A program made the position numbers and the translations under genes. Below are positions 1 to 64,000 of a stretch of DNA of 64,000 bases, in pieces (positions within the stretch are counted from its first letter, which is position 1; every line of letters begins with the position of its first letter). The DNA lies in assembly GCA_934307695.1 (NCBI GenBank), contig CAKRCS010000011.1, forward strand, positions 6,024-70,023, in the 5' to 3' direction. The notes below the pieces were generated by a model. The model was not told the origin of the DNA. It did no database searches and was given only the letters and a program-made list of their open reading frames with translations. This DNA comes from an uncultured Agathobacter sp. Its GTDB lineage: Bacteria > Bacillota > Clostridia > Lachnospirales > Lachnospiraceae.

Positions 1-1
1 G

Positions 2-241
2 GAGATCGCATTCACACCGATCGAGTTTGACATTATCCTGTATCTGTGCAGGCATATAAATCAAGTGGTCACGTCGGAGGAACTGTTTGAGGCAGTGTGG
101 AAGGAGAAGTATATGGACGCGAACAATACGGTATTTGTACATATCGCGCGCATCCGCGAGAAGATGGACGAGACATCGAGAAAACCGAAGTTCATAAAGA
201 CGGTCTGGGGCGTTGGCTATAAGCTGGAGGGTGAGGTCTGA
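2..241 (+). CDS. Response regulator, OmpR/PhoB family (3' end only)
   Basis: Only the last 79 codons are present; the receiver domain lies outside the window. The visible part is a winged-helix DNA-binding domain: recognition-helix residues around NTVFVHIARIREK, followed by the closing hairpin KFIKTVWGVGYKLE typical of OmpR/PhoB (Trans_reg_C) regulators. It would bind promoter DNA in the cytoplasm when phosphorylated. The stop codon sits one base before the ATG of the sensor kinase, so the two are one transcription and translation unit. The pairing with a VanS-like kinase suggests a VanR-like regulator of envelope genes. The family is clear; the target genes are unknown. Confidence 0.9.
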   Translation, partial: EIAFTPIEFDIILYLCRHINQVVTSEELFEAVWKEKYMDANNTVFVHIARIREKMDETSRKPKFIKTVWGVGYKLEGEV

Positions 242-242
242 T

Positions 243-1328
243 ATGGAAAATGCAACGATACTCCTGCGCGGAAGATGGATCCGGAGGTATCTGCTTCGGA
301 TCGTTCTTTACAGTGTGGCAATCTTTTCCCTGCTTCTGATAGGAAGAATTATTTGCTTTGCAATTCATCCAATCTGGCATTGGAGCGATCCGTTTTATGG
401 AGTGTTAAATTTCGTGGACGACAATACCGCCTTAACCGGAGTGCTTGTGCTTGTCGTGGTGATCATGATCTCAACGATCACGGAACTGTCGCATATTTCA
501 AATGTAATCGGACAGATTACAGAATCCGTGGGGACGATATGCAACGGAAAGGACGAGGATATCCGGCTACCGAAGGATTTTCGCGAGATCGAGGTCGGGC
601 TTAAGAAGATCCAGTTTGATAACCGGATAAGTGAAAATGCCGCAAAAGAAGCCAATCAGCGGAAAAACGATATGATCATGTATATGGCACATGACCTAAA
701 GACTCCCCTGACCTCGGTAATCGGGTACTTGTCGCTTTTGAATGATGAAAAGGAGCTGCCGGAGCATGTCAGGGAGAAGTACATAGGAATTGCGCTTAAG
801 AAGTCGTTCCGTCTGGAGGAGCTTATCAACGGGTTCTTTGACATTGCAAGATTCAACTTTACGCAGATGGTTCTTGAAAAGGAAACGGTCAACATGAGTG
901 TGATGCTGTCGCAGATCGTAACGGAATTTGAACCGATTTTCCGGGAAAAGGGGCTGGAGTGCGAACTGGCGGTAAGCGAGGATGTGCGTGTGACCTGCGA
1001 CATCGAGAAGATGGAGCGGGTATATGACAACCTGTTCAAGAATATCGCCAATTACAGCTATCCGAACACCAAAATCGCAGTGTCACTCACTAAAAACGGC
1101 GACAGCGGGATGATCCTTACGACGGTAAACAAGGGCAAGACGATCCCAAAGGAAATGCTGCCGCATATATTTGAACAGTTTTTCCGCATCGACAGCGCCA
1201 GAAGCTCGGAGAGCGGAGGAAGCGGTCTGGGGCTTGCGGTGGTAAAGGAAATCGTTGAGCAACACGGAGGAATGGTCTGCTGCAGCAGTGAGAATGAAGA
1301 GATTGTCTTTAAAGTCATCCTGCCGTAA
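243..1328 (+). CDS. Membrane sensor histidine kinase, VanS-like
   Basis: This is the sensor half of a two-component system and would autophosphorylate on histidine, then pass phosphate to the upstream regulator. Two N-terminal membrane helices (about residues 16-40 and 62-80) bracket a short extracellular loop. The phosphoacceptor box MAHDLKTPLT places the active His at residue 150. The C-terminal HATPase domain carries an N box (NLFKNIANY) and the G2 box SGGSGLGLAVVKEI. A TTG at 213 would give ten more residues, but ATG 243 follows an excellent GGAGGGTGAGG site. The protein has 361 residues, normal for VanS/BaeS-type kinases. The extracellular sensor is very small, so it may sense within the membrane. 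Confidence 0.93.
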   Translation: MENATILLRGRWIRRYLLRIVLYSVAIFSLLLIGRIICFAIHPIWHWSDPFYGVLNFVDDNTALTGVLVLVVVIMISTITELSHISNVIGQITESVGTICNGKDEDIRLPKDFREIEVGLKKIQFDNRISENAAKEANQRKNDMIMYMAHDLKTPLTSVIGYLSLLNDEKELPEHVREKYIGIALKKSFRLEELINGFFDIARFNFTQMVLEKETVNMSVMLSQIVTEFEPIFREKGLECELAVSEDVRVTCDIEKMERVYDNLFKNIANYSYPNTKIAVSLTKNGDSGMILTTVNKGKTIPKEMLPHIFEQFFRIDSARSSESGGSGLGLAVVKEIVEQHGGMVCCSSENEEIVFKVILP

Positions 1329-1417
1329 TTGTGGGAGAAAAATCGCCGCAACGGAAGCGTATTATTTCCGCATGATAGCAATCGTTAGAAAAAGTTAAGT
1401 TGTATGACAGAAAACAG

Positions 1418-1473
1418 TAAAACTCTCCCGCCGGAGATCTGACATAATGCAGATAACGGAGGGAGAGTTTTTT
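1418..1473 (+). terminator. Hairpin with T-run overlapping the next gene's RBS
   Basis: AAACTCTCCC (1420-1429) pairs with GGGAGAGTTT (1461-1470) across a loop of about 31 nt and is followed by a T-run. This resembles a terminator for the two-component operon. The 3' arm is also the GGAGGGAG ribosome binding site of the peptidase at 1474, so the fold could instead hide that site. Confidence 0.5.
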
Positions 1474-2271
1474 ATGGACGATTTGAAAAGAAGAAAAAGA
1501 CGCGCACGAAAGCTGCGCAGGTTAAGACGATGTATTTGGTTATGCGCAGCGGCATTAGGACTGATTGCGGTACTGCACATCGCCGGCAGCAGAACCGGAA
1601 CGGGCAGGCAGCAGACTGTGACAGCCAGACAGGAGCGAAGCTGGGAGCAGAAGGATGTACCGGAAAGCCTGATCGAGCTGGCAGAGCGCAACCCGGAGAC
1701 GATCACGTTTGTGAATGATTACAAAAATGCAGACACAAATCCGGAGACGATCGACATTTCAGATGATGTTGTTTCCGGAGAAATCCCGCTGTTTTTGCAG
1801 TGGGATGAGCGCTGGGGTTATGCATACTATGGGGATGATTTCATGGCGATAACCGGATGTGGACCGACGTGTCTGTCGATGGTGTATTGCGGCTTGACAA
1901 ATGACACGGACATGAACCCGTATGCCGTTGCCGAGCGGGCGGAAGCGGAAGGTTTTTACGTTGAGGGGAGCGGATCTACGTGGAGCATGATGACGGATCT
2001 GGCAAAAGAGCTTGGGCTTACCGTAAACACGGTCACGTTTGACGAGACACATATCAAGACGGAACTGCAAAACGGGCATCCGGTCATCTGCATCATGGGA
2101 CCGGGAGACTTTACAACGACCGGACATTTCATCGTGCTTACCGGAGTGGACGAGGACGGAAGTGTGCATGTCAACGATCCGAACAGCAGAAACAACAGCA
2201 AAAAGGCGTGGAAACTGGAGAACATTATGCCACAGATCCGCAATCTCTGGAGCTACTGCTACAATTCTTAA
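1474..2271 (+). CDS. Exported C39-like cysteine peptidase domain protein
   Basis: The protein has 265 residues: a strongly basic N-terminus, one membrane helix (about residues 20-40), a linker, then a papain-like peptidase_C39_2 domain. The domain starts at FLQWDERWGYAYYG. It contains the catalytic Cys in GCGPTCLSMV, the catalytic His in TTGHFIVLTGV, and an Asp/Asn in VNDPNS completing the triad. It probably acts outside the membrane as a peptidase or an enzyme on peptide cross-links; the substrate is unknown. ATG 1474 was chosen over 1447 because GGAGGGAG lies directly upstream. The gene follows the two-component genes and could be their target. Confidence 0.82.
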   Translation: MDDLKRRKRRARKLRRLRRCIWLCAAALGLIAVLHIAGSRTGTGRQQTVTARQERSWEQKDVPESLIELAERNPETITFVNDYKNADTNPETIDISDDVVSGEIPLFLQWDERWGYAYYGDDFMAITGCGPTCLSMVYCGLTNDTDMNPYAVAERAEAEGFYVEGSGSTWSMMTDLAKELGLTVNTVTFDETHIKTELQNGHPVICIMGPGDFTTTGHFIVLTGVDEDGSVHVNDPNSRNNSKKAWKLENIMPQIRNLWSYCYNS

Positions 2272-2288
2272 CAAATCTCTCATTTTCC

Positions 2289-2319
2289 TTGACTCTCGAC
2301 TTGGTTCATACTTTATAAT
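2289..2319 (+). promoter_or_regulatory. Possible promoter TTGACT-N19-TATAAT
   Basis: A -35-like TTGACT (2289-2294) and a perfect TATAAT (2314-2319) are 19 bp apart, slightly long. It points into the decayed reading frame 2378-2659. Confidence 0.35.
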
Positions 2320-2377
2320 CGGGCAAAACGATGTAAAGGAGTGCGGACAGGACTTACGATCAGCAATATCCGTTTTT

Positions 2378-2659
2378 GTGAAGGCGGAGTCCAAGGGGCG
2401 TCACTTTGAAAAAATTGATGATTTTTTAGAGGATTTTTCTACGTTTACAAAGTTTGACCGGTTTGTTGGCGGAAGCATGTTCGGATGGTGGCTGTTCTCA
2501 AATCGGTGGATGAACCGGGCGGCAATGATTCTGTGGGGTGCGTTTTTTCTGTTAGTTCCGGTTGTCGGAATCGTGGACGACATCATGGATGGAAATGGAC
2601 TAATCCCGGTAAGGACGATTTTTTGGATCGCATGGTTTGTTTTTCTGATCTACTCCTGA
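2378..2659 (+). pseudogene. Probable remnant of a small membrane protein gene
   Basis: An open frame runs through this region without a convincing start. It is entered from another frame inside the peptidase gene, and the first internal candidate is a GTG at 2378 without a ribosome binding site. The C-terminal half looks like real protein: an aromatic segment SMFGWWLFSNRW followed by two hydrophobic helices, ILWGAFFLLVPVVGIV and TIFWIAWFVFLIYS. ATG 2477 could start a 60-residue two-helix protein behind a weak GGCGGA. I do not recognise the family. A promoter-like sequence lies upstream and a hairpin downstream. A 5'-truncated gene seems the best explanation, but a real short membrane peptide cannot be excluded. 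Confidence 0.3.
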
Positions 2660-2696
2660 TTATAATCAATTAAAAATCCTATAAGATAACAGAAGA

Positions 2697-2747
2697 AGCA
2701 CGGAAGTGTCCGAACCGCATAAATGGTAAGGAGGCTCCGTGCTTTTT
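2697..2747 (+). terminator. Terminator-like hairpin
   Basis: AGCACGGA (2697-2704) pairs with TCCGTGCT (2736-2743), followed by TTTTTC. The loop is long, about 31 nt. It separates the peptidase region from the polysaccharide operon. Confidence 0.55.
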
Positions 2748-2773
2748 CTGTATATACAAACAGCAGTTACAAT

Positions 2774-2802
2774 TTGCATTCAAACCGCCGATATAGTATA
2801 AT
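2774..2802 (+). promoter_or_regulatory. Promoter of the polysaccharide operon (TTGCAT-N17-TATAAT)
   Basis: TTGCAT (2774-2779) and TATAAT (2797-2802) have the ideal 17-bp spacing and lie about 50 bp upstream of the first cps gene. This is the best sigma-A-type candidate for the whole locus. Confidence 0.7.
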
Positions 2803-2850
2803 AAATACTAATTATAAGCAGAAGTGTGCCCAAACGAAGGAGAGCAACAA

Positions 2851-3555
2851 ATGATCGATATACACTGCCACCTGCTGTATGGGGTGGATGACGGAGCGGA
2901 AACAATGGAAGAAGCCGCTGCAATGCTCAAAGAAGCCGCAAAACAGGGGATAGATGCCATCATACTGACTCCGCACTGGCGGCATGGGCTGTTTCCTTAT
3001 CCGAAGGATACGATCGAGGCACACTACGAGATTGTCCGCAAATATGCCAAAGAGCTGGGAATCGCGGTATATTTAGGCACCGAGTATCATGTGGACAGCC
3101 AGATGATGGAGAATTTTTCCAAGGGCAGCTGTTACCCGCTTGCGGATACCCGGTACATACTGACGGAGTATTCCCACAGCACAAGACCTGAAATGGCGCG
3201 GCAGATGACGGCGGAAGCCGTCCGCTATGGCTACATTCCGGTGATCGCACATGCGGAGCGGTATGGCTTTGTGATGGAAGATCCGGAGATTCTGGAGGAG
3301 CTAAGAGACATGGGCGCGCTGATCCAGATCAATGCGGATGCGGTACTCGGACTGGCTGGACGCGGCACCAAGAAATTGTGCAAGTGGATACTAAAAGCGG
3401 GCCTTGCAGATTTTATCGCAAGCGATAGTCACGGAGTGGACAAGCGCCCCTGTAATCTGAAAAGGTGCTATGACTATGTAGCAAAGAAATATGGCGGCGA
3501 GACGGCGCAGAGACTGTTTTACGACAATCCTGCACAGATTCTGGCTGAACGATAA
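2851..3555 (+). CDS. cpsB: PHP-family tyrosine-protein phosphatase CpsB/YwqE
   Basis: This is a manganese-dependent phosphatase that removes phosphate from the C-terminal tyrosines of the CpsD kinase, controlling polysaccharide chain output. The protein has 234 residues (family about 240). PHP metal-binding motifs are visible: the N-terminal DIHCHLLYGVDDGA, TPHWRHG, GTEYHV, the HAERY segment, and near the C-terminus SDSHG. ATG 2851 is preceded by AAGGAGAG, so the ATG-like codon at 2824 is not needed. It is the first gene of the locus, followed by cpsC and cpsD in the order seen in many Firmicutes capsule operons. Confidence 0.92.
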   Translation: MIDIHCHLLYGVDDGAETMEEAAAMLKEAAKQGIDAIILTPHWRHGLFPYPKDTIEAHYEIVRKYAKELGIAVYLGTEYHVDSQMMENFSKGSCYPLADTRYILTEYSHSTRPEMARQMTAEAVRYGYIPVIAHAERYGFVMEDPEILEELRDMGALIQINADAVLGLAGRGTKKLCKWILKAGLADFIASDSHGVDKRPCNLKRCYDYVAKKYGGETAQRLFYDNPAQILAER

Positions 3556-3584
3556 CATTACCAGAGCTACAATGAGAGGAACAG

Positions 3585-4343
3585 ATGATGGAAAACCAGT
3601 TTGATTCAGATAATGAAATAGAGATTGACTTAAAAGATCTGCTGCTGGAGATTTTGGCTTACTGGAAGCTGATTCTGGTGGCAGCAGTTCTGGCGGCAGT
3701 AATCGGATTTTCGGTCAGTGAGTTCATGATGGTTCCGGTGTACGAATCAACCTCCGAGCTGTATGTACTTACGAAAAGCACATCCTTCACCAGCCTATCG
3801 GACATCCAGACGAGTACGAGCCTGACCAACGATTATATCGTTGTCATAAAAGGACGTCCGGTTCTGGAGCAGGTGATTGATAATCTGGGCTTGGATGAGA
3901 CCTATAAGACACTTAGGGATCGGGTGTCCGTGAATAATCCGTCCAACTCCCGATTGCTTGATATCACCGTGAAGGATACCGATCCGGTGCAGGCAAAGCG
4001 GATTGCGGATGAGATCGCGGATGTCGGCTCTGCATTTATATCGCAGAAGCTGGTACAGGATCCGCCGGAGGTTGTCCAGTATGGTTATTCGGATGGCGCA
4101 CCGGTCAGTCCGAGTGTCAGGAAGAATACGGTTCTCGGCGGTCTTGCGGGAGCAATGCTTGCAATCATCATCATTGCAATGGCTTATCTGTTTAACGATT
4201 CCATTATGGGACCGGAGGATATCGAGAAGAAGCTCGGCATGAATGTACTTGGTATGCTGCCGCTTGAGGAGAGCGAGGATGACGGAGACAAGCGAAGCCA
4301 GAAGAAACGAAAAAAGTCATCCATCGGAACCAAGAGTGCATAG
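3585..4343 (+). CDS. cpsC: Wzz-type chain-length regulator / kinase activator CpsC
   Basis: This is a polysaccharide co-polymerase that sets chain length and acts as membrane activator of the CpsD kinase. The N-terminal Wzz domain starts around residue 12. TM1 (about 30-52) has the hydrophobic run ILVAAVLAAVIGFSVS; an extracellular region follows; TM2 (about 183-205) contains AGAMLAIIIIAMAYLF. A proline-rich segment (DGAPVSPSVRK) stands just before TM2, as is usual. The cytoplasmic tail is basic (KKRKKS) and suited to kinase contact. Two adjacent ATGs (3585 and 3588) are possible starts behind GAGAGG. The length of 252 residues fits the family. Confidence 0.92.
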   Translation: MMENQFDSDNEIEIDLKDLLLEILAYWKLILVAAVLAAVIGFSVSEFMMVPVYESTSELYVLTKSTSFTSLSDIQTSTSLTNDYIVVIKGRPVLEQVIDNLGLDETYKTLRDRVSVNNPSNSRLLDITVKDTDPVQAKRIADEIADVGSAFISQKLVQDPPEVVQYGYSDGAPVSPSVRKNTVLGGLAGAMLAIIIIAMAYLFNDSIMGPEDIEKKLGMNVLGMLPLEESEDDGDKRSQKKRKKSSIGTKSA

Positions 4344-4361
4344 GAAGGATTTTAAGAGGAA

Positions 4362-5093
4362 ATGGAAGTCGTAAAATTCGGAAAACTGAAAAATCAAAGC
4401 TATACGATGAAGGAATCCCTTCGAGCACTGAAAACGAACATTCAGTTTTGCGGCGATGATGTCAAAACAATTCTGATCACGAGTGCGGTTCCGAACGAAG
4501 GCAAAAGCACGGTGGCGATGGATCTGGCACGTTCCCTCACCGAGTCCGGAAAGCGTGTACTGTTAATTGATACGGATATGCGTAAATCTGTTTTTATCGG
4601 CCGCTTGCGTGCAACCTCATCGACGGGCGGGGAGATCTGTGGACTTTCCCACTATCTGTCCGGACAGAAGAAGCTGGAGGATGTACTGTATGGCACAGAG
4701 ATCCCACGATTGTTTATGATATTTGCAGGACCATCGGTGCCGAACCCGACAGAAATCCTTGAAAAACGGTATTTTTCAGAGCTGTTGCAGTTCGGACGGG
4801 AACATTTTAATTATATCATACTCGACTGCGCGCCAATCGGGGCGGCAATCGATGCTGCGGTTGTGGCCAAGCAGTGTGACGGCGCGATTCTTGTTGTTGC
4901 ACAGGGCATGGCAAGCGCACGTCTGATCTTAAATGTAAAGAAACAGCTTGAGGCATCCGGCGTCAAGATCCTTGGCGCGGTGCTCAATAAAGCGAAGATT
5001 AAGAAAAACGGCTATGAGGGTGGCTATTATGGCGGCTACTATGGAAGCTACTACGGCAGTTACTATGGAAAGGACGAAGATAAGGAAGCATGA
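4362..5093 (+). CDS. cpsD: Bacterial tyrosine kinase CpsD (BY-kinase)
   Basis: This cytoplasmic autokinase regulates polysaccharide assembly together with CpsB and CpsC. Walker A lies in VPNEGKSTVA (about residue 47), Walker A' in LLIDTDMRK, and Walker B in YIILDCAP. The C-terminus is a striking tyrosine cluster built from repeated YYG units (nine tyrosines in about 20 residues), the expected autophosphorylation tail. It has 243 residues. The gene lies 18 bp after cpsC and overlaps the LCP gene by four bases (ATGA), indicating coupled translation. Confidence 0.94.
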   Translation: MEVVKFGKLKNQSYTMKESLRALKTNIQFCGDDVKTILITSAVPNEGKSTVAMDLARSLTESGKRVLLIDTDMRKSVFIGRLRATSSTGGEICGLSHYLSGQKKLEDVLYGTEIPRLFMIFAGPSVPNPTEILEKRYFSELLQFGREHFNYIILDCAPIGAAIDAAVVAKQCDGAILVVAQGMASARLILNVKKQLEASGVKILGAVLNKAKIKKNGYEGGYYGGYYGSYYGSYYGKDEDKEA

Positions 5094-6175
5094 GAAGAAA
5101 GGGCAGGGCAAATCTTTCACAAAAACTGAATAATGTCCTGTATTTTCTCGCGGGTGCGATGTCAGTGATCGTGGTGGCAATTCTCGTGATCAGCGTGCAG
5201 ACAAAGGCACAGAACACGGATGCCGCCGACCGCTCAGAGCTGGTGGACAATGTACAAAGTACAGCCCAGCCGGAATCGGAGACGGCACAGGAGAATACTC
5301 CGGTCGAAAAATGGCAGGAGGGAACGATCACCTACAACGGGAAGAACTACCGCTATGACAACCACTTAAAGACGTACCTCTTTATGGGAATCGATACCGA
5401 TGATGCCGTGTACAACATGGATACCAAGGATACCGGGTATCAGTCGGATGCACTTTTCCTTGTTGTTGCGGATAGTATGAGCCAGAAGCTGTCGGTGATC
5501 ACGATCAACCGCAATACCATTACAGAGATCGAGCGGTTTACCGGCAACGGAGTCAGCATGGGGAAAGCGCAGTCGCAGATCTGTGTGCAGCATGCATACG
5601 GGGATGGCAAGAAGCTAAGCTGCTCCCGCGTGGAGGATGCGATATCAAATCTGTTTTTTAATATCCCGATCCATGGGTACATTGCGATGAATATGGGCGC
5701 ACTTCCGGGGTTAAATGATGCAATCGGGGGTGTGACCGTAGAGGTAATGGATGATCTAAGCTATGACAACAGAGGCGTGGATTTAAAGGCAGGACAGACA
5801 GTTACGTTAAATGGTCAGGAGGCCTATTGCTATCTGCGCGGCAGGGATGTCAACGATTTCGACAGCTCAACGGAGCGTCTGCGCAGGCAGGAGCAGTATA
5901 TTACCGCATTCCTTACAAAGCTAAGTACACAGGAGGATCGCAGCACCACAGTAACGGAGGTGTTCAATGCGATCAGTGATTATACAGTTACAGATATCGA
6001 TTTTACGAAGCTTCTGAATACACTTTTAGACTACGGGTATTCGGGAGATGATCTGTATACCGTTCCGGGAGAGTCGCAGGTAGGCTCTGACGGACATGAA
6101 GAATATTATGTGGATGAGGATACATTTTATGATCTGATCATCCAGATATTTTACGAGGAAGTAGACGCAAGATAG
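5090..6175 (+). CDS. LytR-CpsA-Psr (LCP) family glycopolymer ligase
   Basis: LCP enzymes move lipid-linked polymers onto peptidoglycan at the outer face of the membrane. The 361-residue protein has a short basic cytoplasmic start, one membrane helix (about residues 14-37) and a spacer, then the LCP domain. That domain begins at TYLFMGIDTDD and includes QSDALFLVVAD, the SVITINRNT strand carrying a conserved Arg, and a late YLRGRDV-N-FDSSTERLRRQ segment with the conserved arginines. It overlaps cpsD by 4 bp and so belongs to the same operon; it probably attaches the polymer made by this locus. Confidence 0.92.
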   Translation: MRRKGRANLSQKLNNVLYFLAGAMSVIVVAILVISVQTKAQNTDAADRSELVDNVQSTAQPESETAQENTPVEKWQEGTITYNGKNYRYDNHLKTYLFMGIDTDDAVYNMDTKDTGYQSDALFLVVADSMSQKLSVITINRNTITEIERFTGNGVSMGKAQSQICVQHAYGDGKKLSCSRVEDAISNLFFNIPIHGYIAMNMGALPGLNDAIGGVTVEVMDDLSYDNRGVDLKAGQTVTLNGQEAYCYLRGRDVNDFDSSTERLRRQEQYITAFLTKLSTQEDRSTTVTEVFNAISDYTVTDIDFTKLLNTLLDYGYSGDDLYTVPGESQVGSDGHEEYYVDEDTFYDLIIQIFYEEVDAR

Positions 6176-6282
6176 GTTGAACTTCCGGGGGAGCATCCGG
6201 CTCCCGGCAATAATCTGATATCTTGCACAGGATGTGCTTGATATAACCACATGTAAATAACAAAGGAAAGGAGGAGAAGCCA

Positions 6283-7338
6283 ATGAAGAAGAAATTAGCA
6301 GGAATACTTGCCGTACTTATGGTTCTTACCATGGGAACAACCGTATTTGCAGCACCGTCTTCTGACAAGGACTCAGATCTTAAGAAGGAAGCGGAAGCAC
6401 TTGTAACTACGGTTGAATCCGGATCTGATTCGGTGGCACTTACATCGAAAACAGTAGAATCGGCTGATCTGACGGACGCATACGATTATGTGGCAGAAAA
6501 GGTTGGAAAAGATACCGGATTTACGATGCTTGCTGCGGTAGAGCTTTCATCAGCAACCGAGCTTCCGTCCGGCGGAATCCAGATTACATTCAATGTGGCT
6601 GGACTGAAACAGGGCACAAGCAATATTCGGATTTATCATAAGACAGCTTCCGGCTGGGAGATCAAGACCCCGTTTGTCGGAAACGGATATGTAACAGCTA
6701 AGTTTGATTCACTGTCCCCGTTCTTCGTTGTAAAGTATGATTCTGCACCATCCACCAGTGATGGAAGCGTAGATTCATCCACAGTTGTGAACAACTACTA
6801 TACGACGAATAACACGTATAACAATACGACCTCGGATAGTCACGCTACAAGCAATACATATAACAATACGAATTCTAATAATGCTTCAACGAGCAATAGC
6901 ACAAATTCGAACAATGCTTCCACAAGCAATATGACAAATTCGAATAACACGTCGTCAAGCACGACAAACAACAATGCTGCGACAACAAAGAAGAATACCA
7001 CAAGCAAGTCAAACACCACCAAAAAGACGAGCACTAAGACAAACTCGAAGAAGAAGAATACTTCTAAGAAGGATACAACCAAGAAGAATACTACCAAGAA
7101 GGCTACTACTAAGACGAGCGTTTCAAAGGACGAGTCCGTAAAGGTGGACAGCAGCAACAAGAATACGCAGACCGTTACGGTCAACGTAAATGGAAGCGGC
7201 AGTGGTTCCGCAAAGGCCGGAGCATCCACTTCCACAACTTCTCCAAAGACCGGGGCATCCGTTCCGGTATTGCCGGTAATTGCGGTATTTTCCGTAATGG
7301 GAATTGCAGTTTGCGGCAAAAAAGCGCGCAACCTTTAA
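6283..7338 (+). CDS. Secreted Asn/Thr-rich wall protein with SPKTG sorting signal
   Basis: The 351-residue protein has a clear Sec signal peptide (cleavage near VFA-APSS, residue 24). A globular region (about 30-160) ends in LSPFFVVKY. A long low-complexity zone follows, first Asn/Thr/Ser-rich (about 165-235) with repeats such as NSNNASTSN, then Lys/Thr-rich (about 235-285). The C-terminus is a sorting signal: SPKTG (about 320-324), a hydrophobic helix VPVLPVIAVFSVMGIAV and a basic tail KKAR. The motif departs from LPXTG at the first position. The sortase gene directly downstream is the likely partner. The start codon follows GAAAGGAGG. Function unknown; a wall-spanning stalk is plausible. 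Confidence 0.85.
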   Translation: MKKKLAGILAVLMVLTMGTTVFAAPSSDKDSDLKKEAEALVTTVESGSDSVALTSKTVESADLTDAYDYVAEKVGKDTGFTMLAAVELSSATELPSGGIQITFNVAGLKQGTSNIRIYHKTASGWEIKTPFVGNGYVTAKFDSLSPFFVVKYDSAPSTSDGSVDSSTVVNNYYTTNNTYNNTTSDSHATSNTYNNTNSNNASTSNSTNSNNASTSNMTNSNNTSSSTTNNNAATTKKNTTSKSNTTKKTSTKTNSKKKNTSKKDTTKKNTTKKATTKTSVSKDESVKVDSSNKNTQTVTVNVNGSGSGSAKAGASTSTTSPKTGASVPVLPVIAVFSVMGIAVCGKKARNL

Positions 7339-7376
7339 GAAAAAGGTAGATTCGAATCTATAAGCAAACATGTGGT

Positions 7377-7425
7377 TTGCATATCTGCCCCATGCCTGAG
7401 TGGGCATGGGGGATATGCAATTTTT
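7377..7425 (+). terminator. Strong rho-independent terminator
   Basis: A long GC-rich stem (TTGCATATC...GCCCCATGCC against GGGCATGGGG...GATATGCAA) with a 5-nt loop is followed by TTTTT. It lies between the wall-protein and sortase genes, so it probably reduces read-through and lets the abundant wall protein be made in excess. Confidence 0.85.
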
Positions 7426-7448
7426 ACGAAGGGAACTAACAAAGAAAG

Positions 7449-8366
7449 ATGCAGAAGAAACTCAACTTTTACAAGATATTATGTGCGGTGCTGGTGGTTG
7501 TTTTAGTGATCGTCATCGCAGCAATGTGGTATCGTAACTATACGCAGAACAAAGCAGGAGATATCTATAAGGATCTTCAATCACAGGTCAATTCTGCATC
7601 ACCAAATGTCACTGTGGCGGACAGTGAGACTGAGACAGAGGAAGATACCGAACCGGTGGAGGAGGATATCCTTTCGGAGCTTGGTGTCGAGATCCCGGAG
7701 AAAAATCTGGACTGGGATGTATTAAGGGAGACAAATAAAGATATTTATGCGTGGATCTACATTCCGGAAACGAATGTGGATTATCCGGTTCTCCAAAGCG
7801 AGACGGATGACGAGTATTATCTGATGCATAATCTGGACGGAAGCTACGGCTATCCGGGCTGCATTTTTACACAACTGCTTAACAGCAAGGACTTTACTGA
7901 TTACAATACTGTGTTGTATGGACACAACATGAAGAATGGAACAATGTTCCGGACATTGCATTATTACCAGAATGAGGAGTTCTTCTATAACAACCCTTAT
8001 ATCTATATTTATACGGAAAATGGTGTGCTGGTCTATGAAATTTTTGCGGCATATAACGCTGGGGACGAGCATATTTTGAATACATACGATCTACGGACAG
8101 AGGAAGGATTTGCCTCCTATCTAGATACCGTTAAGGAAGGGGCTTATCTGGGCGGATATATTAGAGCTGATGTGGAAGTTACTACGGCAAACCATATCAT
8201 CACTTTATCCACCTGCACCGACCAGTCTGACGAGCGTTATCTGGTACAGGCTGTGCTTATAAATGACACTGCTGAGGATGATCTTGTAAGCGATGAGCTT
8301 TTAGACGGTGGGGACATAGATGCCGGGAGCATAGGCGATGAAATCGTCGGAGAGCCGGAAGAATAG
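7449..8366 (+). CDS. srtB: Class B sortase
   Basis: This membrane transpeptidase cleaves a sorting signal between Thr and Gly and joins the protein to the cell wall. The 305-residue protein has one N-terminal membrane helix (about residues 10-27), an acidic linker, then a sortase fold. The catalytic His is residue 159 in LYGHNMKNG, the catalytic Cys is residue 256 in TLSTC, and the Arg is about residue 263 in ERYLVQ. WIYIPETNVDYPVLQ and the long insertion before the Cys identify class B. The acidic C-terminal tail (EDDLVSDELLDGG...) is unusual. It lies next to a protein with an SPKTG signal, its probable substrate. Confidence 0.93.
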   Translation: MQKKLNFYKILCAVLVVVLVIVIAAMWYRNYTQNKAGDIYKDLQSQVNSASPNVTVADSETETEEDTEPVEEDILSELGVEIPEKNLDWDVLRETNKDIYAWIYIPETNVDYPVLQSETDDEYYLMHNLDGSYGYPGCIFTQLLNSKDFTDYNTVLYGHNMKNGTMFRTLHYYQNEEFFYNNPYIYIYTENGVLVYEIFAAYNAGDEHILNTYDLRTEEGFASYLDTVKEGAYLGGYIRADVEVTTANHIITLSTCTDQSDERYLVQAVLINDTAEDDLVSDELLDGGDIDAGSIGDEIVGEPEE

Positions 8367-8435
8367 AGCGTGCATCTTGCTGCTGTATAGCAGGCAGTTT
8401 AACGCGCGGAAAAGAAATGTAAGGGAAACAATCAG

Positions 8436-9530
8436 ATGAAAAAAGTGTTGATTTTAGTCAACCGGGATTTTGTATTATATAATTTCCGACTGGAGCTGGT
8501 CGAGCGCCTGCTAAAGGACGGATATGAGGTGTATATCTCGCTTCCTTATGGCGAGCGTGTGGACGAGATGGTTGAGATGGGATGTAAGTTTTACCCGATT
8601 GTTATCGATAAGAGGGGAAAGAACCCATTTAAGGATTTCGGACTCATTCAGCAATACAAGAAATTGTTCCGGACGATCCGGCCGGATATAATTCTGACAT
8701 ACACGACCAAGGTTAATATTTATGCGGGAATCTACGCAGGAAAGATGCATATTCCATACCTGATGAATATCTCAGGGCTTGGAACTGCGGTTGAGTATAA
8801 AAGCCCATTGCAGAGCATCATGATCGGGCTGTACCGGAAGGCGGCAAAAAAGACAAGCTGTCTCTTTTTCCAGAATCAGGAAAATGAGGAATTTTTTGAA
8901 AGCCACCATATGTACAATGGAAAAAAGTACCGCATCCCCGGCTCCGGGGTGAATCTAAAGAGGTGGTATCTGATGGACTATCCATCGGATGAACAGGGTG
9001 TGGACTTTTTATATATCGGGCGTGTCATAAAGCAAAAGGGTATTGAGGAGTATCTGGAAGCCGCAAAACAGATCCGCAAAGAATATCCGAACACAACCTT
9101 CCATGTCTTAGGACCATGTGACGGTGATTATGAGGGAATGCTTGCGGAGTATCAGAATCAGGGAATCATCCAGTATCATGGAATGGTGCCGGACACCAGA
9201 GAATATTTGCTGCACGCGCATTGCACCATCCACCCGTCCTACTATCCGGAGGGGATTTCCAACGCCTTGCTGGAGAGTGCCGCCTGCGGGCGACCGATCA
9301 TCACAACGAACCGGAGCGGCTGCAGGGAGACGGTCGAGGACGGCAAGACAGGCTTTGTGTTTGAGCAGAAGAACGAGGAGCAGCTTCTGATGTGTATCCG
9401 CAAATTCATGCAGATGGATAATGAGGCGCGCCGCGAGATGGGAATTGCCGGAAGAAAGAAGATGGAGAAGGAATTTAACCGTCAGATCGTAATTGATGCA
9501 TACATGAGGGAAATCGATGGAATCAAATAA
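8436..9530 (+). CDS. Glycosyltransferase family 4
   Basis: This retaining GT-B glycosyltransferase would add a sugar to the lipid-linked repeat unit at the cytoplasmic membrane face. The 364-residue protein has an N-terminal acceptor domain (MKKVLILVNRDFVLYNFR) and a C-terminal nucleotide-sugar domain. The latter contains DFLYIGRVIKQKGIEEYLEA, HPSYYPEGISNALLESAACGRP and ITTNRSGCRETVEDGKTGF, with the E-x7-E-like pair. It resembles PglA/WbnH-type N-acetylhexosaminyl transferases, but the sugar cannot be assigned from sequence alone. It overlaps the next glycosyltransferase by 14 bp. Confidence 0.88.
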   Translation: MKKVLILVNRDFVLYNFRLELVERLLKDGYEVYISLPYGERVDEMVEMGCKFYPIVIDKRGKNPFKDFGLIQQYKKLFRTIRPDIILTYTTKVNIYAGIYAGKMHIPYLMNISGLGTAVEYKSPLQSIMIGLYRKAAKKTSCLFFQNQENEEFFESHHMYNGKKYRIPGSGVNLKRWYLMDYPSDEQGVDFLYIGRVIKQKGIEEYLEAAKQIRKEYPNTTFHVLGPCDGDYEGMLAEYQNQGIIQYHGMVPDTREYLLHAHCTIHPSYYPEGISNALLESAACGRPIITTNRSGCRETVEDGKTGFVFEQKNEEQLLMCIRKFMQMDNEARREMGIAGRKKMEKEFNRQIVIDAYMREIDGIK

Positions 9531-10638
9531 GCACGATACGCCCATGCGGGTTCTGCATGTGTTGGGCGGGCTCAACTTTGGCGGGGCAGAGACAATGGTA
9601 ATGAATCTGTACCGCAATATAGACCGCAGACGGATACAGTTTGATTTTGTGATCCATACCCAGGAGAAATGCGATTATGAAGATGAGATCCTTTCACTTG
9701 GCGGCAAAATCTATCGTTTCCCGCGTTTTCGTGGATACAATGTTTTTCAATATATCAGAGAATGGAAGCTGTTCTTTCAACACCATGAGGAGTACCGGAT
9801 CATTCATGGACATATGCGAAGTACGGCTTCAATTTATTTGTTGATTGCAAAGAGGCAGGGGCGCTACACCATCGCGCACAGCCATAATGTGTCAAATGGA
9901 ACAGGAGTGGCAGCATTAGTAAAAAACATCATGCAGCTGCCAATCCGAAGTTTCGCAGATTCCTTTTTCGCGTGTTCCGAGGCGGCGGGGGAATGGCTGT
10001 TTGGCAAAAAGAGTGTCTCCGGTACTCGTTTTTACATTATCCCCAATTCGATTGATGTTCACAAATTTGCCTATAATGTAGAAAAGAGAGAAAAATTAAG
10101 AGAAGCGTATAACTTGCAGGATCAATGGGTTATCGGAAATGTTGCCAGATTTCACCGGCAGAAGAACCATGAATTTATGATCCGGCTTTTCGCAGCGCTA
10201 AAGGAGCAATACCCGGATGCCAAACTGGTATTGGTCGGAGACGGAAAGACAAAGGGCAGGATCGTTCAGCTGATAGAAAAATCAGGATTGCAGGATAACG
10301 TCTTGATTCTTGCACCCACCTTGGATGTTGCGGGGATCATGCAGATGCTTGATGTGTTTATTCTCCCTTCGGAATATGAAGGCTTTGGAATGGTGGCAGT
10401 GGAAGCACAGCTTGCGGGCTTGCCGGTTATCTGCTCAAAGAACGTTCCCGGCGATGTGAAGATCTCCGAGAATATCGCATTTCTGCCGTTGGATGATACA
10501 GAAGTGTGGAAAGATAAGCTGAGAGCATACCGGAGCTTTTCAAGGGCAGCGATTGACATCAACGAGCAGGCGCTGCAATATGACAGTTCCAAAACTGCAA
10601 GCTGGCTGATGGATTTCTACCTGAATTGCCGGCAATAA
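9517..10638 (+). CDS. Glycosyltransferase, EpsF-like (GT4)
   Basis: The 373-residue GT-B enzyme starts VLHVLGGLNFGGAETMVMNL, a signature of EpsF/GT4 enzymes in Bacillus- and Lachnospiraceae-type exopolysaccharide operons. The catalytic half contains IGNVARFHRQKNHEFMI, LVGDGKTKGRI and LPSEYEGFGMVAVEAQLAGLPVI, the last with the two family glutamates. It probably adds a sugar to the growing repeat unit. The start ATG lies inside the 3' end of the preceding gene (14-bp overlap). A second in-frame ATG at 9544 (MRVLHVL) is a possible alternative start. The sugar specificity is unknown. Confidence 0.88.
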   Translation: MESNKHDTPMRVLHVLGGLNFGGAETMVMNLYRNIDRRRIQFDFVIHTQEKCDYEDEILSLGGKIYRFPRFRGYNVFQYIREWKLFFQHHEEYRIIHGHMRSTASIYLLIAKRQGRYTIAHSHNVSNGTGVAALVKNIMQLPIRSFADSFFACSEAAGEWLFGKKSVSGTRFYIIPNSIDVHKFAYNVEKREKLREAYNLQDQWVIGNVARFHRQKNHEFMIRLFAALKEQYPDAKLVLVGDGKTKGRIVQLIEKSGLQDNVLILAPTLDVAGIMQMLDVFILPSEYEGFGMVAVEAQLAGLPVICSKNVPGDVKISENIAFLPLDDTEVWKDKLRAYRSFSRAAIDINEQALQYDSSKTASWLMDFYLNCRQ

Positions 10639-10653
10639 AAAGGATTTTTAGGT

Positions 10654-11772
10654 ATGGCAAAATATATATTTGCAAATGGTGTAAATAATTTCCAAGGCAG
10701 TCTGACAGGAGCACACAGACGCTATCTGGAACTGATCCGATATTTATCCGGAGAAAATGTGGTCACACTTGTCTGTGCGCCACTCCCGGAATTGGATGGA
10801 AATAAGAATATCCATAAAATAAATATCCCGACCTGCAAAATCGGATGTCTGCCCTATAGCTGGTCAGGTCTTATCCACAGTGTGCGGGGACTGAAGGGAA
10901 CCGCTGCGGAAGGATATGATTGGGCTGTCAGCTTTGGACCATGGCAGACCTTCGCATTCCGGCTTGCCGGAATAAAGCAGATCCTGACTCTGCTAAGGGA
11001 GGACACACTAAACTATATAGCATGTGCGGAGAAGAACCCGGTCAAAAAAGCATTAAAACTAATTTATTTCTGGATTGTTGAGGCAATTACTGTACGCTGC
11101 TCAACAAGAATGATCGTACAGTGTAACGATGATTATAAGTATCTTTTGCAAAGACATCCCCTCTTACGGGGACAGATACAAAAAAAGACGTTTATCCAGA
11201 AGAATAACGTCAATCCGTCCTGGGTAAGCCACGAAGGGAAACTGGCACTTCCGGCAGATACGAAAGATGTGGTCAGGATCGCGTATGTTGCATCCTTCGA
11301 CAATGTGCGAAAAGGCTATGATATTTTGTTCCCAGCAATTATCCGGCTGCTGGAGGAGGGGTATCCGGTCCGGCTGTATGTGGCAGGAGAAGGAAGACAG
11401 CTGGAACAACTAAAGGCTCAGTATGGCACGCGCTGCGGAATAACTTTCTTAGGTCGTATTGATAATGCCTGCGCGCTTTTAAGGCAGGTCGATTTTTCGT
11501 TAGTTCCATCGCACCGGGACTCCTGCCCGAATACAGTTTTGGAAGCCTTGGGTGTTGGAACCACGGTGTATGGAAGCAAGGTCGGAGGAATAAAGGATCT
11601 GCTGCCGGATGAATTTTTGTTCGCGGATACAACGGAAGCTCTTTATGAGTTCCTAAAGAACAAGCTTGATCACAGGCTGTGGATACCGGATGGACAAGAG
11701 CAGCGTCTTTTAAGCCAAAGCCTTATATTTAACTGGGGCGAAAAAATAGAATCCTATATGAAAGAGGCTTGA
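10654..11772 (+). CDS. Glycosyltransferase family 4
   Basis: The 372-residue GT-B enzyme has a less conserved acceptor domain (NGVNNFQGSLTGAHRRYLE) and a typical donor domain: VRIAYVASFDNVRKGYDILF, LYVAGEGRQLEQL and VPSHRDSCPNTVLEALGVGTTVYGSKVGG. The SCPNTVLEALG segment is characteristic of GT4 enzymes. It lies 15 bp after the EpsF-like gene. Its stop is immediately followed by the EpsG-like gene, which starts two bases later. It probably contributes one residue to the polysaccharide repeat; donor and linkage are not deducible. Confidence 0.84.
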   Translation: MAKYIFANGVNNFQGSLTGAHRRYLELIRYLSGENVVTLVCAPLPELDGNKNIHKINIPTCKIGCLPYSWSGLIHSVRGLKGTAAEGYDWAVSFGPWQTFAFRLAGIKQILTLLREDTLNYIACAEKNPVKKALKLIYFWIVEAITVRCSTRMIVQCNDDYKYLLQRHPLLRGQIQKKTFIQKNNVNPSWVSHEGKLALPADTKDVVRIAYVASFDNVRKGYDILFPAIIRLLEEGYPVRLYVAGEGRQLEQLKAQYGTRCGITFLGRIDNACALLRQVDFSLVPSHRDSCPNTVLEALGVGTTVYGSKVGGIKDLLPDEFLFADTTEALYEFLKNKLDHRLWIPDGQEQRLLSQSLIFNWGEKIESYMKEA

Positions 11773-11774
11773 TC

Positions 11775-12845
11775 ATGTGGATTTATCTTGTGAACCTGCT
11801 GATAATTACCGCAGTCATGTGGTTTTTTCGGAAAAAGAAAAACTGGTCGTATATTCTTGCCTTTGCAGATCTGTTTATTCTTGCCGCAATCCGGAGTATG
11901 GATGTCGGCAGGGACAATGGCAGCTATGAGCGTATATTTAACTATGTCAGAAAAGGCTATATTACCTTATCAAATACGAAAGGCTATGAAAAGGGCTACA
12001 TTTTTCTGAACCAGCTTGTATGTAAAATTCATGGAAACATCCGTCTGTTATTGATCGTAGTTGCGTTCCTGTCTCTGATCGGCGTGTTTTACTACATCAA
12101 AAAGAACGCTATATATCCGTGGATCAGTTTGTACATCTATATATGCATGATGTATTATCAGCAGAATCTTACGATCTGGAGGCAGGCAATCGCGGTAAAT
12201 ATCGTCCTGATTGCATATTGCAGGCTTCAGGAAAAGCACTATGTGCAATTCGTGCTGTTGATCGTGCTGGCGGTGCTGTTTCATAGATCCGCAATTCTGG
12301 CACTAGCACCGCTGGTGCTGCAAAAGATCCGGCTCACAAAGAAGCAGGTATTTTTGTTTGTGCTGCTGTTTGCGATTGTTTACGGCTTCCGTAATCAGAT
12401 CGTACAGTTGGCGTTTTCACTTCATATCAACCGGCTGGCGATCTATATGGACGCCGTTGTATCCAATGAGGGATATTCCCAGTTGATCCTATACTGTGCG
12501 ATGCTGTTTTTTGCCGTGTATTCGGTGCTGGCATATTACCGGAACATCAAGCTGCGGCGGATCGAGCGGGATGGAGAGCTTGAGGTGAGACTGCAGCAGA
12601 GCATAATCCTTGGAATCCTGATGGTAGGAATGCAGTTAGTTGCCACATACTTCTCCACGCTGGCAAGAGCGGGATTGTACTTTTCCGTCCCATTTGTCTT
12701 ACTGCTTCCGAACTTTTTGAACTGCTTCTCCCAGAAGCGAAACCGCAAGATCATAAGGTATTTGATGTATGCCGCGTTTTTAGCATTTTATGTATTTTTG
12801 ATGAGAAAGGATAATTCGTTCTATTACACCATGTGGAATGGCTGA
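11775..12845 (+). CDS. EpsG-family polysaccharide polymerase
   Basis: This integral membrane protein of 356 residues has about ten hydrophobic helices. Family marks are RSMDVGRDNGSYERIF (EpsG/Wzy R-x-x-x-VGxD-type motif near the N-terminus), ENxxYxxxF-like spacing, and TIWRQAIAVN and LFHRSAILAL in the middle. EpsG proteins are the Wzy-like polymerases of Firmicutes exopolysaccharide systems and join repeat units on the outer membrane face. The TTG at 11769 overlaps the upstream stop, but ATG 11775 behind AGAGG is preferred. This is the only polymerase candidate in the locus. Confidence 0.86.
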   Translation: MWIYLVNLLIITAVMWFFRKKKNWSYILAFADLFILAAIRSMDVGRDNGSYERIFNYVRKGYITLSNTKGYEKGYIFLNQLVCKIHGNIRLLLIVVAFLSLIGVFYYIKKNAIYPWISLYIYICMMYYQQNLTIWRQAIAVNIVLIAYCRLQEKHYVQFVLLIVLAVLFHRSAILALAPLVLQKIRLTKKQVFLFVLLFAIVYGFRNQIVQLAFSLHINRLAIYMDAVVSNEGYSQLILYCAMLFFAVYSVLAYYRNIKLRRIERDGELEVRLQQSIILGILMVGMQLVATYFSTLARAGLYFSVPFVLLLPNFLNCFSQKRNRKIIRYLMYAAFLAFYVFLMRKDNSFYYTMWNG

Positions 12846-12870
12846 TAAATGCAGGAAGTGATATCGTAAT

Positions 12871-14010
12871 ATGGCAAAAAGAATAAAAATCGTACATCTG
12901 ATCCATGGTCTTACGATGGGGGGCGCAGAAACCCTCGTAAAAGACTATGCGATGCTGATGGATAGAAATAAATATGAGATTGTTATATTATGCTACGAGC
13001 ATACAGGCTCTCCATATGAAAAGCTGCTTGTGTCCTCCGGCATTAAGGTCATATTCTGTAGTGATCCGTGGGAAAAATGGAAGCAATATGGCATCATCGG
13101 TAAATTTATCAGGCACTATGGGTTATATTTTTCCATTCGGAAGCATCTCCGCCGGGAGGCACCGGACATCATCCATTTACATTTGCTGGTGAGCAGATAC
13201 GTTCTGTTTTCTCATGTAAAGCGTAATACGGGGCTTATATATACGGTTCACACAGAACCGGAATGCTTATGGGATAAAAAGAGCATTAAAAGCCGGATCG
13301 ATTTCTATGCAGCCAGGCGGCTGGTGAAAATGTACGGCATGCGTTTTATAGCTCTGCATGATGAAATGCGAAAAAAGGTTGACCGGCTATTTGGTGTGAA
13401 CAACACGGTTGTGGTAAACAATGGAATTGATTTTGAACCATTTCAAAAGAGAATTTCCCCGGATGCGGCGCGGAAAAGACTTCAAATACCAAAGGATCAA
13501 TTTGTTGTCGGCCATGTCGGACGGTTTGCAGAATCAAAGAATCATGGGTTTTTAATTGATATATTTGAAGAAGTGCTCAAAAGAAACGCAAAGTCATATC
13601 TTTTGCTGATCGGGGATGGTGAGAGAAAGACACATATCCAGGCGGAACTCGAAAAGCGTGGGCTGACCGGTAAATTCCAGATACGATCCAACCGGACAGA
13701 TATTTCGGATCTGATGAGCGCAATGGACTGCTTTGTATTCCCATCGAAGCAGGAAGGACTTGGAATCGTCGTTATTGAGGCGCAGATTGCCGGATTGCCG
13801 TGTGTAGTATCCGACCGCGTGCCGCAGGCAACGCAGATTTCAAATAGGATCGAATACCATTCGCTGGAGGAAAGCGCATCGCAATGGGCAGATGCCGTTT
13901 GCAGGAAGGATAGAGACGATGACATAGCGTATTATCATCTGGAAGAATGGGATATGAAGAATATCATAGGTCAATTAGAAAAAATATATGCAAGACAAAT
14001 AAGAGAGTGA
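12871..14010 (+). CDS. Glycosyltransferase family 4
   Basis: The 379-residue GT-B enzyme begins IKIVHLIHGLTMGGAETLVKD, closely parallel to the EpsF-like enzyme at 9517, so the two may be diverged duplicates. The donor domain shows VGHVGRFAESKNHGFLI, LLIGDGERKTHIQ and FVFPSKQEGLGIVVIEAQIAGLPCVVSD. It probably adds another sugar of the repeat unit. It lies between the EpsG-like polymerase and the flippase, with four bases separating it from the latter. The substrate is unknown. Confidence 0.88.
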   Translation: MAKRIKIVHLIHGLTMGGAETLVKDYAMLMDRNKYEIVILCYEHTGSPYEKLLVSSGIKVIFCSDPWEKWKQYGIIGKFIRHYGLYFSIRKHLRREAPDIIHLHLLVSRYVLFSHVKRNTGLIYTVHTEPECLWDKKSIKSRIDFYAARRLVKMYGMRFIALHDEMRKKVDRLFGVNNTVVVNNGIDFEPFQKRISPDAARKRLQIPKDQFVVGHVGRFAESKNHGFLIDIFEEVLKRNAKSYLLLIGDGERKTHIQAELEKRGLTGKFQIRSNRTDISDLMSAMDCFVFPSKQEGLGIVVIEAQIAGLPCVVSDRVPQATQISNRIEYHSLEESASQWADAVCRKDRDDDIAYYHLEEWDMKNIIGQLEKIYARQIRE

Positions 14011-14014
14011 ATAT

Positions 14015-15541
14015 ATGGCGGCTAGCAGGACGAAAAATACCATCAGGAATATAGGCGCGGGGCTTACAAACCGCGTGATCTCTATCATAATGCCGTTTGT
14101 CAACCGGACGGCAATTATATGGATATTAGGCGCCGAATTTGCCGGACTTTCCGGACTGTTCTCCTCGATTCTGAATGTCTTAAACATAGCGGAACTCGGA
14201 TTCAACTCCGCCGTTGTATATAGCCTGTATGAACTTTTCGCAAGGCGGGATGAAGAACGGATATGTGAGCTTGTCACTCTGTTACGGCGGGTATACCGGA
14301 TCGTAGGAACCGCGGTACTGCTCTTAGGCTTGCTTATACTGCCATTCCTGCCACATCTGGTCAAAGGCGATATACCGGATGGGATAAGCATTTATATACT
14401 CTACTTATTGTATTTGCTTAATTCAAGCCTGAGCTATTTCCTGTTTGCCTACAAGGAATGTTTGCTGATCGCAGACCAGAGACAGGATATTGCAAGTAAT
14501 ATCCGGACCGCCGTAAGTGTGGCAAAATATGTTGCCCAGCTTGCCGTTTTGTTAATCACAAAAGATTTTTATCTTTATCTTGTAGTGGCGATCATCGGAA
14601 CTGCGGTCACGAACATCGCGATCCAGATTGCCACACAGAAGAAGTACCCGAAATACCACGCCCTTCATGTCCGTGTCGCAATGCCGGATAAGATGAAGCA
14701 GCAGATCAAAGGGCTGGTCATAAACCGCGTGTGCGATACATTCCGAAATTCGTTTGACAGCATTATCATTTCAAGCCTGCTGGGACTTACGGCTACTGCC
14801 ATTTATGGAAACTACTATTACATTTATTCCTCCCTTTACGGGATCATGCTGGTGATCTGTAATGCGATGGCGGCGAGTGTCGGCAATAGCATTGTTGAGA
14901 AGAGCAGGGAGGACAATTACGAAAATATGCTTACCTTCTCCGCCGCATTCGGGTGGATCATGGGCTGGTGTACCGTATGTTTAGCCTGCCTGTATCAGCC
15001 GTTTATGGAGCTGTGGGTAGGAAAGTCGCTTCTGCTGCCGGAAAGAGATATGCTTCTATTCTGTGTTTATTTCTATGTGATAAACATGAACAATATCCGC
15101 AATCAATACATCTCCGGCACCGGAATGTGGTGGAAATTCCGCATTTCCTATATTGTTGAGGCACTTGCAAACCTGATACTGAATATTCTGCTCGGTAAGC
15201 TCTGGGGGATAACCGGAGTGATCCTTGCTTCCATCATTACGATATTTCTTTTTAATTACCTGTGTAGGAACATTATCCTGTTCCGAAACTATTTTGTGGG
15301 GAAGCATGCATGGAAGTATATGGCGGAACAACTGGTATATGCTGCGATAGCGGCGGCTGCCGTATTCGTCACATATAGGTGCAGCCTGTATGTGCAGATG
15401 GGCGCTATGAACACGATGATCGTCAGAGGAACCATTTGCATTCTGGTTCCAAATCTGATTTTCTTATTCGGAATATGGGTAAGCCCGCGAAGAAAAATGG
15501 TTTTTCAGCTGCTAAAAGTGGTTATATGCAGGAAATATTAA
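14015..15541 (+). CDS. Wzx-type polysaccharide flippase (MOP superfamily)
   Basis: The 508-residue membrane protein has about 12-14 predicted helices and no large soluble domain. It starts TKNTIRNIGAGLTNRVISIIMPFVNRTAIIWILG, typical of PST/Wzx flippases that move lipid-linked repeat units from the inner to the outer membrane face. Later segments such as NRVCDTFRNSFDSIIISSLLG and the WVGKSLLLPE region match Lachnospiraceae and Streptococcus oligosaccharide translocases. It follows a glycosyltransferase by 4 bp. Together with the EpsG-like polymerase it makes this a Wzx/Wzy-dependent pathway. Confidence 0.88.
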   Translation: MAASRTKNTIRNIGAGLTNRVISIIMPFVNRTAIIWILGAEFAGLSGLFSSILNVLNIAELGFNSAVVYSLYELFARRDEERICELVTLLRRVYRIVGTAVLLLGLLILPFLPHLVKGDIPDGISIYILYLLYLLNSSLSYFLFAYKECLLIADQRQDIASNIRTAVSVAKYVAQLAVLLITKDFYLYLVVAIIGTAVTNIAIQIATQKKYPKYHALHVRVAMPDKMKQQIKGLVINRVCDTFRNSFDSIIISSLLGLTATAIYGNYYYIYSSLYGIMLVICNAMAASVGNSIVEKSREDNYENMLTFSAAFGWIMGWCTVCLACLYQPFMELWVGKSLLLPERDMLLFCVYFYVINMNNIRNQYISGTGMWWKFRISYIVEALANLILNILLGKLWGITGVILASIITIFLFNYLCRNIILFRNYFVGKHAWKYMAEQLVYAAIAAAAVFVTYRCSLYVQMGAMNTMIVRGTICILVPNLIFLFGIWVSPRRKMVFQLLKVVICRKY

Positions 15542-15574
15542 AAGAATCCGGTTGTATGGGGAAATGAATACAGA

Positions 15575-16540
15575 ATGATGATTACGAAAATAAGCAAATA
15601 TCTAAGAGATTTTATTTTTGATAAATATATGCGTTTTCAATATTTGAATAAGATAGGGGCATATCGATTTCTTTCTGATACAAAGTGGGTTAAAAAATGG
15701 TACTATTTAAAAACCGGCAATGAAATTGATTTGGAGAACCCGAAAACGTTTCATGAGAAGATGCAGTGGTACAAGATTAACTACCATGATCCTGCTATGC
15801 CATTACTCGCAGATAAAAATGCAGTCCGGCAGTATGTAGAAAGCAAGGGACTCCAAAAGCTGCTAAAAGAGCAGTATGGAGTATATGACCGATTTGGCGA
15901 CATTGATTTTCAAAAGATGCCGGATGTTTTTTATCTAAAGACAAATCATGGATCGGGAGCAAATGAAATTATCCGGAAGAAGGATACCCGCCAGATCGCT
16001 AAAGCGCGAAGGTTTTTCGATGCACAATTACGAAAGAACTATTATTGGAAGTATCGGGAGTGGGCTTACAAAGACATTACACCGAAGCTGATCTGTGAGG
16101 AATATTTAGGGGGAACCGGCGATGATCCGCTGGTCGACTTGAATCTGTTTTGCTTCTATGGAAAAGTAAGAATGATCTACTATAATGTGAATTTGGCGGA
16201 TCAGGAAGGAAAGCATTCGGACGGGAAGCGGGCAGTGTTCGATGAGAATATGAACTATATAAAGGGAGCCAAAACACAAATGGAGGTTCTGCCGGAGGAG
16301 GAATGCATAGTTCCTTCCGACATGGAGGAGATAATCCGGTATGCGGAATGCCTTGCGGCGGATTTTCCGCATGTAAGAGTAGATTTCTTTTACATTAGTC
16401 AAAAGGTGTATTTTGGCGAGATGACCTTTTATTCTGCGGGAGGGGACATGCATCTGGAACCGCCGGAATTGTTGGAAAAGTTAAACCAATATTTTGACAT
16501 TGATAAAATACGGGAACAGACAAATTTACGGAACGATTGA
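15575..16540 (+). CDS. TupA-like ATP-grasp protein
   Basis: The 321-residue protein matches the TupA-like ATP-grasp family: an N-terminal LSDTKWVKKWYYLKTG-like region, then DLENPKTFHEKMQWYKINYHD, which is diagnostic. It is followed by the ATP-binding segments FYLKTNHGSGANEII and ICEEYLGG, and the metal-binding part HVRVDFFYI and GEMTFYSAGG. Family members occur in capsule and teichuronopeptide operons and are thought to form an amide bond between an amino acid and a uronic acid. This suggests that the polymer is decorated with an amino acid, which is an inference. It ends the polysaccharide gene run. Confidence 0.88.
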   Translation: MMITKISKYLRDFIFDKYMRFQYLNKIGAYRFLSDTKWVKKWYYLKTGNEIDLENPKTFHEKMQWYKINYHDPAMPLLADKNAVRQYVESKGLQKLLKEQYGVYDRFGDIDFQKMPDVFYLKTNHGSGANEIIRKKDTRQIAKARRFFDAQLRKNYYWKYREWAYKDITPKLICEEYLGGTGDDPLVDLNLFCFYGKVRMIYYNVNLADQEGKHSDGKRAVFDENMNYIKGAKTQMEVLPEEECIVPSDMEEIIRYAECLAADFPHVRVDFFYISQKVYFGEMTFYSAGGDMHLEPPELLEKLNQYFDIDKIREQTNLRND

Positions 16541-16571
16541 ATGATAATGAGGAGATGCGTCATTACCTTAT

Positions 16572-18470
16572 ATGAAAACAGTTAAAATAGATGCAGACTA
16601 TAAAAATCTAATATCGCTTCTGACGAGTGACCAGTTTTATGACTCGCAGGATATTTTCCTGCGGGAGCTGTTGCAGAACGCATACGATGCCTGCTATACG
16701 AGACAGGCGCTGGAATGGAGCTGGGGAACGGAGTTTCTGGAGCTTGAGGAGGCAGAGAGGGTCAACTCGGTGCGCCGCCCGTTTGAAGGCAAGATCGTTG
16801 TGTCCTACAACTCCTCAAATGGAATGCTCTTTGTGGAGGACAACGGAGTTGGCATGAATGAAGCCGATCTCAACAAGTTTGTGGCGCATGTGGGGAGCAG
16901 CTACTACACAAGCGAGGCGTTCAGGCAACAGCGTTTAAAGTATGAGCCAATCTCACAGTTTGGGATCGGACTGTGCTCCTGCTTCCGCGTTTCAAGGGCT
17001 ATCCTGATCGAATCCAAGAAGGACAAGTCGATCAACACCGCCTGGAACGTGATGGATCGGCAGGACTTGGAACCGATTGCCGCCAAATGGTTCAACGGAG
17101 CGGAAAATATCGAGTATATCAATTCCAACCGCACATTTTCGGGGACACGGGTTACGCTTGCACTTCAACCGAAGTACGCGATGAATATGACGATGTCGTA
17201 TCTGGTAAACACCATCAAGAGCTTTATGGCGTGCCAGCCGATCCCGATCGAGATCTATTTCGATAAGAAGAAGGAAGTTCTTTTCCAGCCCAAGCTGGAG
17301 ATGGATGCATTTGCGTATGTGCGGGGGATCACGACGCTGCATGTGGACAATGACTGGATGGAGGGATACCTTACACTGTACAATTCCAAGCACCGGTCGC
17401 TGATCGGTGAGAGTGAGCTTTACCAGCAGGGATTCCGGATCGCGGATGAGCGGGCGATCAAACTGCTCAAGCCGGAATGGCTGCGGCACATCATGTTCCG
17501 GATCAACCTGAAAAAGCGGATACTGAACTTAAAGATGGCAAGGGACGGAGTAGCGCAGGATGACAGCTTAAAGACACTGCGGGAGACGATCGGACAACTG
17601 ATCATCGGGTATTTTCAAAAAAATCCGCTCAATCTGGGACAGTATCTGGAGGATGGCAGCAAGTGCATCTTATCCGAGTATGAGCCGGAGATGCAGCTGG
17701 TGCAGCAGGCAGCATACATCCATGTGTACCTAAAAGGACAGGATATGGAACTGCTGATGGATACGGTGCTCAATGGATTTCTCGGCAGGGAGATACGGAT
17801 TGCATACATTTCGCATAAGCTCTTTGAATATTTCAGGGATAACTTTTCCGTGGATTTTAAGACCTTCCTCGGACGGTATCAGCTTATCGTATTTGAAAAA
17901 AATCGGGATATGTTTACCCAATTTCTGACACCCTATCTGAAGGGGCAGAAATATGTGGTATCCGAGATACCGGGCGTGGTCTATACGGAGCTTGTGGCAG
18001 ATCTTCACATGAAGAAGAATCTGTCTCCATACCGAAGGAGCATTCGGCTGCACCCGGACAATCTGGTGGATGATATGCTGTTTTGCTTTGTCACAAATGA
18101 GCAGACAGGACCGTTGCAGCTCATTCTCAACGAGAACAACAGAAATGCGCGGATGCTTGAGCGGGCTGCGGGTAACCCGAAGGTGGCGAACCTGAGGGAG
18201 GTCATCATCGAGAACATCAAGCAGCGGATCATCAACTCCAAGAAGCCATGGGATAAGATCATTGATTTCGGAGGCTCTTTTGTCGATGAATGGACATCGG
18301 AGAGTGCGATCACCGTGCAGTCCGTCTGGTGTCTGGAGGACGATTTTGCTATGGCACTCAATGAGTTTGTCAGGGAGAAGCTGACGATGGAAGAATTGGT
18401 CGCATACGGGCTGGAGGGGCTGGTTTTCCATAAGGAAGAATTTATTAACTGGTGGTATATGCCCAAATAG
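16572..18470 (+). CDS. HSP90-like ATPase (HtpG-related, divergent)
   Basis: The 632-residue protein has an N-terminal GHKL ATPase domain of HSP90 type. The N box is FLRELLQNAYDAC (Glu32, Asn36, Asp39), then VEDNGVGMN (G1), and SQFGIGLCSCFRVS, which parallels HtpG's glycine-rich lid segment. The next region (LVNTIKSFMACQPIPIEIYFDKK) also follows HSP90 layout. The length is close to HtpG (about 620), but the middle and C-terminal parts are poorly conserved, so I hesitate to call it HtpG. The ribosome binding site GAGGAG (16549-16554) is 17 bp before the ATG, unusually far. It may assist the adjacent envelope genes, or be a stress or defence ATPase. Confidence 0.75.
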   Translation: MKTVKIDADYKNLISLLTSDQFYDSQDIFLRELLQNAYDACYTRQALEWSWGTEFLELEEAERVNSVRRPFEGKIVVSYNSSNGMLFVEDNGVGMNEADLNKFVAHVGSSYYTSEAFRQQRLKYEPISQFGIGLCSCFRVSRAILIESKKDKSINTAWNVMDRQDLEPIAAKWFNGAENIEYINSNRTFSGTRVTLALQPKYAMNMTMSYLVNTIKSFMACQPIPIEIYFDKKKEVLFQPKLEMDAFAYVRGITTLHVDNDWMEGYLTLYNSKHRSLIGESELYQQGFRIADERAIKLLKPEWLRHIMFRINLKKRILNLKMARDGVAQDDSLKTLRETIGQLIIGYFQKNPLNLGQYLEDGSKCILSEYEPEMQLVQQAAYIHVYLKGQDMELLMDTVLNGFLGREIRIAYISHKLFEYFRDNFSVDFKTFLGRYQLIVFEKNRDMFTQFLTPYLKGQKYVVSEIPGVVYTELVADLHMKKNLSPYRRSIRLHPDNLVDDMLFCFVTNEQTGPLQLILNENNRNARMLERAAGNPKVANLREVIIENIKQRIINSKKPWDKIIDFGGSFVDEWTSESAITVQSVWCLEDDFAMALNEFVREKLTMEELVAYGLEGLVFHKEEFINWWYMPK

Positions 18471-18513
18471 GCGCTCCGATTGTCCTTTTTATAAAACAGA
18501 GGGATACATGGGG

Positions 18514-18542
18514 TTGTTTGAAAGCAAAAAAAGGCATATAAT
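18514..18542 (+). promoter_or_regulatory. Probable lepB promoter (TTGTTT-N17-TATAAT)
   Basis: A perfect TATAAT (18537-18542) with 17-bp spacing to a weak TTGTTT (18514-18519), 40 bp before the signal peptidase start. Confidence 0.55.
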
Positions 18543-18581
18543 GACAAGACAGGCCGCAAATGGAAGTAGAGGATAATAAGA

Positions 18582-19214
18582 ATGGAAATATTGGATTTGA
18601 ACGATGTACAGGAGAGTGGGGAAGGTTCCACCTCAGAGGCAAAAAAGAGCGCGGATAATAACTCACCGAAGCAGCCGGAGACGGTATCCTGGCAGCGCGA
18701 GCTTCTTAGCTGGATCATGACATTCGTGATCGCGATCGGTGCGGCACTTTTGCTTAAGAACTTTGTAATCATCAATGCAACGGTCCCGACCGGATCTATG
18801 GAGAATACCATCATGCCGGAGGATGATCTGCTGGGATTTAGGCTATCATATATATTCTCAGAGCCGGAGCGCGGAGATGTCGTTATCTTTAAGTTCCCGG
18901 ACGATGAATCCCAGAAGTTTATCAAGCGGATCATCGGGCTTCCGGGAGAAAAGGTCGTCATCCGGGATGCAAAGATCTATATCAATGATTCCGAGGAGCC
19001 GTTAGATGAACCTTATCTGAAAGAGGAATGGGTTGTCGCAAATGATGGCTTTGAATTTCGGGTGCCGGAGGATTGTTATCTGGTGCTGGGGGACAACCGC
19101 AATGACTCACGGGATGCCCGGTACTGGATCAACACTTATGTCACGAAGGATCAGATTATCGGAAAAGCAGAATTTATCTACTATCCGTTTGATCATATAA
19201 AGAGCCTGCGGTAG
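18582..19214 (+). CDS. lepB: Signal peptidase I
   Basis: This membrane-bound serine protease removes signal peptides from exported proteins. The 210-residue protein has a polar cytoplasmic N-terminus (about 38 residues) and one membrane helix (about 41-63), then the catalytic domain outside. The Ser/Lys dyad is Ser72 in PTGSMENT and Lys115 in KFIKRIIGLPGE. The closing box LGDNRNDSRDAR is also present. It has the short single-helix form usual in Gram-positives. AGAGGA precedes the ATG. It stands alone behind its own promoter and may serve the exported proteins of the neighbouring locus as well as the general pathway. Confidence 0.95.
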   Translation: MEILDLNDVQESGEGSTSEAKKSADNNSPKQPETVSWQRELLSWIMTFVIAIGAALLLKNFVIINATVPTGSMENTIMPEDDLLGFRLSYIFSEPERGDVVIFKFPDDESQKFIKRIIGLPGEKVVIRDAKIYINDSEEPLDEPYLKEEWVVANDGFEFRVPEDCYLVLGDNRNDSRDARYWINTYVTKDQIIGKAEFIYYPFDHIKSLR

Positions 19215-19268
19215 CGGGCTGGCACCGTCAGGCTGCCACAATATTAATTTTTTATGGAGGGTATAAAT

Positions 19269-20111
19269 ATGCCGGAGAATGCAAGCTGCAGCGGAGCAGC
19301 AACCTGCTCAAAGTCAAGTTGTGAGGGCTGCCCAAGCAAGAGCAATCCGCAAAGCTTCTTAGAAAAAATGAATGAATACTCAAACATCCGCCATGTGATT
19401 GGCGTTGTAAGCGGTAAGGGAGGCGTTGGCAAATCCTTCGTAACCTCCTCCCTTGCGGTCCTTATGGCTAAGGCAGGCTACAAGGTGGGAATTTTGGACG
19501 CCGATATCACGGGACCATCCATTCCTAAGATGTTTGGTGTGCATGGCAATGTTGTCGGGGACGAAAAGGGTATGATCCCGTTAGAGTCCAAGGACGGAAT
19601 CAAGATCATGTCCATCAATCTTCTGATGGAGGATGAGGAGGCTCCGGTTGTATGGAGAGGACCGGTGATCGCAGGCGTTGTAAAGCAGTTCTGGAATGAG
19701 ACCGTATGGGGCGATGTAGACTATCTGTTCGTGGACATGCCTCCGGGAACCGGCGATGTTCCGCTTACTGTATTCCAGTCACTCCCGGTTGACGGGATCG
19801 TGATCGTGACATCCCCGCAGGAGCTTGTGCAGATGATCGTAAAGAAAGCCTACAATATGGCAGAGATGATGCACATCCCGGTGCTTGGCGTGGTAGAGAA
19901 TTTCAGCTACTTAAAGTGCCCGGACTGTGGAAAGGAGATCAAGCTCTTCGGTGAAAGCCATGTAGATGAGACTGCGGCTGAGATGGGAATTCAGGTACTT
20001 GGCAAGCTCCCGCTTGATCCGGAGTACGCAAAGCAGGCAGACGCGGAGGATTTCTACAACATCGAAAATCCATATCTGGATGCGGCTGTCGAGGCAATTC
20101 GCAGACTGTAA
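19269..20111 (+). CDS. Mrp/NBP35-family iron-sulfur carrier ATPase
   Basis: This cytoplasmic P-loop ATPase is thought to bind and transfer Fe-S clusters to client proteins. The 280-residue protein has a Cys-rich N-terminus (CSGAATCSKSSCEGCPSK), a deviant Walker A VSGKGGVGKSF, LDADITGPSIPKMFG, the DMPPGTGD motif and a C-terminal CPDCGK metal-binding pair. This is the form common in anaerobic Firmicutes, with an N-terminal Cys cluster like eukaryotic Nbp35. ATG 19269 behind GGAGG was chosen over 19254. A terminator follows directly, so it is probably monocistronic or ends the lepB transcript. Confidence 0.93.
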   Translation: MPENASCSGAATCSKSSCEGCPSKSNPQSFLEKMNEYSNIRHVIGVVSGKGGVGKSFVTSSLAVLMAKAGYKVGILDADITGPSIPKMFGVHGNVVGDEKGMIPLESKDGIKIMSINLLMEDEEAPVVWRGPVIAGVVKQFWNETVWGDVDYLFVDMPPGTGDVPLTVFQSLPVDGIVIVTSPQELVQMIVKKAYNMAEMMHIPVLGVVENFSYLKCPDCGKEIKLFGESHVDETAAEMGIQVLGKLPLDPEYAKQADAEDFYNIENPYLDAAVEAIRRL

Positions 20112-20121
20112 ACAACAGACA

Positions 20122-20164
20122 AAAAGGCTCTTTGCAACCCGTGTTGCAGGGAGCTTTCTTTTTG
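20122..20164 (+). terminator. Rho-independent terminator
   Basis: AGGCTC plus TTGCAAC pair with GTTGCAG plus GAGCTT, followed by TTTCTTTTT. It ends the Mrp gene. Confidence 0.8.
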
Positions 20165-20274
20165 GCTACTTTTTCTAATTCACTTCCTTTTTATGGCGTT
20201 TTTTCATAAATTTTACCACTTGCTTTTGTGCAATCTGTGCATTAAACTAACGCTTGTTAAGATGGAGGGTAAAA

Positions 20275-22371
20275 ATGAACGCATTTTTTAAGAAAGTGAA
20301 AGAAGTTCTTTTCACGAAAAAAGAAAAACAGCATTCCGATGAATATTATAAAAGAATTGCTTTTTTTAATAAATATTCACTCGTATTCCACGCATTGCTT
20401 TCCTGTGGAATCGTTTTTTGTGTAGAAGCAATCTCAAGAAGAAGCTTTGTCTCTGCATGTACATTTTTGAATATGCATACGCTTGCATTCTTTTATAATG
20501 CATTTATCGTGTTTGCATCACTTACATTGGTATATCTGTTCCGCAGACGTGCGTTTGTCCGCGTGATCATCTGCGGCTTCTGGACGATTCTCGGAATCAT
20601 CAACGGCTGTGTGCTTTCCAACCGCGTTACGCCGTTCGGATACACGGATCTGAAATGCATTCCGGATCTGTTTGCCATGAAAAATACCAATTATTTTACA
20701 GCGGAGCAGGCTGCTATGACCGTATTTGGCATCGGCACATTTGTTTTGCTCTGTATTGTCCTTTTTATAAAAGGACCTCGCTACGCGGGAAAACGCCGTA
20801 TGATCGCTGGACCGATCGCAATTCTTGCGCTGATGTTTATCGGTATACCGCTCACGACAGACGCTGCACAGAGCACGCATGTCGTAGAGAGCTATTTTTC
20901 CAATATCGCACAGGGCTATGAGAATTACGGATTTATCTATGGATTTTCTTCCAGTGTTGTGGCGACCGGAATGAGCAAGCCGGCTGCATACTCCGAGGAG
21001 ACCATTGACCAGATCGAGGCTGCGGTTGCGGAGAAGCAGGACGCAGCTTCCGAGACGGAGGAGAAAAAACCAAACATCATCTGCGTACTTTTGGAGTCCT
21101 TCTGTGATCCGGATGAGATCAACTTCCTTGAGGTGAATAAGGATCCGATCCCGACATTCCATTATCTGGAGGAGAATTTCTCTACCGGTTATCTGACAGT
21201 GCCGGTTGTAGGTGCAGGAACTGCAAACTCTGAGTTTGAAGTGCTTACCGGTATGAGCATGCAGTATTTTGGTCCGGGCGAGTACCCATACAAGACCATT
21301 CTGAAAAAGACGGACTGTGAGAGCACCGCTGCGGATCTTGCTTCCATTGGATACGCAACCCATGCGGTACACAATAACGGCGGCAATTTTTACAGCCGTG
21401 TGAATGCATTTTCCATGATGGGATTTGATACATTTACCAGCAAGGAATTGATGAATATTACGGAAATCACACCGAACGGAAGCTGGGCTACCGATGATAT
21501 CTTAGTTGATGAGACGATCAAGACACTGGATGCAACACCGGATCAGCCGGACTTCACATACACGATCACGGTCGGAACACACGGAGATTACCCGACCGAG
21601 TCTCTCTTTGAGAATCCGGAGTATGTGGTAAGCGGCGCGGCAGATGAAGCGGCAAATAACCAGTGGGGCTACTATGTTCACCAGTTGGCGGAGACAGACA
21701 AGTTTATCTCCAACCTGATCGAGAAGCTTTCCGAGAGAGATGAGGACACCATCGTTGTTATGTTTGGCGACCATCTTCCAACACTTGGACTTACCGATGA
21801 GGATATGCGCTCCGGCGATATTTACAAGACAAAGTATATTACATGGAATAATATGGGACTTGCAAAAGAGGATGCAGACCTCTATGCATACCAGCTTATG
21901 GCAAAGACCACCGATGCTGTCGGCATCCATGAGGGAACAATCCTCGGATATCATCAGGCAATGGATTATGCCGTTTCCGATGAATATTTAAGCGGACTTG
22001 AAAATCTGCAGTATGATATTCTGTACGGTTCCCGCTACTGCTATGATGGCGAGGATGCATACCCGGCAACCGATATTGTGATGGGGATTGATGATGTTGT
22101 GATCGGCAAGGTGCTCGCGATGGAGACCCGCCCATTCGTATATATCTATGGAAGCAACTTTACCAAGTGGAGCAAGGTATATGTAAACGATGAGAAAGTA
22201 TCGACGACATATCTTTCCGATACCTGCCTGCGAATTGCCAAGTCCAGCGTTACAGACGGCGATACGATTGTTGTCAGCCAGGTGGGATCAAGCAGTACAA
22301 GATTCCGTGATTCCAATGAAGTGGTATTTGGAAATGTGCCGGAAGAGGCATCAGAGTCCACAGAACAATAA
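20275..22371 (+). CDS. LTA-synthase-family phosphoglycerol transferase/sulfatase
   Basis: The 698-residue protein has an N-terminal block of about five membrane helices (residues 30-215) and an extracellular alkaline-phosphatase-fold domain. NIICVLLESF holds the metal-binding Glu. VGAGTANSEFEVLTG holds the nucleophilic Thr, and VMFGDHLPTLG the metal-binding Asp/His. The last 90 residues (from about IGKVLAMETRPFVYIYGSNF) look like an added beta-sandwich of IPT/TIG type. It probably transfers glycerol-phosphate or another phosphate-linked group to a surface glycolipid or polymer. ATG 20275 follows GGAGGG; the TTG at 20254 is rejected. Confidence 0.88.
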   Translation: MNAFFKKVKEVLFTKKEKQHSDEYYKRIAFFNKYSLVFHALLSCGIVFCVEAISRRSFVSACTFLNMHTLAFFYNAFIVFASLTLVYLFRRRAFVRVIICGFWTILGIINGCVLSNRVTPFGYTDLKCIPDLFAMKNTNYFTAEQAAMTVFGIGTFVLLCIVLFIKGPRYAGKRRMIAGPIAILALMFIGIPLTTDAAQSTHVVESYFSNIAQGYENYGFIYGFSSSVVATGMSKPAAYSEETIDQIEAAVAEKQDAASETEEKKPNIICVLLESFCDPDEINFLEVNKDPIPTFHYLEENFSTGYLTVPVVGAGTANSEFEVLTGMSMQYFGPGEYPYKTILKKTDCESTAADLASIGYATHAVHNNGGNFYSRVNAFSMMGFDTFTSKELMNITEITPNGSWATDDILVDETIKTLDATPDQPDFTYTITVGTHGDYPTESLFENPEYVVSGAADEAANNQWGYYVHQLAETDKFISNLIEKLSERDEDTIVVMFGDHLPTLGLTDEDMRSGDIYKTKYITWNNMGLAKEDADLYAYQLMAKTTDAVGIHEGTILGYHQAMDYAVSDEYLSGLENLQYDILYGSRYCYDGEDAYPATDIVMGIDDVVIGKVLAMETRPFVYIYGSNFTKWSKVYVNDEKVSTTYLSDTCLRIAKSSVTDGDTIVVSQVGSSSTRFRDSNEVVFGNVPEEASESTEQ

Positions 22372-22393
22372 AGAGAATATTGGAAGTGACCAT

Positions 22394-22431
22394 AAAAAGG
22401 GGAGCGTACCGTATCGGTATGCTCCCTTTTG
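22394..22431. terminator. Bidirectional terminator
   Basis: AAAAGGGGAGCGTACC pairs with GGTATGCTCCCTTTT around a short loop, with A-run and T-run flanks. It lies between the convergent LTA-synthase-like (+) and csoR (-) genes and can serve both. Confidence 0.75.
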
Positions 22432-22782
22432 CTATTTGACAAACTTGTTGATGGCTTCATTTAAATCATCAAGCGCCTTCTGGTCGCCTGTCTCAAGCGC
22501 ATCGATAATACAATGATTGATGTGATCTTCGAGAATGATCTTTCCGATGTTGTTGATGGCAGACCGCACTGCGGCAATCTGGATCAATACCTCGGTGCAG
22601 TCCCTGTCATGCTCGATCATTGTCTTGATGGATTCCATGTGCCCGATTGCCCGGTTCATGCGGTTGATCACTGCCTTGGTGTTCTCATGGTGGTGACCGT
22701 GATGTTCGTCATGCAGCTTATCATCATGGGTATGCTCGACAACCGTGCCGTCGCTTAGCACATGGGTGTGTGTTTTTTTCAT
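22432..22782 (-). CDS. csoR: CsoR-family metal-sensing repressor with His-rich head
   Basis: The 116-residue all-helical repressor keeps the full copper-site pattern: Cys62, His87 and Cys91, with spacings of 25 and 4 residues, identical to the C-H-C site of M. tuberculosis CsoR. The first 34 residues are unusual. They contain ten histidines (THTH, EHTH, DEHHGHHH) and could chelate Cu, Zn or Ni. CsoR proteins release DNA when they bind Cu(I). It lies 41 bp downstream of the butyryl-CoA:acetate CoA-transferase gene on the same strand and no copper exporter is visible. Its targets are probably elsewhere. Confidence 0.88.
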   Translation of the reverse strand: MKKTHTHVLSDGTVVEHTHDDKLHDEHHGHHHENTKAVINRMNRAIGHMESIKTMIEHDRDCTEVLIQIAAVRSAINNIGKIILEDHINHCIIDALETGDQKALDDLNEAINKFVK

Positions 22783-22823
22783 ACAGATGTTATCCTCTTG
22801 CTTTCAAGGCGTCCGCCGGAATA

Positions 22824-24164
22824 TTACCGGTTGGAACGTCTCCAGATGTGCATAGCCTCTGCTTCCTTGATCAGTTCGTCGCGGAAGTCCGGGTGAGCGA
22901 TGCTGATGATCGCCTCTGCCTTCTGCCAGGTAGATAAGCCCTTTACATTAACCATACCGTACTCGGTAACGATGTAGTGGGTGTTGGCGCGTGTATCGGT
23001 TACGATAGAACCCTCTGCCAAAGTCGGGCGAATGCGGGAATGCAGAACGCCTGCCTTGTCTGTGAAGGTGGAGGAACAGCAGATAAAGCTCTTTCCACCG
23101 TTGGACAGATAAGCGCCGAGTACAAAGTCAAGCTGTCCGCCTGCACCGCTGATGTGCTTGGTTCCGGAGGACTCTGAGCTGATCTGACCAAAGAGGTCTA
23201 AGTCAACACAGTTGTTGATGGAGATAAAGTTGTCCAAAGCAGCGATGGAGCGGATATCGTTCGTGTAGCTTACCGGTGCGCTCATAAGCTCCGGGTTCTC
23301 ATCCATGTAATCGTACATTTTCTTGGTTCCTGCACCAAAGCCGTAGGTCTGGCGATAGCGGTCGATAGACTTGTGCGCTCCGGTGATCTTTCCGGCTTTC
23401 GCAATGTCAACAAAAGCATCAACGTACATTTCGGTATGTACACCGAGGTCTTTCAGGTCAGACTCAGCGATGAGGGAGCCGACTGCGTTTGGCATTCCGC
23501 CGATTCCAAGCTGCAGGCATGCGCCGTTTGGAATCTGGTCAACGATAAGCTCGGCAACCTTCTTGTCAACCTCGGTTGCAGGACCGCCTGCGCCAAGCTC
23601 ACCGATCGGTGCGTTGTCACCCTCGACAATGTAAGTAACCTGTGAGATATGTACGCCGGTCTCGAAACCGCCGTGGCAGCGAGGCATATTCTGATTAACC
23701 TCGACGATGATCTTCTTTGCGCCCTCGCACATTGCTCCAAGATGGGATGCGTTTGGTCCAAAATTGAAATAGCCGTGTGCATCCATCGGTGCAACCTGGA
23801 ACATGGCAACATCTGTGGTTGCGGCTCCATCGCGATAGTAGCGGGGAAGCTCGGAATAGCGGATCGGTGAATAGAATGAGCAGCCGCGTGCAATCAGCTT
23901 ACGTTCGATTCCTGACATGTGCCAGGAGTTCCATGTAAAATGCTCCGGCGCATCCTCACGCTCAAAAATGGCAAGTGGCTTTAACAGGATACCTCCGCGC
24001 AGCTTAACGTCCTTAAGCTCATCGGTTCTCCGGGCAAGTGCTTTGTCGAGAACGTCCGGGGTGCCGTTGCACCAGCCGTAGTCTACCCAGTCGCCGGACT
24101 TTACAAGCTTTACCGCTTCGTCGGCTGAGACAAGTTTCTGCTTATACTCTTCTAAAAAACTCAT
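22824..24164 (-). CDS. but: Butyryl-CoA:acetate CoA-transferase
   Basis: This enzyme transfers CoA from butyryl-CoA to acetate, releasing butyrate, and is the last step of butyrate formation in gut Lachnospiraceae. The 447-residue length fits the family (about 447). Visible marks are the [11 protein letters not shown] segment with the catalytic Glu (residue 245), [15 protein letters not shown], and [14 protein letters not shown] near the C-terminus. 4-Hydroxybutyrate CoA-transferase is the close alternative; the sequence pattern favours the butyrate enzyme, but the distinction needs an alignment. The start is ATG 24164 behind AGGAGG, not the 57-residue upstream extension. Confidence 0.88.
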
Positions 24165-24182
24165 AGTACCTCCTTTATGTGT

Positions 24183-24199
24183 CGCATCGGTAAGATGCG
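24183..24199 (-). promoter_or_regulatory. Small hairpin in the CoA-transferase leader
   Basis: CGCATC-N5-GATGCG forms a compact hairpin in the roughly 100-nt leader between the promoter and the ribosome binding site. It has no T-run, so it may affect mRNA stability rather than terminate. Confidence 0.35.
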
Positions 24200-24267
24200 T
24201 TTTGGATATATGTGATAAACAAAACAATCGGGTGAAGCAGATAAGGAATCTGACTTCAGACCTATTG

Positions 24268-24296
24268 ATTGTAACATGGGAAAAGGCGCAATACAA
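24268..24296 (-). promoter_or_regulatory. Promoter of the CoA-transferase (TTGTAT-N17-TACAAT)
   Basis: Read on the minus strand, TTGTAT (24291-24296) and TACAAT (24268-24273) have 17-bp spacing, 105 bp before the start codon. Confidence 0.6.
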
Positions 24297-24310
24297 GTGC
24301 TGGGGGAAGA

Positions 24311-25402
24311 TTACAACGTCTCCGGCAGTGTCCACTCCATTGCCTGTTTTTTAAAGATTGCTGCCTGCATGCGGCAGTCCGCAATACATTCGGTGTCCGC
24401 AGTAAGCTTTAAGCGCGCCGCAGGGGGAAGGGCATTTAATGCCTCCTCTTTGGAATCCGCCCACTTTTCATAGCAGTCGGCAAGTGCGTGGAGCGGGATG
24501 CATCCGCCGGTCTCGATATCGAGAACCGGGTGCGCCTCATAGACCGCCTTGCGGAACCACAGGATTGCCTCCTCGTAGTCCTTCTGATCCTGATAGTAGA
24601 AGCCCAGCTCACAGCATACTTCGCTGAAGCTATTCTCCGCAACGTTTTTGAGTGCGATGGAGAAGAAATGGTTTCCATCATTGCTCTGCCGGTAATAGCG
24701 TGCAAGGACGCAGATGGTCTCCTCGGATGCTCCGGCGCGGTACATGCCTTCAAAGATCGGCGCTGCGTCTGCAAAATCCTCCGGAGTGCCGCATTTTAAA
24801 AGCTCTTTTGCGTACATGGTAATGATATTTTTCGGCAAAAATCCGTTCTTGGAGAACGAGTGCCGGAAAATGGAAAAATCGCGCTTGCCATGAGGCGCCT
24901 GCGGCTGGTGCAGGATCTCAATATCACTGTCATACACGACCGGATCGAGCCGGACAGTCTCATGCACCGGATTGATCCAGGTAAATGTGCGCAGCCGGCG
25001 GAACAGCTTCGGGCGAAGCTCCTTAGCGGCATTCTGCACGGTATTGTACTCTGCCGGGGTAATGTACGGCATCTGTACGATCTCAATCTCCGGAAGCAGT
25101 GCTGCCTTTAACATGGCGAAACGCTTACGATTCAGCTCGTCGATATACTCATCCGCATCCGGCGCATAGATATATTCCATCGTTGCCTTGGAAAACGAGA
25201 AGTTACGCGCTGCGGCAAAATCCTCACACCAGGAGAAATCATATACGAGGTCGGTGTATTGTCTCGCGATCTCCTTCGTGTTGTCGGTGGAACCGGTATC
25301 CACGATGATGATCTCATCCATGAGACCTTTGAGGGAATCTAAGCATCGAGCCAGCACCTTTTCTTCGTTTTTTACAATCATACATAAGCTGATGGTAATC
25401 AT
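24311..25402 (-). CDS. Glycosyltransferase family 2 with helical repeat C-terminus
   Basis: The 363-residue protein opens with a GT-A domain: [47 protein letters not shown] and the acidic [10 protein letters not shown] that stands in the DXD position. The second half (about residues 200-350) is helical and TPR-like, with [15 protein letters not shown] and [15 protein letters not shown]. This architecture is common in Firmicutes and often linked with protein or surface-polymer glycosylation. The acceptor is unknown. It lies upstream of the CoA-transferase on the same strand, but the latter has its own promoter. Confidence 0.88.
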
Positions 25403-25485
25403 GGAAAGCTCCTTTCATAAGGAAAGACATCTTATACTTAATTTTACCCTTTTTGCGCAATTTTGCAAGCGACAGCATATCTTCA

Positions 25486-25515
25486 TTGACATGTAAATGG
25501 ATGAAAGCGTAGAAT
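25486..25515 (+). promoter_or_regulatory. Promoter TTGACA-N18-TAGAAT
   Basis: A consensus -35 (25486-25491) and a near-consensus -10 (25510-25515), 43 bp before the DMT transporter start. Confidence 0.6.
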
Positions 25516-25557
25516 CAGCATGATAATTCTAAAATTGAAAATTAAAAGGAAAGAAAA

Positions 25558-26517
25558 ATGGAAACACAAAAAAAAGAACTTTTTTTACAAAAAACAATCG
25601 TTGTGTGGGCGGGCGCACTGATCTGCTGCGCACTGTGGGGCAGTGCATTTCCGTGCATTAAGCTGGGATACAAGTGGATGCAGATCGAGGCATCGGACAC
25701 CGCGACACAGATCTTATATGCGGGAATACGGTTTACACTTGCAGGAGTGCTCGCAATCGCGATCGGAAGCGTCTTGCAGAAGCGGTTTTTGTTCCCTGAA
25801 AGGGAGGCACTGCCGAAGGTTGTCTGGCTTGCTTTTTTGCAGACGGTTCTGCAATATCTTTTCTTCTATGTCGGACTGGCGCATACCACGGGCGTGAAGG
25901 CATCGATCATTGAAGGGATGAACGTGTTTGTCGCGGTATTCGTCGCGGGGTATCTTTTCCGGCAGGAGAAGGTCACAACGAAAAAGCTGGTCGGCTGTGT
26001 CATCGGATTTATCGGTGTGATCTTGGTAAATATACTAGGCGGAAGCTTTGCAGGAGGTTTTGTCCTGCAGAATCCGTTTGCGGGTGAGAGCGGGATATCG
26101 CTGTTTGGGGAAGGATTTATCTTCTTTTCTACGGTGTCCTATGCATTTTCTTCCGTGTTCTTAAAATCATATTCCAAGAAGCACGATCCGGTCATGCTAA
26201 GCGGCTACCAGTTTCTGCTCGGAGGCGTGATCATGATGATCTGTGGTCTGCTGTCTGGCGGAAGGATTACCCAGATCAGTCCGAGGGCGGTTGCAATGTT
26301 GCTTTGGCTTGCGGTGGTGTCTGCCGTGGCGTATTCCCTGTGGGGGATTTTACTCAAATACAATCCGGTTTCCAAGGTCGCAGTCTTTGGTTTTATGAAT
26401 CCGGTATTTGGTGTGATCCTGTCCGCAATTTTGCTGCAGGAGTCGCAAAGCCTTGGCGTGGGCGCAATCGTATCGCTTGCATTTGTGTGCGCCGGAATAT
26501 ATATTGTTAATAAGTAG
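25558..26517 (+). CDS. EamA/DMT-superfamily transporter
   Basis: The 319-residue membrane protein has ten helices formed by two EamA halves (about residues 15-150 and 175-317). CALWGSAFPCIKLGY and YVGLAHTTGVKASIIEGMNVFVA lie in the first half, and ALWLAVVSAVAYSLWGILL and NPVFGVILSAILLQES in the second. Members export amino acids or other metabolites; the substrate cannot be read from the sequence. It has its own promoter and AAAGGAAAG ribosome binding site. No terminator is visible before the repeat region downstream. Confidence 0.9.
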   Translation: METQKKELFLQKTIVVWAGALICCALWGSAFPCIKLGYKWMQIEASDTATQILYAGIRFTLAGVLAIAIGSVLQKRFLFPEREALPKVVWLAFLQTVLQYLFFYVGLAHTTGVKASIIEGMNVFVAVFVAGYLFRQEKVTTKKLVGCVIGFIGVILVNILGGSFAGGFVLQNPFAGESGISLFGEGFIFFSTVSYAFSSVFLKSYSKKHDPVMLSGYQFLLGGVIMMICGLLSGGRITQISPRAVAMLLWLAVVSAVAYSLWGILLKYNPVSKVAVFGFMNPVFGVILSAILLQESQSLGVGAIVSLAFVCAGIYIVNK

Positions 26518-26535
26518 CAGGAACTGTGCGATAGT

Positions 26536-26643
26536 GCTGGCATGACAGATGGTGCCGGTACAACAGATAACGCTGGCACAACAGATAACGCTGGCACAAC
26601 AGATAACGCTGGTACAACAGATAACGCTGGCATGATAGCTGGC
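26536..26643 (+). repeat. 18-bp minisatellite, about six units
   Basis: Tandem 18-bp units of consensus GCTGGCACAACAGATAAC. Units 2-5 differ at one or two positions; units 1 and 6 are diverged. The phase is a multiple of three, so all frames stay partly open on both strands (for example NAGTTD on plus). It lies between the DMT transporter stop and the RlmI-like gene. I see no good ribosome binding site for an ORF here. Confidence 0.88.
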
Positions 26644-26671
26644 ACAGCGGCGGATAAGGAGAATGACATAA

Positions 26672-28069
26672 ATGGAGAACCATACAATCATAACATTAAA
26701 AAAGGGCGAGGGACGCGGGATAAAATCCGGCGGACTTTGGATATTTGACAATGAGATCGATACGATTACCGGATCATTTAAGAATGGCGGGATCGTAACG
26801 GTACACGACTTTGACGGCTACCCGATGGGGCAGGGCTTTATCAATCAAAATTCCAAGATAAGAGTGCGTCTGTTAAGCAGAAAGACAGACGTGGACATCA
26901 ATGAGGATTTCTTACGCATGCGCGTGAAAAATGCGTGGGATTACCGCAAGAGCGTGATGCATGGTGGCAACGAAAGTCGCGTGACAAAGATACCGGGAGT
27001 GGGAGCAACCGGCTGTCCGGATCTGAATTGCTGCCGTGTGATATTTGGCGAAGCAGACTGGCTTCCGGGGCTGGTGGTGGACAAATACAATGATGTACTT
27101 GTCGTGGAATCCCTTGCCCTTGGAATGGAAGCATTAAAAGAGACGATCCTTGCAAATCTCGTTCAACGGATGGCGCAGGATGGCATCAGGATCCGTGGCA
27201 TTTATGAACGTTCAGATGCCCCGGTCAGAAAGAAGGAGGGCTTGCAGCCATTCAAGGGATTTTTGTATGCAGCTGATATGGACGGTATACCGGGGAATGC
27301 CGGAAATATCGCGGACGCGAAGGCGGACGGCAGCACGAATAGCGGAGCGTTTTTTAATTACAAGGAGTTTGACACCAAGGTTGAAATCATTGAAAACGGT
27401 GTCCGCTATCTTGTCGATGTGGAAAATGGTCAGAAAACAGGCTTTTTCCTTGACCAGAAATACAATCGTCTGGCAATGCAGGGGATCGTGAAAGGAGCAT
27501 TGCAGCGCGAGGAGAATATCAAAGGTGCCGGAACGCTTAAGGTGCTCGACTGCTTTACACACATGGGCACATTTGCACTCAACTGCGGGCTTGCGGGTGC
27601 GACCGATGTTACGGGACTGGATATCTCTGAATTTGCGGTGGCACAGGCGAGTGACAATGCGCAGCGCAATGGCTTACAGGATAGCGTGCATTTTCGCGCG
27701 GCAAACGTACTTGATGAGCTTCCAAAACTTGCCGCAGCAGGGGAGAAGTTCGATCTGGTGATCCTTGATCCACCGGCATTTACAAAGTCGAGGGAGGCTA
27801 CCAAGAATGCCATCAAGGGTTATCGTGAGATTAACATTAAGGGACTCAAGCTGGTCAGGGACGGTGGCTATTTTGCAACCTGTTCCTGCTCACACTTTAT
27901 GACGCAGGAGCTTTTTACAAAGGTGATCGGTCAGGCTGCGCAGAGTGCGCATAAGCGCCTCCGCCAGATCGAGTTCCGGACGCAGGCGCAGGATCACCCG
28001 ATTCTGTGGGCGGCGGATGAGAGCTATTATTTGAAGTTTCTGGTCTTTCAGGTGGTTGAGGAGAAGTAA
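26672..28069 (+). CDS. RlmI-like 23S rRNA (cytosine-C5) methyltransferase
   Basis: The 465-residue protein has an N-terminal PUA-type RNA-binding domain (GGLWIFDNEIDTI...GGIVTVHDFDGYPMGQGFIN). A central region follows with PGLVVDKYNDVLVVES and GQKTGFFLDQKYNR, then a Rossmann SAM-binding domain (VLDCFTHMGTFAL, GLDISEFAVAQA). The catalytic motif IV is LDPPAFTKSR and the motif VI cysteine is in CSCSHFM. E. coli RlmI, which modifies C1962, has about 396 residues; here extra segments lie around 190-225. It probably acts on rRNA. It begins about 30 bp after the 18-bp repeat tract, behind AAGGAG. Confidence 0.87.
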   Translation: MENHTIITLKKGEGRGIKSGGLWIFDNEIDTITGSFKNGGIVTVHDFDGYPMGQGFINQNSKIRVRLLSRKTDVDINEDFLRMRVKNAWDYRKSVMHGGNESRVTKIPGVGATGCPDLNCCRVIFGEADWLPGLVVDKYNDVLVVESLALGMEALKETILANLVQRMAQDGIRIRGIYERSDAPVRKKEGLQPFKGFLYAADMDGIPGNAGNIADAKADGSTNSGAFFNYKEFDTKVEIIENGVRYLVDVENGQKTGFFLDQKYNRLAMQGIVKGALQREENIKGAGTLKVLDCFTHMGTFALNCGLAGATDVTGLDISEFAVAQASDNAQRNGLQDSVHFRAANVLDELPKLAAAGEKFDLVILDPPAFTKSREATKNAIKGYREINIKGLKLVRDGGYFATCSCSHFMTQELFTKVIGQAAQSAHKRLRQIEFRTQAQDHPILWAADESYYLKFLVFQVVEEK

Positions 28070-28126
28070 GAGCCGGGGCGGAAATGATGTAATAAGCAAA
28101 TATTCATCGCAGGAAAGCCACAAAAA

Positions 28127-28163
28127 GTGATGGCTAGGTGATAAAATGTACAATAGCCATCAC
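28127..28163 (+). other. Inverted repeat in the gap before the orphan methyltransferase
   Basis: GTGATGGCT (28127-28135) and AGCCATCAC (28155-28163) form a 9-bp stem with a 19-nt loop and no T-run. It could be a weak terminator for the RlmI-like gene or a boundary of the AT-rich segment that follows. Confidence 0.4.
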
Positions 28164-28220
28164 AGGAATGCGGTAAAGAATAGTGAGAAATGGAAAAATT
28201 GGAGGTTGATGAGGTAAATT

Positions 28221-29000
28221 ATGAGTAATATAAATGATGTGTCGATTGTGAAACAGCAATATGCTAATGCAAATAATTTAAATACAAGAATTTCAATTCA
28301 TGATAAATATTCGACAAATAAGATGGGGTTTGGAAATTGGATTGTTTCAAATTATAGAATTGATAAGGGGATGAACGTTTTAGAGCTAGGTTGTGGAACC
28401 GGCGATATGTGGAAAAACAGAGAGGGTTTGATAAAGTTATGTTCCAAATTGACGCTTTCAGATTTTTCCGAAGGAATGTTATCAACAGCAAAAAATAATA
28501 TAGGCGAGTGCAATAATGTTGATTATAAAGTTATTGATATTCAAGAAATTCCTTTTGCAAATGAAACTTTTGACGTCGTTATTGCAAATATGATGTTATA
28601 TCATGTGCCTGATATACATAAAGGTTTGGCAGAAGTACGACGAGTGTTAAAGAGAGGTGGATTTTTTTATTGTGCGACTTATGGAGAACATGGAATTATA
28701 GAATACCTTTCAAAAATGCTTTCGGCATATGGTGTTGAAGATAATATAAATAAGAATTTTACATTACAAAATGGATATGAGATATTAAGTAAAACTTTTT
28801 CTAGAGTCGAAAAGCTAGAATACATTGATTCATTGGCAGTTACCAATATAGATGATATGGTGGAATATATTTACTCTCTTTCAAGTATGACATCATTAGA
28901 TGGTGTGCCGAAGCAAGTCATAAAAGAGATTTTGATTAATAATACCACGAATGGAATTTTAAATGTGCCAAAGGAATATGGAATGTTTATATCGTCATAG
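28221..29000 (+). CDS. Class I SAM-dependent methyltransferase (orphan, AT-rich)
   Basis: The 259-residue protein has a Methyltransf_11-type Rossmann domain: motif I VLELGCGTGDMW, LTLSDFSEGMLSTA, then DIQEIPFANETFDVVIANMMLYHVPD and VLKRGGFFY. The C-terminal third (from about 175) is helical and not recognisable. Members methylate small molecules, quinones or natural products, so the substrate is open. Base composition is clearly more AT-rich than the genes on both sides (many AAT, ATA, TTA codons), suggesting separate acquisition. The start has GGAGG nearby (28201-28205), rather far from the ATG. Confidence 0.8.
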   Translation: MSNINDVSIVKQQYANANNLNTRISIHDKYSTNKMGFGNWIVSNYRIDKGMNVLELGCGTGDMWKNREGLIKLCSKLTLSDFSEGMLSTAKNNIGECNNVDYKVIDIQEIPFANETFDVVIANMMLYHVPDIHKGLAEVRRVLKRGGFFYCATYGEHGIIEYLSKMLSAYGVEDNINKNFTLQNGYEILSKTFSRVEKLEYIDSLAVTNIDDMVEYIYSLSSMTSLDGVPKQVIKEILINNTTNGILNVPKEYGMFISS

Positions 29001-29089
29001 GAAGCATCAAAACTAAGTTTATAGGTTTGACAGGACAATTATTTTGGCGCGAAAAAGTACGAAGCATGACGAAAAGGAGGACTCCAACA

Positions 29090-29638
29090 ATGAAATTCGA
29101 TCCCATTGAAGTAAAGGACAAACTTGACCGGACGGTCATTTTACGAAGTGCGACACCGGATGATGCGGACGCGCTGATTGATTATTTAAAGGTAACCACT
29201 GCGGAAACCCCGTATCTGATCCGCGAGCCGGAGGAGGTCACGCTAACACATGAACGGGAGGTGGCATTTATAAATAATTGCCTGGATTCCGACAAATCCC
29301 TGCTACTGGTCGCAACAATCAATGGAAAGCATATCGGGAATTGCTCCTTAAATCCTATCGGAAGCTACAAAAGATATGCGCACAGATGTGAGGTTGCAAT
29401 CGCTTTGTATCAGGAATTTTGTGGGTGTGGCATCGGAAGGATCATGCTGGAGCAGGTGCTGGAAGTTGCCAAAAGGTTAGGCTTTGAGCAGGCGGAGCTT
29501 GAGGTTATATCGGATAACAAGAAGGCAATCGCACTCTACGAAAAGCTAGGCTTTGTAAAGTATGGGACATTTCCCAATAATATGAAATACAAAAATGGGG
29601 AGTATGCTTCCGCGGACTGGATGATGAAAAAATTATAG
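29090..29638 (+). CDS. GNAT-family N-acetyltransferase
   Basis: The 182-residue protein has the GNAT fold. TVILRSATPDDADALIDYL starts the domain, and VAIALYQEFCGCGIGRIMLEQVLE carries the acetyl-CoA pyrophosphate loop (Q/R-x-x-G-x-G/A pattern, here EFCGCGIGR). The last part is ELEVISDNKKAIALYEKLGF. It would transfer an acetyl group from acetyl-CoA to an amine; the substrate is unknown. AAGGAGG (29074-29080) fixes the start at ATG 29090 and excludes the upstream 21 codons. Confidence 0.9.
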   Translation: MKFDPIEVKDKLDRTVILRSATPDDADALIDYLKVTTAETPYLIREPEEVTLTHEREVAFINNCLDSDKSLLLVATINGKHIGNCSLNPIGSYKRYAHRCEVAIALYQEFCGCGIGRIMLEQVLEVAKRLGFEQAELEVISDNKKAIALYEKLGFVKYGTFPNNMKYKNGEYASADWMMKKL

Positions 29639-29684
29639 ATGTTTCTTTCTTATCGTTTTGAGTATATTGGTTTTAAATGCCCGT

Positions 29685-29759
29685 CTAGAATGAAAAAACT
29701 CTGTTTCCGAAATCGCCAGACTCATCGATGAAGACACTAAGAATTTTTTCTTTTGACAT
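29685..29759 (-). pseudogene. Truncated DUF3800 protein gene (24 codons)
   Basis: On the minus strand a CAGGAG site (29765-29770) precedes ATG 29759, which reads MSKEKILSVFIDESGDFGN and stops after five more residues at TAG (29685-29687). The FIDESGDFG motif is the N-terminal signature of DUF3800 proteins (RNase-H-like fold, usually 200-300 residues). Everything after this signature is missing, so the gene was cut just downstream of its first motif, probably by deletion. Start codon, ribosome binding site and structured leader are all intact. This identification rests on the motif and the leader, not on a search. Confidence 0.7.
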
Positions 29760-29770
29760 GTAATCTCCTG

Positions 29771-29838
29771 CGTGTATAGAAAATGGCGAGGTAAGTCCTC
29801 GCCACGACGGTGGACCAGAGCCTATTGGCTAGCCCAAA
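29771..29838 (-). ncRNA. Structured leader, DUF3800-type RNA motif candidate
   Basis: Upstream of the DUF3800 start on the minus strand are three consecutive hairpins. They are AGCC-AATA-GGCT (29820-29831), CCAC-CGTC-GTGG (29802-29813) and GGCGAGG-ACTTA-CCTCGCC (29785-29803). The second and third share the bases GG, so they are alternative or coaxially stacked. Comparative RNA studies have described several DUF3800 RNA motifs, conserved structures located just upstream of DUF3800 genes. The position fits exactly, although I cannot say which motif class this is. It is also possible that it is an ordinary leader or attenuator. Confidence 0.55.
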
Positions 29839-29842
29839 GATA

Positions 29843-29875
29843 ATTATATAGTAACAGGTTTGGCTGAAAAGTCAA
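29843..29875 (-). promoter_or_regulatory. Possible promoter of the DUF3800 leader
   Basis: On the minus strand TTGACT (29870-29875) is followed by TATATAAT ending at 29843. Spacing is 19-21 bp depending on the -10 register, longer than ideal. Transcription would begin right at the first hairpin. Confidence 0.35.
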
Positions 29876-29957
29876 TATGTTTGAATACGACTTTTGTAAT
29901 ATTATATGCAACCAAAAAGTTGTTATATACATTTTATGCCCTTTTGAAAAGGACGTA

Positions 29958-31172
29958 TTACTTTGTCAAATCCATGGTTACGGCGCATAGCATACTGCCC
30001 GGCAATGGATCATCGCAGGTGGCGCCAATGTAGTCCTTTCCTAACAGATCATAGAAGTTTCCGCTGATATTCAGATCCGGGAGACGCCCGATGAGTTTGC
30101 CGTTTTCCATCAGGTAGGACATCTGTACCGGGGAGGCAAAATGCCCGTCGGGTGTGGTGTCACCGCCGGATGCCATGACAACGTACACGGCTTTGCCGGG
30201 AACAAGTGCGCTCAAAGTCGGTGCAGTCGGCTCAACGTAAAAGCGATTGAAACCCAGACATGGTACACCATCGTAAGTGGATGCAGCGGTTCCGAGATTC
30301 GGCAGTTTAAAGGTGTCGGCTGATTTTTTTGTGGTCAAAAGCCCGGTCAGTATTCCCTTGTCTATCAGTGTAGGGCGAAAATCGGATGCCACGCATCCCT
30401 CATCATCAAAGAAGCAGGCACCGGCATTTGTCTCTGGGTTCATATCATTTCTCAGAGTGAGTTTGTCTGAAAATGCCTTTTGTCCGAGTCTACCACTGAG
30501 CAGTGATGCGCCGGAGACATACATTTCCGCTACAAACTGCTGCAAAAATGTCCCAAACAGGCTGGAGGCTTCCATCATAACAGGATAGCGTCCCGGAGTA
30601 AAATCAGCGGGCGTGTAAAAAGCATCGTATTCTTTTTTGAACTCCGAGAGCAGTGCATCCGCATCAAAGTGATTGCCGTTATAGCTGAAACCGGTGTCAA
30701 AAAGATTACCGGAACCGCGATTTTGTGCGAGCAGCTGGATATCTACATTGCGTCCGGAGCTTGTCAGATGGCGTCCAAGAGAGTTGTGATATTCTTTTCG
30801 CTTGTAGTTCAGGCTTATCTTATTTGAAAAAGCAAAACGCGGACACTCTTCATTCAGATGATCCAGAAAATCCTGCATCGTGGGGATCAGTTTGGCAACT
30901 GGAATGATCTCCTCGTCGTGCATGAGTTCCTGCTCCAGTGCGCCATCCGGCATACATGGATATGGGATGCCGAGTGCCAGTGCCTCGGTGGCTTTTCCTG
31001 TCAAAGCTTTCTCGTCCGGAGCTCCGAGGCAGCCGGCTACGCCGATACAGCCATTTTCATATACGCGGACGGTGCCTGTCGTCTCTTCCTGTTCGCGGAA
31101 GCTATCAATTTTACCGTCAGTGACGTTAAGCGTGACGGAATAATGTGTATTTGTTAAAAATTCTTTTTCCAT
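29958..31172 (-). CDS. TldE/PmbA-family partner of TldD metalloprotease
   Basis: The 404-residue protein is the metal-free TldE/PmbA-like subunit. It starts after tldD with an 11-bp gap. It shows EYHNSLGRHLTSSGRNVDIQL in the middle and, toward the end, GFNRFYVEPTAPTLSALV, MASGGDTTPDGHFASPVQMSYLMENGKLIGRL and LPGSMLCAVTMD. It lacks an HExxxH motif, as expected for TldE. TldD/TldE complexes degrade or mature small peptides, for instance antitoxins and RiPP precursors. No peptide substrate gene is evident in the window. Confidence 0.88.
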   Translation of the reverse strand: MEKEFLTNTHYSVTLNVTDGKIDSFREQEETTGTVRVYENGCIGVAGCLGAPDEKALTGKATEALALGIPYPCMPDGALEQELMHDEEIIPVAKLIPTMQDFLDHLNEECPRFAFSNKISLNYKRKEYHNSLGRHLTSSGRNVDIQLLAQNRGSGNLFDTGFSYNGNHFDADALLSEFKKEYDAFYTPADFTPGRYPVMMEASSLFGTFLQQFVAEMYVSGASLLSGRLGQKAFSDKLTLRNDMNPETNAGACFFDDEGCVASDFRPTLIDKGILTGLLTTKKSADTFKLPNLGTAASTYDGVPCLGFNRFYVEPTAPTLSALVPGKAVYVVMASGGDTTPDGHFASPVQMSYLMENGKLIGRLPDLNISGNFYDLLGKDYIGATCDDPLPGSMLCAVTMDLTK

Positions 31173-31183
31173 GTTTTCTTACC

Positions 31184-32521
31184 TCACTGTACATTCATAG
31201 AAGAAACGCGGACATAAGGACCGCCGAAACCAACCGGCAGATTCATCTGTTCCATCTTGCCACAGCCGCCTGTCACAAATGACAACAGATGCACATCGCG
31301 TGTCAGACCATCGATCAAGCCAAGAGTTTCAAAAACAGAACCTGTCAGCACGCTGATCTGTACAGGGCGTCCGAGCTTGCCATCGACTATTTCGTATGCA
31401 AGATGGGGTGCTATGGTAAAAGTACTCATTCCGCTGCCATGCCGGATCGTCTTGATAAAATATCCTTTTTGGATCGGCGCGATCAACTGATCGAAATCCA
31501 TATCGCCACCCTCGATGTATGTGGTGGTCATGCGCACGATCGGTTCAAATGTGCAGTCGATCGCGCGCGCATTGCCGGTCGGGGCTTCGTCAAGAGCTGC
31601 GGCAGTCTGTGCATTATGCAGCCGTCCTGCCAATATGCCGTTTTTAATTAAATAATTTTTGCGGGCGCGGGTTCCCTCATCGTCATACGGAACATAGCCG
31701 CAGCCGGGGAGAGATCCACATTCGGCGATGGACAGGATAGGTGAACCAACGGTTTTTCCCAGCTGCCACTCATCGCGCATTGATTTATCGGAGAGCATGA
31801 AATCGGACTCGGACTTGTGACCGAACGACTCATGGGCAAAGACACCAGCAGCTTCGGGAGAAAGAACCACAGAATATTTTCCGGGAGTGACCGGCACAGA
31901 GGTGCGCATAAACGTTGCCTGCTCTGCGATTGAGGCGCGGATCTCTTCCGCCAGCCCCTTTAACTCCTCAAAGTGGGTAGCTCCTTTCTGCCAGAGCCCG
32001 GAGAATTTCTTCTCACCTTCTGTCATGCTGCAGGAGAAGGACAGACCGCAGGTTTGATAATCATATACAATATCTGCACCGAGGCTGGACTGGAAGTGGA
32101 ACACACTATTGCGGTCAAGGTAAGTACCCTGCGGCAGAGTAACGCAGGAATCCTCGGAGAGCAATGGCAGATATGACAGCAGGAGTTCCTGCTTGTCTTT
32201 GGAAGAAATATCCCGCACAGAACAGTCTGTAAAGCACATTACCGAGTCTTTGTTGCATTCAAAACGGCGGACGATGGAATCGTCAAGAATCTGCGTATTC
32301 GGTGTGGCGGCAGCGTATAGACCGTCCAGCGTCTTTTGTAAGTGCGCAAGATCGGTCACAGATGCGTAATACCACATCTTGCCGTCGTATACCCGCAGAA
32401 ATGCACGGCGTTCCACGCGCGTTTTCATTTCTTCCAGAATGCCGGCTTTATATGAAATCGTAGTCCGGCTGCGATCCTCAATCCGCACGTCTGCATAAAA
32501 ATCATCTTGGAATTTAACCAT
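31184..32521 (-). CDS. tldD: TldD-family metallopeptidase
   Basis: The 445-residue protein is the catalytic subunit of a TldD/TldE protease. The zinc motif HExxxH appears as FAHESFGHKSESD (about residues 230-236), and the third-ligand Cys is in GGCGKMEQMNLPVGFGGP near the C-terminus. Other family marks are VVLSPEAAGVFAHE, CGYVPYDDEGTRARKNYLIKNG and RMTTTYIEGGD. It is cytoplasmic. It heads the two-gene operon, with AAGGAGGATT before its ATG on the minus strand. It is a single-copy pair here, probably for housekeeping peptide turnover. Confidence 0.92.
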   Translation of the reverse strand: MVKFQDDFYADVRIEDRSRTTISYKAGILEEMKTRVERRAFLRVYDGKMWYYASVTDLAHLQKTLDGLYAAATPNTQILDDSIVRRFECNKDSVMCFTDCSVRDISSKDKQELLLSYLPLLSEDSCVTLPQGTYLDRNSVFHFQSSLGADIVYDYQTCGLSFSCSMTEGEKKFSGLWQKGATHFEELKGLAEEIRASIAEQATFMRTSVPVTPGKYSVVLSPEAAGVFAHESFGHKSESDFMLSDKSMRDEWQLGKTVGSPILSIAECGSLPGCGYVPYDDEGTRARKNYLIKNGILAGRLHNAQTAAALDEAPTGNARAIDCTFEPIVRMTTTYIEGGDMDFDQLIAPIQKGYFIKTIRHGSGMSTFTIAPHLAYEIVDGKLGRPVQISVLTGSVFETLGLIDGLTRDVHLLSFVTGGCGKMEQMNLPVGFGGPYVRVSSMNVQ

Positions 32522-32590
32522 AAAAGGAATCCTCCTTAGAAAAAGATAACAATATAATTATACTATCTGACTATGGCATTTCAATACTTA

Positions 32591-32635
32591 CAATCCATGT
32601 TTCCACTGTAACGGTGGTAACATGGATTGCTTTTT
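32591..32635 (+). terminator. Strong hairpin with T-run, plus orientation
   Basis: CAATCCATGTT pairs with AACATGGATTG and an inner CCAC pairs with GTGG, followed by CTTTTTG. The T-run faces the plus strand, although both flanking genes (tldD and the kinase) are on minus. On the minus strand the stem lacks a T-run. Confidence 0.6.
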
Positions 32636-32649
32636 GTGTTAAAATGTTG

Positions 32650-33732
32650 TTATATGCGGAAGCATAAAACCTCTATGATGGCGAGAATGATAAGAAGCGA
32701 AAAGACGATTGTAATATCAAGCAGTATGACACCAAGATAATGCAGCAGGCGGTACTTGCTCTTACATAACGGAAACGTGCGCTGTACATCGAGGTAATTA
32801 AAATGGCAAAAAATGATAGACAAAAACATTGCAAGCACGAAAAAGCGTTCCAGCCACAACTGAACTCCGTAGGTATTTTTGAAGGTCAGCGACAGGCAGA
32901 GCCAGAGCAGAAAGAGGTATACAACGGAGGCTATTACCATTTTCCAAGGCGTTTTGGTACGAAAACCGGGAGGAAGTGCGTTCGGCTTGGTGACGGTTTT
33001 ATCAGGAACCGTGTGCTGCGGCTTTTTCAGAACGTTACGAGCCTGTGAAGCCGGAAAAACAGGAAAGGCTAATTCCTGGCGTAGTTCCGGCACAGACTGA
33101 TATCTGGATGCCGGCGTTAGCTGGGTGCATTTTTCTATGATTGGGTCAAACTCACTGGTGGGATATGTAAGGCTTGAGACCATTTCCCGAAGGACGATCC
33201 CCAGTGAATAGATATCTGTCTGTGGAGAGGAAGAACCAAAACCAAACTGTTCAGGGGCAGCATAGCCCGGCGTACCCAAAAGGATTGTGTCAGAAGGTGC
33301 ATCCTTGTGGAATTGTTTTGCAGCATTGAAATCCAGCAATATCGCATAATCGTAAGCCGTAATAACAATATTGGAGGGCTTGATGTCGCGGTGGATGATG
33401 GAAGGTGTCATGGAATGCAGTAGCTGGAGGGTATCGCATAGCATGAGCATATATTTTCGGATAGCGGGAGCGGTCAGCTCGGAATTGTTGATCTTATCCA
33501 GCAGGGAAACCCCACTTACATATTCTTCAATAAGAATGAGCTGTCCATCCTGTTCATAGTAGTTAATGATCCGGGGAATACCTGCAATGGGATTTCGGTA
33601 CAACTGCTCATATACACTGATATTATATACATCCAGTATCTTTTCCACATATATTTTGTGGGTGGTTGTGTGTTGTACGATATATATTTTATGTGCTTCA
33701 TTCAGAGTGGATATTGTATTGTAAGCGTCCAT
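32650..33732 (-). CDS. Ser/Thr protein kinase with C-terminal membrane domain
   Basis: The 360-residue protein has an N-terminal Hanks-type kinase domain (about 10-215). It shows the VEK-type lysine region, catalytic loop IIHRDIKPSNIVI, LLDFNAAKQF in place of the usual DFG, and TPGYAAPEQFG with DIYSLGIVL. The glycine-rich loop is weak. A linker (about 215-265) leads to three membrane helices in the last 100 residues. No PASTA or other extracellular sensor is present. It is transcribed divergently from a small helix-turn-helix protein and a lipoprotein pair, likely one signalling unit. The DFN variant occurs in some bacterial kinases and need not abolish activity. Confidence 0.88.
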   Translation of the reverse strand: MDAYNTISTLNEAHKIYIVQHTTTHKIYVEKILDVYNISVYEQLYRNPIAGIPRIINYYEQDGQLILIEEYVSGVSLLDKINNSELTAPAIRKYMLMLCDTLQLLHSMTPSIIHRDIKPSNIVITAYDYAILLDFNAAKQFHKDAPSDTILLGTPGYAAPEQFGFGSSSPQTDIYSLGIVLREMVSSLTYPTSEFDPIIEKCTQLTPASRYQSVPELRQELAFPVFPASQARNVLKKPQHTVPDKTVTKPNALPPGFRTKTPWKMVIASVVYLFLLWLCLSLTFKNTYGVQLWLERFFVLAMFLSIIFCHFNYLDVQRTFPLCKSKYRLLHYLGVILLDITIVFSLLIILAIIEVLCFRI

Positions 33733-33796
33733 GCGAAGGCATACCTTTCGTGTTCATTTGTAGTAATAGCATAAGTATAGCAGATGGGAGAGAATT

Positions 33797-34258
33797 GTGA
33801 ACGAAAAAAATACAAAAGAACTTGTAGACATTCTTGGCAACACGCATGTATCGGAATTTGACCGGTATTGCAGGGAACAAAAGGAGAGCATGGTTACCGG
33901 GGATCATGCTTTCTCCGAATACATAAAGCAATTATTGAAAGAAAAAAAGATTACACAACAGATGGTATTTTTGAAAGCGGATATTCCGGAGCGTTATGGA
34001 TACAAGCTTTTATCCGGAGAGAAGCATACAAGGCAAAGAGATGTGATCTTGCGGATCTGCTATGCTGCAGGTCTGACGCTTGACGAGACACAGCGAGCCT
34101 TGCACAAATATGAGATGCCGCAGCTTTATGCGAAAGTACCGAGAGATGCTCTGCTTATGCTTATTTTTAATGAGCGTCCGGGAGGCATTATCGAAGTAAA
34201 TGAGCTGCTTCAGAAAAATGGAATGGAAATGCTAAGAACAAGCGGCGTGCAGGAATAA
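33797..34258 (+). CDS. Small helix-turn-helix-like protein next to the kinase
   Basis: The 153-residue protein starts at GTG 33797 behind GGGAGAG. The central segment SEYIKQLLKEKKITQQMVFLKADIPERYGYKLLSGEKHTRQRDVILRICYAAGLTL is given here only by position (about residues 44-100). It has the layout of an XRE/lambda-repressor helix-turn-helix, and the rest is helical. The short distance (64 bp) and divergent orientation to the Ser/Thr kinase suggest that it is the kinase's regulator or substrate. I do not recognise an experimentally characterised homologue. The role as DNA-binding protein is inferred. Confidence 0.75.
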   Translation: MNEKNTKELVDILGNTHVSEFDRYCREQKESMVTGDHAFSEYIKQLLKEKKITQQMVFLKADIPERYGYKLLSGEKHTRQRDVILRICYAAGLTLDETQRALHKYEMPQLYAKVPRDALLMLIFNERPGGIIEVNELLQKNGMEMLRTSGVQE

Positions 34259-34304
34259 AATGCAACTTGCCACCTCCGCGGGGAGAACCGATCGGAATAT
34301 GTAA

Positions 34305-34313
34305 TGGTATAAT
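34305..34313 (+). promoter_or_regulatory. Extended -10 promoter element (TGGTATAAT)
   Basis: TG plus one base plus TATAAT (34308-34313) is an extended -10; no good -35 is visible. It lies 33 bp before the lipoprotein start. Confidence 0.5.
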
Positions 34314-34346
34314 ATCCCAAGAAAAACACGCAGGAGGATCAAGTGA

Positions 34347-35315
34347 ATGAAAAAAAGAAAAAAGATAATCGCATTGGTGCTTAGTATTACCATGGCAGCA
34401 GTATCGCTGATGGGATGCGCTTCAACGGATGGAGACAAAAAGACGGTGGTCAATTCGGGAGATAAAGCAGGGGATGTTTCCAACAAAAACGAGGCGGGAA
34501 GTGACACTGAAGAAAATGGAGTGGAAAGCACCACCGAGGAAAAATCGGATTCTGATCAAGCATCGAAAATGGCAGAGGTGACGATCCAGGAGCAGGTGCT
34601 TATTGACGAGGGTGGAATTAAAATTACTGCAACAGAGTATGAAACAGATAGTATATGGGGTGATGGAATCAAGCTGTTGATCGAAAATGATACCGATAAG
34701 GATTATACGATCGGATGCGATGCCCTGATCGTAAATGATTACATGATTTCAGACTTATTTGTTGCAGATATTGCTGCAGGGAAAAAGGCAAACGAAACCA
34801 TGCATCTGTCAACCTCGGAACTGGAGGCAGCGGGCATTGATGTAGTAGGCAAGATAGAGATGTATTTCCACGCATACGACTCCGATTGGGACAATCTGTT
34901 TCAGAACGAGTATTGTGAGATCGAGACCTCAGAATTTGCAAATATGGATACCACTCCAAACGATGAGGGAGCGGAGCTTTACAATACAGATGGAATCCGT
35001 ATTGTCGGAAAAACAGTTGATGAAAATTCATTCTGGGGAACCGCAATCTTACTTTACATTGAAAACACATCCGGTCGGAATGTTGGAATCAGTGTAGATG
35101 ATGTGTCCATCAATGGATTTATGATGGAGCCGTTTTTCTCAACAACTGTGTATGATGGGAAAAAGGCGATTGACGACATTACGATATTCTCGTCCGATCT
35201 GGAAGATAACGGAATTGAATCGATTGAACAGGTAGAGCTAAAGTTTCATATTTATGATGCAGACAGCTATGATACGATCACAGATTCGGATGTGATTACT
35301 TTTTCAGCAGAATAG
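34347..35315 (+). CDS. Lipoprotein with two tandem copies of a beta-rich domain
   Basis: The 322-residue protein has a lipoprotein signal peptide with lipobox LMGC (Cys28), then an acidic/Ser linker to about residue 75. Two related domains follow, about 82-195 and 208-322. Both contain a D/E-x-x-W-G-(D/T)-G/A-I-x-L-x-I-E-N-(D/T) strand pair, then a (I/V)N(D/G)(Y/F)M(I/M) segment, GKKA, and an xxELEAAGID or SDLEDNGIE turn before a final F-H-(A/I)-YD strand. The fold looks like DUF4352/DUF5067-type immunoglobulin-like domains, but I cannot confirm it. It is anchored on the outer membrane face. The neighbouring kinase suggests an extracellular sensor role, which is inference. Confidence 0.8.
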   Translation: MKKRKKIIALVLSITMAAVSLMGCASTDGDKKTVVNSGDKAGDVSNKNEAGSDTEENGVESTTEEKSDSDQASKMAEVTIQEQVLIDEGGIKITATEYETDSIWGDGIKLLIENDTDKDYTIGCDALIVNDYMISDLFVADIAAGKKANETMHLSTSELEAAGIDVVGKIEMYFHAYDSDWDNLFQNEYCEIETSEFANMDTTPNDEGAELYNTDGIRIVGKTVDENSFWGTAILLYIENTSGRNVGISVDDVSINGFMMEPFFSTTVYDGKKAIDDITIFSSDLEDNGIESIEQVELKFHIYDADSYDTITDSDVITFSAE

Positions 35316-35344
35316 TACAATACAACAAAACGGAGGAAGTTAAA

Positions 35345-35707
35345 ATGAAGGTTTGGAAGTTAGTTTCGGGGATTTTATCAATTATCTTATTTGTTCTGGT
35401 ATCGTTCCAGTCCTGTGCGGCAGGCGTGGCAAATGCATTGGAGGATAATGGAGAGATATCCGGAACCGCGGGTATTCTGGTGGCGATACTCATGCTGGCT
35501 GGCGGTATTGTTTCAATCGCCACACGCAATTCAAAGGGAAAGGGCGGCAATATCGCGCTGATCGTTCTTTTTGGACTGGCAGCGCTGATCGGTTTCTGCA
35601 ATTACGGCAGCTATTCCGATCTGGCAATCTGGTCGGGCTGGTGTCTGCTCAATGCAATACTTGCAGTCGTTGCAATGTTGACAGGAAAAAAGAAAACAGA
35701 AGAATAG
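35345..35707 (+). CDS. Small membrane protein with three to four helices
   Basis: The 120-residue protein starts 29 bp after the lipoprotein gene behind GGAGG. It has hydrophobic stretches at about 5-27, 40-60, 68-87 and 92-112, and a basic/acidic tail GKKKTEE. LVSFQSCAAGVANAL and the SIATRNSKGKGGNIALI segment resemble small Firmicutes membrane proteins often found beside DUF4352/DUF5067-type lipoproteins. No catalytic residues are evident. It probably shares the transcript and role of the lipoprotein. The terminator directly after it ends the unit. Confidence 0.75.
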   Translation: MKVWKLVSGILSIILFVLVSFQSCAAGVANALEDNGEISGTAGILVAILMLAGGIVSIATRNSKGKGGNIALIVLFGLAALIGFCNYGSYSDLAIWSGWCLLNAILAVVAMLTGKKKTEE

Positions 35708-35717
35708 ATATTTCTTG

Positions 35718-35747
35718 GGCGGGAGATGTGAAGTCTCCCGCCTTTTT
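35718..35747 (+). terminator. Rho-independent terminator
   Basis: GGCGGGAGA (35718-35726) pairs with TCTCCCGCC (35734-35742), 7-nt loop, followed by TTTTT. It ends the lipoprotein/membrane protein transcript. Confidence 0.88.
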
Positions 35748-35787
35748 CATTTTACTAGGAAATTCCTTTTCCTAGTAAAATGAAAAA
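35743..35787. repeat. Perfect 20-bp inverted repeat
   Basis: The arm 35743-35762 is exactly complementary to 35768-35787 with a 5-nt loop. It begins inside the T-run of the preceding terminator. It is the first of three successive hairpins in this gap and may be the edge of a small inserted element. Confidence 0.8.
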
Positions 35788-35905
35788 ACTCCGCAGGGAT
35801 GCGACCCGTGTGGAGCTGAAGATGCACTTGCGTGCCCACACGGGTGCGCAAAGAGTTACAAAGCGACTCTTTGTTCTTTATGGGAAAATATTGCGAAAAG
35901 TATAA
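35780..35905 (+). other. Hairpin-rich element with small basic ORF (41 codons)
   Basis: After the 20-bp inverted repeat come two further hairpins: ACCCGTGTGG/CCACACGGGT (35804-35845, with inner GCAC-TTGC-GTGC) and AAAGAGT/ACTCTTT (35850-35872). The same stretch is open from ATG 35780 to TAA 35905 and encodes a highly basic 41-residue peptide starting MKKLRRDATRVELK and ending YGKILRKV. There is no ribosome binding site before the ATG, because the inverted repeat occupies that position. I suspect a dispersed palindromic repeat or a structured RNA rather than a gene, and cannot decide from one copy. Confidence 0.45.
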
Positions 35906-35966
35906 AAAAGTATAAAATAGTAGAAAAAGTATAAAAAAGTATAAAGAAATATAAAAAGTATAAAAT
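35895..35966 (+). repeat. A-tract/TATA repeats phased at 10 bp
   Basis: TATA steps follow each other at 35901, 35911, (TAG at about 35920), 35930, 35940, 35950 and 35959, separated by A-runs. The consensus unit is TATAAAAAAG. A period close to the DNA helical turn is the pattern of intrinsically curved DNA; several units also resemble -10 boxes. It lies directly upstream of the MazG-like gene. Confidence 0.7.
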
Positions 35967-35977
35967 GGGGGACTTAA

Positions 35978-36313
35978 ATGAACATCAACGAATACCAGCA
36001 GCTTGCCATGACAACCCTAAATCCGGCACTAGATAAAAAGGATGTGCTCATCAACAGTGTCATGGGCTTGTGCGGAGAATCCGGGGAAGCGATCGACATT
36101 GTAAAAAAGTGGCTGGCGCAGGGACATGAGCTGGACAAGGAACATCTGGCAAAGGAGCTTGGGGACATTGCATGGTATCTGGCGGAGGCGGCAACTGCGT
36201 TGGACATCCCGCTGGAGGACATTCTGCAGGCGAATATCGATAAGCTGAAAAAGCGATACCCGGAAGGCTTTGACACAAAGAGGTCGCTCGTCAGACAAGA
36301 CGGAGACATATAA
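35978..36313 (+). CDS. MazG-like nucleotide pyrophosphohydrolase
   Basis: The 111-residue all-helical protein has the MazG metal-binding pattern: GLCGESGEAIDIVKKW supplies E-x-x-E (Glu-Ser-Gly-Glu) and KELGDIAWYLAEAA supplies E-x-x-D. Single-domain MazG-like enzymes hydrolyse (d)NTPs, often abnormal ones, to the monophosphate. The final KRYPEGFDTKRS is typical of this subfamily. The ribosome binding site is weak (GGGGG). It opens a run of plus-strand housekeeping genes. Confidence 0.9.
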   Translation: MNINEYQQLAMTTLNPALDKKDVLINSVMGLCGESGEAIDIVKKWLAQGHELDKEHLAKELGDIAWYLAEAATALDIPLEDILQANIDKLKKRYPEGFDTKRSLVRQDGDI

Positions 36314-36367
36314 GGAAGGCAGAACCAAACGTTCTTCCCCATATTTTAGTTTGGAGGATAAAGATAC

Positions 36368-37435
36368 ATGGAACAGACACCGAATCAGCAGACACCGCAC
36401 AAGCGGAGAGTCCACTATTCCGGCAAGTACCCGAAGAAATTCGAGGAAAAATACAAAGAGCAGAACCCGGAAAAATACGCAGACACCGTGGCACATGTGA
36501 TCGAAAAGGGCAGTACGCCGGCGGGCATGCACATCTCGATCATGGTTGACGAGATCCTTGACTTTTTACAGATCAAGCCGGGACAAAGAGGGCTTGACGC
36601 AACCCTCGGATACGGCGGACATACGCGGCGGATGCTGGAAAAACTGGAGGGCAGAGGACATATCTACGGCTTGGATGTGGATCCAATCGAGTCGGAAAAG
36701 ACGAAAGAGCGTCTGCGCAAGCTGGGGTTTGGCGAGGATATCCTGACGGTAAAGCTGATCAATTTTGCAAATATCGATGAAGTGGCAAAAGAGGCAGGCA
36801 AATTTGATTTTGTGCTTGCAGATCTCGGCGTGTCATCCATGCAGATTGATAACCCGGAGCGTGGGTTTTCTTATAAGATCGACGGACCGTTAGATCTGCG
36901 CATGAATCCGCAGAAGGGCAGCAGTGCGGCGGGACGGCTGCATGAGATCACGCAGGAGGAATTTGTCGGAATGCTCGTGGAAAATTCCGATGAACCGTAT
37001 GCCGAGGAGATTGCGGAAAAGGTATTTTTCCGTATGCGGCAGGGCAATCCTATGGATACAACGACAGCGCTTCGCGAGGCGATAGAGGCGGCACTGATCT
37101 ATCTGCCGAAGGCGGAGCGGCAGGACGCGGTCAAGAAATCCTGCCAGAGAACGTTTCAGGCGCTGCGCATCGACGTAAACAGCGAGTTTGAAGTGCTGCA
37201 TTCATTTCTGGAAAAGCTGCCGGGAGTGTTGAATCCGGGAGGACGTGTCGCCATTTTGACGTTCCATTCCGGGGAAGATCGTCTGGTAAAGCGTTCATTT
37301 AAGGAACTGTGCAAGCAGGGAATTTACAGCGAGGTCGCGCGCGATGTCATCCGCCCATCCGCAGAGGAATGCCGGAGCAACGGGCGTGCAAGATCGACAA
37401 AGATGCGCTGGGCGATACGCAGCGAGGAGGAATAG
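36368..37435 (+). CDS. RsmH-like rRNA methyltransferase with N-terminal extension
   Basis: The 355-residue protein resembles RsmH (16S rRNA m4C1402 methyltransferase). It shows HISIMVDEILDFL, LDATLGYGGHTRRML (SAM motif I), FDFVLADLGVSSMQIDNPERGFSYK, DLRMNP, the CQRTFQALRIDVN segment and ILTFHSGEDRLVKR. A basic, hydrophilic extension of about 50 residues (KRRVHYSGKYPKKFEEKYKE) precedes the domain. Typical RsmH has about 310 residues and lies in the mraZ-ftsL division cluster, which is absent here. It may be a second RsmH or a paralogue with a different target. It is followed 3 bp later by a Nudix gene. Confidence 0.82.
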   Translation: MEQTPNQQTPHKRRVHYSGKYPKKFEEKYKEQNPEKYADTVAHVIEKGSTPAGMHISIMVDEILDFLQIKPGQRGLDATLGYGGHTRRMLEKLEGRGHIYGLDVDPIESEKTKERLRKLGFGEDILTVKLINFANIDEVAKEAGKFDFVLADLGVSSMQIDNPERGFSYKIDGPLDLRMNPQKGSSAAGRLHEITQEEFVGMLVENSDEPYAEEIAEKVFFRMRQGNPMDTTTALREAIEAALIYLPKAERQDAVKKSCQRTFQALRIDVNSEFEVLHSFLEKLPGVLNPGGRVAILTFHSGEDRLVKRSFKELCKQGIYSEVARDVIRPSAEECRSNGRARSTKMRWAIRSEEE

Positions 37436-37438
37436 CAC

Positions 37439-37906
37439 ATGAGCAACTATATTATGGATCTGCGCAAGGTGGTGGGACATGCCCCGCTGCTCCAGTGTGC
37501 GGGAAGCGTTATTATCGAGAATGAAAAAGGGGAGATCCTTTTAGGAAAACGGACAGATAACCATAAATGGGGGTACGCCGGCGGCTCGATCGAATTGAAT
37601 GAGACGGTGGAAGAATGCGCAAAAAGAGAGCTTTTTGAGGAGACGGGACTGATCGCAGACGAGCTTGAATTTTTCATGGTCAATTCCGGCCCGGAGGTGC
37701 ATTATATTTACCCGAATGGGGATGAGGTCTATAACGTGGAGATCATTTACCTTTGCAGGAAATACCACGGCACGCTGAAACGGCAGGAAGAGGAAGTGGA
37801 GGAACTGCACTTTTTTGCACTTGCGGACATTCCGGCGGAGATTTCAGATCCGATCGCCCCGGTGGTCAGAAAATACATTGAAATGAGAAAAACACAGGAA
37901 AAATAA
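37439..37906 (+). CDS. Nudix hydrolase
   Basis: The 155-residue protein has a Nudix box GGSIELNETVEECAKRELFEETGL read in positions about 47-70 (G-x5-E-x7-R-E-x2-E-E-x-G). GSVIIENEKGEILLGKR precedes it. Family members hydrolyse nucleoside diphosphate derivatives; the substrate is unknown. It starts 3 bp after the RsmH-like stop behind GAGGAGG, and is followed by endonuclease IV 15 bp later, suggesting one transcript devoted to nucleotide and nucleic-acid upkeep. Confidence 0.9.
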   Translation: MSNYIMDLRKVVGHAPLLQCAGSVIIENEKGEILLGKRTDNHKWGYAGGSIELNETVEECAKRELFEETGLIADELEFFMVNSGPEVHYIYPNGDEVYNVEIIYLCRKYHGTLKRQEEEVEELHFFALADIPAEISDPIAPVVRKYIEMRKTQEK

Positions 37907-37921
37907 TCGGAGGAAATAAAC

Positions 37922-38752
37922 ATGATCTATATCGGAAGTCATATTTCAGCGAGCGGTGGGTTCGCCGAAATGGGAAAAACAGCGTTGAAGCTGGGCGCAG
38001 ACACCTTTGCGTTTTTTACAAGAAATCCGCGTGGCGGAAAGGCAAAGGACATTGATGAGAAGGATGTTGCCGCATTGCAGCAGATTATGGATGAACACCA
38101 TTTTGGACCGCTTGTGGCGCACGCACCGTACACGATGAACCTGTGCTCGGACAAGGCGGACATCCGCAAATTTGCGAAGGATATGTTTGCGGATGATATG
38201 AAGCGGATGGAGTATCTGCCGGGCAATTATTACAATTTTCATCCGGGTTCCCATGTTGGACAGGGCGTGGAAACGGGAATTGATTACATTGTTGAGGCGA
38301 TGAACGAGGTACTTTTCCCGGAAATGAAAACGATGGTGCTGTTAGAAGGCATGGCGGGAAAAGGCAGTGAGATCGGCAGAAATTTCGAGGAGCTTCGTGC
38401 AATTATTGACAAAGTAGAGCTAAAGGACAAGGTTGGCGTCTGTCTGGACACCTGCCATTTGTGGGAAGCCGGATATGACATTGTTACAAAGCTGGATGAG
38501 GTGCTGGAGCTGTTTGACCAGATCGTCGGGGCGGATCGGCTTCGTGCAATTCACCTTAACGACAGCAAAAATCCGATCGAAGCCCACAAGGATCGCCACG
38601 AATTGCTTGGCGAGGGACATATCGGCAAGGATGCGCTTGCGGCGGTGATCCGCCATCCGAGACTTCAGGGCAAGCCGTTTATCCTTGAAACACCAAATGA
38701 TGATGCAGGATATGCAAAGGAGATCGCATGGGTGCGCAGCGTAATGCAGTAG
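37922..38752 (+). CDS. nfo: Endonuclease IV (AP endonuclease)
   Basis: This zinc-dependent AP endonuclease cleaves DNA 5' of abasic sites in base-excision repair. The 276-residue length fits (family 275-285). Metal-binding and family motifs are visible: IGSHISASGGF, LVAHAPYTMNL, NFHPGSHVGQG, LLEGMAGKG, VGVCLDTCHLWEAGYD, AIHLNDSKNP-x-x-AHKDRHE and GHIG, then FILETPNDD. Its last 25 bp overlap the start of the RlmD-like gene. GGAGGAAA precedes the start. Confidence 0.95.
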   Translation: MIYIGSHISASGGFAEMGKTALKLGADTFAFFTRNPRGGKAKDIDEKDVAALQQIMDEHHFGPLVAHAPYTMNLCSDKADIRKFAKDMFADDMKRMEYLPGNYYNFHPGSHVGQGVETGIDYIVEAMNEVLFPEMKTMVLLEGMAGKGSEIGRNFEELRAIIDKVELKDKVGVCLDTCHLWEAGYDIVTKLDEVLELFDQIVGADRLRAIHLNDSKNPIEAHKDRHELLGEGHIGKDALAAVIRHPRLQGKPFILETPNDDAGYAKEIAWVRSVMQ

Positions 38753-39957
38753 GAAGAGACAAGAGAGAGATTCATAAGTCTGCAAAAGAAAATAAAAATG
38801 TGGGAAAGCAGACACATGGTAACGAGTGTCCGTATGCAAAAAAGTGTGGTGGCTGTGACTATCAGGGAATGGCTTACGAGAAGCAGCTACAACAGAAGCA
38901 GCAGTATATGAAGAAACTGATGGAGCCATTTTGCAAGGTGGCTCCGATCGTTGGGATGGATGATCCCTACCATTACCGGCACAAGGTGCATGCAGTATTC
39001 GACTGTACGACGAAAGGGCAGATCGTTGCGGGCGTTTACCGCAAGAACTCCCATGAGGTAGTGGATGTAGAGTCCTGTATGATCGAGGATGCGGAAGCAG
39101 ACGCAATTATCCGCGACATCAAGGGATTATTGCGCTCATTTCGCATCAAAACTTATGACGAGGATACCGGATACGGACTGCTCCGGCATGTGCTTGTGCG
39201 CAAAGGCTATCACACGGGACAGATCATGGTGGTTCTGGTGCTTGGCTCGCCAATCCTCCCGTCAAAAAATAATTTTGTGAAAGCGCTTCGCCAGAAACAT
39301 CCGAAGATCAGCACGGTAGTAGTCAATGTCAATAACAAAAAGACGAGCATGGTGCTCGGCGACCGCAACATTGTCGTTTACGGAAAAGGCTATATCGAGG
39401 ATGAACTTTGCGGAAATACGTTTTGTATTTCCCCATCGTCTTTTTATCAGGTAAATCCAAAGCAGACGGAGCTTCTATATGAAAAGGCGATCGCCTGCGC
39501 GGGACTCACCGGCAAAGAGCGCGTGATCGACGCATATTGCGGCACCGGAACAATCGGTATCATTGCAAGCCGCCACGCTGCGGAGGTTATCGGCGTGGAA
39601 TTGAACAAGGATGCAATCCGGGATGCGATCAAAAACGCAAAGCGCAACGAGGTACATAATATCCGTTTCTTCTGCGAGGATGCCGGCAGGTTCATGGTCG
39701 AGATGGCAGAAAAGAATGAGCACGCGGACGTTGTTATCATGGACCCGCCGCGAACCGGAAGCGACGAGGCGTTTCTATCTTCGGTAGTCAGGCTTTCACC
39801 GGATCGGATCGTGTATGTTTCCTGCGGACCGGATACGCTGGCGCGTGACCTAAAGTACCTTACCCGACATGGGTATCGCGCAAAGGAATGCACACCGTTT
39901 GACTGCTTCCCGATGACGGGGCATATAGAAGCGGTCTGCGTGGTGGAAAAGGGATGA
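38728..39957 (+). CDS. 23S rRNA (uracil-C5)-methyltransferase, RlmD/RumA-like
   Basis: The 409-residue SAM-dependent enzyme methylates uracil C5 in 23S rRNA. CPYAKKCGGCDYQ carries three of the four cysteines of the Fe-S cluster; the fourth is probably in the VESCMIED segment. FYQVNPKQTELLYEKA, VIDAYCGTGTIGI, IMDPPRTG and VYVSCGPDTLARDL (catalytic Cys) make up the catalytic part. No separate N-terminal TRAM domain is visible, so it is a short RumA-type protein. The annotated start lies 25 bp inside nfo; a later start at about residue 27 or 30 is also possible. Confidence 0.88.
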   Translation: MGAQRNAVGRDKREIHKSAKENKNVGKQTHGNECPYAKKCGGCDYQGMAYEKQLQQKQQYMKKLMEPFCKVAPIVGMDDPYHYRHKVHAVFDCTTKGQIVAGVYRKNSHEVVDVESCMIEDAEADAIIRDIKGLLRSFRIKTYDEDTGYGLLRHVLVRKGYHTGQIMVVLVLGSPILPSKNNFVKALRQKHPKISTVVVNVNNKKTSMVLGDRNIVVYGKGYIEDELCGNTFCISPSSFYQVNPKQTELLYEKAIACAGLTGKERVIDAYCGTGTIGIIASRHAAEVIGVELNKDAIRDAIKNAKRNEVHNIRFFCEDAGRFMVEMAEKNEHADVVIMDPPRTGSDEAFLSSVVRLSPDRIVYVSCGPDTLARDLKYLTRHGYRAKECTPFDCFPMTGHIEAVCVVEKG

Positions 39958-40079
39958 AAGGTGAAATAACCATCACATGAAAGCCACAACAATAAACGAA
40001 CTTTAAATGTTATTTACAGTTGCAAAAAACGATAGGCAATTTTTTCAGAAAATCAATACTATAAAAAGGAGATCGCTTG

Positions 40080-41390
40080 GTGGCTGAGATAAAAAGTATA
40101 AACGAATTATTGAATATGAAATTGGACATCCCGGATTATCAGAGACCATATAAGTGGGATATCCAGAATATTGACGATCTTCTTTCAGACATTACGAATG
40201 CGATAAGTGCTGCTGATAGATATAGGGCTGACTTTAAATACCGTGTTGGAACAATAATATTACATGAAACGAAAGATGGCTTTTTTGACATTGTTGATGG
40301 ACAGCAACGGATTATTTCGCTGGTGCTATTGAAAAGGTGCATAAAGTCAGATTTTGACTGTACTATTCTTGAAAAATCCTTTACCAGCAAAATAACTCAA
40401 TACAACATCCACAGAAATTATGGATTTATAAGAGAATGGTTTTCCTTAAAGAGTGATAAGACAAAGACGGAATTTATAAACGCATTTGAAAATATTCTGG
40501 AGGTTGTTGTTATTTGTGTGGACAAGGTATCGGAGGCGTTTCAGCTTTTTGACTCACAGAATGCACGCGGAAAAGCTTTAGACCCGCATGATCTTTTGAA
40601 GGCATACCATTTGCGTGAAATGAAGCAATATCCATACGAGATGGAACACGCTGTTACAAAATGGGAGGCTAAAGATGCAGAACAAATAAGGGAACTATTT
40701 GATTTATATTTGTTTCCAATATGGAATTGGTCGAGGGGGATTAAGAGCAGACCATTTACAGCAAAGGAAATTGATACATATAAAGGGATAGCAGAAAGTT
40801 CAACATATTCTTATGCCAAAAGAGCAAGCAGGGCGATGCCATATTTTCAGATCACAGAGCCTTTTATAGCAGGAAATGATTTTTTTGAAATGGTTGAACA
40901 TTATATGTATTTGCTCAAGGATATCAAGTCTGAGATATGTAATAATCCGCGGTTCCAAGAAATAAAGCTGGTTTTATGTGGTGGCAGGGAAGTTAAAGCA
41001 CCAGAGGATATGGACAAGGTAAAATTTGGCTCCGCAGGCTTTGGATACACAAAAAATTTATTCTATTGTGCACTTCTTTGCTATTATGATAAGTTTCACA
41101 ATTTTGATGAAATGGCTGTTAAAAAACTTTTTTCCTGGGCGTTCATGCTCCGGGTAGATATGGATAATCTAGGATTTGATAGCATTAATAAATACGCGAT
41201 TGGGGATGAAAATTCTAAATATACAAATACAATAGCTTTATTTTCAAAAATTAGCTTTGCCCGTATTCACAATGAAATTTCAGGGCTGCAGATTAAGGTA
41301 AGAAGAAGTTCAGACAGTCCTTCTAATGAAAAATGGATGGATTTATATAATTCTATCAAAAAGATAAACGGATATGGAGAGGACAGATGA
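40080..41390 (+). CDS. DUF262 protein (first gene of a two-gene cassette)
   Basis: The protein has about 436 residues and an N-terminal DUF262 (ParB-like) domain: IPDYQRPYKWD, FFDIVDGQQRIISL and FDSQNARGKALDPHDLLKAYHL, the three marks of GmrS/SspE/BrxU-type proteins. The DGQQR motif of this group is used for NTP-dependent action. The C-terminal half is helical and carries no HNH motif. GTG 40080 lies 8 bp after AAAGGAG and is preferred over TTG 40077. It overlaps the next gene by four bases (ATGA). Base composition is AT-rich compared with the flanks. A restriction or antiphage role is inferred from the family. Confidence 0.82.
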   Translation: MAEIKSINELLNMKLDIPDYQRPYKWDIQNIDDLLSDITNAISAADRYRADFKYRVGTIILHETKDGFFDIVDGQQRIISLVLLKRCIKSDFDCTILEKSFTSKITQYNIHRNYGFIREWFSLKSDKTKTEFINAFENILEVVVICVDKVSEAFQLFDSQNARGKALDPHDLLKAYHLREMKQYPYEMEHAVTKWEAKDAEQIRELFDLYLFPIWNWSRGIKSRPFTAKEIDTYKGIAESSTYSYAKRASRAMPYFQITEPFIAGNDFFEMVEHYMYLLKDIKSEICNNPRFQEIKLVLCGGREVKAPEDMDKVKFGSAGFGYTKNLFYCALLCYYDKFHNFDEMAVKKLFSWAFMLRVDMDNLGFDSINKYAIGDENSKYTNTIALFSKISFARIHNEISGLQIKVRRSSDSPSNEKWMDLYNSIKKINGYGEDR

Positions 41391-43336
41391 GCGGATTAGT
41401 TACGGAACTTCATATTATTGGGGAAGATAATAATATATTTGACACAGATATAGAATATATAATCCCGTTGTATCAGCGGGCATACGCATGGGAAGATAAG
41501 CAGCTGATACAACTTATAGAGGATATTCAGGATGTTGCTGAAGGAGCAAGTTATTATATTGGCTCGTTAATTGTGTCAAAACAGTTTGGAAAATATGAAG
41601 TAGTTGATGGACAACAGAGACTTACCTCATTGTACCTCTTATTGAACTGCTTAGGAATTAAGACAAAACCTACGCTTACTTTTGCGTGTAGGGAAAAGTC
41701 GAATTATACACTAAGAAATATTAGCGATTTGCTTCTTGAAAATCGTAGTAAACTGGATATGGACAGAGTTGAAGCAGGAATTTTGCGAGGGATAAAGATA
41801 TTATCTCATGAAATCGGAAGAACTGATTTTGACAAAGATTCATTTCTGAAGAAGTTAGCAAAAGTTATCGTATATAGAATAGAGGTTCCGAAAAATACAG
41901 ATCTTAATAGATATTTTGAAATTATGAATACCAGAGGTGAGCAGTTAGAGCAGCATGATATTTTAAAGGCTACACTTATTAGCTATTTGAGCGACGAGTC
42001 TGAAAGGAGACTCTTTGCTAAAATTTGGGATGCTTGCAGCGATATGACGGGCTATGTGCAGATGCATTTTGTGAGCAAAAATAATGCAGTCCGCGAAGCT
42101 ATTTTTGGCGGCGAATGGAATTTGATGCCATCTGGAAACTGGTCAAAATATAAAAAAATCATGAAAGAAGAGGCGGATGAGACAACAGGGTATTGCATCA
42201 AAGCTATTATTGATAAAGATTTCGAGGTTGAAGATGATGAAGGATATGTAGATGGAGACATACGGGTTCGCTTTGAAAGCATAATAGAGTTTCCTCATTT
42301 TTTATTACATACACTGAAAGTATTTGTTGCATTATATGGGATTGAACATGAGAATGCGGATTCAAAAATTACCGATGAATTATTAGATGATAAAAAATTA
42401 ATAGAGGCTTTTAACAGAGTTGTAGTTCATGGCGTTTGCAAAGAAGGCAGGATGGCGGATGACAGAGAGGCATTTTCGCGTAATTTTATAGTTTGTTTAC
42501 TGAGAACAAGGTATTTATTTGATAAATACATCGTAAAGAGAGAATATGCGAATGACAACGCTGATGGAGAATGGAGTTTAAAGAGCCTATATGTTTCCGG
42601 GCAGCAGTCTAAGAAGAAACCCTATTATAGAAATTCTAAGTTTACGAGATCCGGGGAATGGAATTCTACAAATGATTGGAGAACAAAGACCAATATTATG
42701 ATGCAATCAGCGTTGCGAGTTTCGTATACATCGCTAAAGGTAATGCATTGGATTACAAAACTCCTTATCTGGCTGTCAGAAGATAATTGTAAACATATTA
42801 AAAATGAGGATATTATAGAATTTGATGCTATTGCCGAGGAGATTGCAATCGAGGCGGTTAAAGAGAATTTCTTTGATGTATGTCAAGATGGCGTTTATGC
42901 TATGGGGGTTAATACTCCGCATATTGTATTCAATTACTTGGATTACCTCCTTTGGTATTATGATCGCAAAGGTATGAAAAAGTATAGTGATTTTGTCTTT
43001 GAATTTAGAAATTCCGTAGAGCACTGGTATCCTCAAAATCCATCAGAAGGTACATTCGACCAGTGGAAGGACGGAGTAGACCAATTTGGAAACCTTTGTA
43101 TTATTCAGCGCAATGTGAATTCAAAATTTTCTAATATGTCACCGGAGGCTAAAAAGAGTACATTTAAGGATTTGATTTCAAAGGGTAGCATTAAACTTCG
43201 CATTATGTGTGAATTGACAGAGAAAAAAGATGATAAGACTGCCAGCTTGTATTGGAAGGAGACTATGTATAAAAAGCATGAAACAGAGATGCTAAAGTAT
43301 TTGATGGATGCCTGTGATATCGAAAATAATATCTGA
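41387..43336 (+). CDS. DUF262-DUF1524 protein, GmrSD-like nuclease candidate
   Basis: The 649-residue protein has an N-terminal DUF262 domain (IPLYQRAYAWED, KYEVVDGQQRLTSLYLL, IMNTRGEQLEQHDILKA). A long helical middle follows. The C-terminal DUF1524/HNH-like domain, about 530-600, contains SVEHWYPQNP and FGNLCIIQRNVNSKF-x-N-x-SP-x-x-KK, matching the His-Asn-Asn layout of GmrSD nucleases. GmrSD-type enzymes are type IV restriction systems that cut modified phage DNA. Its ATG overlaps the stop of the first DUF262 gene, so the two are made together. This protein has both domains, making the partner a second DUF262 subunit. Confidence 0.84.
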   Translation: MSGLVTELHIIGEDNNIFDTDIEYIIPLYQRAYAWEDKQLIQLIEDIQDVAEGASYYIGSLIVSKQFGKYEVVDGQQRLTSLYLLLNCLGIKTKPTLTFACREKSNYTLRNISDLLLENRSKLDMDRVEAGILRGIKILSHEIGRTDFDKDSFLKKLAKVIVYRIEVPKNTDLNRYFEIMNTRGEQLEQHDILKATLISYLSDESERRLFAKIWDACSDMTGYVQMHFVSKNNAVREAIFGGEWNLMPSGNWSKYKKIMKEEADETTGYCIKAIIDKDFEVEDDEGYVDGDIRVRFESIIEFPHFLLHTLKVFVALYGIEHENADSKITDELLDDKKLIEAFNRVVVHGVCKEGRMADDREAFSRNFIVCLLRTRYLFDKYIVKREYANDNADGEWSLKSLYVSGQQSKKKPYYRNSKFTRSGEWNSTNDWRTKTNIMMQSALRVSYTSLKVMHWITKLLIWLSEDNCKHIKNEDIIEFDAIAEEIAIEAVKENFFDVCQDGVYAMGVNTPHIVFNYLDYLLWYYDRKGMKKYSDFVFEFRNSVEHWYPQNPSEGTFDQWKDGVDQFGNLCIIQRNVNSKFSNMSPEAKKSTFKDLISKGSIKLRIMCELTEKKDDKTASLYWKETMYKKHETEMLKYLMDACDIENNI

Positions 43337-43396
43337 CATCAGTATTTCAAAAAACTACGCTGATAATACTTAATTTACATACACAGAGGTTATATC

Positions 43397-43975
43397 ATGG
43401 CTTTTTATCACGCATCACAAGTAAAAGGAATAACGGAATTAGAACCGCGGATATCGAATCATGACATCCCGCTGATATATTTTTCGGATAAGCGGGAGAA
43501 TGTTCTGGTATATCTGAGTAATGCCGTCGAGAAAGTGTGCAAGGAAGCGGGTTTCGCCTACACAGGATCATGGTACAAGTGGGGACCGTATGGATTTGAA
43601 AAAGACGGGCGGCTCCGGCTGGAAGAATATTATCCGAATGCACTGGAAGATACCTACAAGGGCGTGCAGGGGTACATCTATTCCTGCAATGAGATAATGT
43701 TGAACGATGAAATCGACATAAAAATACCCAATGCGTATGTTTCCTCACAAAAGACATTGGTTGACTCCTGTGAAGTTGTGCCGGATGCGTATGAAGCGAT
43801 AATTAACGCAGAACGCGAAGGAAAGATCACCATACTAAGATATGATGCGTTCATCCAGAACAGACAAAGGGAAGCATGGCTTAGAAGCATCACGCTGGAA
43901 GAATACGAAAACAGCGCGGAGCATCCGGAGTACAGATTTTTCCTCAAGACAAAATTTAGTGACATATTAAGGTGA
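43397..43975 (+). CDS. Uncharacterised protein, ART-like start
   Basis: I do not recognise an experimentally known homologue of this 192-residue protein. It begins FYHASQVKGITELEPRIS and has LIYFSDKRENVLVYLSNAVEKVCKEAGF, given in part only. The order (an H in YHAS, then a strand with YFS, then a helix rich in alanine/valine) resembles the start of ADP-ribosyltransferase-like folds such as DUF3990 or RES domains; this is weak evidence. The sequence has no membrane segment. It lies 60 bp after the DUF262 pair in the same orientation, but its composition is closer to the chromosome, so it may not belong to that cassette. No terminator separates them. Confidence 0.6.
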   Translation: MAFYHASQVKGITELEPRISNHDIPLIYFSDKRENVLVYLSNAVEKVCKEAGFAYTGSWYKWGPYGFEKDGRLRLEEYYPNALEDTYKGVQGYIYSCNEIMLNDEIDIKIPNAYVSSQKTLVDSCEVVPDAYEAIINAEREGKITILRYDAFIQNRQREAWLRSITLEEYENSAEHPEYRFFLKTKFSDILR

Positions 43976-44194
43976 ACTATGAATTCAGCAGCGAATGCGC
44001 GTATGACTGCTTCAAGGGAGTGTGCAGATACCGGGCGGACGATATGTAGGTGCTGCTTGACGGGATACTGCAATTTCATATACGTAAAAACCTTTTGACA
44101 TCCCAAAACCCCGGTAAAACCTCACATGTAAAGCCTTTTTGATAGACGAAACTCCGAAATCTGATTACATTGAAATGCGAAAGGAGGAAGTGAT

Positions 44195-44770
44195 ATGGAA
44201 CTTGGAAGACAGATCAAAAAATACCGTAATGAGTTATCTATGTCACAGGACACCTTAGCGGAAAGGGTGTTCGTTTCACGGCAGACCATCTCCAACTGGG
44301 AGAATGATAAAAGCTACCCGGATGTAAACAGTCTTGTACTTTTGAGCGAAGTATTTCATACCTCCATCGATAATCTGATCAAAGGAGATATTGAAATCAT
44401 GAAGCAGGAAGTAAGAAACGAGGACAAGAAACAATTTGAAAGGCTCAGCCAGGTATTTGCGGTTATGCTGCTGACTATGATGGTCACACCAATCCCACTG
44501 GCGCATTTTCTAAGCTATATCGGAATTGCAATCTGGGTGGTATTTGCGGCGGCAACTTTATATGTTGCACTTTTGGTGGAAAAGAAGAAAAAGCAGTTTA
44601 ACATCCAGACATACAAGGAAATCGTTGCATTTGCGGAGGGTGAAGGTCTGGACGAGATCGCAAAGGCGCGAGAGGAAGGCAAACGACCATATCAGAAGCT
44701 GCTGCTTGCGGTTGCAGCCGGAACGATCACGCTTGTTATCGCGGTCGCATTTGCCATGTTATTAAAGTAA
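44195..44770 (+). CDS. XRE-family regulator with membrane helices
   Basis: The 191-residue protein has an N-terminal XRE helix-turn-helix (about residues 5-60): IKKYRNELSMSQDTLAERVFVSRQTISNWENDKSYP, shown here in part. Three hydrophobic stretches follow (about 88-105, 108-126, 170-189). Such membrane-bound XRE proteins occur widely in Lachnospiraceae, frequently next to stress or transport genes; targets are unknown. GAAAGGAGG precedes the start. The 218-bp gap upstream holds no clear gene, only a TTGACG/TTGACA-rich stretch. Confidence 0.88.
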   Translation: MELGRQIKKYRNELSMSQDTLAERVFVSRQTISNWENDKSYPDVNSLVLLSEVFHTSIDNLIKGDIEIMKQEVRNEDKKQFERLSQVFAVMLLTMMVTPIPLAHFLSYIGIAIWVVFAAATLYVALLVEKKKKQFNIQTYKEIVAFAEGEGLDEIAKAREEGKRPYQKLLLAVAAGTITLVIAVAFAMLLK

Positions 44771-44781
44771 AAGGAGAGAAA

Positions 44782-45444
44782 ATGTCACACAGAGATTTTG
44801 AAGCCGTAGTTTTTGATATGGATGGAGTCATCTTTGATTCTGAGCATGCGGTGATGGAATGCTGGATCGTACTTGCCGCAAAATACGATATAAAGGATAT
44901 TGAGCAGGCGGTTCTGGCGTGTACCGGCACAACGATGGCACGGACAAGGGAGATCATGCTGGAGCGGTACGGGGCGGATTTTCCGTATGATGACTATGCA
45001 AAAGAGGCTTCCGTCATGTACCACGAACGGTATGACGGTGGGCGGCTGCCGATGAAAAAGGGCGTTACGGAGCTGCTGGAATTGTTAAAGCAGAATGGCA
45101 AAAAGATCGCGCTTGCATCTTCCACAAGGCGGCAGACGGTGGAGAACCAGCTGCGTGATGCAGATATTCTTTCTTATTTTGACGCGGTGGTATGTGGTGA
45201 CATGGTAGCAAGGAGCAAACCGGCACCGGACATTTTCCTCAAAGCGTGTGAGTGTGTTGGAGCAGCACCGCACAATGCGTATGCGATCGAGGATTCCTAC
45301 AATGGAATACGGGCGGCGCATGTGGGCAAGCTGCGTCCGATCATGGTGCCGGATCTATTGCCGGCGGACGACGAGATGCGGCGGCTGGCAGAGACAGTGC
45401 AGGAGGATCTTCTGGAGGTCGGAAGATATCTTTTGGGAGAATAG
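44782..45444 (+). CDS. HAD-superfamily hydrolase (phosphatase/phosphomutase-like)
   Basis: The 220-residue protein has HAD motifs. Motif I is VVFDMDGVIFDSE (nucleophile Asp and acid/base Asp), motif II ALASSTRR, motif III lysine in RSKPAPDIFLKA, and motif IV AIEDSYNGIRAA. The helical cap type and DMDGVIFDSE place it with beta-phosphoglucomutase/GPH-type members. It dephosphorylates a small phosphorylated metabolite; which one is unknown. It starts 11 bp after the XRE regulator and is probably in the same transcript, behind AAGGAGAG. Confidence 0.92.
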   Translation: MSHRDFEAVVFDMDGVIFDSEHAVMECWIVLAAKYDIKDIEQAVLACTGTTMARTREIMLERYGADFPYDDYAKEASVMYHERYDGGRLPMKKGVTELLELLKQNGKKIALASSTRRQTVENQLRDADILSYFDAVVCGDMVARSKPAPDIFLKACECVGAAPHNAYAIEDSYNGIRAAHVGKLRPIMVPDLLPADDEMRRLAETVQEDLLEVGRYLLGE

Positions 45445-45603
45445 CGGATGCCGCAGGCGGCAAACGCGACGGGGCATCCGGGTGAAAAATGGATATCAAC
45501 GTCGCCGGGAAACCTTGAAAACAGCGGATTCTCGCTACGGTAGATTGCCTGTGCCGGACTTACTTGCTACGATAAAGGCACCAAAGAAAAGGAGATGGTG
45601 CTT

Positions 45604-46482
45604 ATGGATAAGAAAAAAACAGGGAGCCTCATAAAAGAGGCGCGCATCAAAAAGAATTATACACAAAGTGAACTGGGAGATCTGCTGGGCGTGACAAACA
45701 AAGCGGTATCGCGGTGGGAGAACGGAGAGAGCTTCCCGGATGTCGGAGTGCTTGAGAGCCTTTCTATGGTGCTTGATCTGAAGATTCAGGATATCGTCAC
45801 GGGAGGCACTACGGCAAACGAAGGAGAAGCGATAACGGAAGTCGTGCGGCTGAGTAAATTGCAACAACAGGAGAGAACCCGGATATCCTTAAAACTTGGA
45901 GGGATCATCGCCTCATTGTGCTGCTGTATTGTGATCGGAGGCGGAATGTGGTGCCCGTGGACAGCCTCGGATTTTACATCAAAGGTATGCGGAGCTTTTT
46001 TGACGGTGGCATTTGCATTATGTGTTTTCGGATGTATTTCACAGCGTGAGAGCATCTGTGTAGAATCAAAGCTCAGCAGGCGCTTGTGTCTGCTATCGAT
46101 TGTTGGGCTGGCATGGTCGTCTGTGCTCACCGGCGTTGTGCTTGAAATGGGGCAAAAGGGCAGGACTCCGTTTGGAATGAAGCTGTCGTCAGTAGGTCCG
46201 TTTGTCGGCAATCAACTGGTAGCAATCTTTTGGATCGGCATTGTAATCCTTGCAGTTGAGACGTTTCGCAATATGCTGCGGGCTATCAATATTCACTGGG
46301 GCTATATGGTGGTGATCGCGACCTGCGGAATGGCGGCACTCTACTATGATCTGCTGAGCAATATGGAAACCGCCGAAGAGGTAGTGCGGTGGTGGCGGCA
46401 GAGGACAGCCTTTGTGCTCTTGGAGCTGGTGCTATCCATAGGAATTGCCGCTGTCTGGACATATAAGAAGAAAAAATCATAA
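45604..46482 (+). CDS. XRE-family regulator with five membrane helices
   Basis: The 292-residue protein has an XRE helix-turn-helix at the N-terminus (IKEARIKKNYTQSELGDLL, NKAVSRWENGESFPDV) and a short linker. From residue 100 to the end there are about six hydrophobic segments, including IIASLCCCIVIGGGMW and LVAIFWIGIVILAVET. It probably couples membrane state to transcription; no target can be named. ATG 45604 was chosen because AAAGGAG stands 9 bp upstream; ATG 45595 would touch the site. It shares its layout with the XRE gene at 44195, but they are not close relatives. Confidence 0.86.
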   Translation: MDKKKTGSLIKEARIKKNYTQSELGDLLGVTNKAVSRWENGESFPDVGVLESLSMVLDLKIQDIVTGGTTANEGEAITEVVRLSKLQQQERTRISLKLGGIIASLCCCIVIGGGMWCPWTASDFTSKVCGAFLTVAFALCVFGCISQRESICVESKLSRRLCLLSIVGLAWSSVLTGVVLEMGQKGRTPFGMKLSSVGPFVGNQLVAIFWIGIVILAVETFRNMLRAINIHWGYMVVIATCGMAALYYDLLSNMETAEEVVRWWRQRTAFVLLELVLSIGIAAVWTYKKKKS

Positions 46483-46536
46483 GCTTTTTTACAAAGTGAG
46501 GGTTGGCTTTGCGCGCGTCACAGGTTCATTTTTTAG

Positions 46537-46565
46537 TTGCCAAGTAGTGGCGAATTGGTTATTAT
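46537..46565 (+). promoter_or_regulatory. Promoter TTGCCA-N17-TATTAT
   Basis: TTGCCA (46537-46542) and TATTAT (46560-46565) with 17-bp spacing, 51 bp before the Nudix gene. Confidence 0.55.
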
Positions 46566-46615
46566 ATTAAATAAATTTAACGCTATTACGAATGGGAAAC
46601 AAAAGAGGAATCGTT

Positions 46616-47137
46616 ATGAAATTGTTAAAGGTGTTTGACCGCCAGGACTATACAGACGAGATGCCTGTTTTTGAAAAGTATGCGGTAAGAGGCGTAATTA
46701 TCCGAAACGGAAGGATTGCGACACAGAAGGGAAGCGCGGGGGATTACAAGATCTTAGGCGGCGGTGTGGAGGCCGGAGAGAGTCTGGAGGATGCGCTGCT
46801 TCGTGAAGTGCAGGAGGAGTCCGGGCTTATCATAAGGCCGGATACGATCCGCGAGGTAGGCGAGATCTTAGAGGCAAGAGAGGATCTTTATAAAAAAGGT
46901 CTGAAGTTTGTATGTCATTCCTGCTTTTTCTTTTGCGATGCCAAGGATGAACTCGGCGAGACGCACATGACGGAGAGCGAGATTGCAAAAGGCTATCATC
47001 TCGAATGGGCAACACCGGAGGAGATCATTGCCGGAAATGAGCCGTTTATGGATCAGCCGTGGACTTACCGGGATACATATTTTATCAGGATGATGCTGGA
47101 TGGCACCTTTGACAATAATGTTAATGAAATGAAATAG
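46616..47137 (+). CDS. Nudix hydrolase
   Basis: The 173-residue protein contains a Nudix box GGGVEAGESLEDALLREVQEESGL (about residues 45-68), given here as family pattern G-x5-E-x7-REVQEE-x-G, and a preceding RGVIIRNGRIATQKG strand. The C-terminal part has YHLEWATPEEIIAGNEPF. It is unlike the Nudix enzyme at 37439 outside the box. It hydrolyses an unknown nucleotide derivative. ATG 46616 follows AGAGGA; the upstream 46592 start is less likely. It is followed 17 bp later by the SseB-like gene. Confidence 0.88.
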   Translation: MKLLKVFDRQDYTDEMPVFEKYAVRGVIIRNGRIATQKGSAGDYKILGGGVEAGESLEDALLREVQEESGLIIRPDTIREVGEILEAREDLYKKGLKFVCHSCFFFCDAKDELGETHMTESEIAKGYHLEWATPEEIIAGNEPFMDQPWTYRDTYFIRMMLDGTFDNNVNEMK

Positions 47138-47154
47138 ACGAAAGGACTTTTTAT

Positions 47155-48105
47155 ATGTGCGCAGAACATAAACCAACCGATCCGAATATGACAATGGAGC
47201 TGAACAACGACCAGCTTGAGAATCTATTGGTGCGTTACGCCAGCGAAAAGAGCGCAGAGAGCCTGAATGCGCTGGTGTCACACATGCATAGCTGCCGGGT
47301 ATTGGTTCCGGCAAACTTAAATGACAAGAAGCAGCCGGTGCCTTGCTTTATCCGCAACAATGACGGCAAGCTTTTCGTGCCGCTTTATACCTCCAAGAAG
47401 CAGATCCCGAAGGAGCCAAAAAGCCCGGTGATCATGAATCTTCCGTACACGGCCGTAAACAAGATGGCTGCAAACCCGGAGCTTAAGGTGGAAGGCGTTG
47501 TGATCAATCCGTTTTCCAATAATCTCGTATTCAAGCGGGAGCTGGTACAGAAGATCGATGCGGTTGACAAGCAGCGTGCGGAAGCAGCAAAGGGAGAGGC
47601 GGCAGACAAGACAAAGGCGGCACCTAAGATGAAGACCATTCAGCTTACCGCGCAGCAGTATCTGGTGTTTGAGCGGAAGCAGTACGAATTTCGTTTCCTC
47701 CCGAAAAAGCTGTTTGACGAGGGAGAAGCATTTATCGATGAGCTGTGTGGCAAAAAGGAAGAATATGTGGATATGCTTTTTGAGGAATCTTATCAGCAAA
47801 AGCGTATGTACCCGTACCTTCCGGAAGATTTTTCTGTTATGGTCATCAACATTACGGAAAAGACCTGCATTATCCGCGTAGATATGCCAAACAGGGATCT
47901 GGAAGATGGCGCATGCCGTCGGGTATTCTTTGTATGGAATAGGGAAACAGAGAAGGGCAGATATTTTACCATCGAGAGAGCCGGAAAAGGCAGCGTGCTT
48001 GCGGAGGTTACCTCCGACTGGAAGCATTTACAGTTGGGAGAGGCACCGGCAGAGGGCGCAGAGTTGCAGAAGCTGATAGAGCTTACAGGCAATACAGAGG
48101 GATAA
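47155..48105 (+). CDS. SseB-like protein
   Basis: The 316-residue protein begins with an SseB-type domain (about residues 15-150): ELNNDQLENLLVRYASEK, RVLVPANLNDKK, LFVPLYTSKKQIPKEP and VEGVVINPFSNNLVF. An alanine/lysine linker (about 140-160) joins it to a second region that may be a related domain (LTAQQYLVFERKQYEF...). SseB-domain proteins are poorly characterised; E. coli SseB enhances serine sensitivity, and the domain also occurs in secretion-linked proteins. No signal peptide is present, so it is probably cytoplasmic. A bidirectional terminator follows. Confidence 0.8.
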   Translation: MCAEHKPTDPNMTMELNNDQLENLLVRYASEKSAESLNALVSHMHSCRVLVPANLNDKKQPVPCFIRNNDGKLFVPLYTSKKQIPKEPKSPVIMNLPYTAVNKMAANPELKVEGVVINPFSNNLVFKRELVQKIDAVDKQRAEAAKGEAADKTKAAPKMKTIQLTAQQYLVFERKQYEFRFLPKKLFDEGEAFIDELCGKKEEYVDMLFEESYQQKRMYPYLPEDFSVMVINITEKTCIIRVDMPNRDLEDGACRRVFFVWNRETEKGRYFTIERAGKGSVLAEVTSDWKHLQLGEAPAEGAELQKLIELTGNTEG

Positions 48106-48133
48106 AGATACAAAAGAGCCGATTACGGATCGC

Positions 48134-48196
48134 AAAAATATACCGACCTCAACCGTTAGACGGGAAAGCCTAACGATTGTAGGTCGGTATTTTTTA
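48134..48196. terminator. Bidirectional terminator
   Basis: TACCGACCT (48141-48149) pairs with AGGTCGGTA (48181-48189), with an inner CGTTAG/CTAACG stem and A-run/T-run flanks. It serves the convergent sseB-like (+) and ybaK (-) genes and overlaps the last codon of the latter. Confidence 0.85.
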
Positions 48197-48682
48197 CATA
48201 TTCGCAGAAACAATTACATCCGCAAATGCTGCGCGGACGACCTTGGCGAGATCCTGCGTGCCAACGCGGATCGTTGTGCCGACTCTGCCGCCGCTGACGT
48301 AAATCTCGTCAAAGGCTTCGGCGGTGGCATCAATGACAGTCGGGAACTGCTTTCTCATGCCGAGCGGGCTGCAGCCTCCGCGGACATATCCGGTGATCGC
48401 AGTCAGATCCTTGACATGGATCATCTCTATGGACTTTTCGGAGACCGCGCGTGCGGCTGCTTTTAGATCAACCTCGGCTGCAATCGGTACGACAAACACA
48501 TAATACTGGCGGCTTTTTCCCTGCATGACCAGCGTTTTGTAGGATTGCTCGACCGGGGCACCGGTAAGCTCCGCCGTGTGCAGACCATCTACGAACTCAT
48601 CACATTCATAAGTGATCAGCTCATAGGGGATTTTATTTTTATCGAGAATGCGGACGGCATTCGTTTTTACTTCTTTTCCCAT
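48194..48682 (-). CDS. ybaK: Cys-tRNA(Pro)/Cys-tRNA(Cys) deacylase YbaK/EbsC
   Basis: This is a trans-editing enzyme that clears mischarged aminoacyl-tRNA. The 162-residue length fits (family about 160). Features are TNAVRILDKNKIPYELITYECDE, the conserved Lys in SYKTLVMQGKS, GYVRGGCSPLGMRKQFP with the family GGxSPxG motif, and the closing SGGRVGTTIRV. It lies alone on the minus strand and has a clear AAAGGAGAT site. It is cytoplasmic and housekeeping. The ending VIVSANM is only a few bases from the terminator. Confidence 0.93.
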   Translation of the reverse strand: MGKEVKTNAVRILDKNKIPYELITYECDEFVDGLHTAELTGAPVEQSYKTLVMQGKSRQYYVFVVPIAAEVDLKAAARAVSEKSIEMIHVKDLTAITGYVRGGCSPLGMRKQFPTVIDATAEAFDEIYVSGGRVGTTIRVGTQDLAKVVRAAFADVIVSANM

Positions 48683-48799
48683 GAGAAATCTCCTTTTTCA
48701 TTTGATCGAGGCTATCATAGCACAAATAAGGTAAAAGTTGAAGAATAAAAGCTGTCGTGCTATAATTCCCATATCTTAAAGTACGTGGAGGGTATCAAA

Positions 48800-49390
48800 A
48801 TGAAAGAATTTATGAAGCGCATCCGCGCAGATTTTATGCTGTCATCGTTATTATGCATTGCACTCGGCGTAGTGTTCCTTGTCTGGCCGGAGACGATATC
48901 CGGAATCCTTGGAACGATATGTGCGGTTGTGCTGATCGCAATCGGCATCGTATATCTGGGCAGCTATTTTTTGAATGTGGTATCAAACGGCATTTCCGCG
49001 GCGCTTGGCGCAGTCGTGCTGCTGCTTGGCGTGTGGGTACTGATCCAGCCGGAGATTGTTGTCACATTGATTCCGATCCTGATCGGCGTTGTGCTGCTGG
49101 CACACGGCATCCGCGGTATCCGGGAATCCCTTGAAACAAAGAAATACGGCGGGATGAACTGGGGCGTTGGAATCCTCTTTTCCATCGTAAGTCTCGTGCT
49201 TGGCATTTTGTGTATCGTAAATGCCTTCGGTCTGGTAAAACTAGCGTTCTGGGTGATCGGAGTTGCGCTCATCTATAACGGAATCAGCAATATCTATATT
49301 GCGATCGTTTCCTCCAAGACGGAGCGGAAATATCGCAAGAGCCAGGAAGCAATCGACGTGGAATTTGTCGATGATGATAAGGAAGAGTAG
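48800..49390 (+). CDS. HdeD-family membrane protein (DUF308)
   Basis: The 196-residue protein has six membrane helices arranged as three DUF308-type pairs: LSSLLCIALGVVFLVWPE, LGTICAVVLIAIGIVYL, the ALGAVVLLLGVWVLIQPE repeat and LGILCIVNAFGLVKLAF. The tryptophan-proline endings of the first and third helices are typical. E. coli HdeD contributes to acid resistance; here the function is unproven. The acidic tail SKTERKYRKSQEAIDVEFVDDDKEE is cytoplasmic. ATG 48800 follows GGAGGG. Confidence 0.87.
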   Translation: MKEFMKRIRADFMLSSLLCIALGVVFLVWPETISGILGTICAVVLIAIGIVYLGSYFLNVVSNGISAALGAVVLLLGVWVLIQPEIVVTLIPILIGVVLLAHGIRGIRESLETKKYGGMNWGVGILFSIVSLVLGILCIVNAFGLVKLAFWVIGVALIYNGISNIYIAIVSSKTERKYRKSQEAIDVEFVDDDKEE

Positions 49391-49411
49391 GGCAAGAGGT
49401 GAAAATAAGCA

Positions 49412-49642
49412 ATGCGCCAGATGGAATTTAAGATGGAGCGTCCCGGACTGACGAAGGTTGGAGAACACCTGACCGTCACGGAGGGAAAGCTGCCGACTTC
49501 CTATTACTACACGATCGAGCATGCGATCGCAATGTCCGGCAATTATGTGGTCAGCGAGCGCTTAAAGAGCAGAGAGGGCGTTGTCGTGGATGTGAAGGAA
49601 ACGGAGAAGGGCTTCTTTGTTACAATGGAATTTGACGAGTAA
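49412..49642 (+). CDS. Small conserved protein of unknown function
   Basis: The 76-residue soluble protein alternates charged and hydrophobic residues, with no membrane helix. ERPGLTKVGEHLTVTEGKLP and VVSERLKSREGVVVDVKETEKGFFV suggest a compact beta-rich fold. A G-rich start region (AGAGGTG, 49395-49401) gives translation initiation. The gene lies 21 bp after the HdeD-like gene and 6 bp before the ASKHA/ferredoxin gene, so it is probably part of the same transcript. I do not know its role. Candidates cannot be narrowed from sequence. Confidence 0.65.
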   Translation: MRQMEFKMERPGLTKVGEHLTVTEGKLPTSYYYTIEHAIAMSGNYVVSERLKSREGVVVDVKETEKGFFVTMEFDE

Positions 49643-49648
49643 GATGCA

Positions 49649-51055
49649 ATGTGCGGGAGTGGACGAACAGATTTGAACCAGAACAGACAGAACGTTACGG
49701 TTACGATAAAAAAGGGTGAATGCCTGCATGATGTACTGGCAAGGCAGGGATATGAGGCAGACCTTCCCTGCGGAGGTAACGGAACCTGCGGCTTGTGCAG
49801 CGTATATGTAGAGCGGTTTGGAGATGTCAGATCCTGCCAGTTCCGGCTGCCGGGAACATATCAGGTTCTGGTAAAAAAACAGGCGGCATTTGATGCGGTC
49901 GGCACGGAAAATTTGGAATTTCAGTTCCCCGGTGATGCAGAAAAAGCCTTTGTCGCCATTGACATCGGAACAACGACGGTTGCTTGGCTTGCTGCTTATC
50001 AGGGCAGGCAGTTGTCCGGCGGGTTTGTCAATCCGCAGCGGCAGTATGGAGCGGATGTGATGAGCCGTATCCGGCAAAGCGAGTCCGGCAACGGCTGTCA
50101 GATGCAGCGGCTGCTTGCAGAGCGGCTTTCCAAAGAACTTACACAGGCATTGCAGACGCTGTCGCAGGGAATGCAGATCGCAGATGCACAGATCGCGATC
50201 GCTGCGAACACCACGATGCTTCATATACTAAATGGCTGGGACTGTGCGGGACTTGGAAAGGCACCGTTTGCGCCGCATTCACTTGTCTTGTCCACATGGA
50301 ACGCCGGCGAATGGCGCGGGCTGCTCGGCATGGATTGGCTGGATGTGTGCAGGAATTATACCGTCACGGAGCTTCCGGGAATTTCGACCTTTATCGGGGC
50401 AGATATTGTCAGCGGAATGCTCGCAACACACATGGCAGATGCGCAGGAGGTCACACTTCTTGTCGATCTTGGAACCAACGGTGAGATGGTGCTTGGAACA
50501 GGAGAACGTTTCCTGGCTGCCTCCACAGCGGCAGGACCGGCATTTGAAGCGAGCGAGGCCGCATTGCAGCTTCATGCATCCGGCATATTTAAAGCACTGC
50601 ATCAGATGTGCTTCTCGCGGGCAATGGACGAGACGGGGCTTTTGGCAGAACCGTATTTTTCGGGAGGGTATCCGGTTGGATCGGTGACCATAACACAGGA
50701 TATGGTTCGGGATTTTCAGATGGCAAAGGCTGCGATCCGTGCCGGAATCGAGCTGTTACTCAGGGAGTACGGAATTGCCGCACAGAAGCTGGACCGCATA
50801 TATCTGGCTGGAGGAATGGGATATTACATGAACCCGGAGGACGCGATCGCGATCGGCTTGCTTCCGGAGATTGCTCCGGAGAAGGTGCAGGCGGTCGGAA
50901 ACACCAGCTTAAAGGGCTTGGCAAGATACCTTAACGATCCGGCATCTGCCGCTGTGCAGATGGAGCAGGCGGTCGCAAAAACCACGGAGATCATACTTGC
51001 AGATCACCCGGAGTTTGAAGAAACCTATCTGGAGTACATGTCATTTCCGGTATAG
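49649..51055 (+). CDS. ASKHA-domain ferredoxin protein (RACo-like)
   Basis: The 468-residue protein has an N-terminal [2Fe-2S] ferredoxin domain (about residues 10-100; CGGNGTCGLC gives the C-x5-C-x2-C pattern and RSCQF the last Cys). A C-terminal ASKHA/DUF4445 ATPase domain follows (VAIDIGTTTVAWL phosphate-1 motif, IAANTTMLHILNG, VDLGTNGEMVLGTG phosphate-2, and YLAGGMGYYMNPEDAIAIGLLP). Proteins of this kind reactivate corrinoid cofactors in methyltransferase systems by ATP-driven reduction; others activate B12 or radical enzymes. No corrinoid protein is in the window. The start is uncertain: ATG 49649 has a weak site, and TTG 49673 lies behind GGGAGTGG. Confidence 0.85.
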   Translation: MCGSGRTDLNQNRQNVTVTIKKGECLHDVLARQGYEADLPCGGNGTCGLCSVYVERFGDVRSCQFRLPGTYQVLVKKQAAFDAVGTENLEFQFPGDAEKAFVAIDIGTTTVAWLAAYQGRQLSGGFVNPQRQYGADVMSRIRQSESGNGCQMQRLLAERLSKELTQALQTLSQGMQIADAQIAIAANTTMLHILNGWDCAGLGKAPFAPHSLVLSTWNAGEWRGLLGMDWLDVCRNYTVTELPGISTFIGADIVSGMLATHMADAQEVTLLVDLGTNGEMVLGTGERFLAASTAAGPAFEASEAALQLHASGIFKALHQMCFSRAMDETGLLAEPYFSGGYPVGSVTITQDMVRDFQMAKAAIRAGIELLLREYGIAAQKLDRIYLAGGMGYYMNPEDAIAIGLLPEIAPEKVQAVGNTSLKGLARYLNDPASAAVQMEQAVAKTTEIILADHPEFEETYLEYMSFPV

Positions 51056-51071
51056 GAAGAAGGAGCGGCAA

Positions 51072-51815
51072 ATGGAACCGAAAGATTATACGGTGATCGA
51101 TCTGGAAATGACGGGCTTGTCTGCAAAGAGCGATAAAGTGATCGAGATCGGCGCAGTTCATTTCCGGGACAGGAAAATAGCAGAGACGTATGCGACACTT
51201 GTAAATCCACACATCCCGATCCCCGCAAGGGTGACGGAGCTGACCGGGATTACAGATGACATGGTACAGCAGGGCGGGATCAATGAGGATGATGCGATTG
51301 CCGGACTGATCGACTTTATCGGGGATGATGTGATCGTTGGGCATAATGTAGGATTTGATTACAGCTTTCTAAAGCAATGGGCTGTCAACAAAAAACGACC
51401 GCTTGCGATGACGGCGTGTGATACACTAAAGATCGCAAGGCAGGTACTGCCCGGACTTGAGTCAAAGACACTTGAAAATCTTTGTGTGTATTACCAGATC
51501 AGGAGGGAACAGGCACACAGGGCGCTGGATGACAGCATCGAGACAGGAAGCCTGTTTGAAAAGTTAAAAGAAGAAATTGAGCAGAGAATATCAGAGCAGA
51601 AGATGACGGAGGACACCGCAAGGAGCATCCTTGCCCCCAAAGCCTTACAGTACAAGGCAAAGCGCCAGACACCGGCAACACAGCACCAGATCCGGCAGCT
51701 GAAGGAATTCCGGCAACTGCATCAGATCACAGAACCGGTCGCGTGGGAGGTGCTGACGCGGAACGAGGCCTCCCGTATAATGGATCGGTACTACTCGCAG
51801 TTTGGACGTTCCTGA
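51072..51815 (+). CDS. DnaQ-family 3'-5' exonuclease
   Basis: The 248-residue protein has an N-terminal DEDDh exonuclease domain. VIDLEMTGL (ExoI, Asp and Glu), VGHNVGFDYSFL (ExoII) and the closing HRALDDS (ExoIII: His, Asp) are complete. The last 80 residues form a separate helical domain including TPATQHQIRQLKEFRQLHQ, with a C-terminal helix. It may proofread or degrade ssDNA/RNA, as with PolC-type epsilon domains. ATG 51072 behind AGAAGGAGC is preferred over the upstream codon 50997. Its 3' end overlaps the convergent gene by 25 bp. Confidence 0.9.
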   Translation: MEPKDYTVIDLEMTGLSAKSDKVIEIGAVHFRDRKIAETYATLVNPHIPIPARVTELTGITDDMVQQGGINEDDAIAGLIDFIGDDVIVGHNVGFDYSFLKQWAVNKKRPLAMTACDTLKIARQVLPGLESKTLENLCVYYQIRREQAHRALDDSIETGSLFEKLKEEIEQRISEQKMTEDTARSILAPKALQYKAKRQTPATQHQIRQLKEFRQLHQITEPVAWEVLTRNEASRIMDRYYSQFGRS

Positions 51816-52396
51816 AGTGCTTTTAGTGCATCAACGATGCCGGATCTGGAGATACTGTTTAAACCCTCCGCGGAGGTGATCAGGTCAGCGATACGGTCTG
51901 CCTCATCCGATGCGAGATAGAGCTTTGCAAGCATCACATAGATTGCTTTTGCGTCGGCGTGGATGGAAACCGCGTATTCTAAAACAATCCGCGCCTGCTC
52001 CGGCTGCCCGGCATCCAGCAGTTCACTGCTGTAAGTTGTCAGCACCTGTACCAGCTTGGTGAAATTCTCGTCATAGGCGGTCAGAGCCTCCAGATTGGCG
52101 ACACCATACTGCATTTTCAGATCGGTGTTGGAGATGCCGGTCAGGTTTAAGATCTTTTCATCCGCAAGCTGTCGGAGCGTCTGCTCAGATTCTGTGTTAA
52201 GGTTGAGTGGAAATTTTTCCAATGGTATGCTAATATAGTCTAATCCGCTGATATCCTGACGGCGGGTAAGGTTAGCCGCATGCTCGCGCTCCCAGAAATC
52301 GCTGGTGGCGGTATCTTTGGCAGCTTTATTTTTGTTGACATTCATTTTGAGTACGATAACGAAAACGACCATACAGATGGTAAAAACAGGAATCAT
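51791..52396 (-). CDS. Membrane-anchored TPR-like protein
   Basis: The 201-residue protein has one N-terminal membrane helix (FTICMVVFVIVLKM, about 4-20), a linker, then a helical domain. EALTAYDENFTKLVQVLTTYSSELLDAG and EQARIVLEYAVSIHADAKAIYVMLAKLYLAS, given only in part, read as two TPR-type units. It may hold a protein complex at the membrane; no partner is known. Its 3' end overlaps the exonuclease gene on the other strand. The gene is alone on the minus strand. Confidence 0.75.
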   Translation of the reverse strand: MIPVFTICMVVFVIVLKMNVNKNKAAKDTATSDFWEREHAANLTRRQDISGLDYISIPLEKFPLNLNTESEQTLRQLADEKILNLTGISNTDLKMQYGVANLEALTAYDENFTKLVQVLTTYSSELLDAGQPEQARIVLEYAVSIHADAKAIYVMLAKLYLASDEADRIADLITSAEGLNSISRSGIVDALKALQERPNCE

Positions 52397-52466
52397 AGAA
52401 AAATCCTTTCTTTTTGACGGAATTTTTTCTATTATTATATATGATTTTTAACGAGAGGTGAATAGC

Positions 52467-52577
52467 ATGTACAATTTTAATAATCCAAAAAATAAAAGAG
52501 TTGTCGGAACGATCGGATTGATCCTTGCAGGAGCACTTTTGATCACGACCATTCTGGCAGGTTTATTTGTTTCTTGA
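52467..52577 (+). CDS. Small single-helix membrane protein (36 aa)
   Basis: A short ORF with a GAGAGGTG site 6 bp before ATG 52467 encodes MYNFNNPKNKRVVGTIG and then a hydrophobic helix (LILAGALLITTILAGLFV), with stop at 52575-52577. The polar KNKR patch before the helix sets a cytoplasmic N-terminus. It resembles the DUF4044-like micro-membrane proteins of Firmicutes, though I cannot confirm the family. The end of the ORF overlaps the promoter of the VanW gene. Confidence 0.6.
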   Translation: MYNFNNPKNKRVVGTIGLILAGALLITTILAGLFVS

Positions 52578-52601
52578 AAAAGCAGGCGTTTGTGATAAAA
52601 T
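52574..52601 (+). promoter_or_regulatory. Possible promoter TTGAAA-N16-TAAAAT
   Basis: TTGAAA (52574-52579) and TAAAAT (52596-52601) are 16 bp apart, 57 bp before the VanW gene. Confidence 0.4.
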
Positions 52602-52657
52602 GGTCAGATAATATAGCGAATTAGGTGATATATGCACCGGAATAATGAGGTATATAT

Positions 52658-54328
52658 ATGAGACGATTCAGACAATGGATGTTTGCGGCTATGATGGTGG
52701 TTGCACTTGTGCCATTTGCTTATAAGGCGGATACCGCAGCGGCTGCGCAGACAGAAGAGAACCGTATCGCGGACGGAATCTATATCGGAAAAGTGAATGT
52801 GAGCGGCATGACCGAGCAGGAAGCGCAGGCTGCCGTTGACGCATATATGAACAGTCTGAAGGAGACGACATTTACCTTTGTCGGACCGAACGGCTCCATG
52901 GAGGCAACGGCGGAGGAGATGGGTATCCATGCCGATGCAGCAGATGCGATCGAAGAGGCGCTTACGATCGCACAGGGCGGCAATCTTATAAGCCGCTACA
53001 AGGAGATCAGTGATCTTAAGCAGAACAATATTGTGTTAGATCTGTATCCGGAGGTCGACAAGCAGGCAACTGCACAGCTTATTTACGCACAGATTGGCAA
53101 ACTGAATATCGAGGCAGAGGATAATGGACTGATCCGGGAGAATGGTTCCTTTACTTTCGTGGAGGGAAAGACCGGAACAGAGGTTAATATCGTTGATTCC
53201 GTATATGCGATCAATGATTATCTTGCATATACATGGGATGGCACGAACAATGAGATTGCTCTTGTGACCGAAGTGATCGAGCCACGCGGAACCAAGGAAG
53301 AGCTTGCACAGGTGAAGGATCTGATCGGATCCTTCTCGACGGATTTCAGCTCCTCATCGGCAGGGAGGGCAACAAATGTCAAGAACGGCTGCTCCAAGAT
53401 TAACGGATCGTTGCTGTTTCCGGGCGATACATTTTCCGTTTATGATACCATAAGCCCGTTTACGGAGGAAAATGGATATGCGCTTGCAACCGCTTATGCG
53501 AGCGGAAAGGTTGTGGAGTCCATCGGAGGCGGAATCTGTCAGGTTTCCACAACCCTGTACAACGCGATCATCCGCGCAGAGGTCAAGGTCACAATGCGCT
53601 ACAATCACTCCATGCTGGTATCTTATGTAGATCCGTCAGATGACGCGGCAATCGCAAGTGGATTGAAGGATTTTCAATTTGTAAATAATATGGATTTTCC
53701 GATTTATATCGAGGGCTATTGCTCTAACGGCGTTATTACCATGAACGTATACGGCGTGGAGACAAGACCGGCAAACCGTGAGATCTCATTTGAAAGTGAA
53801 ATTATTTCAGAGTCTGATCCGAAGGTGGAATACACCTTGTCCGACGAGTTTGAGGCAGGCTACTGGAAGGTTATGCAGGGCGAGCATCGCGGAATGGAGG
53901 CGCGCCTCTGGAAGATCGTTACGGTGGACGGCGTTGAGGAGAGCCGTGAGATCTTTAACAACAGCAGCTACCGGGAAGGCCCGAAGGAAGTCACGATCGG
54001 TACGAAGAACGCAACCGAGGAATGGCTGAAAAACGTAAATGCGGCGATCAAGAATGGTGATGAGGAGACGGTCAAGGCGGCTGTCGCTGCGGCAAACGAA
54101 GCACCGGCGGAGACTCCGACCGAGACACCGGATGAGAACACGGCAGACAACGCGCAGGAAAAGCCGAAAAAGGATACGGAAGCGCAGCCGGACGGGGAGA
54201 CAAGCTCCGGGGAAACCACGGGTGCGGAGACACCGGATGAACCGGCCGCAGATACAACGTCCGGGGAGAATACATCCGGGGACACTACGGTGGATGAGCA
54301 GCCGTCTGAGGATGCCGCAACTGAATAA
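52658..54328 (+). CDS. VanW-family exported protein with peptidoglycan-binding-like domain
   Basis: The 556-residue protein has a signal peptide (to about residue 30, ending ADTAAAA). DGIYIGKVNVSGMTEQEAQAAVDAYM starts a PG_binding_4-type region (about 35-220). The VanW domain follows (about 235-385): SSSSAGRATNVKNGCSKINGSLLFPGDTFS, shown in part, and VVESIGGGICQVSTTLYNAII. A further domain runs to about 470. The last 80 residues are a Thr/Glu/Pro-rich linker (ETPTETPDENT...). VanW accompanies vancomycin resistance operons in some bacteria, but general members probably act on the cell wall. No van genes accompany it. Confidence 0.9.
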   Translation: MRRFRQWMFAAMMVVALVPFAYKADTAAAAQTEENRIADGIYIGKVNVSGMTEQEAQAAVDAYMNSLKETTFTFVGPNGSMEATAEEMGIHADAADAIEEALTIAQGGNLISRYKEISDLKQNNIVLDLYPEVDKQATAQLIYAQIGKLNIEAEDNGLIRENGSFTFVEGKTGTEVNIVDSVYAINDYLAYTWDGTNNEIALVTEVIEPRGTKEELAQVKDLIGSFSTDFSSSSAGRATNVKNGCSKINGSLLFPGDTFSVYDTISPFTEENGYALATAYASGKVVESIGGGICQVSTTLYNAIIRAEVKVTMRYNHSMLVSYVDPSDDAAIASGLKDFQFVNNMDFPIYIEGYCSNGVITMNVYGVETRPANREISFESEIISESDPKVEYTLSDEFEAGYWKVMQGEHRGMEARLWKIVTVDGVEESREIFNNSSYREGPKEVTIGTKNATEEWLKNVNAAIKNGDEETVKAAVAAANEAPAETPTETPDENTADNAQEKPKKDTEAQPDGETSSGETTGAETPDEPAADTTSGENTSGDTTVDEQPSEDAATE

Positions 54329-54387
54329 AAAACAACAGGCTGACTCGATATCCGGGGCGGCCTTAAAGCCTATATAGAGAGTGATGT

Positions 54388-55386
54388 ATGAAAGCAGGAA
54401 AATTATCGCAATCGGTGCTCAGCCGATCCGTTTTAAAACAACTTCATAGCAAAAATGACCGGGTACTGCTCGGCGCATCTTTTGGAACGGATGCATGTGT
54501 GATTGATACCGAGCCGGATGAGGTTCAGGTGTTATCGGTTGATCCGGTCACCCTGACCGGTGTACACATCGGACGGCTTGCGGTCTGCAATGCGCTCAAT
54601 GACATCGCAGCGATGGGCGCACGCCCGGTGGGGATATTAAGCAGTATCCTGTTGCCTACATCCGCAAACGAAACGCAGCTGCGGGCAATCATCAAGGAGA
54701 TGGACGAGTCCTGCACACAGATGGGGGCGCAGATCCTTGGCGGGCATACGGAAGTGACCCGCGCGGTGCAGGAACCGGTACTTACGGTAACAGGCGTGGG
54801 TACTGTTAAGAAGGACAAACTGCTCCAGCCGGCAAATGTGCTGCCGGGAATGGACATACTCGTGACAAAGTGGATCGGACTTGAGGGAACCGCAATTCTT
54901 GCGACGGAGCAGGAAGAACTGCTTCGAACCAGATATTCGCAGCCATTTTTGGATAAAGCAAAGGCGTATGTTACGCTGCTATCCGCGGTGCCGGAGGCTG
55001 CAGTCGCCGCAAAGTCCGGGGCGTGCGCGATGCATGATGCCTCAGAGGGCGGTGTGTTTGGTGCTCTTTGGGAGTTTGCGGAAGCAGCAGGCGTCGGACT
55101 TCAGATCGATCTTAAAAAGATCCCGATTCGTCAGGAGACGATCGAAATCTGCGAATTTTTTGATATTAACCCGTATAAACTTGCATCGCAGGGCGCAATG
55201 ATCATTGCGGCGGCAGATGGCAATGCGGTGGTGCGCGCGCTTGCGGCACAGGAGATACCGGCGGTGGTTGTCGGCAAGGCGACAGACAGCAATGACCGGG
55301 TACTGCTTTGCGATGGGGAACGCAGATTTTTGGAAACGCCACAGACGGATGAATTGCTTCATGTAGAAAGAACGAGAAAGGAATAA
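54388..55386 (+). CDS. AIR synthase-related protein (HypE/ThiL-like fold)
   Basis: The 332-residue protein has the PurM/HypE fold. VLLGASFGTDACVID and LSVDPVTLTGVHIGRLAVCNALNDIAAMGARP lie in the N-terminal half, and QILGGHTEVTRAVQEPVLTVTGVG and CAMHDASEGGVFGALWEFAEAAGVG in the second half. The family uses ATP to activate amides or carbamoyl groups. HypE proper ends in a PRICX-type Cys; this protein ends in RTRKE and lacks that Cys, so it is not a hydrogenase-maturation HypE. The function is not known. It precedes an Lrp regulator (4-bp gap) in the same transcript. Confidence 0.85.
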   Translation: MKAGKLSQSVLSRSVLKQLHSKNDRVLLGASFGTDACVIDTEPDEVQVLSVDPVTLTGVHIGRLAVCNALNDIAAMGARPVGILSSILLPTSANETQLRAIIKEMDESCTQMGAQILGGHTEVTRAVQEPVLTVTGVGTVKKDKLLQPANVLPGMDILVTKWIGLEGTAILATEQEELLRTRYSQPFLDKAKAYVTLLSAVPEAAVAAKSGACAMHDASEGGVFGALWEFAEAAGVGLQIDLKKIPIRQETIEICEFFDINPYKLASQGAMIIAAADGNAVVRALAAQEIPAVVVGKATDSNDRVLLCDGERRFLETPQTDELLHVERTRKE

Positions 55387-55390
55387 AAAA

Positions 55391-55870
55391 ATGAGAGAGA
55401 AGATTCTTACCTTTATTGAAAAGAATAGCCGGATCGATCTTGGCGAGCTGGCGATTTTACTTGGTTCAGACGAAGTTACGATCATGAATGAGCTTGAGGC
55501 GATGGAGAATGAGCGCATCATCTGCGGCTATCCGACGCTGATCGACTGGGATAAAGCAGGCATCGAGAAGGTGACTGCGCTTATTGAAGCGCGTGTGACT
55601 CCGCAGAGAGATATGGGCTTTGACAAGGTAGCAGAGCGCATTTCGCGTTATCCGGAGGTAAATTCTGTTTACCTGATCTCCGGCGGCTTTGATATCATGG
55701 TCACGATCGAGGGAAAGACACTGCGTGAGGTTTCACAGTTTGTTTCCGATAAGCTGTCTACAATCGATACGGTACTCAGCACAAAGACCTATTTTATTCT
55801 CAAGAAATACAAAGACCACGGAACAGTGATGGCTGCTCCTGCAAAAGACGAAAGGATTATGATGGCATAA
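55391..55870 (+). CDS. Lrp/AsnC-family transcriptional regulator
   Basis: The 159-residue protein has an N-terminal winged helix (ILTFIEKNSRIDLGELAILLGSDEVTIMNELEAME) and a C-terminal RAM/AsnC ligand-binding domain (VTALIEARVTPQRDMGFDKVAERISRYPEV, then YLISGGFDIMVTIEG). It is expected to sense amino acids and oligomerise. Its stop overlaps the ATG of the aminotransferase gene by one base, so it probably regulates that gene or amino-acid use together with it. Confidence 0.92.
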   Translation: MREKILTFIEKNSRIDLGELAILLGSDEVTIMNELEAMENERIICGYPTLIDWDKAGIEKVTALIEARVTPQRDMGFDKVAERISRYPEVNSVYLISGGFDIMVTIEGKTLREVSQFVSDKLSTIDTVLSTKTYFILKKYKDHGTVMAAPAKDERIMMA

Positions 55871-57042
55871 TGAGAAACCCGTTATCTAAAACGATACAGA
55901 CGATACAGCCATCGGGAATCCGTAAGTTTTTTGACATCGTAAGTGAGATGGACGATGCTATCTCACTCGGAGTCGGAGAACCGGATTTTGATACACCGTG
56001 GCATATCCGCGATGAGGGCATCCACTCTTTGGAAATGGGAAGGACGTTTTACACCTCGAACGCGGGTTTGAAAGAACTAAAATACGAAATTACGTTATTT
56101 TTAAAGCGAAAATATGATCTGAAGTATGATCCAAATAAGGAAATTTATGTGACAGTTGGAGGCAGCGAGGCAATCGATGATGCCATGCGTGCCATGCTCG
56201 ATCCGGGCGACGAGGTGCTGATCCCGCAGCCAAGCTATGTCTCCTACCTGCCGTGTGCGGTGCTTGCAAATGGTACACCGGTGATCATTGAGCTGAAAGC
56301 GGAGAATGAGTTTAGGCTTACCACAGAGCAGCTTGAGGCTGCAATCACACCGAATACGAAGCTTTTGGTGCTTCCGTTCCCGAATAATCCGACCGGTGCG
56401 GTCATGGAGCGGGAGGATCTTGAGGCAATCGCAGAGGTTGTGATAAAGCATGACATTTTTGTATTAAGCGATGAGATCTATTCGGAGCTTACTTATACGA
56501 AGAACAGCCATGTGTCTATCGCGTCCCTTCCTGGAATGAAGGAGCGTACCATCGTGATCAATGGTTTTTCCAAATCACATGCGATGACCGGCTGGAGACT
56601 TGGATATGCCTGTGGCCCGGCAGAGGTGATCGCGCAGATGCTAAAGATCCATCAGTTTGCAATCATGTGTGCACCGACCACCAGCCAGTATGCTGCTGTC
56701 GAGGCGATGAAAAACGGTGACGCGGATGTACTTGCAATGCGCGAGGAGTACAACGGCAGACGCAGATACCTGATGCACAGATTTAAGGAGATGAATCTGG
56801 AGTGCTTCGAGCCGTTTGGCGCTTTTTACATGTTCCCGTGCATTAAGGAATTTGGCATGACCTCGGACGAGTTTGCGACTGCACTTCTTAAGAAGGAGAA
56901 GGTGGCGGTTGTTCCGGGAACTGCATTCGGTGCGTGCGGCGAGGGCTTTATCCGTATATCTTACGCATACTCGCTGGAAAACCTAAAGACTGCGTTAGAC
57001 CGGATCGAGGCATTTATAACGGACTTAAGAGAAAAGAAGTAG
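55870..57042 (+). CDS. Pyridoxal-phosphate aminotransferase, class I/II
   Basis: The 390-residue fold-type I enzyme has AISLGVGEPDFDTPWHI, TVGGSEAIDDAMRAMLDPGDEVLIPQP, PNNPTGAVME, VLSDEIYSELTY and the PLP-binding lysine in NGFSKSHAMTGWRLGYACG. A C-terminal arginine in GEGFIRISYAYS contacts substrate carboxylate. It resembles the PatA/AspC group. Donor and acceptor are unknown; aromatic amino acids or aspartate are typical. It is co-translated with the Lrp regulator. Confidence 0.92.
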   Translation: MRNPLSKTIQTIQPSGIRKFFDIVSEMDDAISLGVGEPDFDTPWHIRDEGIHSLEMGRTFYTSNAGLKELKYEITLFLKRKYDLKYDPNKEIYVTVGGSEAIDDAMRAMLDPGDEVLIPQPSYVSYLPCAVLANGTPVIIELKAENEFRLTTEQLEAAITPNTKLLVLPFPNNPTGAVMEREDLEAIAEVVIKHDIFVLSDEIYSELTYTKNSHVSIASLPGMKERTIVINGFSKSHAMTGWRLGYACGPAEVIAQMLKIHQFAIMCAPTTSQYAAVEAMKNGDADVLAMREEYNGRRRYLMHRFKEMNLECFEPFGAFYMFPCIKEFGMTSDEFATALLKKEKVAVVPGTAFGACGEGFIRISYAYSLENLKTALDRIEAFITDLREKK

Positions 57043-57048
57043 ATAGTT

Positions 57049-57552
57049 ATGGCAACCTTAAATATTGTATTATATGAGCCGGAGATTCCGGCAAATACGG
57101 GAAATATCGGGCGTACCTGTGTGGCGACCGGCACACGGCTGCACCTGATCGAGCCGCTGGGCTTCTCGCTTAGTGAGAAGGCATTAAAACGGGCGGGAAT
57201 GGACTACTGGAAGGATCTGGATGTCACGACCTATGAGGATTGGTCCGATTTTTGCGAGAAAAATCCGCAGGCAAAGATCTATTATGCCACCACAAAGGCA
57301 CGGCATGTGTATTCCGATGTAAGCTATGAACCGGATTGTTATATCATGTTTGGAAAGGAAAGCGCGGGAATCCCGGAGGAGATCTTAAAGGCAAATCCGG
57401 ATACCTGTGTCCGGATTCCAATGATCGGGGAGACAAGATCCCTGAATCTTTCCAATTCTGTTGCAATCGTTCTGTACGAGGCACTCCGCCAGAACAATTT
57501 CGACCACATGAAGCTGGAAGGACAATTACATCGATTGAGTTGGGATGAGTAA
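57049..57552 (+). CDS. trmL: tRNA (cytidine/uridine-34-2'-O)-methyltransferase TrmL
   Basis: The 167-residue protein is a minimal SPOUT methyltransferase (length fits TrmL). Motif 1 is PEIPANTGNIGRTC, motif 2 MFGKESAGIPEEIL, and motif 3 with the trefoil knot RIPMIGETRSLNLSNSVAIVLYEALRQ. It methylates the ribose of the wobble base in leucine tRNAs. It follows the aminotransferase by 6 bp, ending a run of co-oriented genes before the ECF transporter operon. Confidence 0.93.
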   Translation: MATLNIVLYEPEIPANTGNIGRTCVATGTRLHLIEPLGFSLSEKALKRAGMDYWKDLDVTTYEDWSDFCEKNPQAKIYYATTKARHVYSDVSYEPDCYIMFGKESAGIPEEILKANPDTCVRIPMIGETRSLNLSNSVAIVLYEALRQNNFDHMKLEGQLHRLSWDE

Positions 57553-57612
57553 CCAACAGAGAAAAGGGCAGGACGTGACCGGATGGCATGTACCTGCGGT
57601 TGGGAGTAATCA

Positions 57613-59427
57613 ATGAGTATAATTAAAGCAGTTAATTTAGTACATGAATTTATCCGCAGGGATGAGGACAACAATGTGGAGTCCATTACCACCGCGTTAG
57701 ATCATGTAGACCTGGAGGTACAGCCGGGGCAGTTTATCGCGATCTTAGGGCATAACGGATCCGGAAAATCCACACTGGCAAAGCACATCAATGCGCTTCT
57801 GGCACCGAGTGAGGGAACCATCTGGGTAGACGGAATGGATGTCTCAAAGGAGGAAAATGCGATCCCTGTCCGCCGGAGCGCAGGCATGGTGTTCCAGAAC
57901 CCGGACAACCAGATCATCGCAAGCGTCGTGGAGGAGGATGTCGGATTTGGACCGGAGAATATCGGTGTGCCGACAGAGGAAATCTGGGAGCGTGTAGATA
58001 AGAGCCTTTCGGCAGTCGGGATGACAAAGTACCGCAAGCACTCTCCAAACAAGCTTTCCGGAGGTCAGAAGCAGCGCGTTGCGATCGCGGGCGTAGTTGC
58101 AATGGAGCCGAAATGTATCGTGTTTGACGAGCCGACAGCAATGCTTGATCCGAACGGACGAAAGGAAGTCCTTGAAACCGCCCACCGCCTGAACAAGGAA
58201 AAAGGCGTTACGATCCTTCTGATCACGCATTATATGGAGGAGGTTGTCGACGCGGATTATGTGTATGTCATGGAAAAGGGAAAAGTCGTCATGGACGGCA
58301 CACCGCGTCAGATCTTTTCACGGGTAGACGAGCTGAAGTCCCATCGGCTGGATGTTCCGCAGATCACACTTCTGGCGGATCGGCTGCGCAAAGCGGGACT
58401 GGATATCCCACAGGGAATACTGCGCAGGGAGGAGCTGGTTGACGCGATCATGCAGATGACCACCCGCGCGGATGTACGGTTCTGGGCGAGACAGGTCGTG
58501 GAGCAGCAGGAGCTAAACGAGGAACAGCTTAAGCAGATGCAGGCATTTGCAGAGGACAAGCAGGCAGAGCCGAAGCAGCCGCCGGCAATTCTTATTGATC
58601 ATGTGGAGTATTGTTACAGTGAGGAAACCGCATACAAGATCAAGGCGTTAAATGATATTAACCTTTCTATCGAGAAGGGACAGTTTATCGGAATCATCGG
58701 GCATACCGGATCGGGCAAGTCGACGCTGATCCAGCATCTGAACGGCCTGTTAAAAGCCACCTCCGGTCATATCTATGTGAACGGTGAGGATATTTACGAT
58801 GCGGACTATGATATGACCAAGCTTCGCAGCAAGGTCGGTCTGGTCTTTCAGTATCCGGAATATCAGTTGTTTGAGACATCGGTGTTTGAGGATGTATGCT
58901 TCGGACCGAAAAACCAGAAGCTGGATCGAAAGACCGTGGAGCTTCGCGCGTATGAAGCACTGCGCAATGTGCATTTTCCGGAGGAGCTTTACGACCAGCC
59001 TCCGTTTGACCTCTCCGGAGGACAGAAGCGCCGCGTCGCGATCGCGGGAGTGCTGGCAATGAAACCGGAGGTGCTGATCCTTGATGAGCCGACCGCAGGA
59101 CTTGATCCGGCGGGGCGTGACGAGATCCTGGATCTGATTGCGCAGATGCACAAGGAGCTTGGAATTACCATTATCCTTGTCTCACACAGCATGGAGGATG
59201 TGGCAAAATATGTGGATCGCATCATTGTCATGAATCAGGGACAGGCGGTGTACGATGCGACACCGAAGGAAGTATTTTCACACTACAAGGAGCTTGAGAG
59301 GATCGGACTTGCCGCACCGCAGGTAACTTATTTGATGCATGATCTTTCTGCAAAGGGTTTACCGGTCAATCTGGAAGCCACTACGATAAAGGAAGCAGAG
59401 AGAACGATTCTGGAAGCTTTAGAATAA
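57613..59427 (+). CDS. Fused EcfA1-EcfA2 energy-coupling factor ATPase
   Basis: The 604-residue protein contains two complete ECF ABC ATPases. The first (about 1-285) has LGHNGSGKST, VFQNPDNQI, LSGGQKQRVAIAG and VFDEPTAMLDP. The second (about 328-600) has IGHTGSGKST, VFQYPEYQLF, LSGGQKRRVAIAG and LILDEPTAGLDP. The EcfA1 and EcfA2 marks (AMLDP versus AGLDP) are in the usual order. A polar linker (about 290-325, rich in Glu/Gln) joins them, with no internal ATG or ribosome binding site, so the fusion is real. The two are normally separate genes. The complex powers vitamin and metal-ion uptake with EcfT, downstream. Confidence 0.94.
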   Translation: MSIIKAVNLVHEFIRRDEDNNVESITTALDHVDLEVQPGQFIAILGHNGSGKSTLAKHINALLAPSEGTIWVDGMDVSKEENAIPVRRSAGMVFQNPDNQIIASVVEEDVGFGPENIGVPTEEIWERVDKSLSAVGMTKYRKHSPNKLSGGQKQRVAIAGVVAMEPKCIVFDEPTAMLDPNGRKEVLETAHRLNKEKGVTILLITHYMEEVVDADYVYVMEKGKVVMDGTPRQIFSRVDELKSHRLDVPQITLLADRLRKAGLDIPQGILRREELVDAIMQMTTRADVRFWARQVVEQQELNEEQLKQMQAFAEDKQAEPKQPPAILIDHVEYCYSEETAYKIKALNDINLSIEKGQFIGIIGHTGSGKSTLIQHLNGLLKATSGHIYVNGEDIYDADYDMTKLRSKVGLVFQYPEYQLFETSVFEDVCFGPKNQKLDRKTVELRAYEALRNVHFPEELYDQPPFDLSGGQKRRVAIAGVLAMKPEVLILDEPTAGLDPAGRDEILDLIAQMHKELGITIILVSHSMEDVAKYVDRIIVMNQGQAVYDATPKEVFSHYKELERIGLAAPQVTYLMHDLSAKGLPVNLEATTIKEAERTILEALE

Positions 59428-59439
59428 AAGGAAAAAATT

Positions 59440-60255
59440 ATGATACGAGATATAACGATAGGCCAGTATTATCCGGCAGATTCTGTCATTCATAAACTGG
59501 ACCCGCGAGTAAAATTATTTTCAACAATGATCTATATCATTGCACTGTTTACATTTAGAGGGATTCTTGCATGGGGAATCATCACGGCGGCACTGATCGC
59601 TGTGGTGCACATCTCCAAGGTTCCATTCAAATTTATCGTCAAAGGACTAAAGGCGATCGTCGTGATCCTGATCATCACGGCAATTTTTAACCTGCTGCTC
59701 ACACCGGGCGATACGGTGTACTGGCAGTATGGACCGTTTAAGCTGACAGATACCGGTATCGTCAATGCGGTAACCATGATGATCCGCCTGATTTATCTGA
59801 TCGTCGGCACATCGCTGATGACACTTACCACGACACCGAACCAGCTTACGGACGGACTTGAGACGTCACTTGCACCGCTCAATAAGCTCCATGTTCCGGT
59901 GCACGCGATCGCAATGATGATGTCGATCGCGCTACGCTTTATCCCAATCCTGATCGAGGAGACGGACAAGATCATGAAGGCGCAGATGGCAAGAGGCGCA
60001 GATTTTGAAAACGGAAATCTGATCCAGAAAGCCAAGAATATGATCCCGCTTCTGGTGCCGCTTTTTGTGTCGGCGTTCCGAAGAGCGGACGATCTTGCGA
60101 TGGCGATGGAGGCACGGTGCTATAATGGCGGAAAGGGAAGAACGAAGATGAAACCGCTCCGGTATCAGACCCGCGACCGTGTCGCTTATGTAAGTGTGCT
60201 GCTGTTTCTTGCGGTAGTCATTGCTGCGCGTATTTTCTGCCCGTGGCCGCAGTAA
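59440..60255 (+). CDS. ecfT: Energy-coupling factor transmembrane protein EcfT
   Basis: The 271-residue membrane protein has about five to six helices and is the scaffold that couples the EcfA ATPases to vitamin-binding S components. Coupling-helix motifs with the conserved Arg are visible as QMARGADF and AMEARCY. IGQYYPADSVIHKLDPRVKL is the usual start. It begins 12 bp after the fused ATPase. No S component (RibU, ThiT, BioY type) is in the window, so it is probably a group II system serving several substrates encoded elsewhere. Confidence 0.93.
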   Translation: MIRDITIGQYYPADSVIHKLDPRVKLFSTMIYIIALFTFRGILAWGIITAALIAVVHISKVPFKFIVKGLKAIVVILIITAIFNLLLTPGDTVYWQYGPFKLTDTGIVNAVTMMIRLIYLIVGTSLMTLTTTPNQLTDGLETSLAPLNKLHVPVHAIAMMMSIALRFIPILIEETDKIMKAQMARGADFENGNLIQKAKNMIPLLVPLFVSAFRRADDLAMAMEARCYNGGKGRTKMKPLRYQTRDRVAYVSVLLFLAVVIAARIFCPWPQ

Positions 60256-60317
60256 ATGGATATAATCCACAGTGGTGACTGGATGCGGTTCATATTTGAC
60301 GTAATATAGGGAAAAGA

Positions 60318-61058
60318 ATGATGAAACGAGTTAAACTGACCGTGGCATACGACGGTACGAATTATTGCGGCTGGCAGATCCAGCCAAACGGCGTGACGAT
60401 CGAAGAAAAGTTAAACCGTGCCCTGTATGAGCTTTTCGGCGAGGAAATCCGTGTGACCGGCGCAAGCCGCACCGATGCGGGAGTACATTCGCTCGGAAAT
60501 GTCTGCGTGTTTGAGACGCAGGCACGGATGCCGGCGGAGAAGATCAGCTATGCGCTCAACCAGCGGCTTCCGGATGACATTGTGGTCATCGATTCCTGTG
60601 AGGTTCCGGCGGATTTTCATCCGCGTTTTTCCAAGAGCCGTAAGACGTATGAGTACCGCATTTTAAACCGGAGATTTCCAGATCCGACCAGACGGCTGGA
60701 TACATATTTTTACCATCATGCGCTGGATGTATCGAAAATGGAAGAGGCGGCAGCTTACCTGGAGGGGGAGCACGACTTTAAGAGCTTTGCTTCAATACAC
60801 ACGCAGGCGGAGACTTCGGTGCGCACGATATATAGCTGCACCGTAACAAAGACAGACGATATTATCACGATCCGGGTGACCGGATCCGGATTTTTATATA
60901 ATATGGTCCGCATCATAGCAGGAACCTTGGTCAAGGTCGGCGCGGGGGATATTGAGCCGGCGGAGATCGGCAATATTCTGGCTGCCTGCGACCGGAGTGC
61001 GGCAGGACCGACGGCGCCTGCCTGCGGTCTTACGATGATCGGACTGGAGTACGAGTAG
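60318..61058 (+). CDS. truA: tRNA pseudouridine synthase A
   Basis: The 246-residue enzyme makes pseudouridine at positions 38-40 of tRNA anticodon arms. The catalytic Asp is in SRTDAGVHSLGNV; YDGTNYCGWQIQPNG, FHPRFSKSRKTYEYRIL, and GSGFLYNMVRIIAGTLVKVG complete the family pattern. The ecfA-ecfT-truA order is typical of Firmicutes, where truA is usually followed directly by rplM. Here two further genes lie in between. Confidence 0.95.
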   Translation: MMKRVKLTVAYDGTNYCGWQIQPNGVTIEEKLNRALYELFGEEIRVTGASRTDAGVHSLGNVCVFETQARMPAEKISYALNQRLPDDIVVIDSCEVPADFHPRFSKSRKTYEYRILNRRFPDPTRRLDTYFYHHALDVSKMEEAAAYLEGEHDFKSFASIHTQAETSVRTIYSCTVTKTDDIITIRVTGSGFLYNMVRIIAGTLVKVGAGDIEPAEIGNILAACDRSAAGPTAPACGLTMIGLEYE

Positions 61059-61092
61059 GGATTATTTATTATACAAAAGAGAGGAAATAAGC

Positions 61093-62178
61093 ATGGCATT
61101 ATTACAGGAGTACGAATGCCCGTGTTGCGGCGGGGAGCTGGAATTTAACAGCGATGTGCAGAAGATGAAATGCCCGTATTGCCGGACGGAGTTTGAGATG
61201 GATGCCCTAAAGGGCTATGACGAGGACTTAAAGCAGGATGTGCCGGATGAGATGGCATGGGATATGCAGGCGGGCGGGGAATGGAATGCCGGTGAGACAG
61301 ATGGAATGCGGTTGTATGTCTGCAAGTCCTGCGGCGGTGAGATCGTCGGGGATGAAAATCTCGGCGCGACGACCTGCCCGTACTGTGGCAACAATGTTGT
61401 CATGAAGGGGCAGTTCGCGGGAACGCTTCGCCCGGATCTGGTGATTCCGTTCCAGCTGGACAAGGATGCGGCGATGGCAGCGTACAAAAAGCATATTCAA
61501 GGCAAGCGGCTTTTGCCGAAGGTATTCAAGAGCCAGAATCACATTGATGAGATCAAAGGCATCTATGTGCCGTTCTGGATGTTCCAGGCGGATGCGGCTG
61601 CCAATATGCGGTATAAGGCAACAAAGGTACGCACATGGAGCGACAGCCGGTACAATTACCGGGAGACCAGTTACTACTCCGTGGTAAGAGGTGGCAGGCT
61701 AAGCTTTGAGAATGTCCCGGTGGACGGTTCCTCAAAGATGGAGGACGAGCTGATGGAGTCTATTGAACCGTTTGATATGAAAAAGGCGGTTGATTTCCAG
61801 ACGGCGTATCTGGCGGGATATCTTGCGGACAAGTATGATGTCGATGCGGAGGCTTGTAAAGAGCGTGCCAATGCAAGAATCAAGAAGAGCACAGAGCGGG
61901 CATTTGCGGATACAGTAAAGAATTTTGATACGGTAAATGTGGAGGCAAGCAGTGTGCGGCTTTCCGGTGGCAGGACAAAATATGTACTCTGCCCGGTATG
62001 GCTTCTCAATACAACATGGAATGGGCAGCAGTATCATTTCGCGATGAACGCCCAGTCCGGCAAGCTGGTTGGCAATCTTCCGGTGGATAAGGCAATGAGA
62101 AACAAGTGGTTTCTGGGAATCACGGCGATCGGAACTGCGGTATTATTTGCAGCATCCTATCTGATCTGGTTGTTGTAA
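61093..62178 (+). CDS. TFIIB-type zinc-ribbon membrane protein
   Basis: The 361-residue protein has two zinc ribbons: YECPCCGGEL with MKCPYCRTEF, and YVCKSCGGEI with TTCPYCGNNV. A long middle region (PFQLDKDAAMAAYKKHIQGKRLLPK...) follows and a membrane helix ends the protein (LGITAIGTAVLFAASYLIWLL). IKGIYVPFWMFQADA is a common mark of this family. Despite the name, these are bacterial membrane-associated proteins without known function. It is inserted between truA and rplM, 34 bp after truA. Confidence 0.85.
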   Translation: MALLQEYECPCCGGELEFNSDVQKMKCPYCRTEFEMDALKGYDEDLKQDVPDEMAWDMQAGGEWNAGETDGMRLYVCKSCGGEIVGDENLGATTCPYCGNNVVMKGQFAGTLRPDLVIPFQLDKDAAMAAYKKHIQGKRLLPKVFKSQNHIDEIKGIYVPFWMFQADAAANMRYKATKVRTWSDSRYNYRETSYYSVVRGGRLSFENVPVDGSSKMEDELMESIEPFDMKKAVDFQTAYLAGYLADKYDVDAEACKERANARIKKSTERAFADTVKNFDTVNVEASSVRLSGGRTKYVLCPVWLLNTTWNGQQYHFAMNAQSGKLVGNLPVDKAMRNKWFLGITAIGTAVLFAASYLIWLL

Positions 62179-62191
62179 GGAGGAGCGTAAG

Positions 62192-62950
62192 ATGAAGAAG
62201 AGAATAATTTCCTTTGTATGGGTAATGCTCCTGTGTCTGACGGTTACCGTGCCGGCTTTTGCATCGGAGCAGGAGAGAGTGACCGATGAGGCAAATCTGT
62301 TGTCAGAAGCGGAGGCTTCCGCTTTGGAGAAGTCTTTGGATGAGATCAGCGAGCGGCTTCAGTTTGATGTCGCAGTCGCAACAAGAGAGTCCATAGACGG
62401 CAATGACGCAGAATCCGCTGCCTATGATATTTACGATGCGAACGGCTACGGCTATGGAAGTGATAAGGACGGTGCACTGCTTCTGATAAGCATGGAGGAG
62501 CGCGAGTGGGCTTTTACCGCAGCCGGTTATGGAATAACAGCGCTGAATGAAGATGCGCGTGCTTTTATTTCCGATGAGGTTTCGTCTGCGCTGGCAGATG
62601 AGGATTACGCAGCAGCTTTTACCGCCTTTGCGGATGCCTGCGACAGTATTGTAACGGATGCGAAGGCGGGCAGGACTTACAAAGAGCCATTCCCGTTTGC
62701 AAGAAGGCTGGGCGTGTGCTTTGTGATCAGCCTGATTATCGCAGTGATCGCGATCATCGCAATGAAAGGGGAATTGCAGTCCGTAAAGAAGCAGGATGCG
62801 GCAGGTGCTTACGTTAAGAAAAATTCCCTGAAGGTCACAAATTCAAGCGAACGTTTCTTATATAAGAACGTGGATAAGACGGAGAAAGCACAGGAGACGG
62901 AAAATAAGGCGAATGAAACGACACACATTGGCAATTCCGGAAAGTTTTAA
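62192..62950 (+). CDS. TPM-domain membrane protein
   Basis: The 252-residue protein has a signal peptide (to about residue 25, VPAFASEQ). A TPM domain follows (about 30-155): VTDEANLLSEAEASALEKSLDEISERLQFDVAVA (given in part), DKDGALLLISMEEREWAFTAAGYG and ALADEDYAAAFTAFADACD. One membrane helix (about 170-190) leads to a long polar tail. TPM proteins have been linked to photosystem repair and phosphatase activity, but the function in Firmicutes is unknown. It follows the zinc-ribbon gene by 13 bp; such zinc-ribbon and TPM genes often occur together, suggesting one functional unit. Confidence 0.84.
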   Translation: MKKRIISFVWVMLLCLTVTVPAFASEQERVTDEANLLSEAEASALEKSLDEISERLQFDVAVATRESIDGNDAESAAYDIYDANGYGYGSDKDGALLLISMEEREWAFTAAGYGITALNEDARAFISDEVSSALADEDYAAAFTAFADACDSIVTDAKAGRTYKEPFPFARRLGVCFVISLIIAVIAIIAMKGELQSVKKQDAAGAYVKKNSLKVTNSSERFLYKNVDKTEKAQETENKANETTHIGNSGKF

Positions 62951-62961
62951 GCGTAAAATGC

Positions 62962-62990
62962 TTGACACAAGCAGATTCGCGAATTATAAT
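62962..62990 (+). promoter_or_regulatory. Consensus promoter of rplM-rpsI
   Basis: TTGACA (62962-62967), 17-bp spacer, TATAAT (62985-62990): perfect sigma-A consensus, 217 bp before rplM. Confidence 0.9.
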
Positions 62991-62996
62991 ATGTAA

Positions 62997-63206
62997 GTCT
63001 GTGAAGTAGACTCATGTCAAGCCAAAGCCCCGGCGAGACATTGATGAATAGAAAAGGATAGCTGGTGGAGGATACCACAATGAAGCCATTTCTCAACGGA
63101 TTTGTGATATTGCCATAGCGAAAGCATTATTAGGTTGGCGCCCGGACATGCGCGTTCTGAACATGTGATCCGATCATTGTTTATTTATTTCAAGGAGGAT
63201 AACCTG
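62997..63206 (+). promoter_or_regulatory. Long 5' leader of rplM-rpsI, possible L13 leader
   Basis: The promoter-to-start distance leaves about 210 nt of untranslated leader with no coding sign. A short hairpin is visible (GTGG-AGGATA-CCAC near 63064-63079), and further GC-rich segments lie at about 63020-63035 and 63137-63155. Ribosomal L13 leaders in Firmicutes bind L13 for autoregulation; I cannot show the required fold here and therefore call it a candidate only. Confidence 0.45.
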
Positions 63207-63635
63207 ATGAAGACATTTATGGCTAGTCCTGCAACCATCGACAGAAAATGGTATGTAGTAGACGCTGAAGGCAAGACATTAGGACGTCTTGCATCTGAAG
63301 TTGCAAAAGTATTAAGAGGAAAGAACAAGGCAATCTTTACTCCACACATGGATTGCGGTGATTATGTAATCGTTGTTAATGCTGAGAAGATTAAGGTTAC
63401 TGGTAAGAAGTTAGACCAGAAGATCTACTACAAGCATTCTGATTATGTTGGTGGTATGAAAGAGACCACATTAAGAGAAATGTTAGCAAAGCACCCAGAG
63501 CGCGTGATCGAGTTCGCTGTTAAGGGAATGCTTCCAAAGGGACCTTTGGGACGCGAAATGTACAAGAAGCTGTTCGTATATGCTGGACCAGAGCACAAGC
63601 ATGCTGCTCAGAAGCCAGAAGAGCTGACATTTTAA
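63207..63635 (+). CDS. rplM: 50S ribosomal protein L13
   Basis: This is an early-assembly protein of the large ribosomal subunit, 142 residues as expected. [42 protein letters not shown]-like and [20 protein letters not shown] are typical. AAGGAGGAT lies 8 bp before ATG 63207; the TTG upstream at 63135 is not the start. Its codons are visibly different from the flanking genes (more AAG, GTT, GAA), as expected for a highly expressed gene. It is followed by rpsI 21 bp later. Confidence 0.97.
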
Positions 63636-63656
63636 TTCGTAAGGAGGTAAAGGACA

Positions 63657-64000
63657 TTGGCTAATACAAAATATTACGGAACCGGTAGAAGAAAATCATC
63701 TGTTGCCAGAGTATACTTAGTACCAGGTACAGGTAAGGTTACAATCAATAAAAGAGACATCGATGAGTATTTAGGACTTGAGACCTTAAAGGTTATCGTT
63801 CGTCAGCCATTGACATTAACTGAGAACGCTGATAAGTTTGACGTTCTTGTTAACGTTAAGGGTGGTGGATACTCAGGACAGGCTGGAGCAATCCGTCATG
63901 GTATCGCTCGTGCATTACTTCAGGTTGATGCAGATTACAGACCAGCTCTTAAGAGCGCAGGCTTCTTAACAAGAGATCCTCGTATGAAGGAAAGAAAGAA
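63657..64000 (+). CDS. rpsI: 30S ribosomal protein S9 (3' end outside the window)
   Basis: The first 114 codons are visible. [14 protein letters not shown], the DIDEYLG turn, [20 protein letters not shown] and [12 protein letters not shown] identify S9, whose C-terminal tail reaches the decoding centre. The last roughly 15 residues, including the usual basic end, lie beyond position 64000. It starts with TTG at 63657, with AAGGAGG 9 bp upstream and no ATG nearby. It is co-transcribed with rplM. Confidence 0.96.

Follow-up and report, generated by a model that had tools for sequence, protein, structure and literature searches.

The two overlapping genes examined here, A and B, lie in a window (the whole stretch of DNA that was analysed) of 64,000 nucleotides. 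In the most probable reading, to which we give a chance of about three in four, they form a conserved two-gene cassette of the GmrSD family with the layout of TgvAB, predicted to encode a two-subunit, modification-dependent (type IV) restriction enzyme directed against phages. The layout, the DUF262 motifs in both proteins, the HNH motif in B alone, the adjacency of the genes and their co-divergence are observed directly, and by analogy with related enzymes we infer that the two proteins form a physical heterodimer. Judged by layout and motifs, the cassette is another example of a known two-DUF262 arrangement. It offers a testable answer to what the nuclease-free partner is and to why the nuclease subunit alone fails to protect, in a family whose pairing is concealed in current annotation by the labels DUF7834 and "DUF262 domain-containing protein".

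Architecture of the two genes

A preliminary description of this DNA had reported two genes overlapping by four bases, both with DUF262 marks and only the second with a DUF1524/HNH-like end, and all of these features are confirmed (Table 1). The start of A given there (40080) is also preferred to that of the open reading frame lister, a TTG three bases upstream (40077): the GTG at 40080 is the better start because of the spacing of AGGAG, 8 bases before it, and because the protein then begins with MAEIKS, like its relatives (e.g., L007). Pfam recognises GmrSD_N (1.9e-29) and DUF7834 (1.3e-52) in A, and GmrSD_N (5.6e-33) and GmrSD_C/DUF1524 (2.8e-10) in B, the last being found in B alone; weak matches below the cut-off (Apicomplexa microprotein, His_kinase) were disregarded. 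The motifs EHWYP, GN and N can be read in the nuclease end of B. The DUF7834 domain, which occupies the second half of A, had been overlooked in the earlier description.

Table 1. Features of the cassette, in window positions.
Feature	Position	Strand	Description and basis
Gene A	40080..41390	+	436 aa; DUF262 + DUF7834, without nuclease domain; TgvA-like subunit
Gene B	41387..43336	+	649 aa; DUF262 + helical linker + DUF1524; TgvB-like nuclease subunit
AGGAG, ribosome-binding-site-like, gene A	40067..40071	+	Direct sequence reading; presumed function
A: DUF262 / GmrSD_N (PF03235)	40101..40610	+	Pfam
A: YQR motif	40137..40145	+	Sequence and alignment of relatives
A: DGQQR nucleotide-binding motif	40296..40310	+	Sequence and alignment of relatives
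A: FxxxN motif (FDSQN)	40548..40562	+	Sequence and alignment of relatives
A: DUF7834 (PF25202)	40638..41321	+	Pfam; model mostly helical; fold resembles GmrSD middle domain
ATGA stop/start overlap of A and B	41387..41390	+	Sequence; presumed translational coupling
B: DUF262 / GmrSD_N	41435..41977	+	Pfam
B: YQR motif	41471..41479	+	Sequence and alignment of relatives
B: DGQQR motif	41606..41620	+	Sequence and alignment of relatives
B: FxxxN motif (FEIMN)	41915..41929	+	Sequence and alignment of relatives
B: DUF1524 / GmrSD_C HNH (His-Me), PF07510	42929..43297	+	Pfam
B: predicted catalytic H546 ... N569 ... N578	43022..43120	+	Invariant in relatives

Protein searches at E ≤ 0.001 returned 7,747 relatives of A and 6,762 of B, and motifs were aligned in the best 120 of each, together with 61 A relatives from a profile search. 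DGQQR is intact in 180 of the 181 A relatives listed (one Q is changed in the remaining one) and YQR in 179 (the other two are gapped at that site), while the DUF262 motifs, DGQQR included, are intact in all 120 best-listed B relatives. The residues H546, N569 and N578 are kept in the same 120 and in the B proteins of 11 diverse pairs (11/11). Such near-invariance among the best-listed relatives indicates that the motifs of A and B are not there by chance. Across these diverse pairs, whose A proteins are 23–78% identical to that of the window, every A matches DUF7834 and every B matches GmrSD_C. One of the 181 listed A relatives contains a [DE]HxxP string, which was taken as chance. Some variants were also seen: the B proteins of L002, L009 and L010 are extended at the C-terminus by about 170 aa (with no Pfam match to this extension in L002), and the A protein of a distant pair, L035:5766-9360, has about 190 residues ahead of DUF262 and a partial DUF7834 match.

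Pairing, ancestry and distribution of the relatives

Loci were gathered through A alone, from genome contigs (11 loci), a DUF7834 survey, plasmids and viral contigs (79 loci, 6 of them with the A-type C-terminal domain). B adjoins A on the same strand, with gaps of −58 to +5, in 22 of the 24 loci with the A-type domain (window included), which corresponds to 20 of 22 distinct loci, given that L030/L060 and L028/L062 are near-copies. The exceptions are L001, where the match to A ends at residue 419, ahead of an oppositely oriented transposase gene, and L061, which runs into the end of its contig. The count leaves out repeats of other loci (L012–L026, L038–L040), the rlmD regions described below (L041–L059), a fragment (L011) and L035, which is a pair but falls below the profile threshold. 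The presence of B next to A in nearly all of these loci argues that B has a partner. Decayed copies also exist: A is cut short in L001:6053-8931, and in L004:4943-7884 A is interrupted by an in-frame stop and B by a frame shift.

A and B co-diverge. Their distance matrices over the 11 diverse pairs are correlated (0.97, a value reached in 0 of 5000 permutations and due in part to shared ancestry). A tree built from 78 DUF262 domains (23 from A, 21 from B and 34 from other DUF262 proteins) places B in one clade (99/96), and A likewise (99/96) once the A-like protein of L035, labelled "other", is counted in; the single-chain enzymes L036 and L037 are nearest to B (96/82). The notion that A is a recent duplicate of B finds no support in these separate clades or in the position of L036/L037, in a tree whose deepest fork is itself weakly supported (40/66).

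Pairs occur in Lachnospiraceae, in Bacteroidota and on Klebsiella plasmids, and this distribution suggests that the TgvAB layout belongs to one old, widely transferred lineage that extends from Clostridia-type bacteria to Bacteroidota and those plasmids. DUF7834 exceeds the cut-off in 2 of 299 genomes from the phylum of a Eubacterium and in 5 of 296 from the phylum of a Porphyromonadaceae bacterium, each count including the genome on which the search was centred, and in none of 14 control genomes. A is matched by 919 of 72,556 plasmid records (855 from Klebsiella), all below 60% identity; the matches listed are mostly from Klebsiella and Acinetobacter and none from Vibrio, three Vibrio records having matched overall. 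Among 5,426 complete E. coli genomes, 251 contain DNA that resembles the L028 pair over 80% or more of the query, in 296 places on chromosomes and 11 on plasmids. The pair held by E. coli chromosomes is near-identical to that of a Klebsiella plasmid.

Neighbours were considered at 15 loci (the window, L001, L002, L005–L007, L009, L010, L027, L028 and L030–L034), and defence genes lie near the pair in at least eight of them, the context counts being lower bounds because neighbours were taken from open reading frame lists or annotation and only selected ones were scanned. Type I restriction-modification (RM) genes occur near the pair in L001, L028, L031, L032 and L033; in L031–L033 the pair sits between hsdM/hsdS and hsdR, with the order hsdM-like, hsdS, A, B, hsdR in L033 (where we take the first gene to be hsdM by the look of its sequence), and in L028 it lies beside hsdS and hsdR. 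Other neighbours are BREX genes (PglZ and BrxL in L009/L040), MzaB, a ZorD-like helicase, a cytosine methylase and Vsr (L002/L039), and DndF, DndD/PbeC and a PAPS-reductase-type gene (L034). A Tn916-type integrase lies immediately upstream in L006 and an IS66 transposase close by in L030. At three loci (the window, L005, L007) the neighbours appear metabolic by eye, and the one neighbour scanned at each of L005 and L007 gave no defence match. The preliminary description had proposed an antiphage system of GmrSD type with a second, nuclease-free DUF262 subunit, whose recurrence remained to be established; the domains and the defence contexts support this proposal, the pairs do recur, and with type I RM, BREX, Dnd-type and Mza/Vsr genes around them they do not lie consistently in non-defence surroundings. 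It was also observed that the pair at L034:7473-10858 adjoins, besides phosphorothioation genes of dnd/pbe type, an HNH_4 gene; some pairs may, in this context, interact with phosphorothioate marks.

Known systems, structure models and the proposed mechanism

The closest system in layout is TgvAB, described in 2024 and tested against T-even phages (PMC11411939). According to that report, protection against Tevenvirinae depends on the two genes together, on the DGQQR motif of each and on the His-Me residues, and the system acts on phages with hypermodified cytosine (PMC11411939). As in the window, a DUF262-only gene comes first and a DUF262+DUF1524 gene second, with QR, DGQQR and FxxxN in both proteins and His-Me residues confined to the second. 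Type I RM operons also house some of the pair's relatives, the gene order of L033 being identical to that of TgvAB. The window's pair, in contrast, lies outside such an operon and in a different host, and its likeness to TgvA/TgvB (VC1767/VC1766), which did not appear in the searches made, is one of layout and motifs. The embedding in a type I RM operon gives TgvAB its name but does not define it, given that the report counts 1,341 tgvAB hits in many orders versus 79 five-gene hits (PMC11411939). A second two-DUF262 system, GrwAB (2025), likewise has two DUF262 proteins and one DUF1524, and as published both genes and both DUF262 motifs are required (PMC12137116). The earlier suggestion that such a pairing may be little described is not supported in view of these two reports; two-DUF262 systems are treated in a review (PMC12409362), and the enrichment of DUF262 genes beside GmrSD homologues had been noted before (PMC4619093).

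Two other assignments were considered and rejected. In GrwAB the partner is the second gene and has an extended multi-domain C-terminus, whereas here the nuclease is encoded by the second gene and little of the partner extends beyond DUF7834; in the classical split GmrS + GmrD, the DUF262 and DUF1524 domains are on separate proteins, whereas B carries both. BrxU, Eco94GmrSD and SspE act as single chains, whereas here a nuclease-free second chain is encoded beside B. BrxU is described as forming an intertwined dimer whose protomers come apart when NTP binds, and DndI as a homodimeric, nicking HNH enzyme (PMC11662687). DndI shares DUF262 with DGQQR but has its own HNH and is tied to phosphorothioate marks, which release it from DNA. 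The best PADLOC matches are HEC-06 for A and Orf5, then HEC-06, for B; with the HEC-06, Orf5 and SspE models the best-scoring stretches are short DUF262 parts, and the database used (PADLOC-DB 2.0.0, 2023) predates TgvAB.

The best Foldseek match of the A model is DndI (PDB 9JFL), and the model superposes loosely on residues 5–474 of DndI and 1–436 of BrxU, reaching to just before the HNH residues of both; the B model, which is poor, has no match at E ≤ 0.001 and predicts helices at 302–382 and 426–530. In the single-chain L036 and L037, a weak match to DUF7834 lies between the two GmrSD domains (24.4 and 19.8 bits, under the Pfam cut-off of 27). Alignment with hhalign of the C-terminal half of A against the middle or HNH part of B gave nothing (probability <1%), so that the equation of DUF7834 with the GmrSD middle domain is drawn from the fold and from L036/L037. 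On the basis of the A model and of L036/L037, A probably corresponds to a GmrSD enzyme that lacks nothing but its nuclease, an arrangement that may be new.

In the mechanism we propose, A, a GmrSD scaffold without nuclease, would pair with B through their DUF262 and helical parts, much as the protomers of BrxU and DndI do, and both DUF262 domains would bind and hydrolyse NTP during DNA sampling. Hydrolysis would be set off by a modified base in the invading DNA, which the single HNH site of B would then nick or cut. The host's own DNA, not bearing the mark, would escape; hypermodified cytosine is a first guess for this mark by analogy with TgvAB. The presence of one HNH per A:B unit makes nicking plausible. 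A stricter version, offered tentatively and with the odds somewhat against it, is that of an obligate GmrSD heterodimer whose cutting power is halved, in which A lost only its HNH (DUF7834 being the orphaned middle domain), B is the sole nuclease and both NTPase sensors work. If this were true, the enzyme would cut a single strand and become active only upon agreement between its two diverged DUF262 readers, like a lock that needs two keys and so protects from self-damage, and the failure of TgvB alone, an open question in print, would be explained.

Other roles can be imagined for the same two genes. A guard of the DndI kind, which attacks DNA lacking a host mark (e.g., phosphorothioate) and releases marked self DNA, would fit the best Foldseek match of A, the finding that ATP hydrolysis on marked DNA frees DndI from self DNA (PMC11662687) and the dnd-type neighbours of L034; it would require a host-made mark, however, and with no modification genes recognised beside the window's pair, and differing partners or none recognised beside the others looked at, we regard it as unlikely. 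Quite unlikely, too, is that A is an inhibitor or chaperone that restrains a toxic nuclease B until phage infection frees it and causes abortive infection. The coupled genes, with A first and the nuclease in B alone, would suit this idea, and the TgvAB report allows that TgvA could be regulatory or structural, leaves unclear why TgvB alone fails and describes growth inhibition or partial lysis in some TgvAB cultures at higher MOI (Bas40, Bas46, Bas47). An inert antitoxin, however, would not need the DGQQR kept in nearly all listed A relatives, protection depends on the DGQQR of TgvA, and phage Bas35, at MOI values up to 5, left the growth of TgvAB cultures normal, for which reason the authors favour direct action (PMC11411939).

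That the cassette was acquired horizontally and is now silent or decaying, without present function, seems very unlikely: although the promoter scan revealed nothing promoter-like on the + strand ahead of A and decayed copies exist (L001, L004), in the window both frames and all motifs are intact and the ribosome-binding-site-like sequence and ATGA overlap are present. The scans themselves gave no excess over shuffled sequence, either for promoters (12 matches versus a mean of 16.5) or for terminators (1 versus 2.6). A role outside defence, in host DNA repair or metabolism, is hardly credible, for the metabolic look of the surroundings in the window, L005 and L007 and the lack of a defence match in the single neighbour scanned at each of the last two are set against defence genes at eight of the 15 loci, mobile-element or plasmid neighbours at others, and the patchy occurrence of DUF7834 in both sets of genomes, where one positive per set is the centring genome. 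The two-subunit type IV enzyme remains the preferred reading.

Base composition and genomic neighbourhood

The cassette had been described as AT-rich, with transfer suggested by this composition; the first is confirmed and the second supported. Its GC content is 35.7%, below the minimum (42.2%) of 543 windows of equal length (mean 47.8%, sd 2.5), taken in 100-base steps, mutually overlapping and none overlapping the pair. Transfer is further indicated by relatives on plasmids, in contigs of virus collections and beside integrase or IS genes. AT-richness is not a family trait, since 12 of 16 pairs are GC-poorer than their flanks and four are GC-richer.

Upstream of A lies a methyltransferase of the tRNA_U5-meth_tr/RlmD type, and by the look of the sequences we take it to be RlmD-type and an upstream neighbour to be endonuclease IV-like. 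Relatives of rlmD are present in 135 of the 150 genomes searched. The pair is absent from all seven regions around rlmD relatives that were compared (seven of the eight best-scoring, the second best, at a contig end, being omitted), which also accords with transfer, some regions being short downstream (about 1.4 kb in L055); their downstream genes differ, and no exact empty site was found among them. Downstream of B in the window there follow an open reading frame without a named family, an HTH gene and a gene presumably HAD-like from the look of its sequence. The first of these, directly after B (43397-43975, 192 aa), has no Pfam, PADLOC or NCBIfam match over the cut-off and no relative in loci L001–L029. 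The kilobase of lowest GC content in the window lies elsewhere, at 28001-29000 (33.3%), and the open reading frame at 28221-29000 is one that we take, by eye, to encode a SAM-dependent methyltransferase-like protein.
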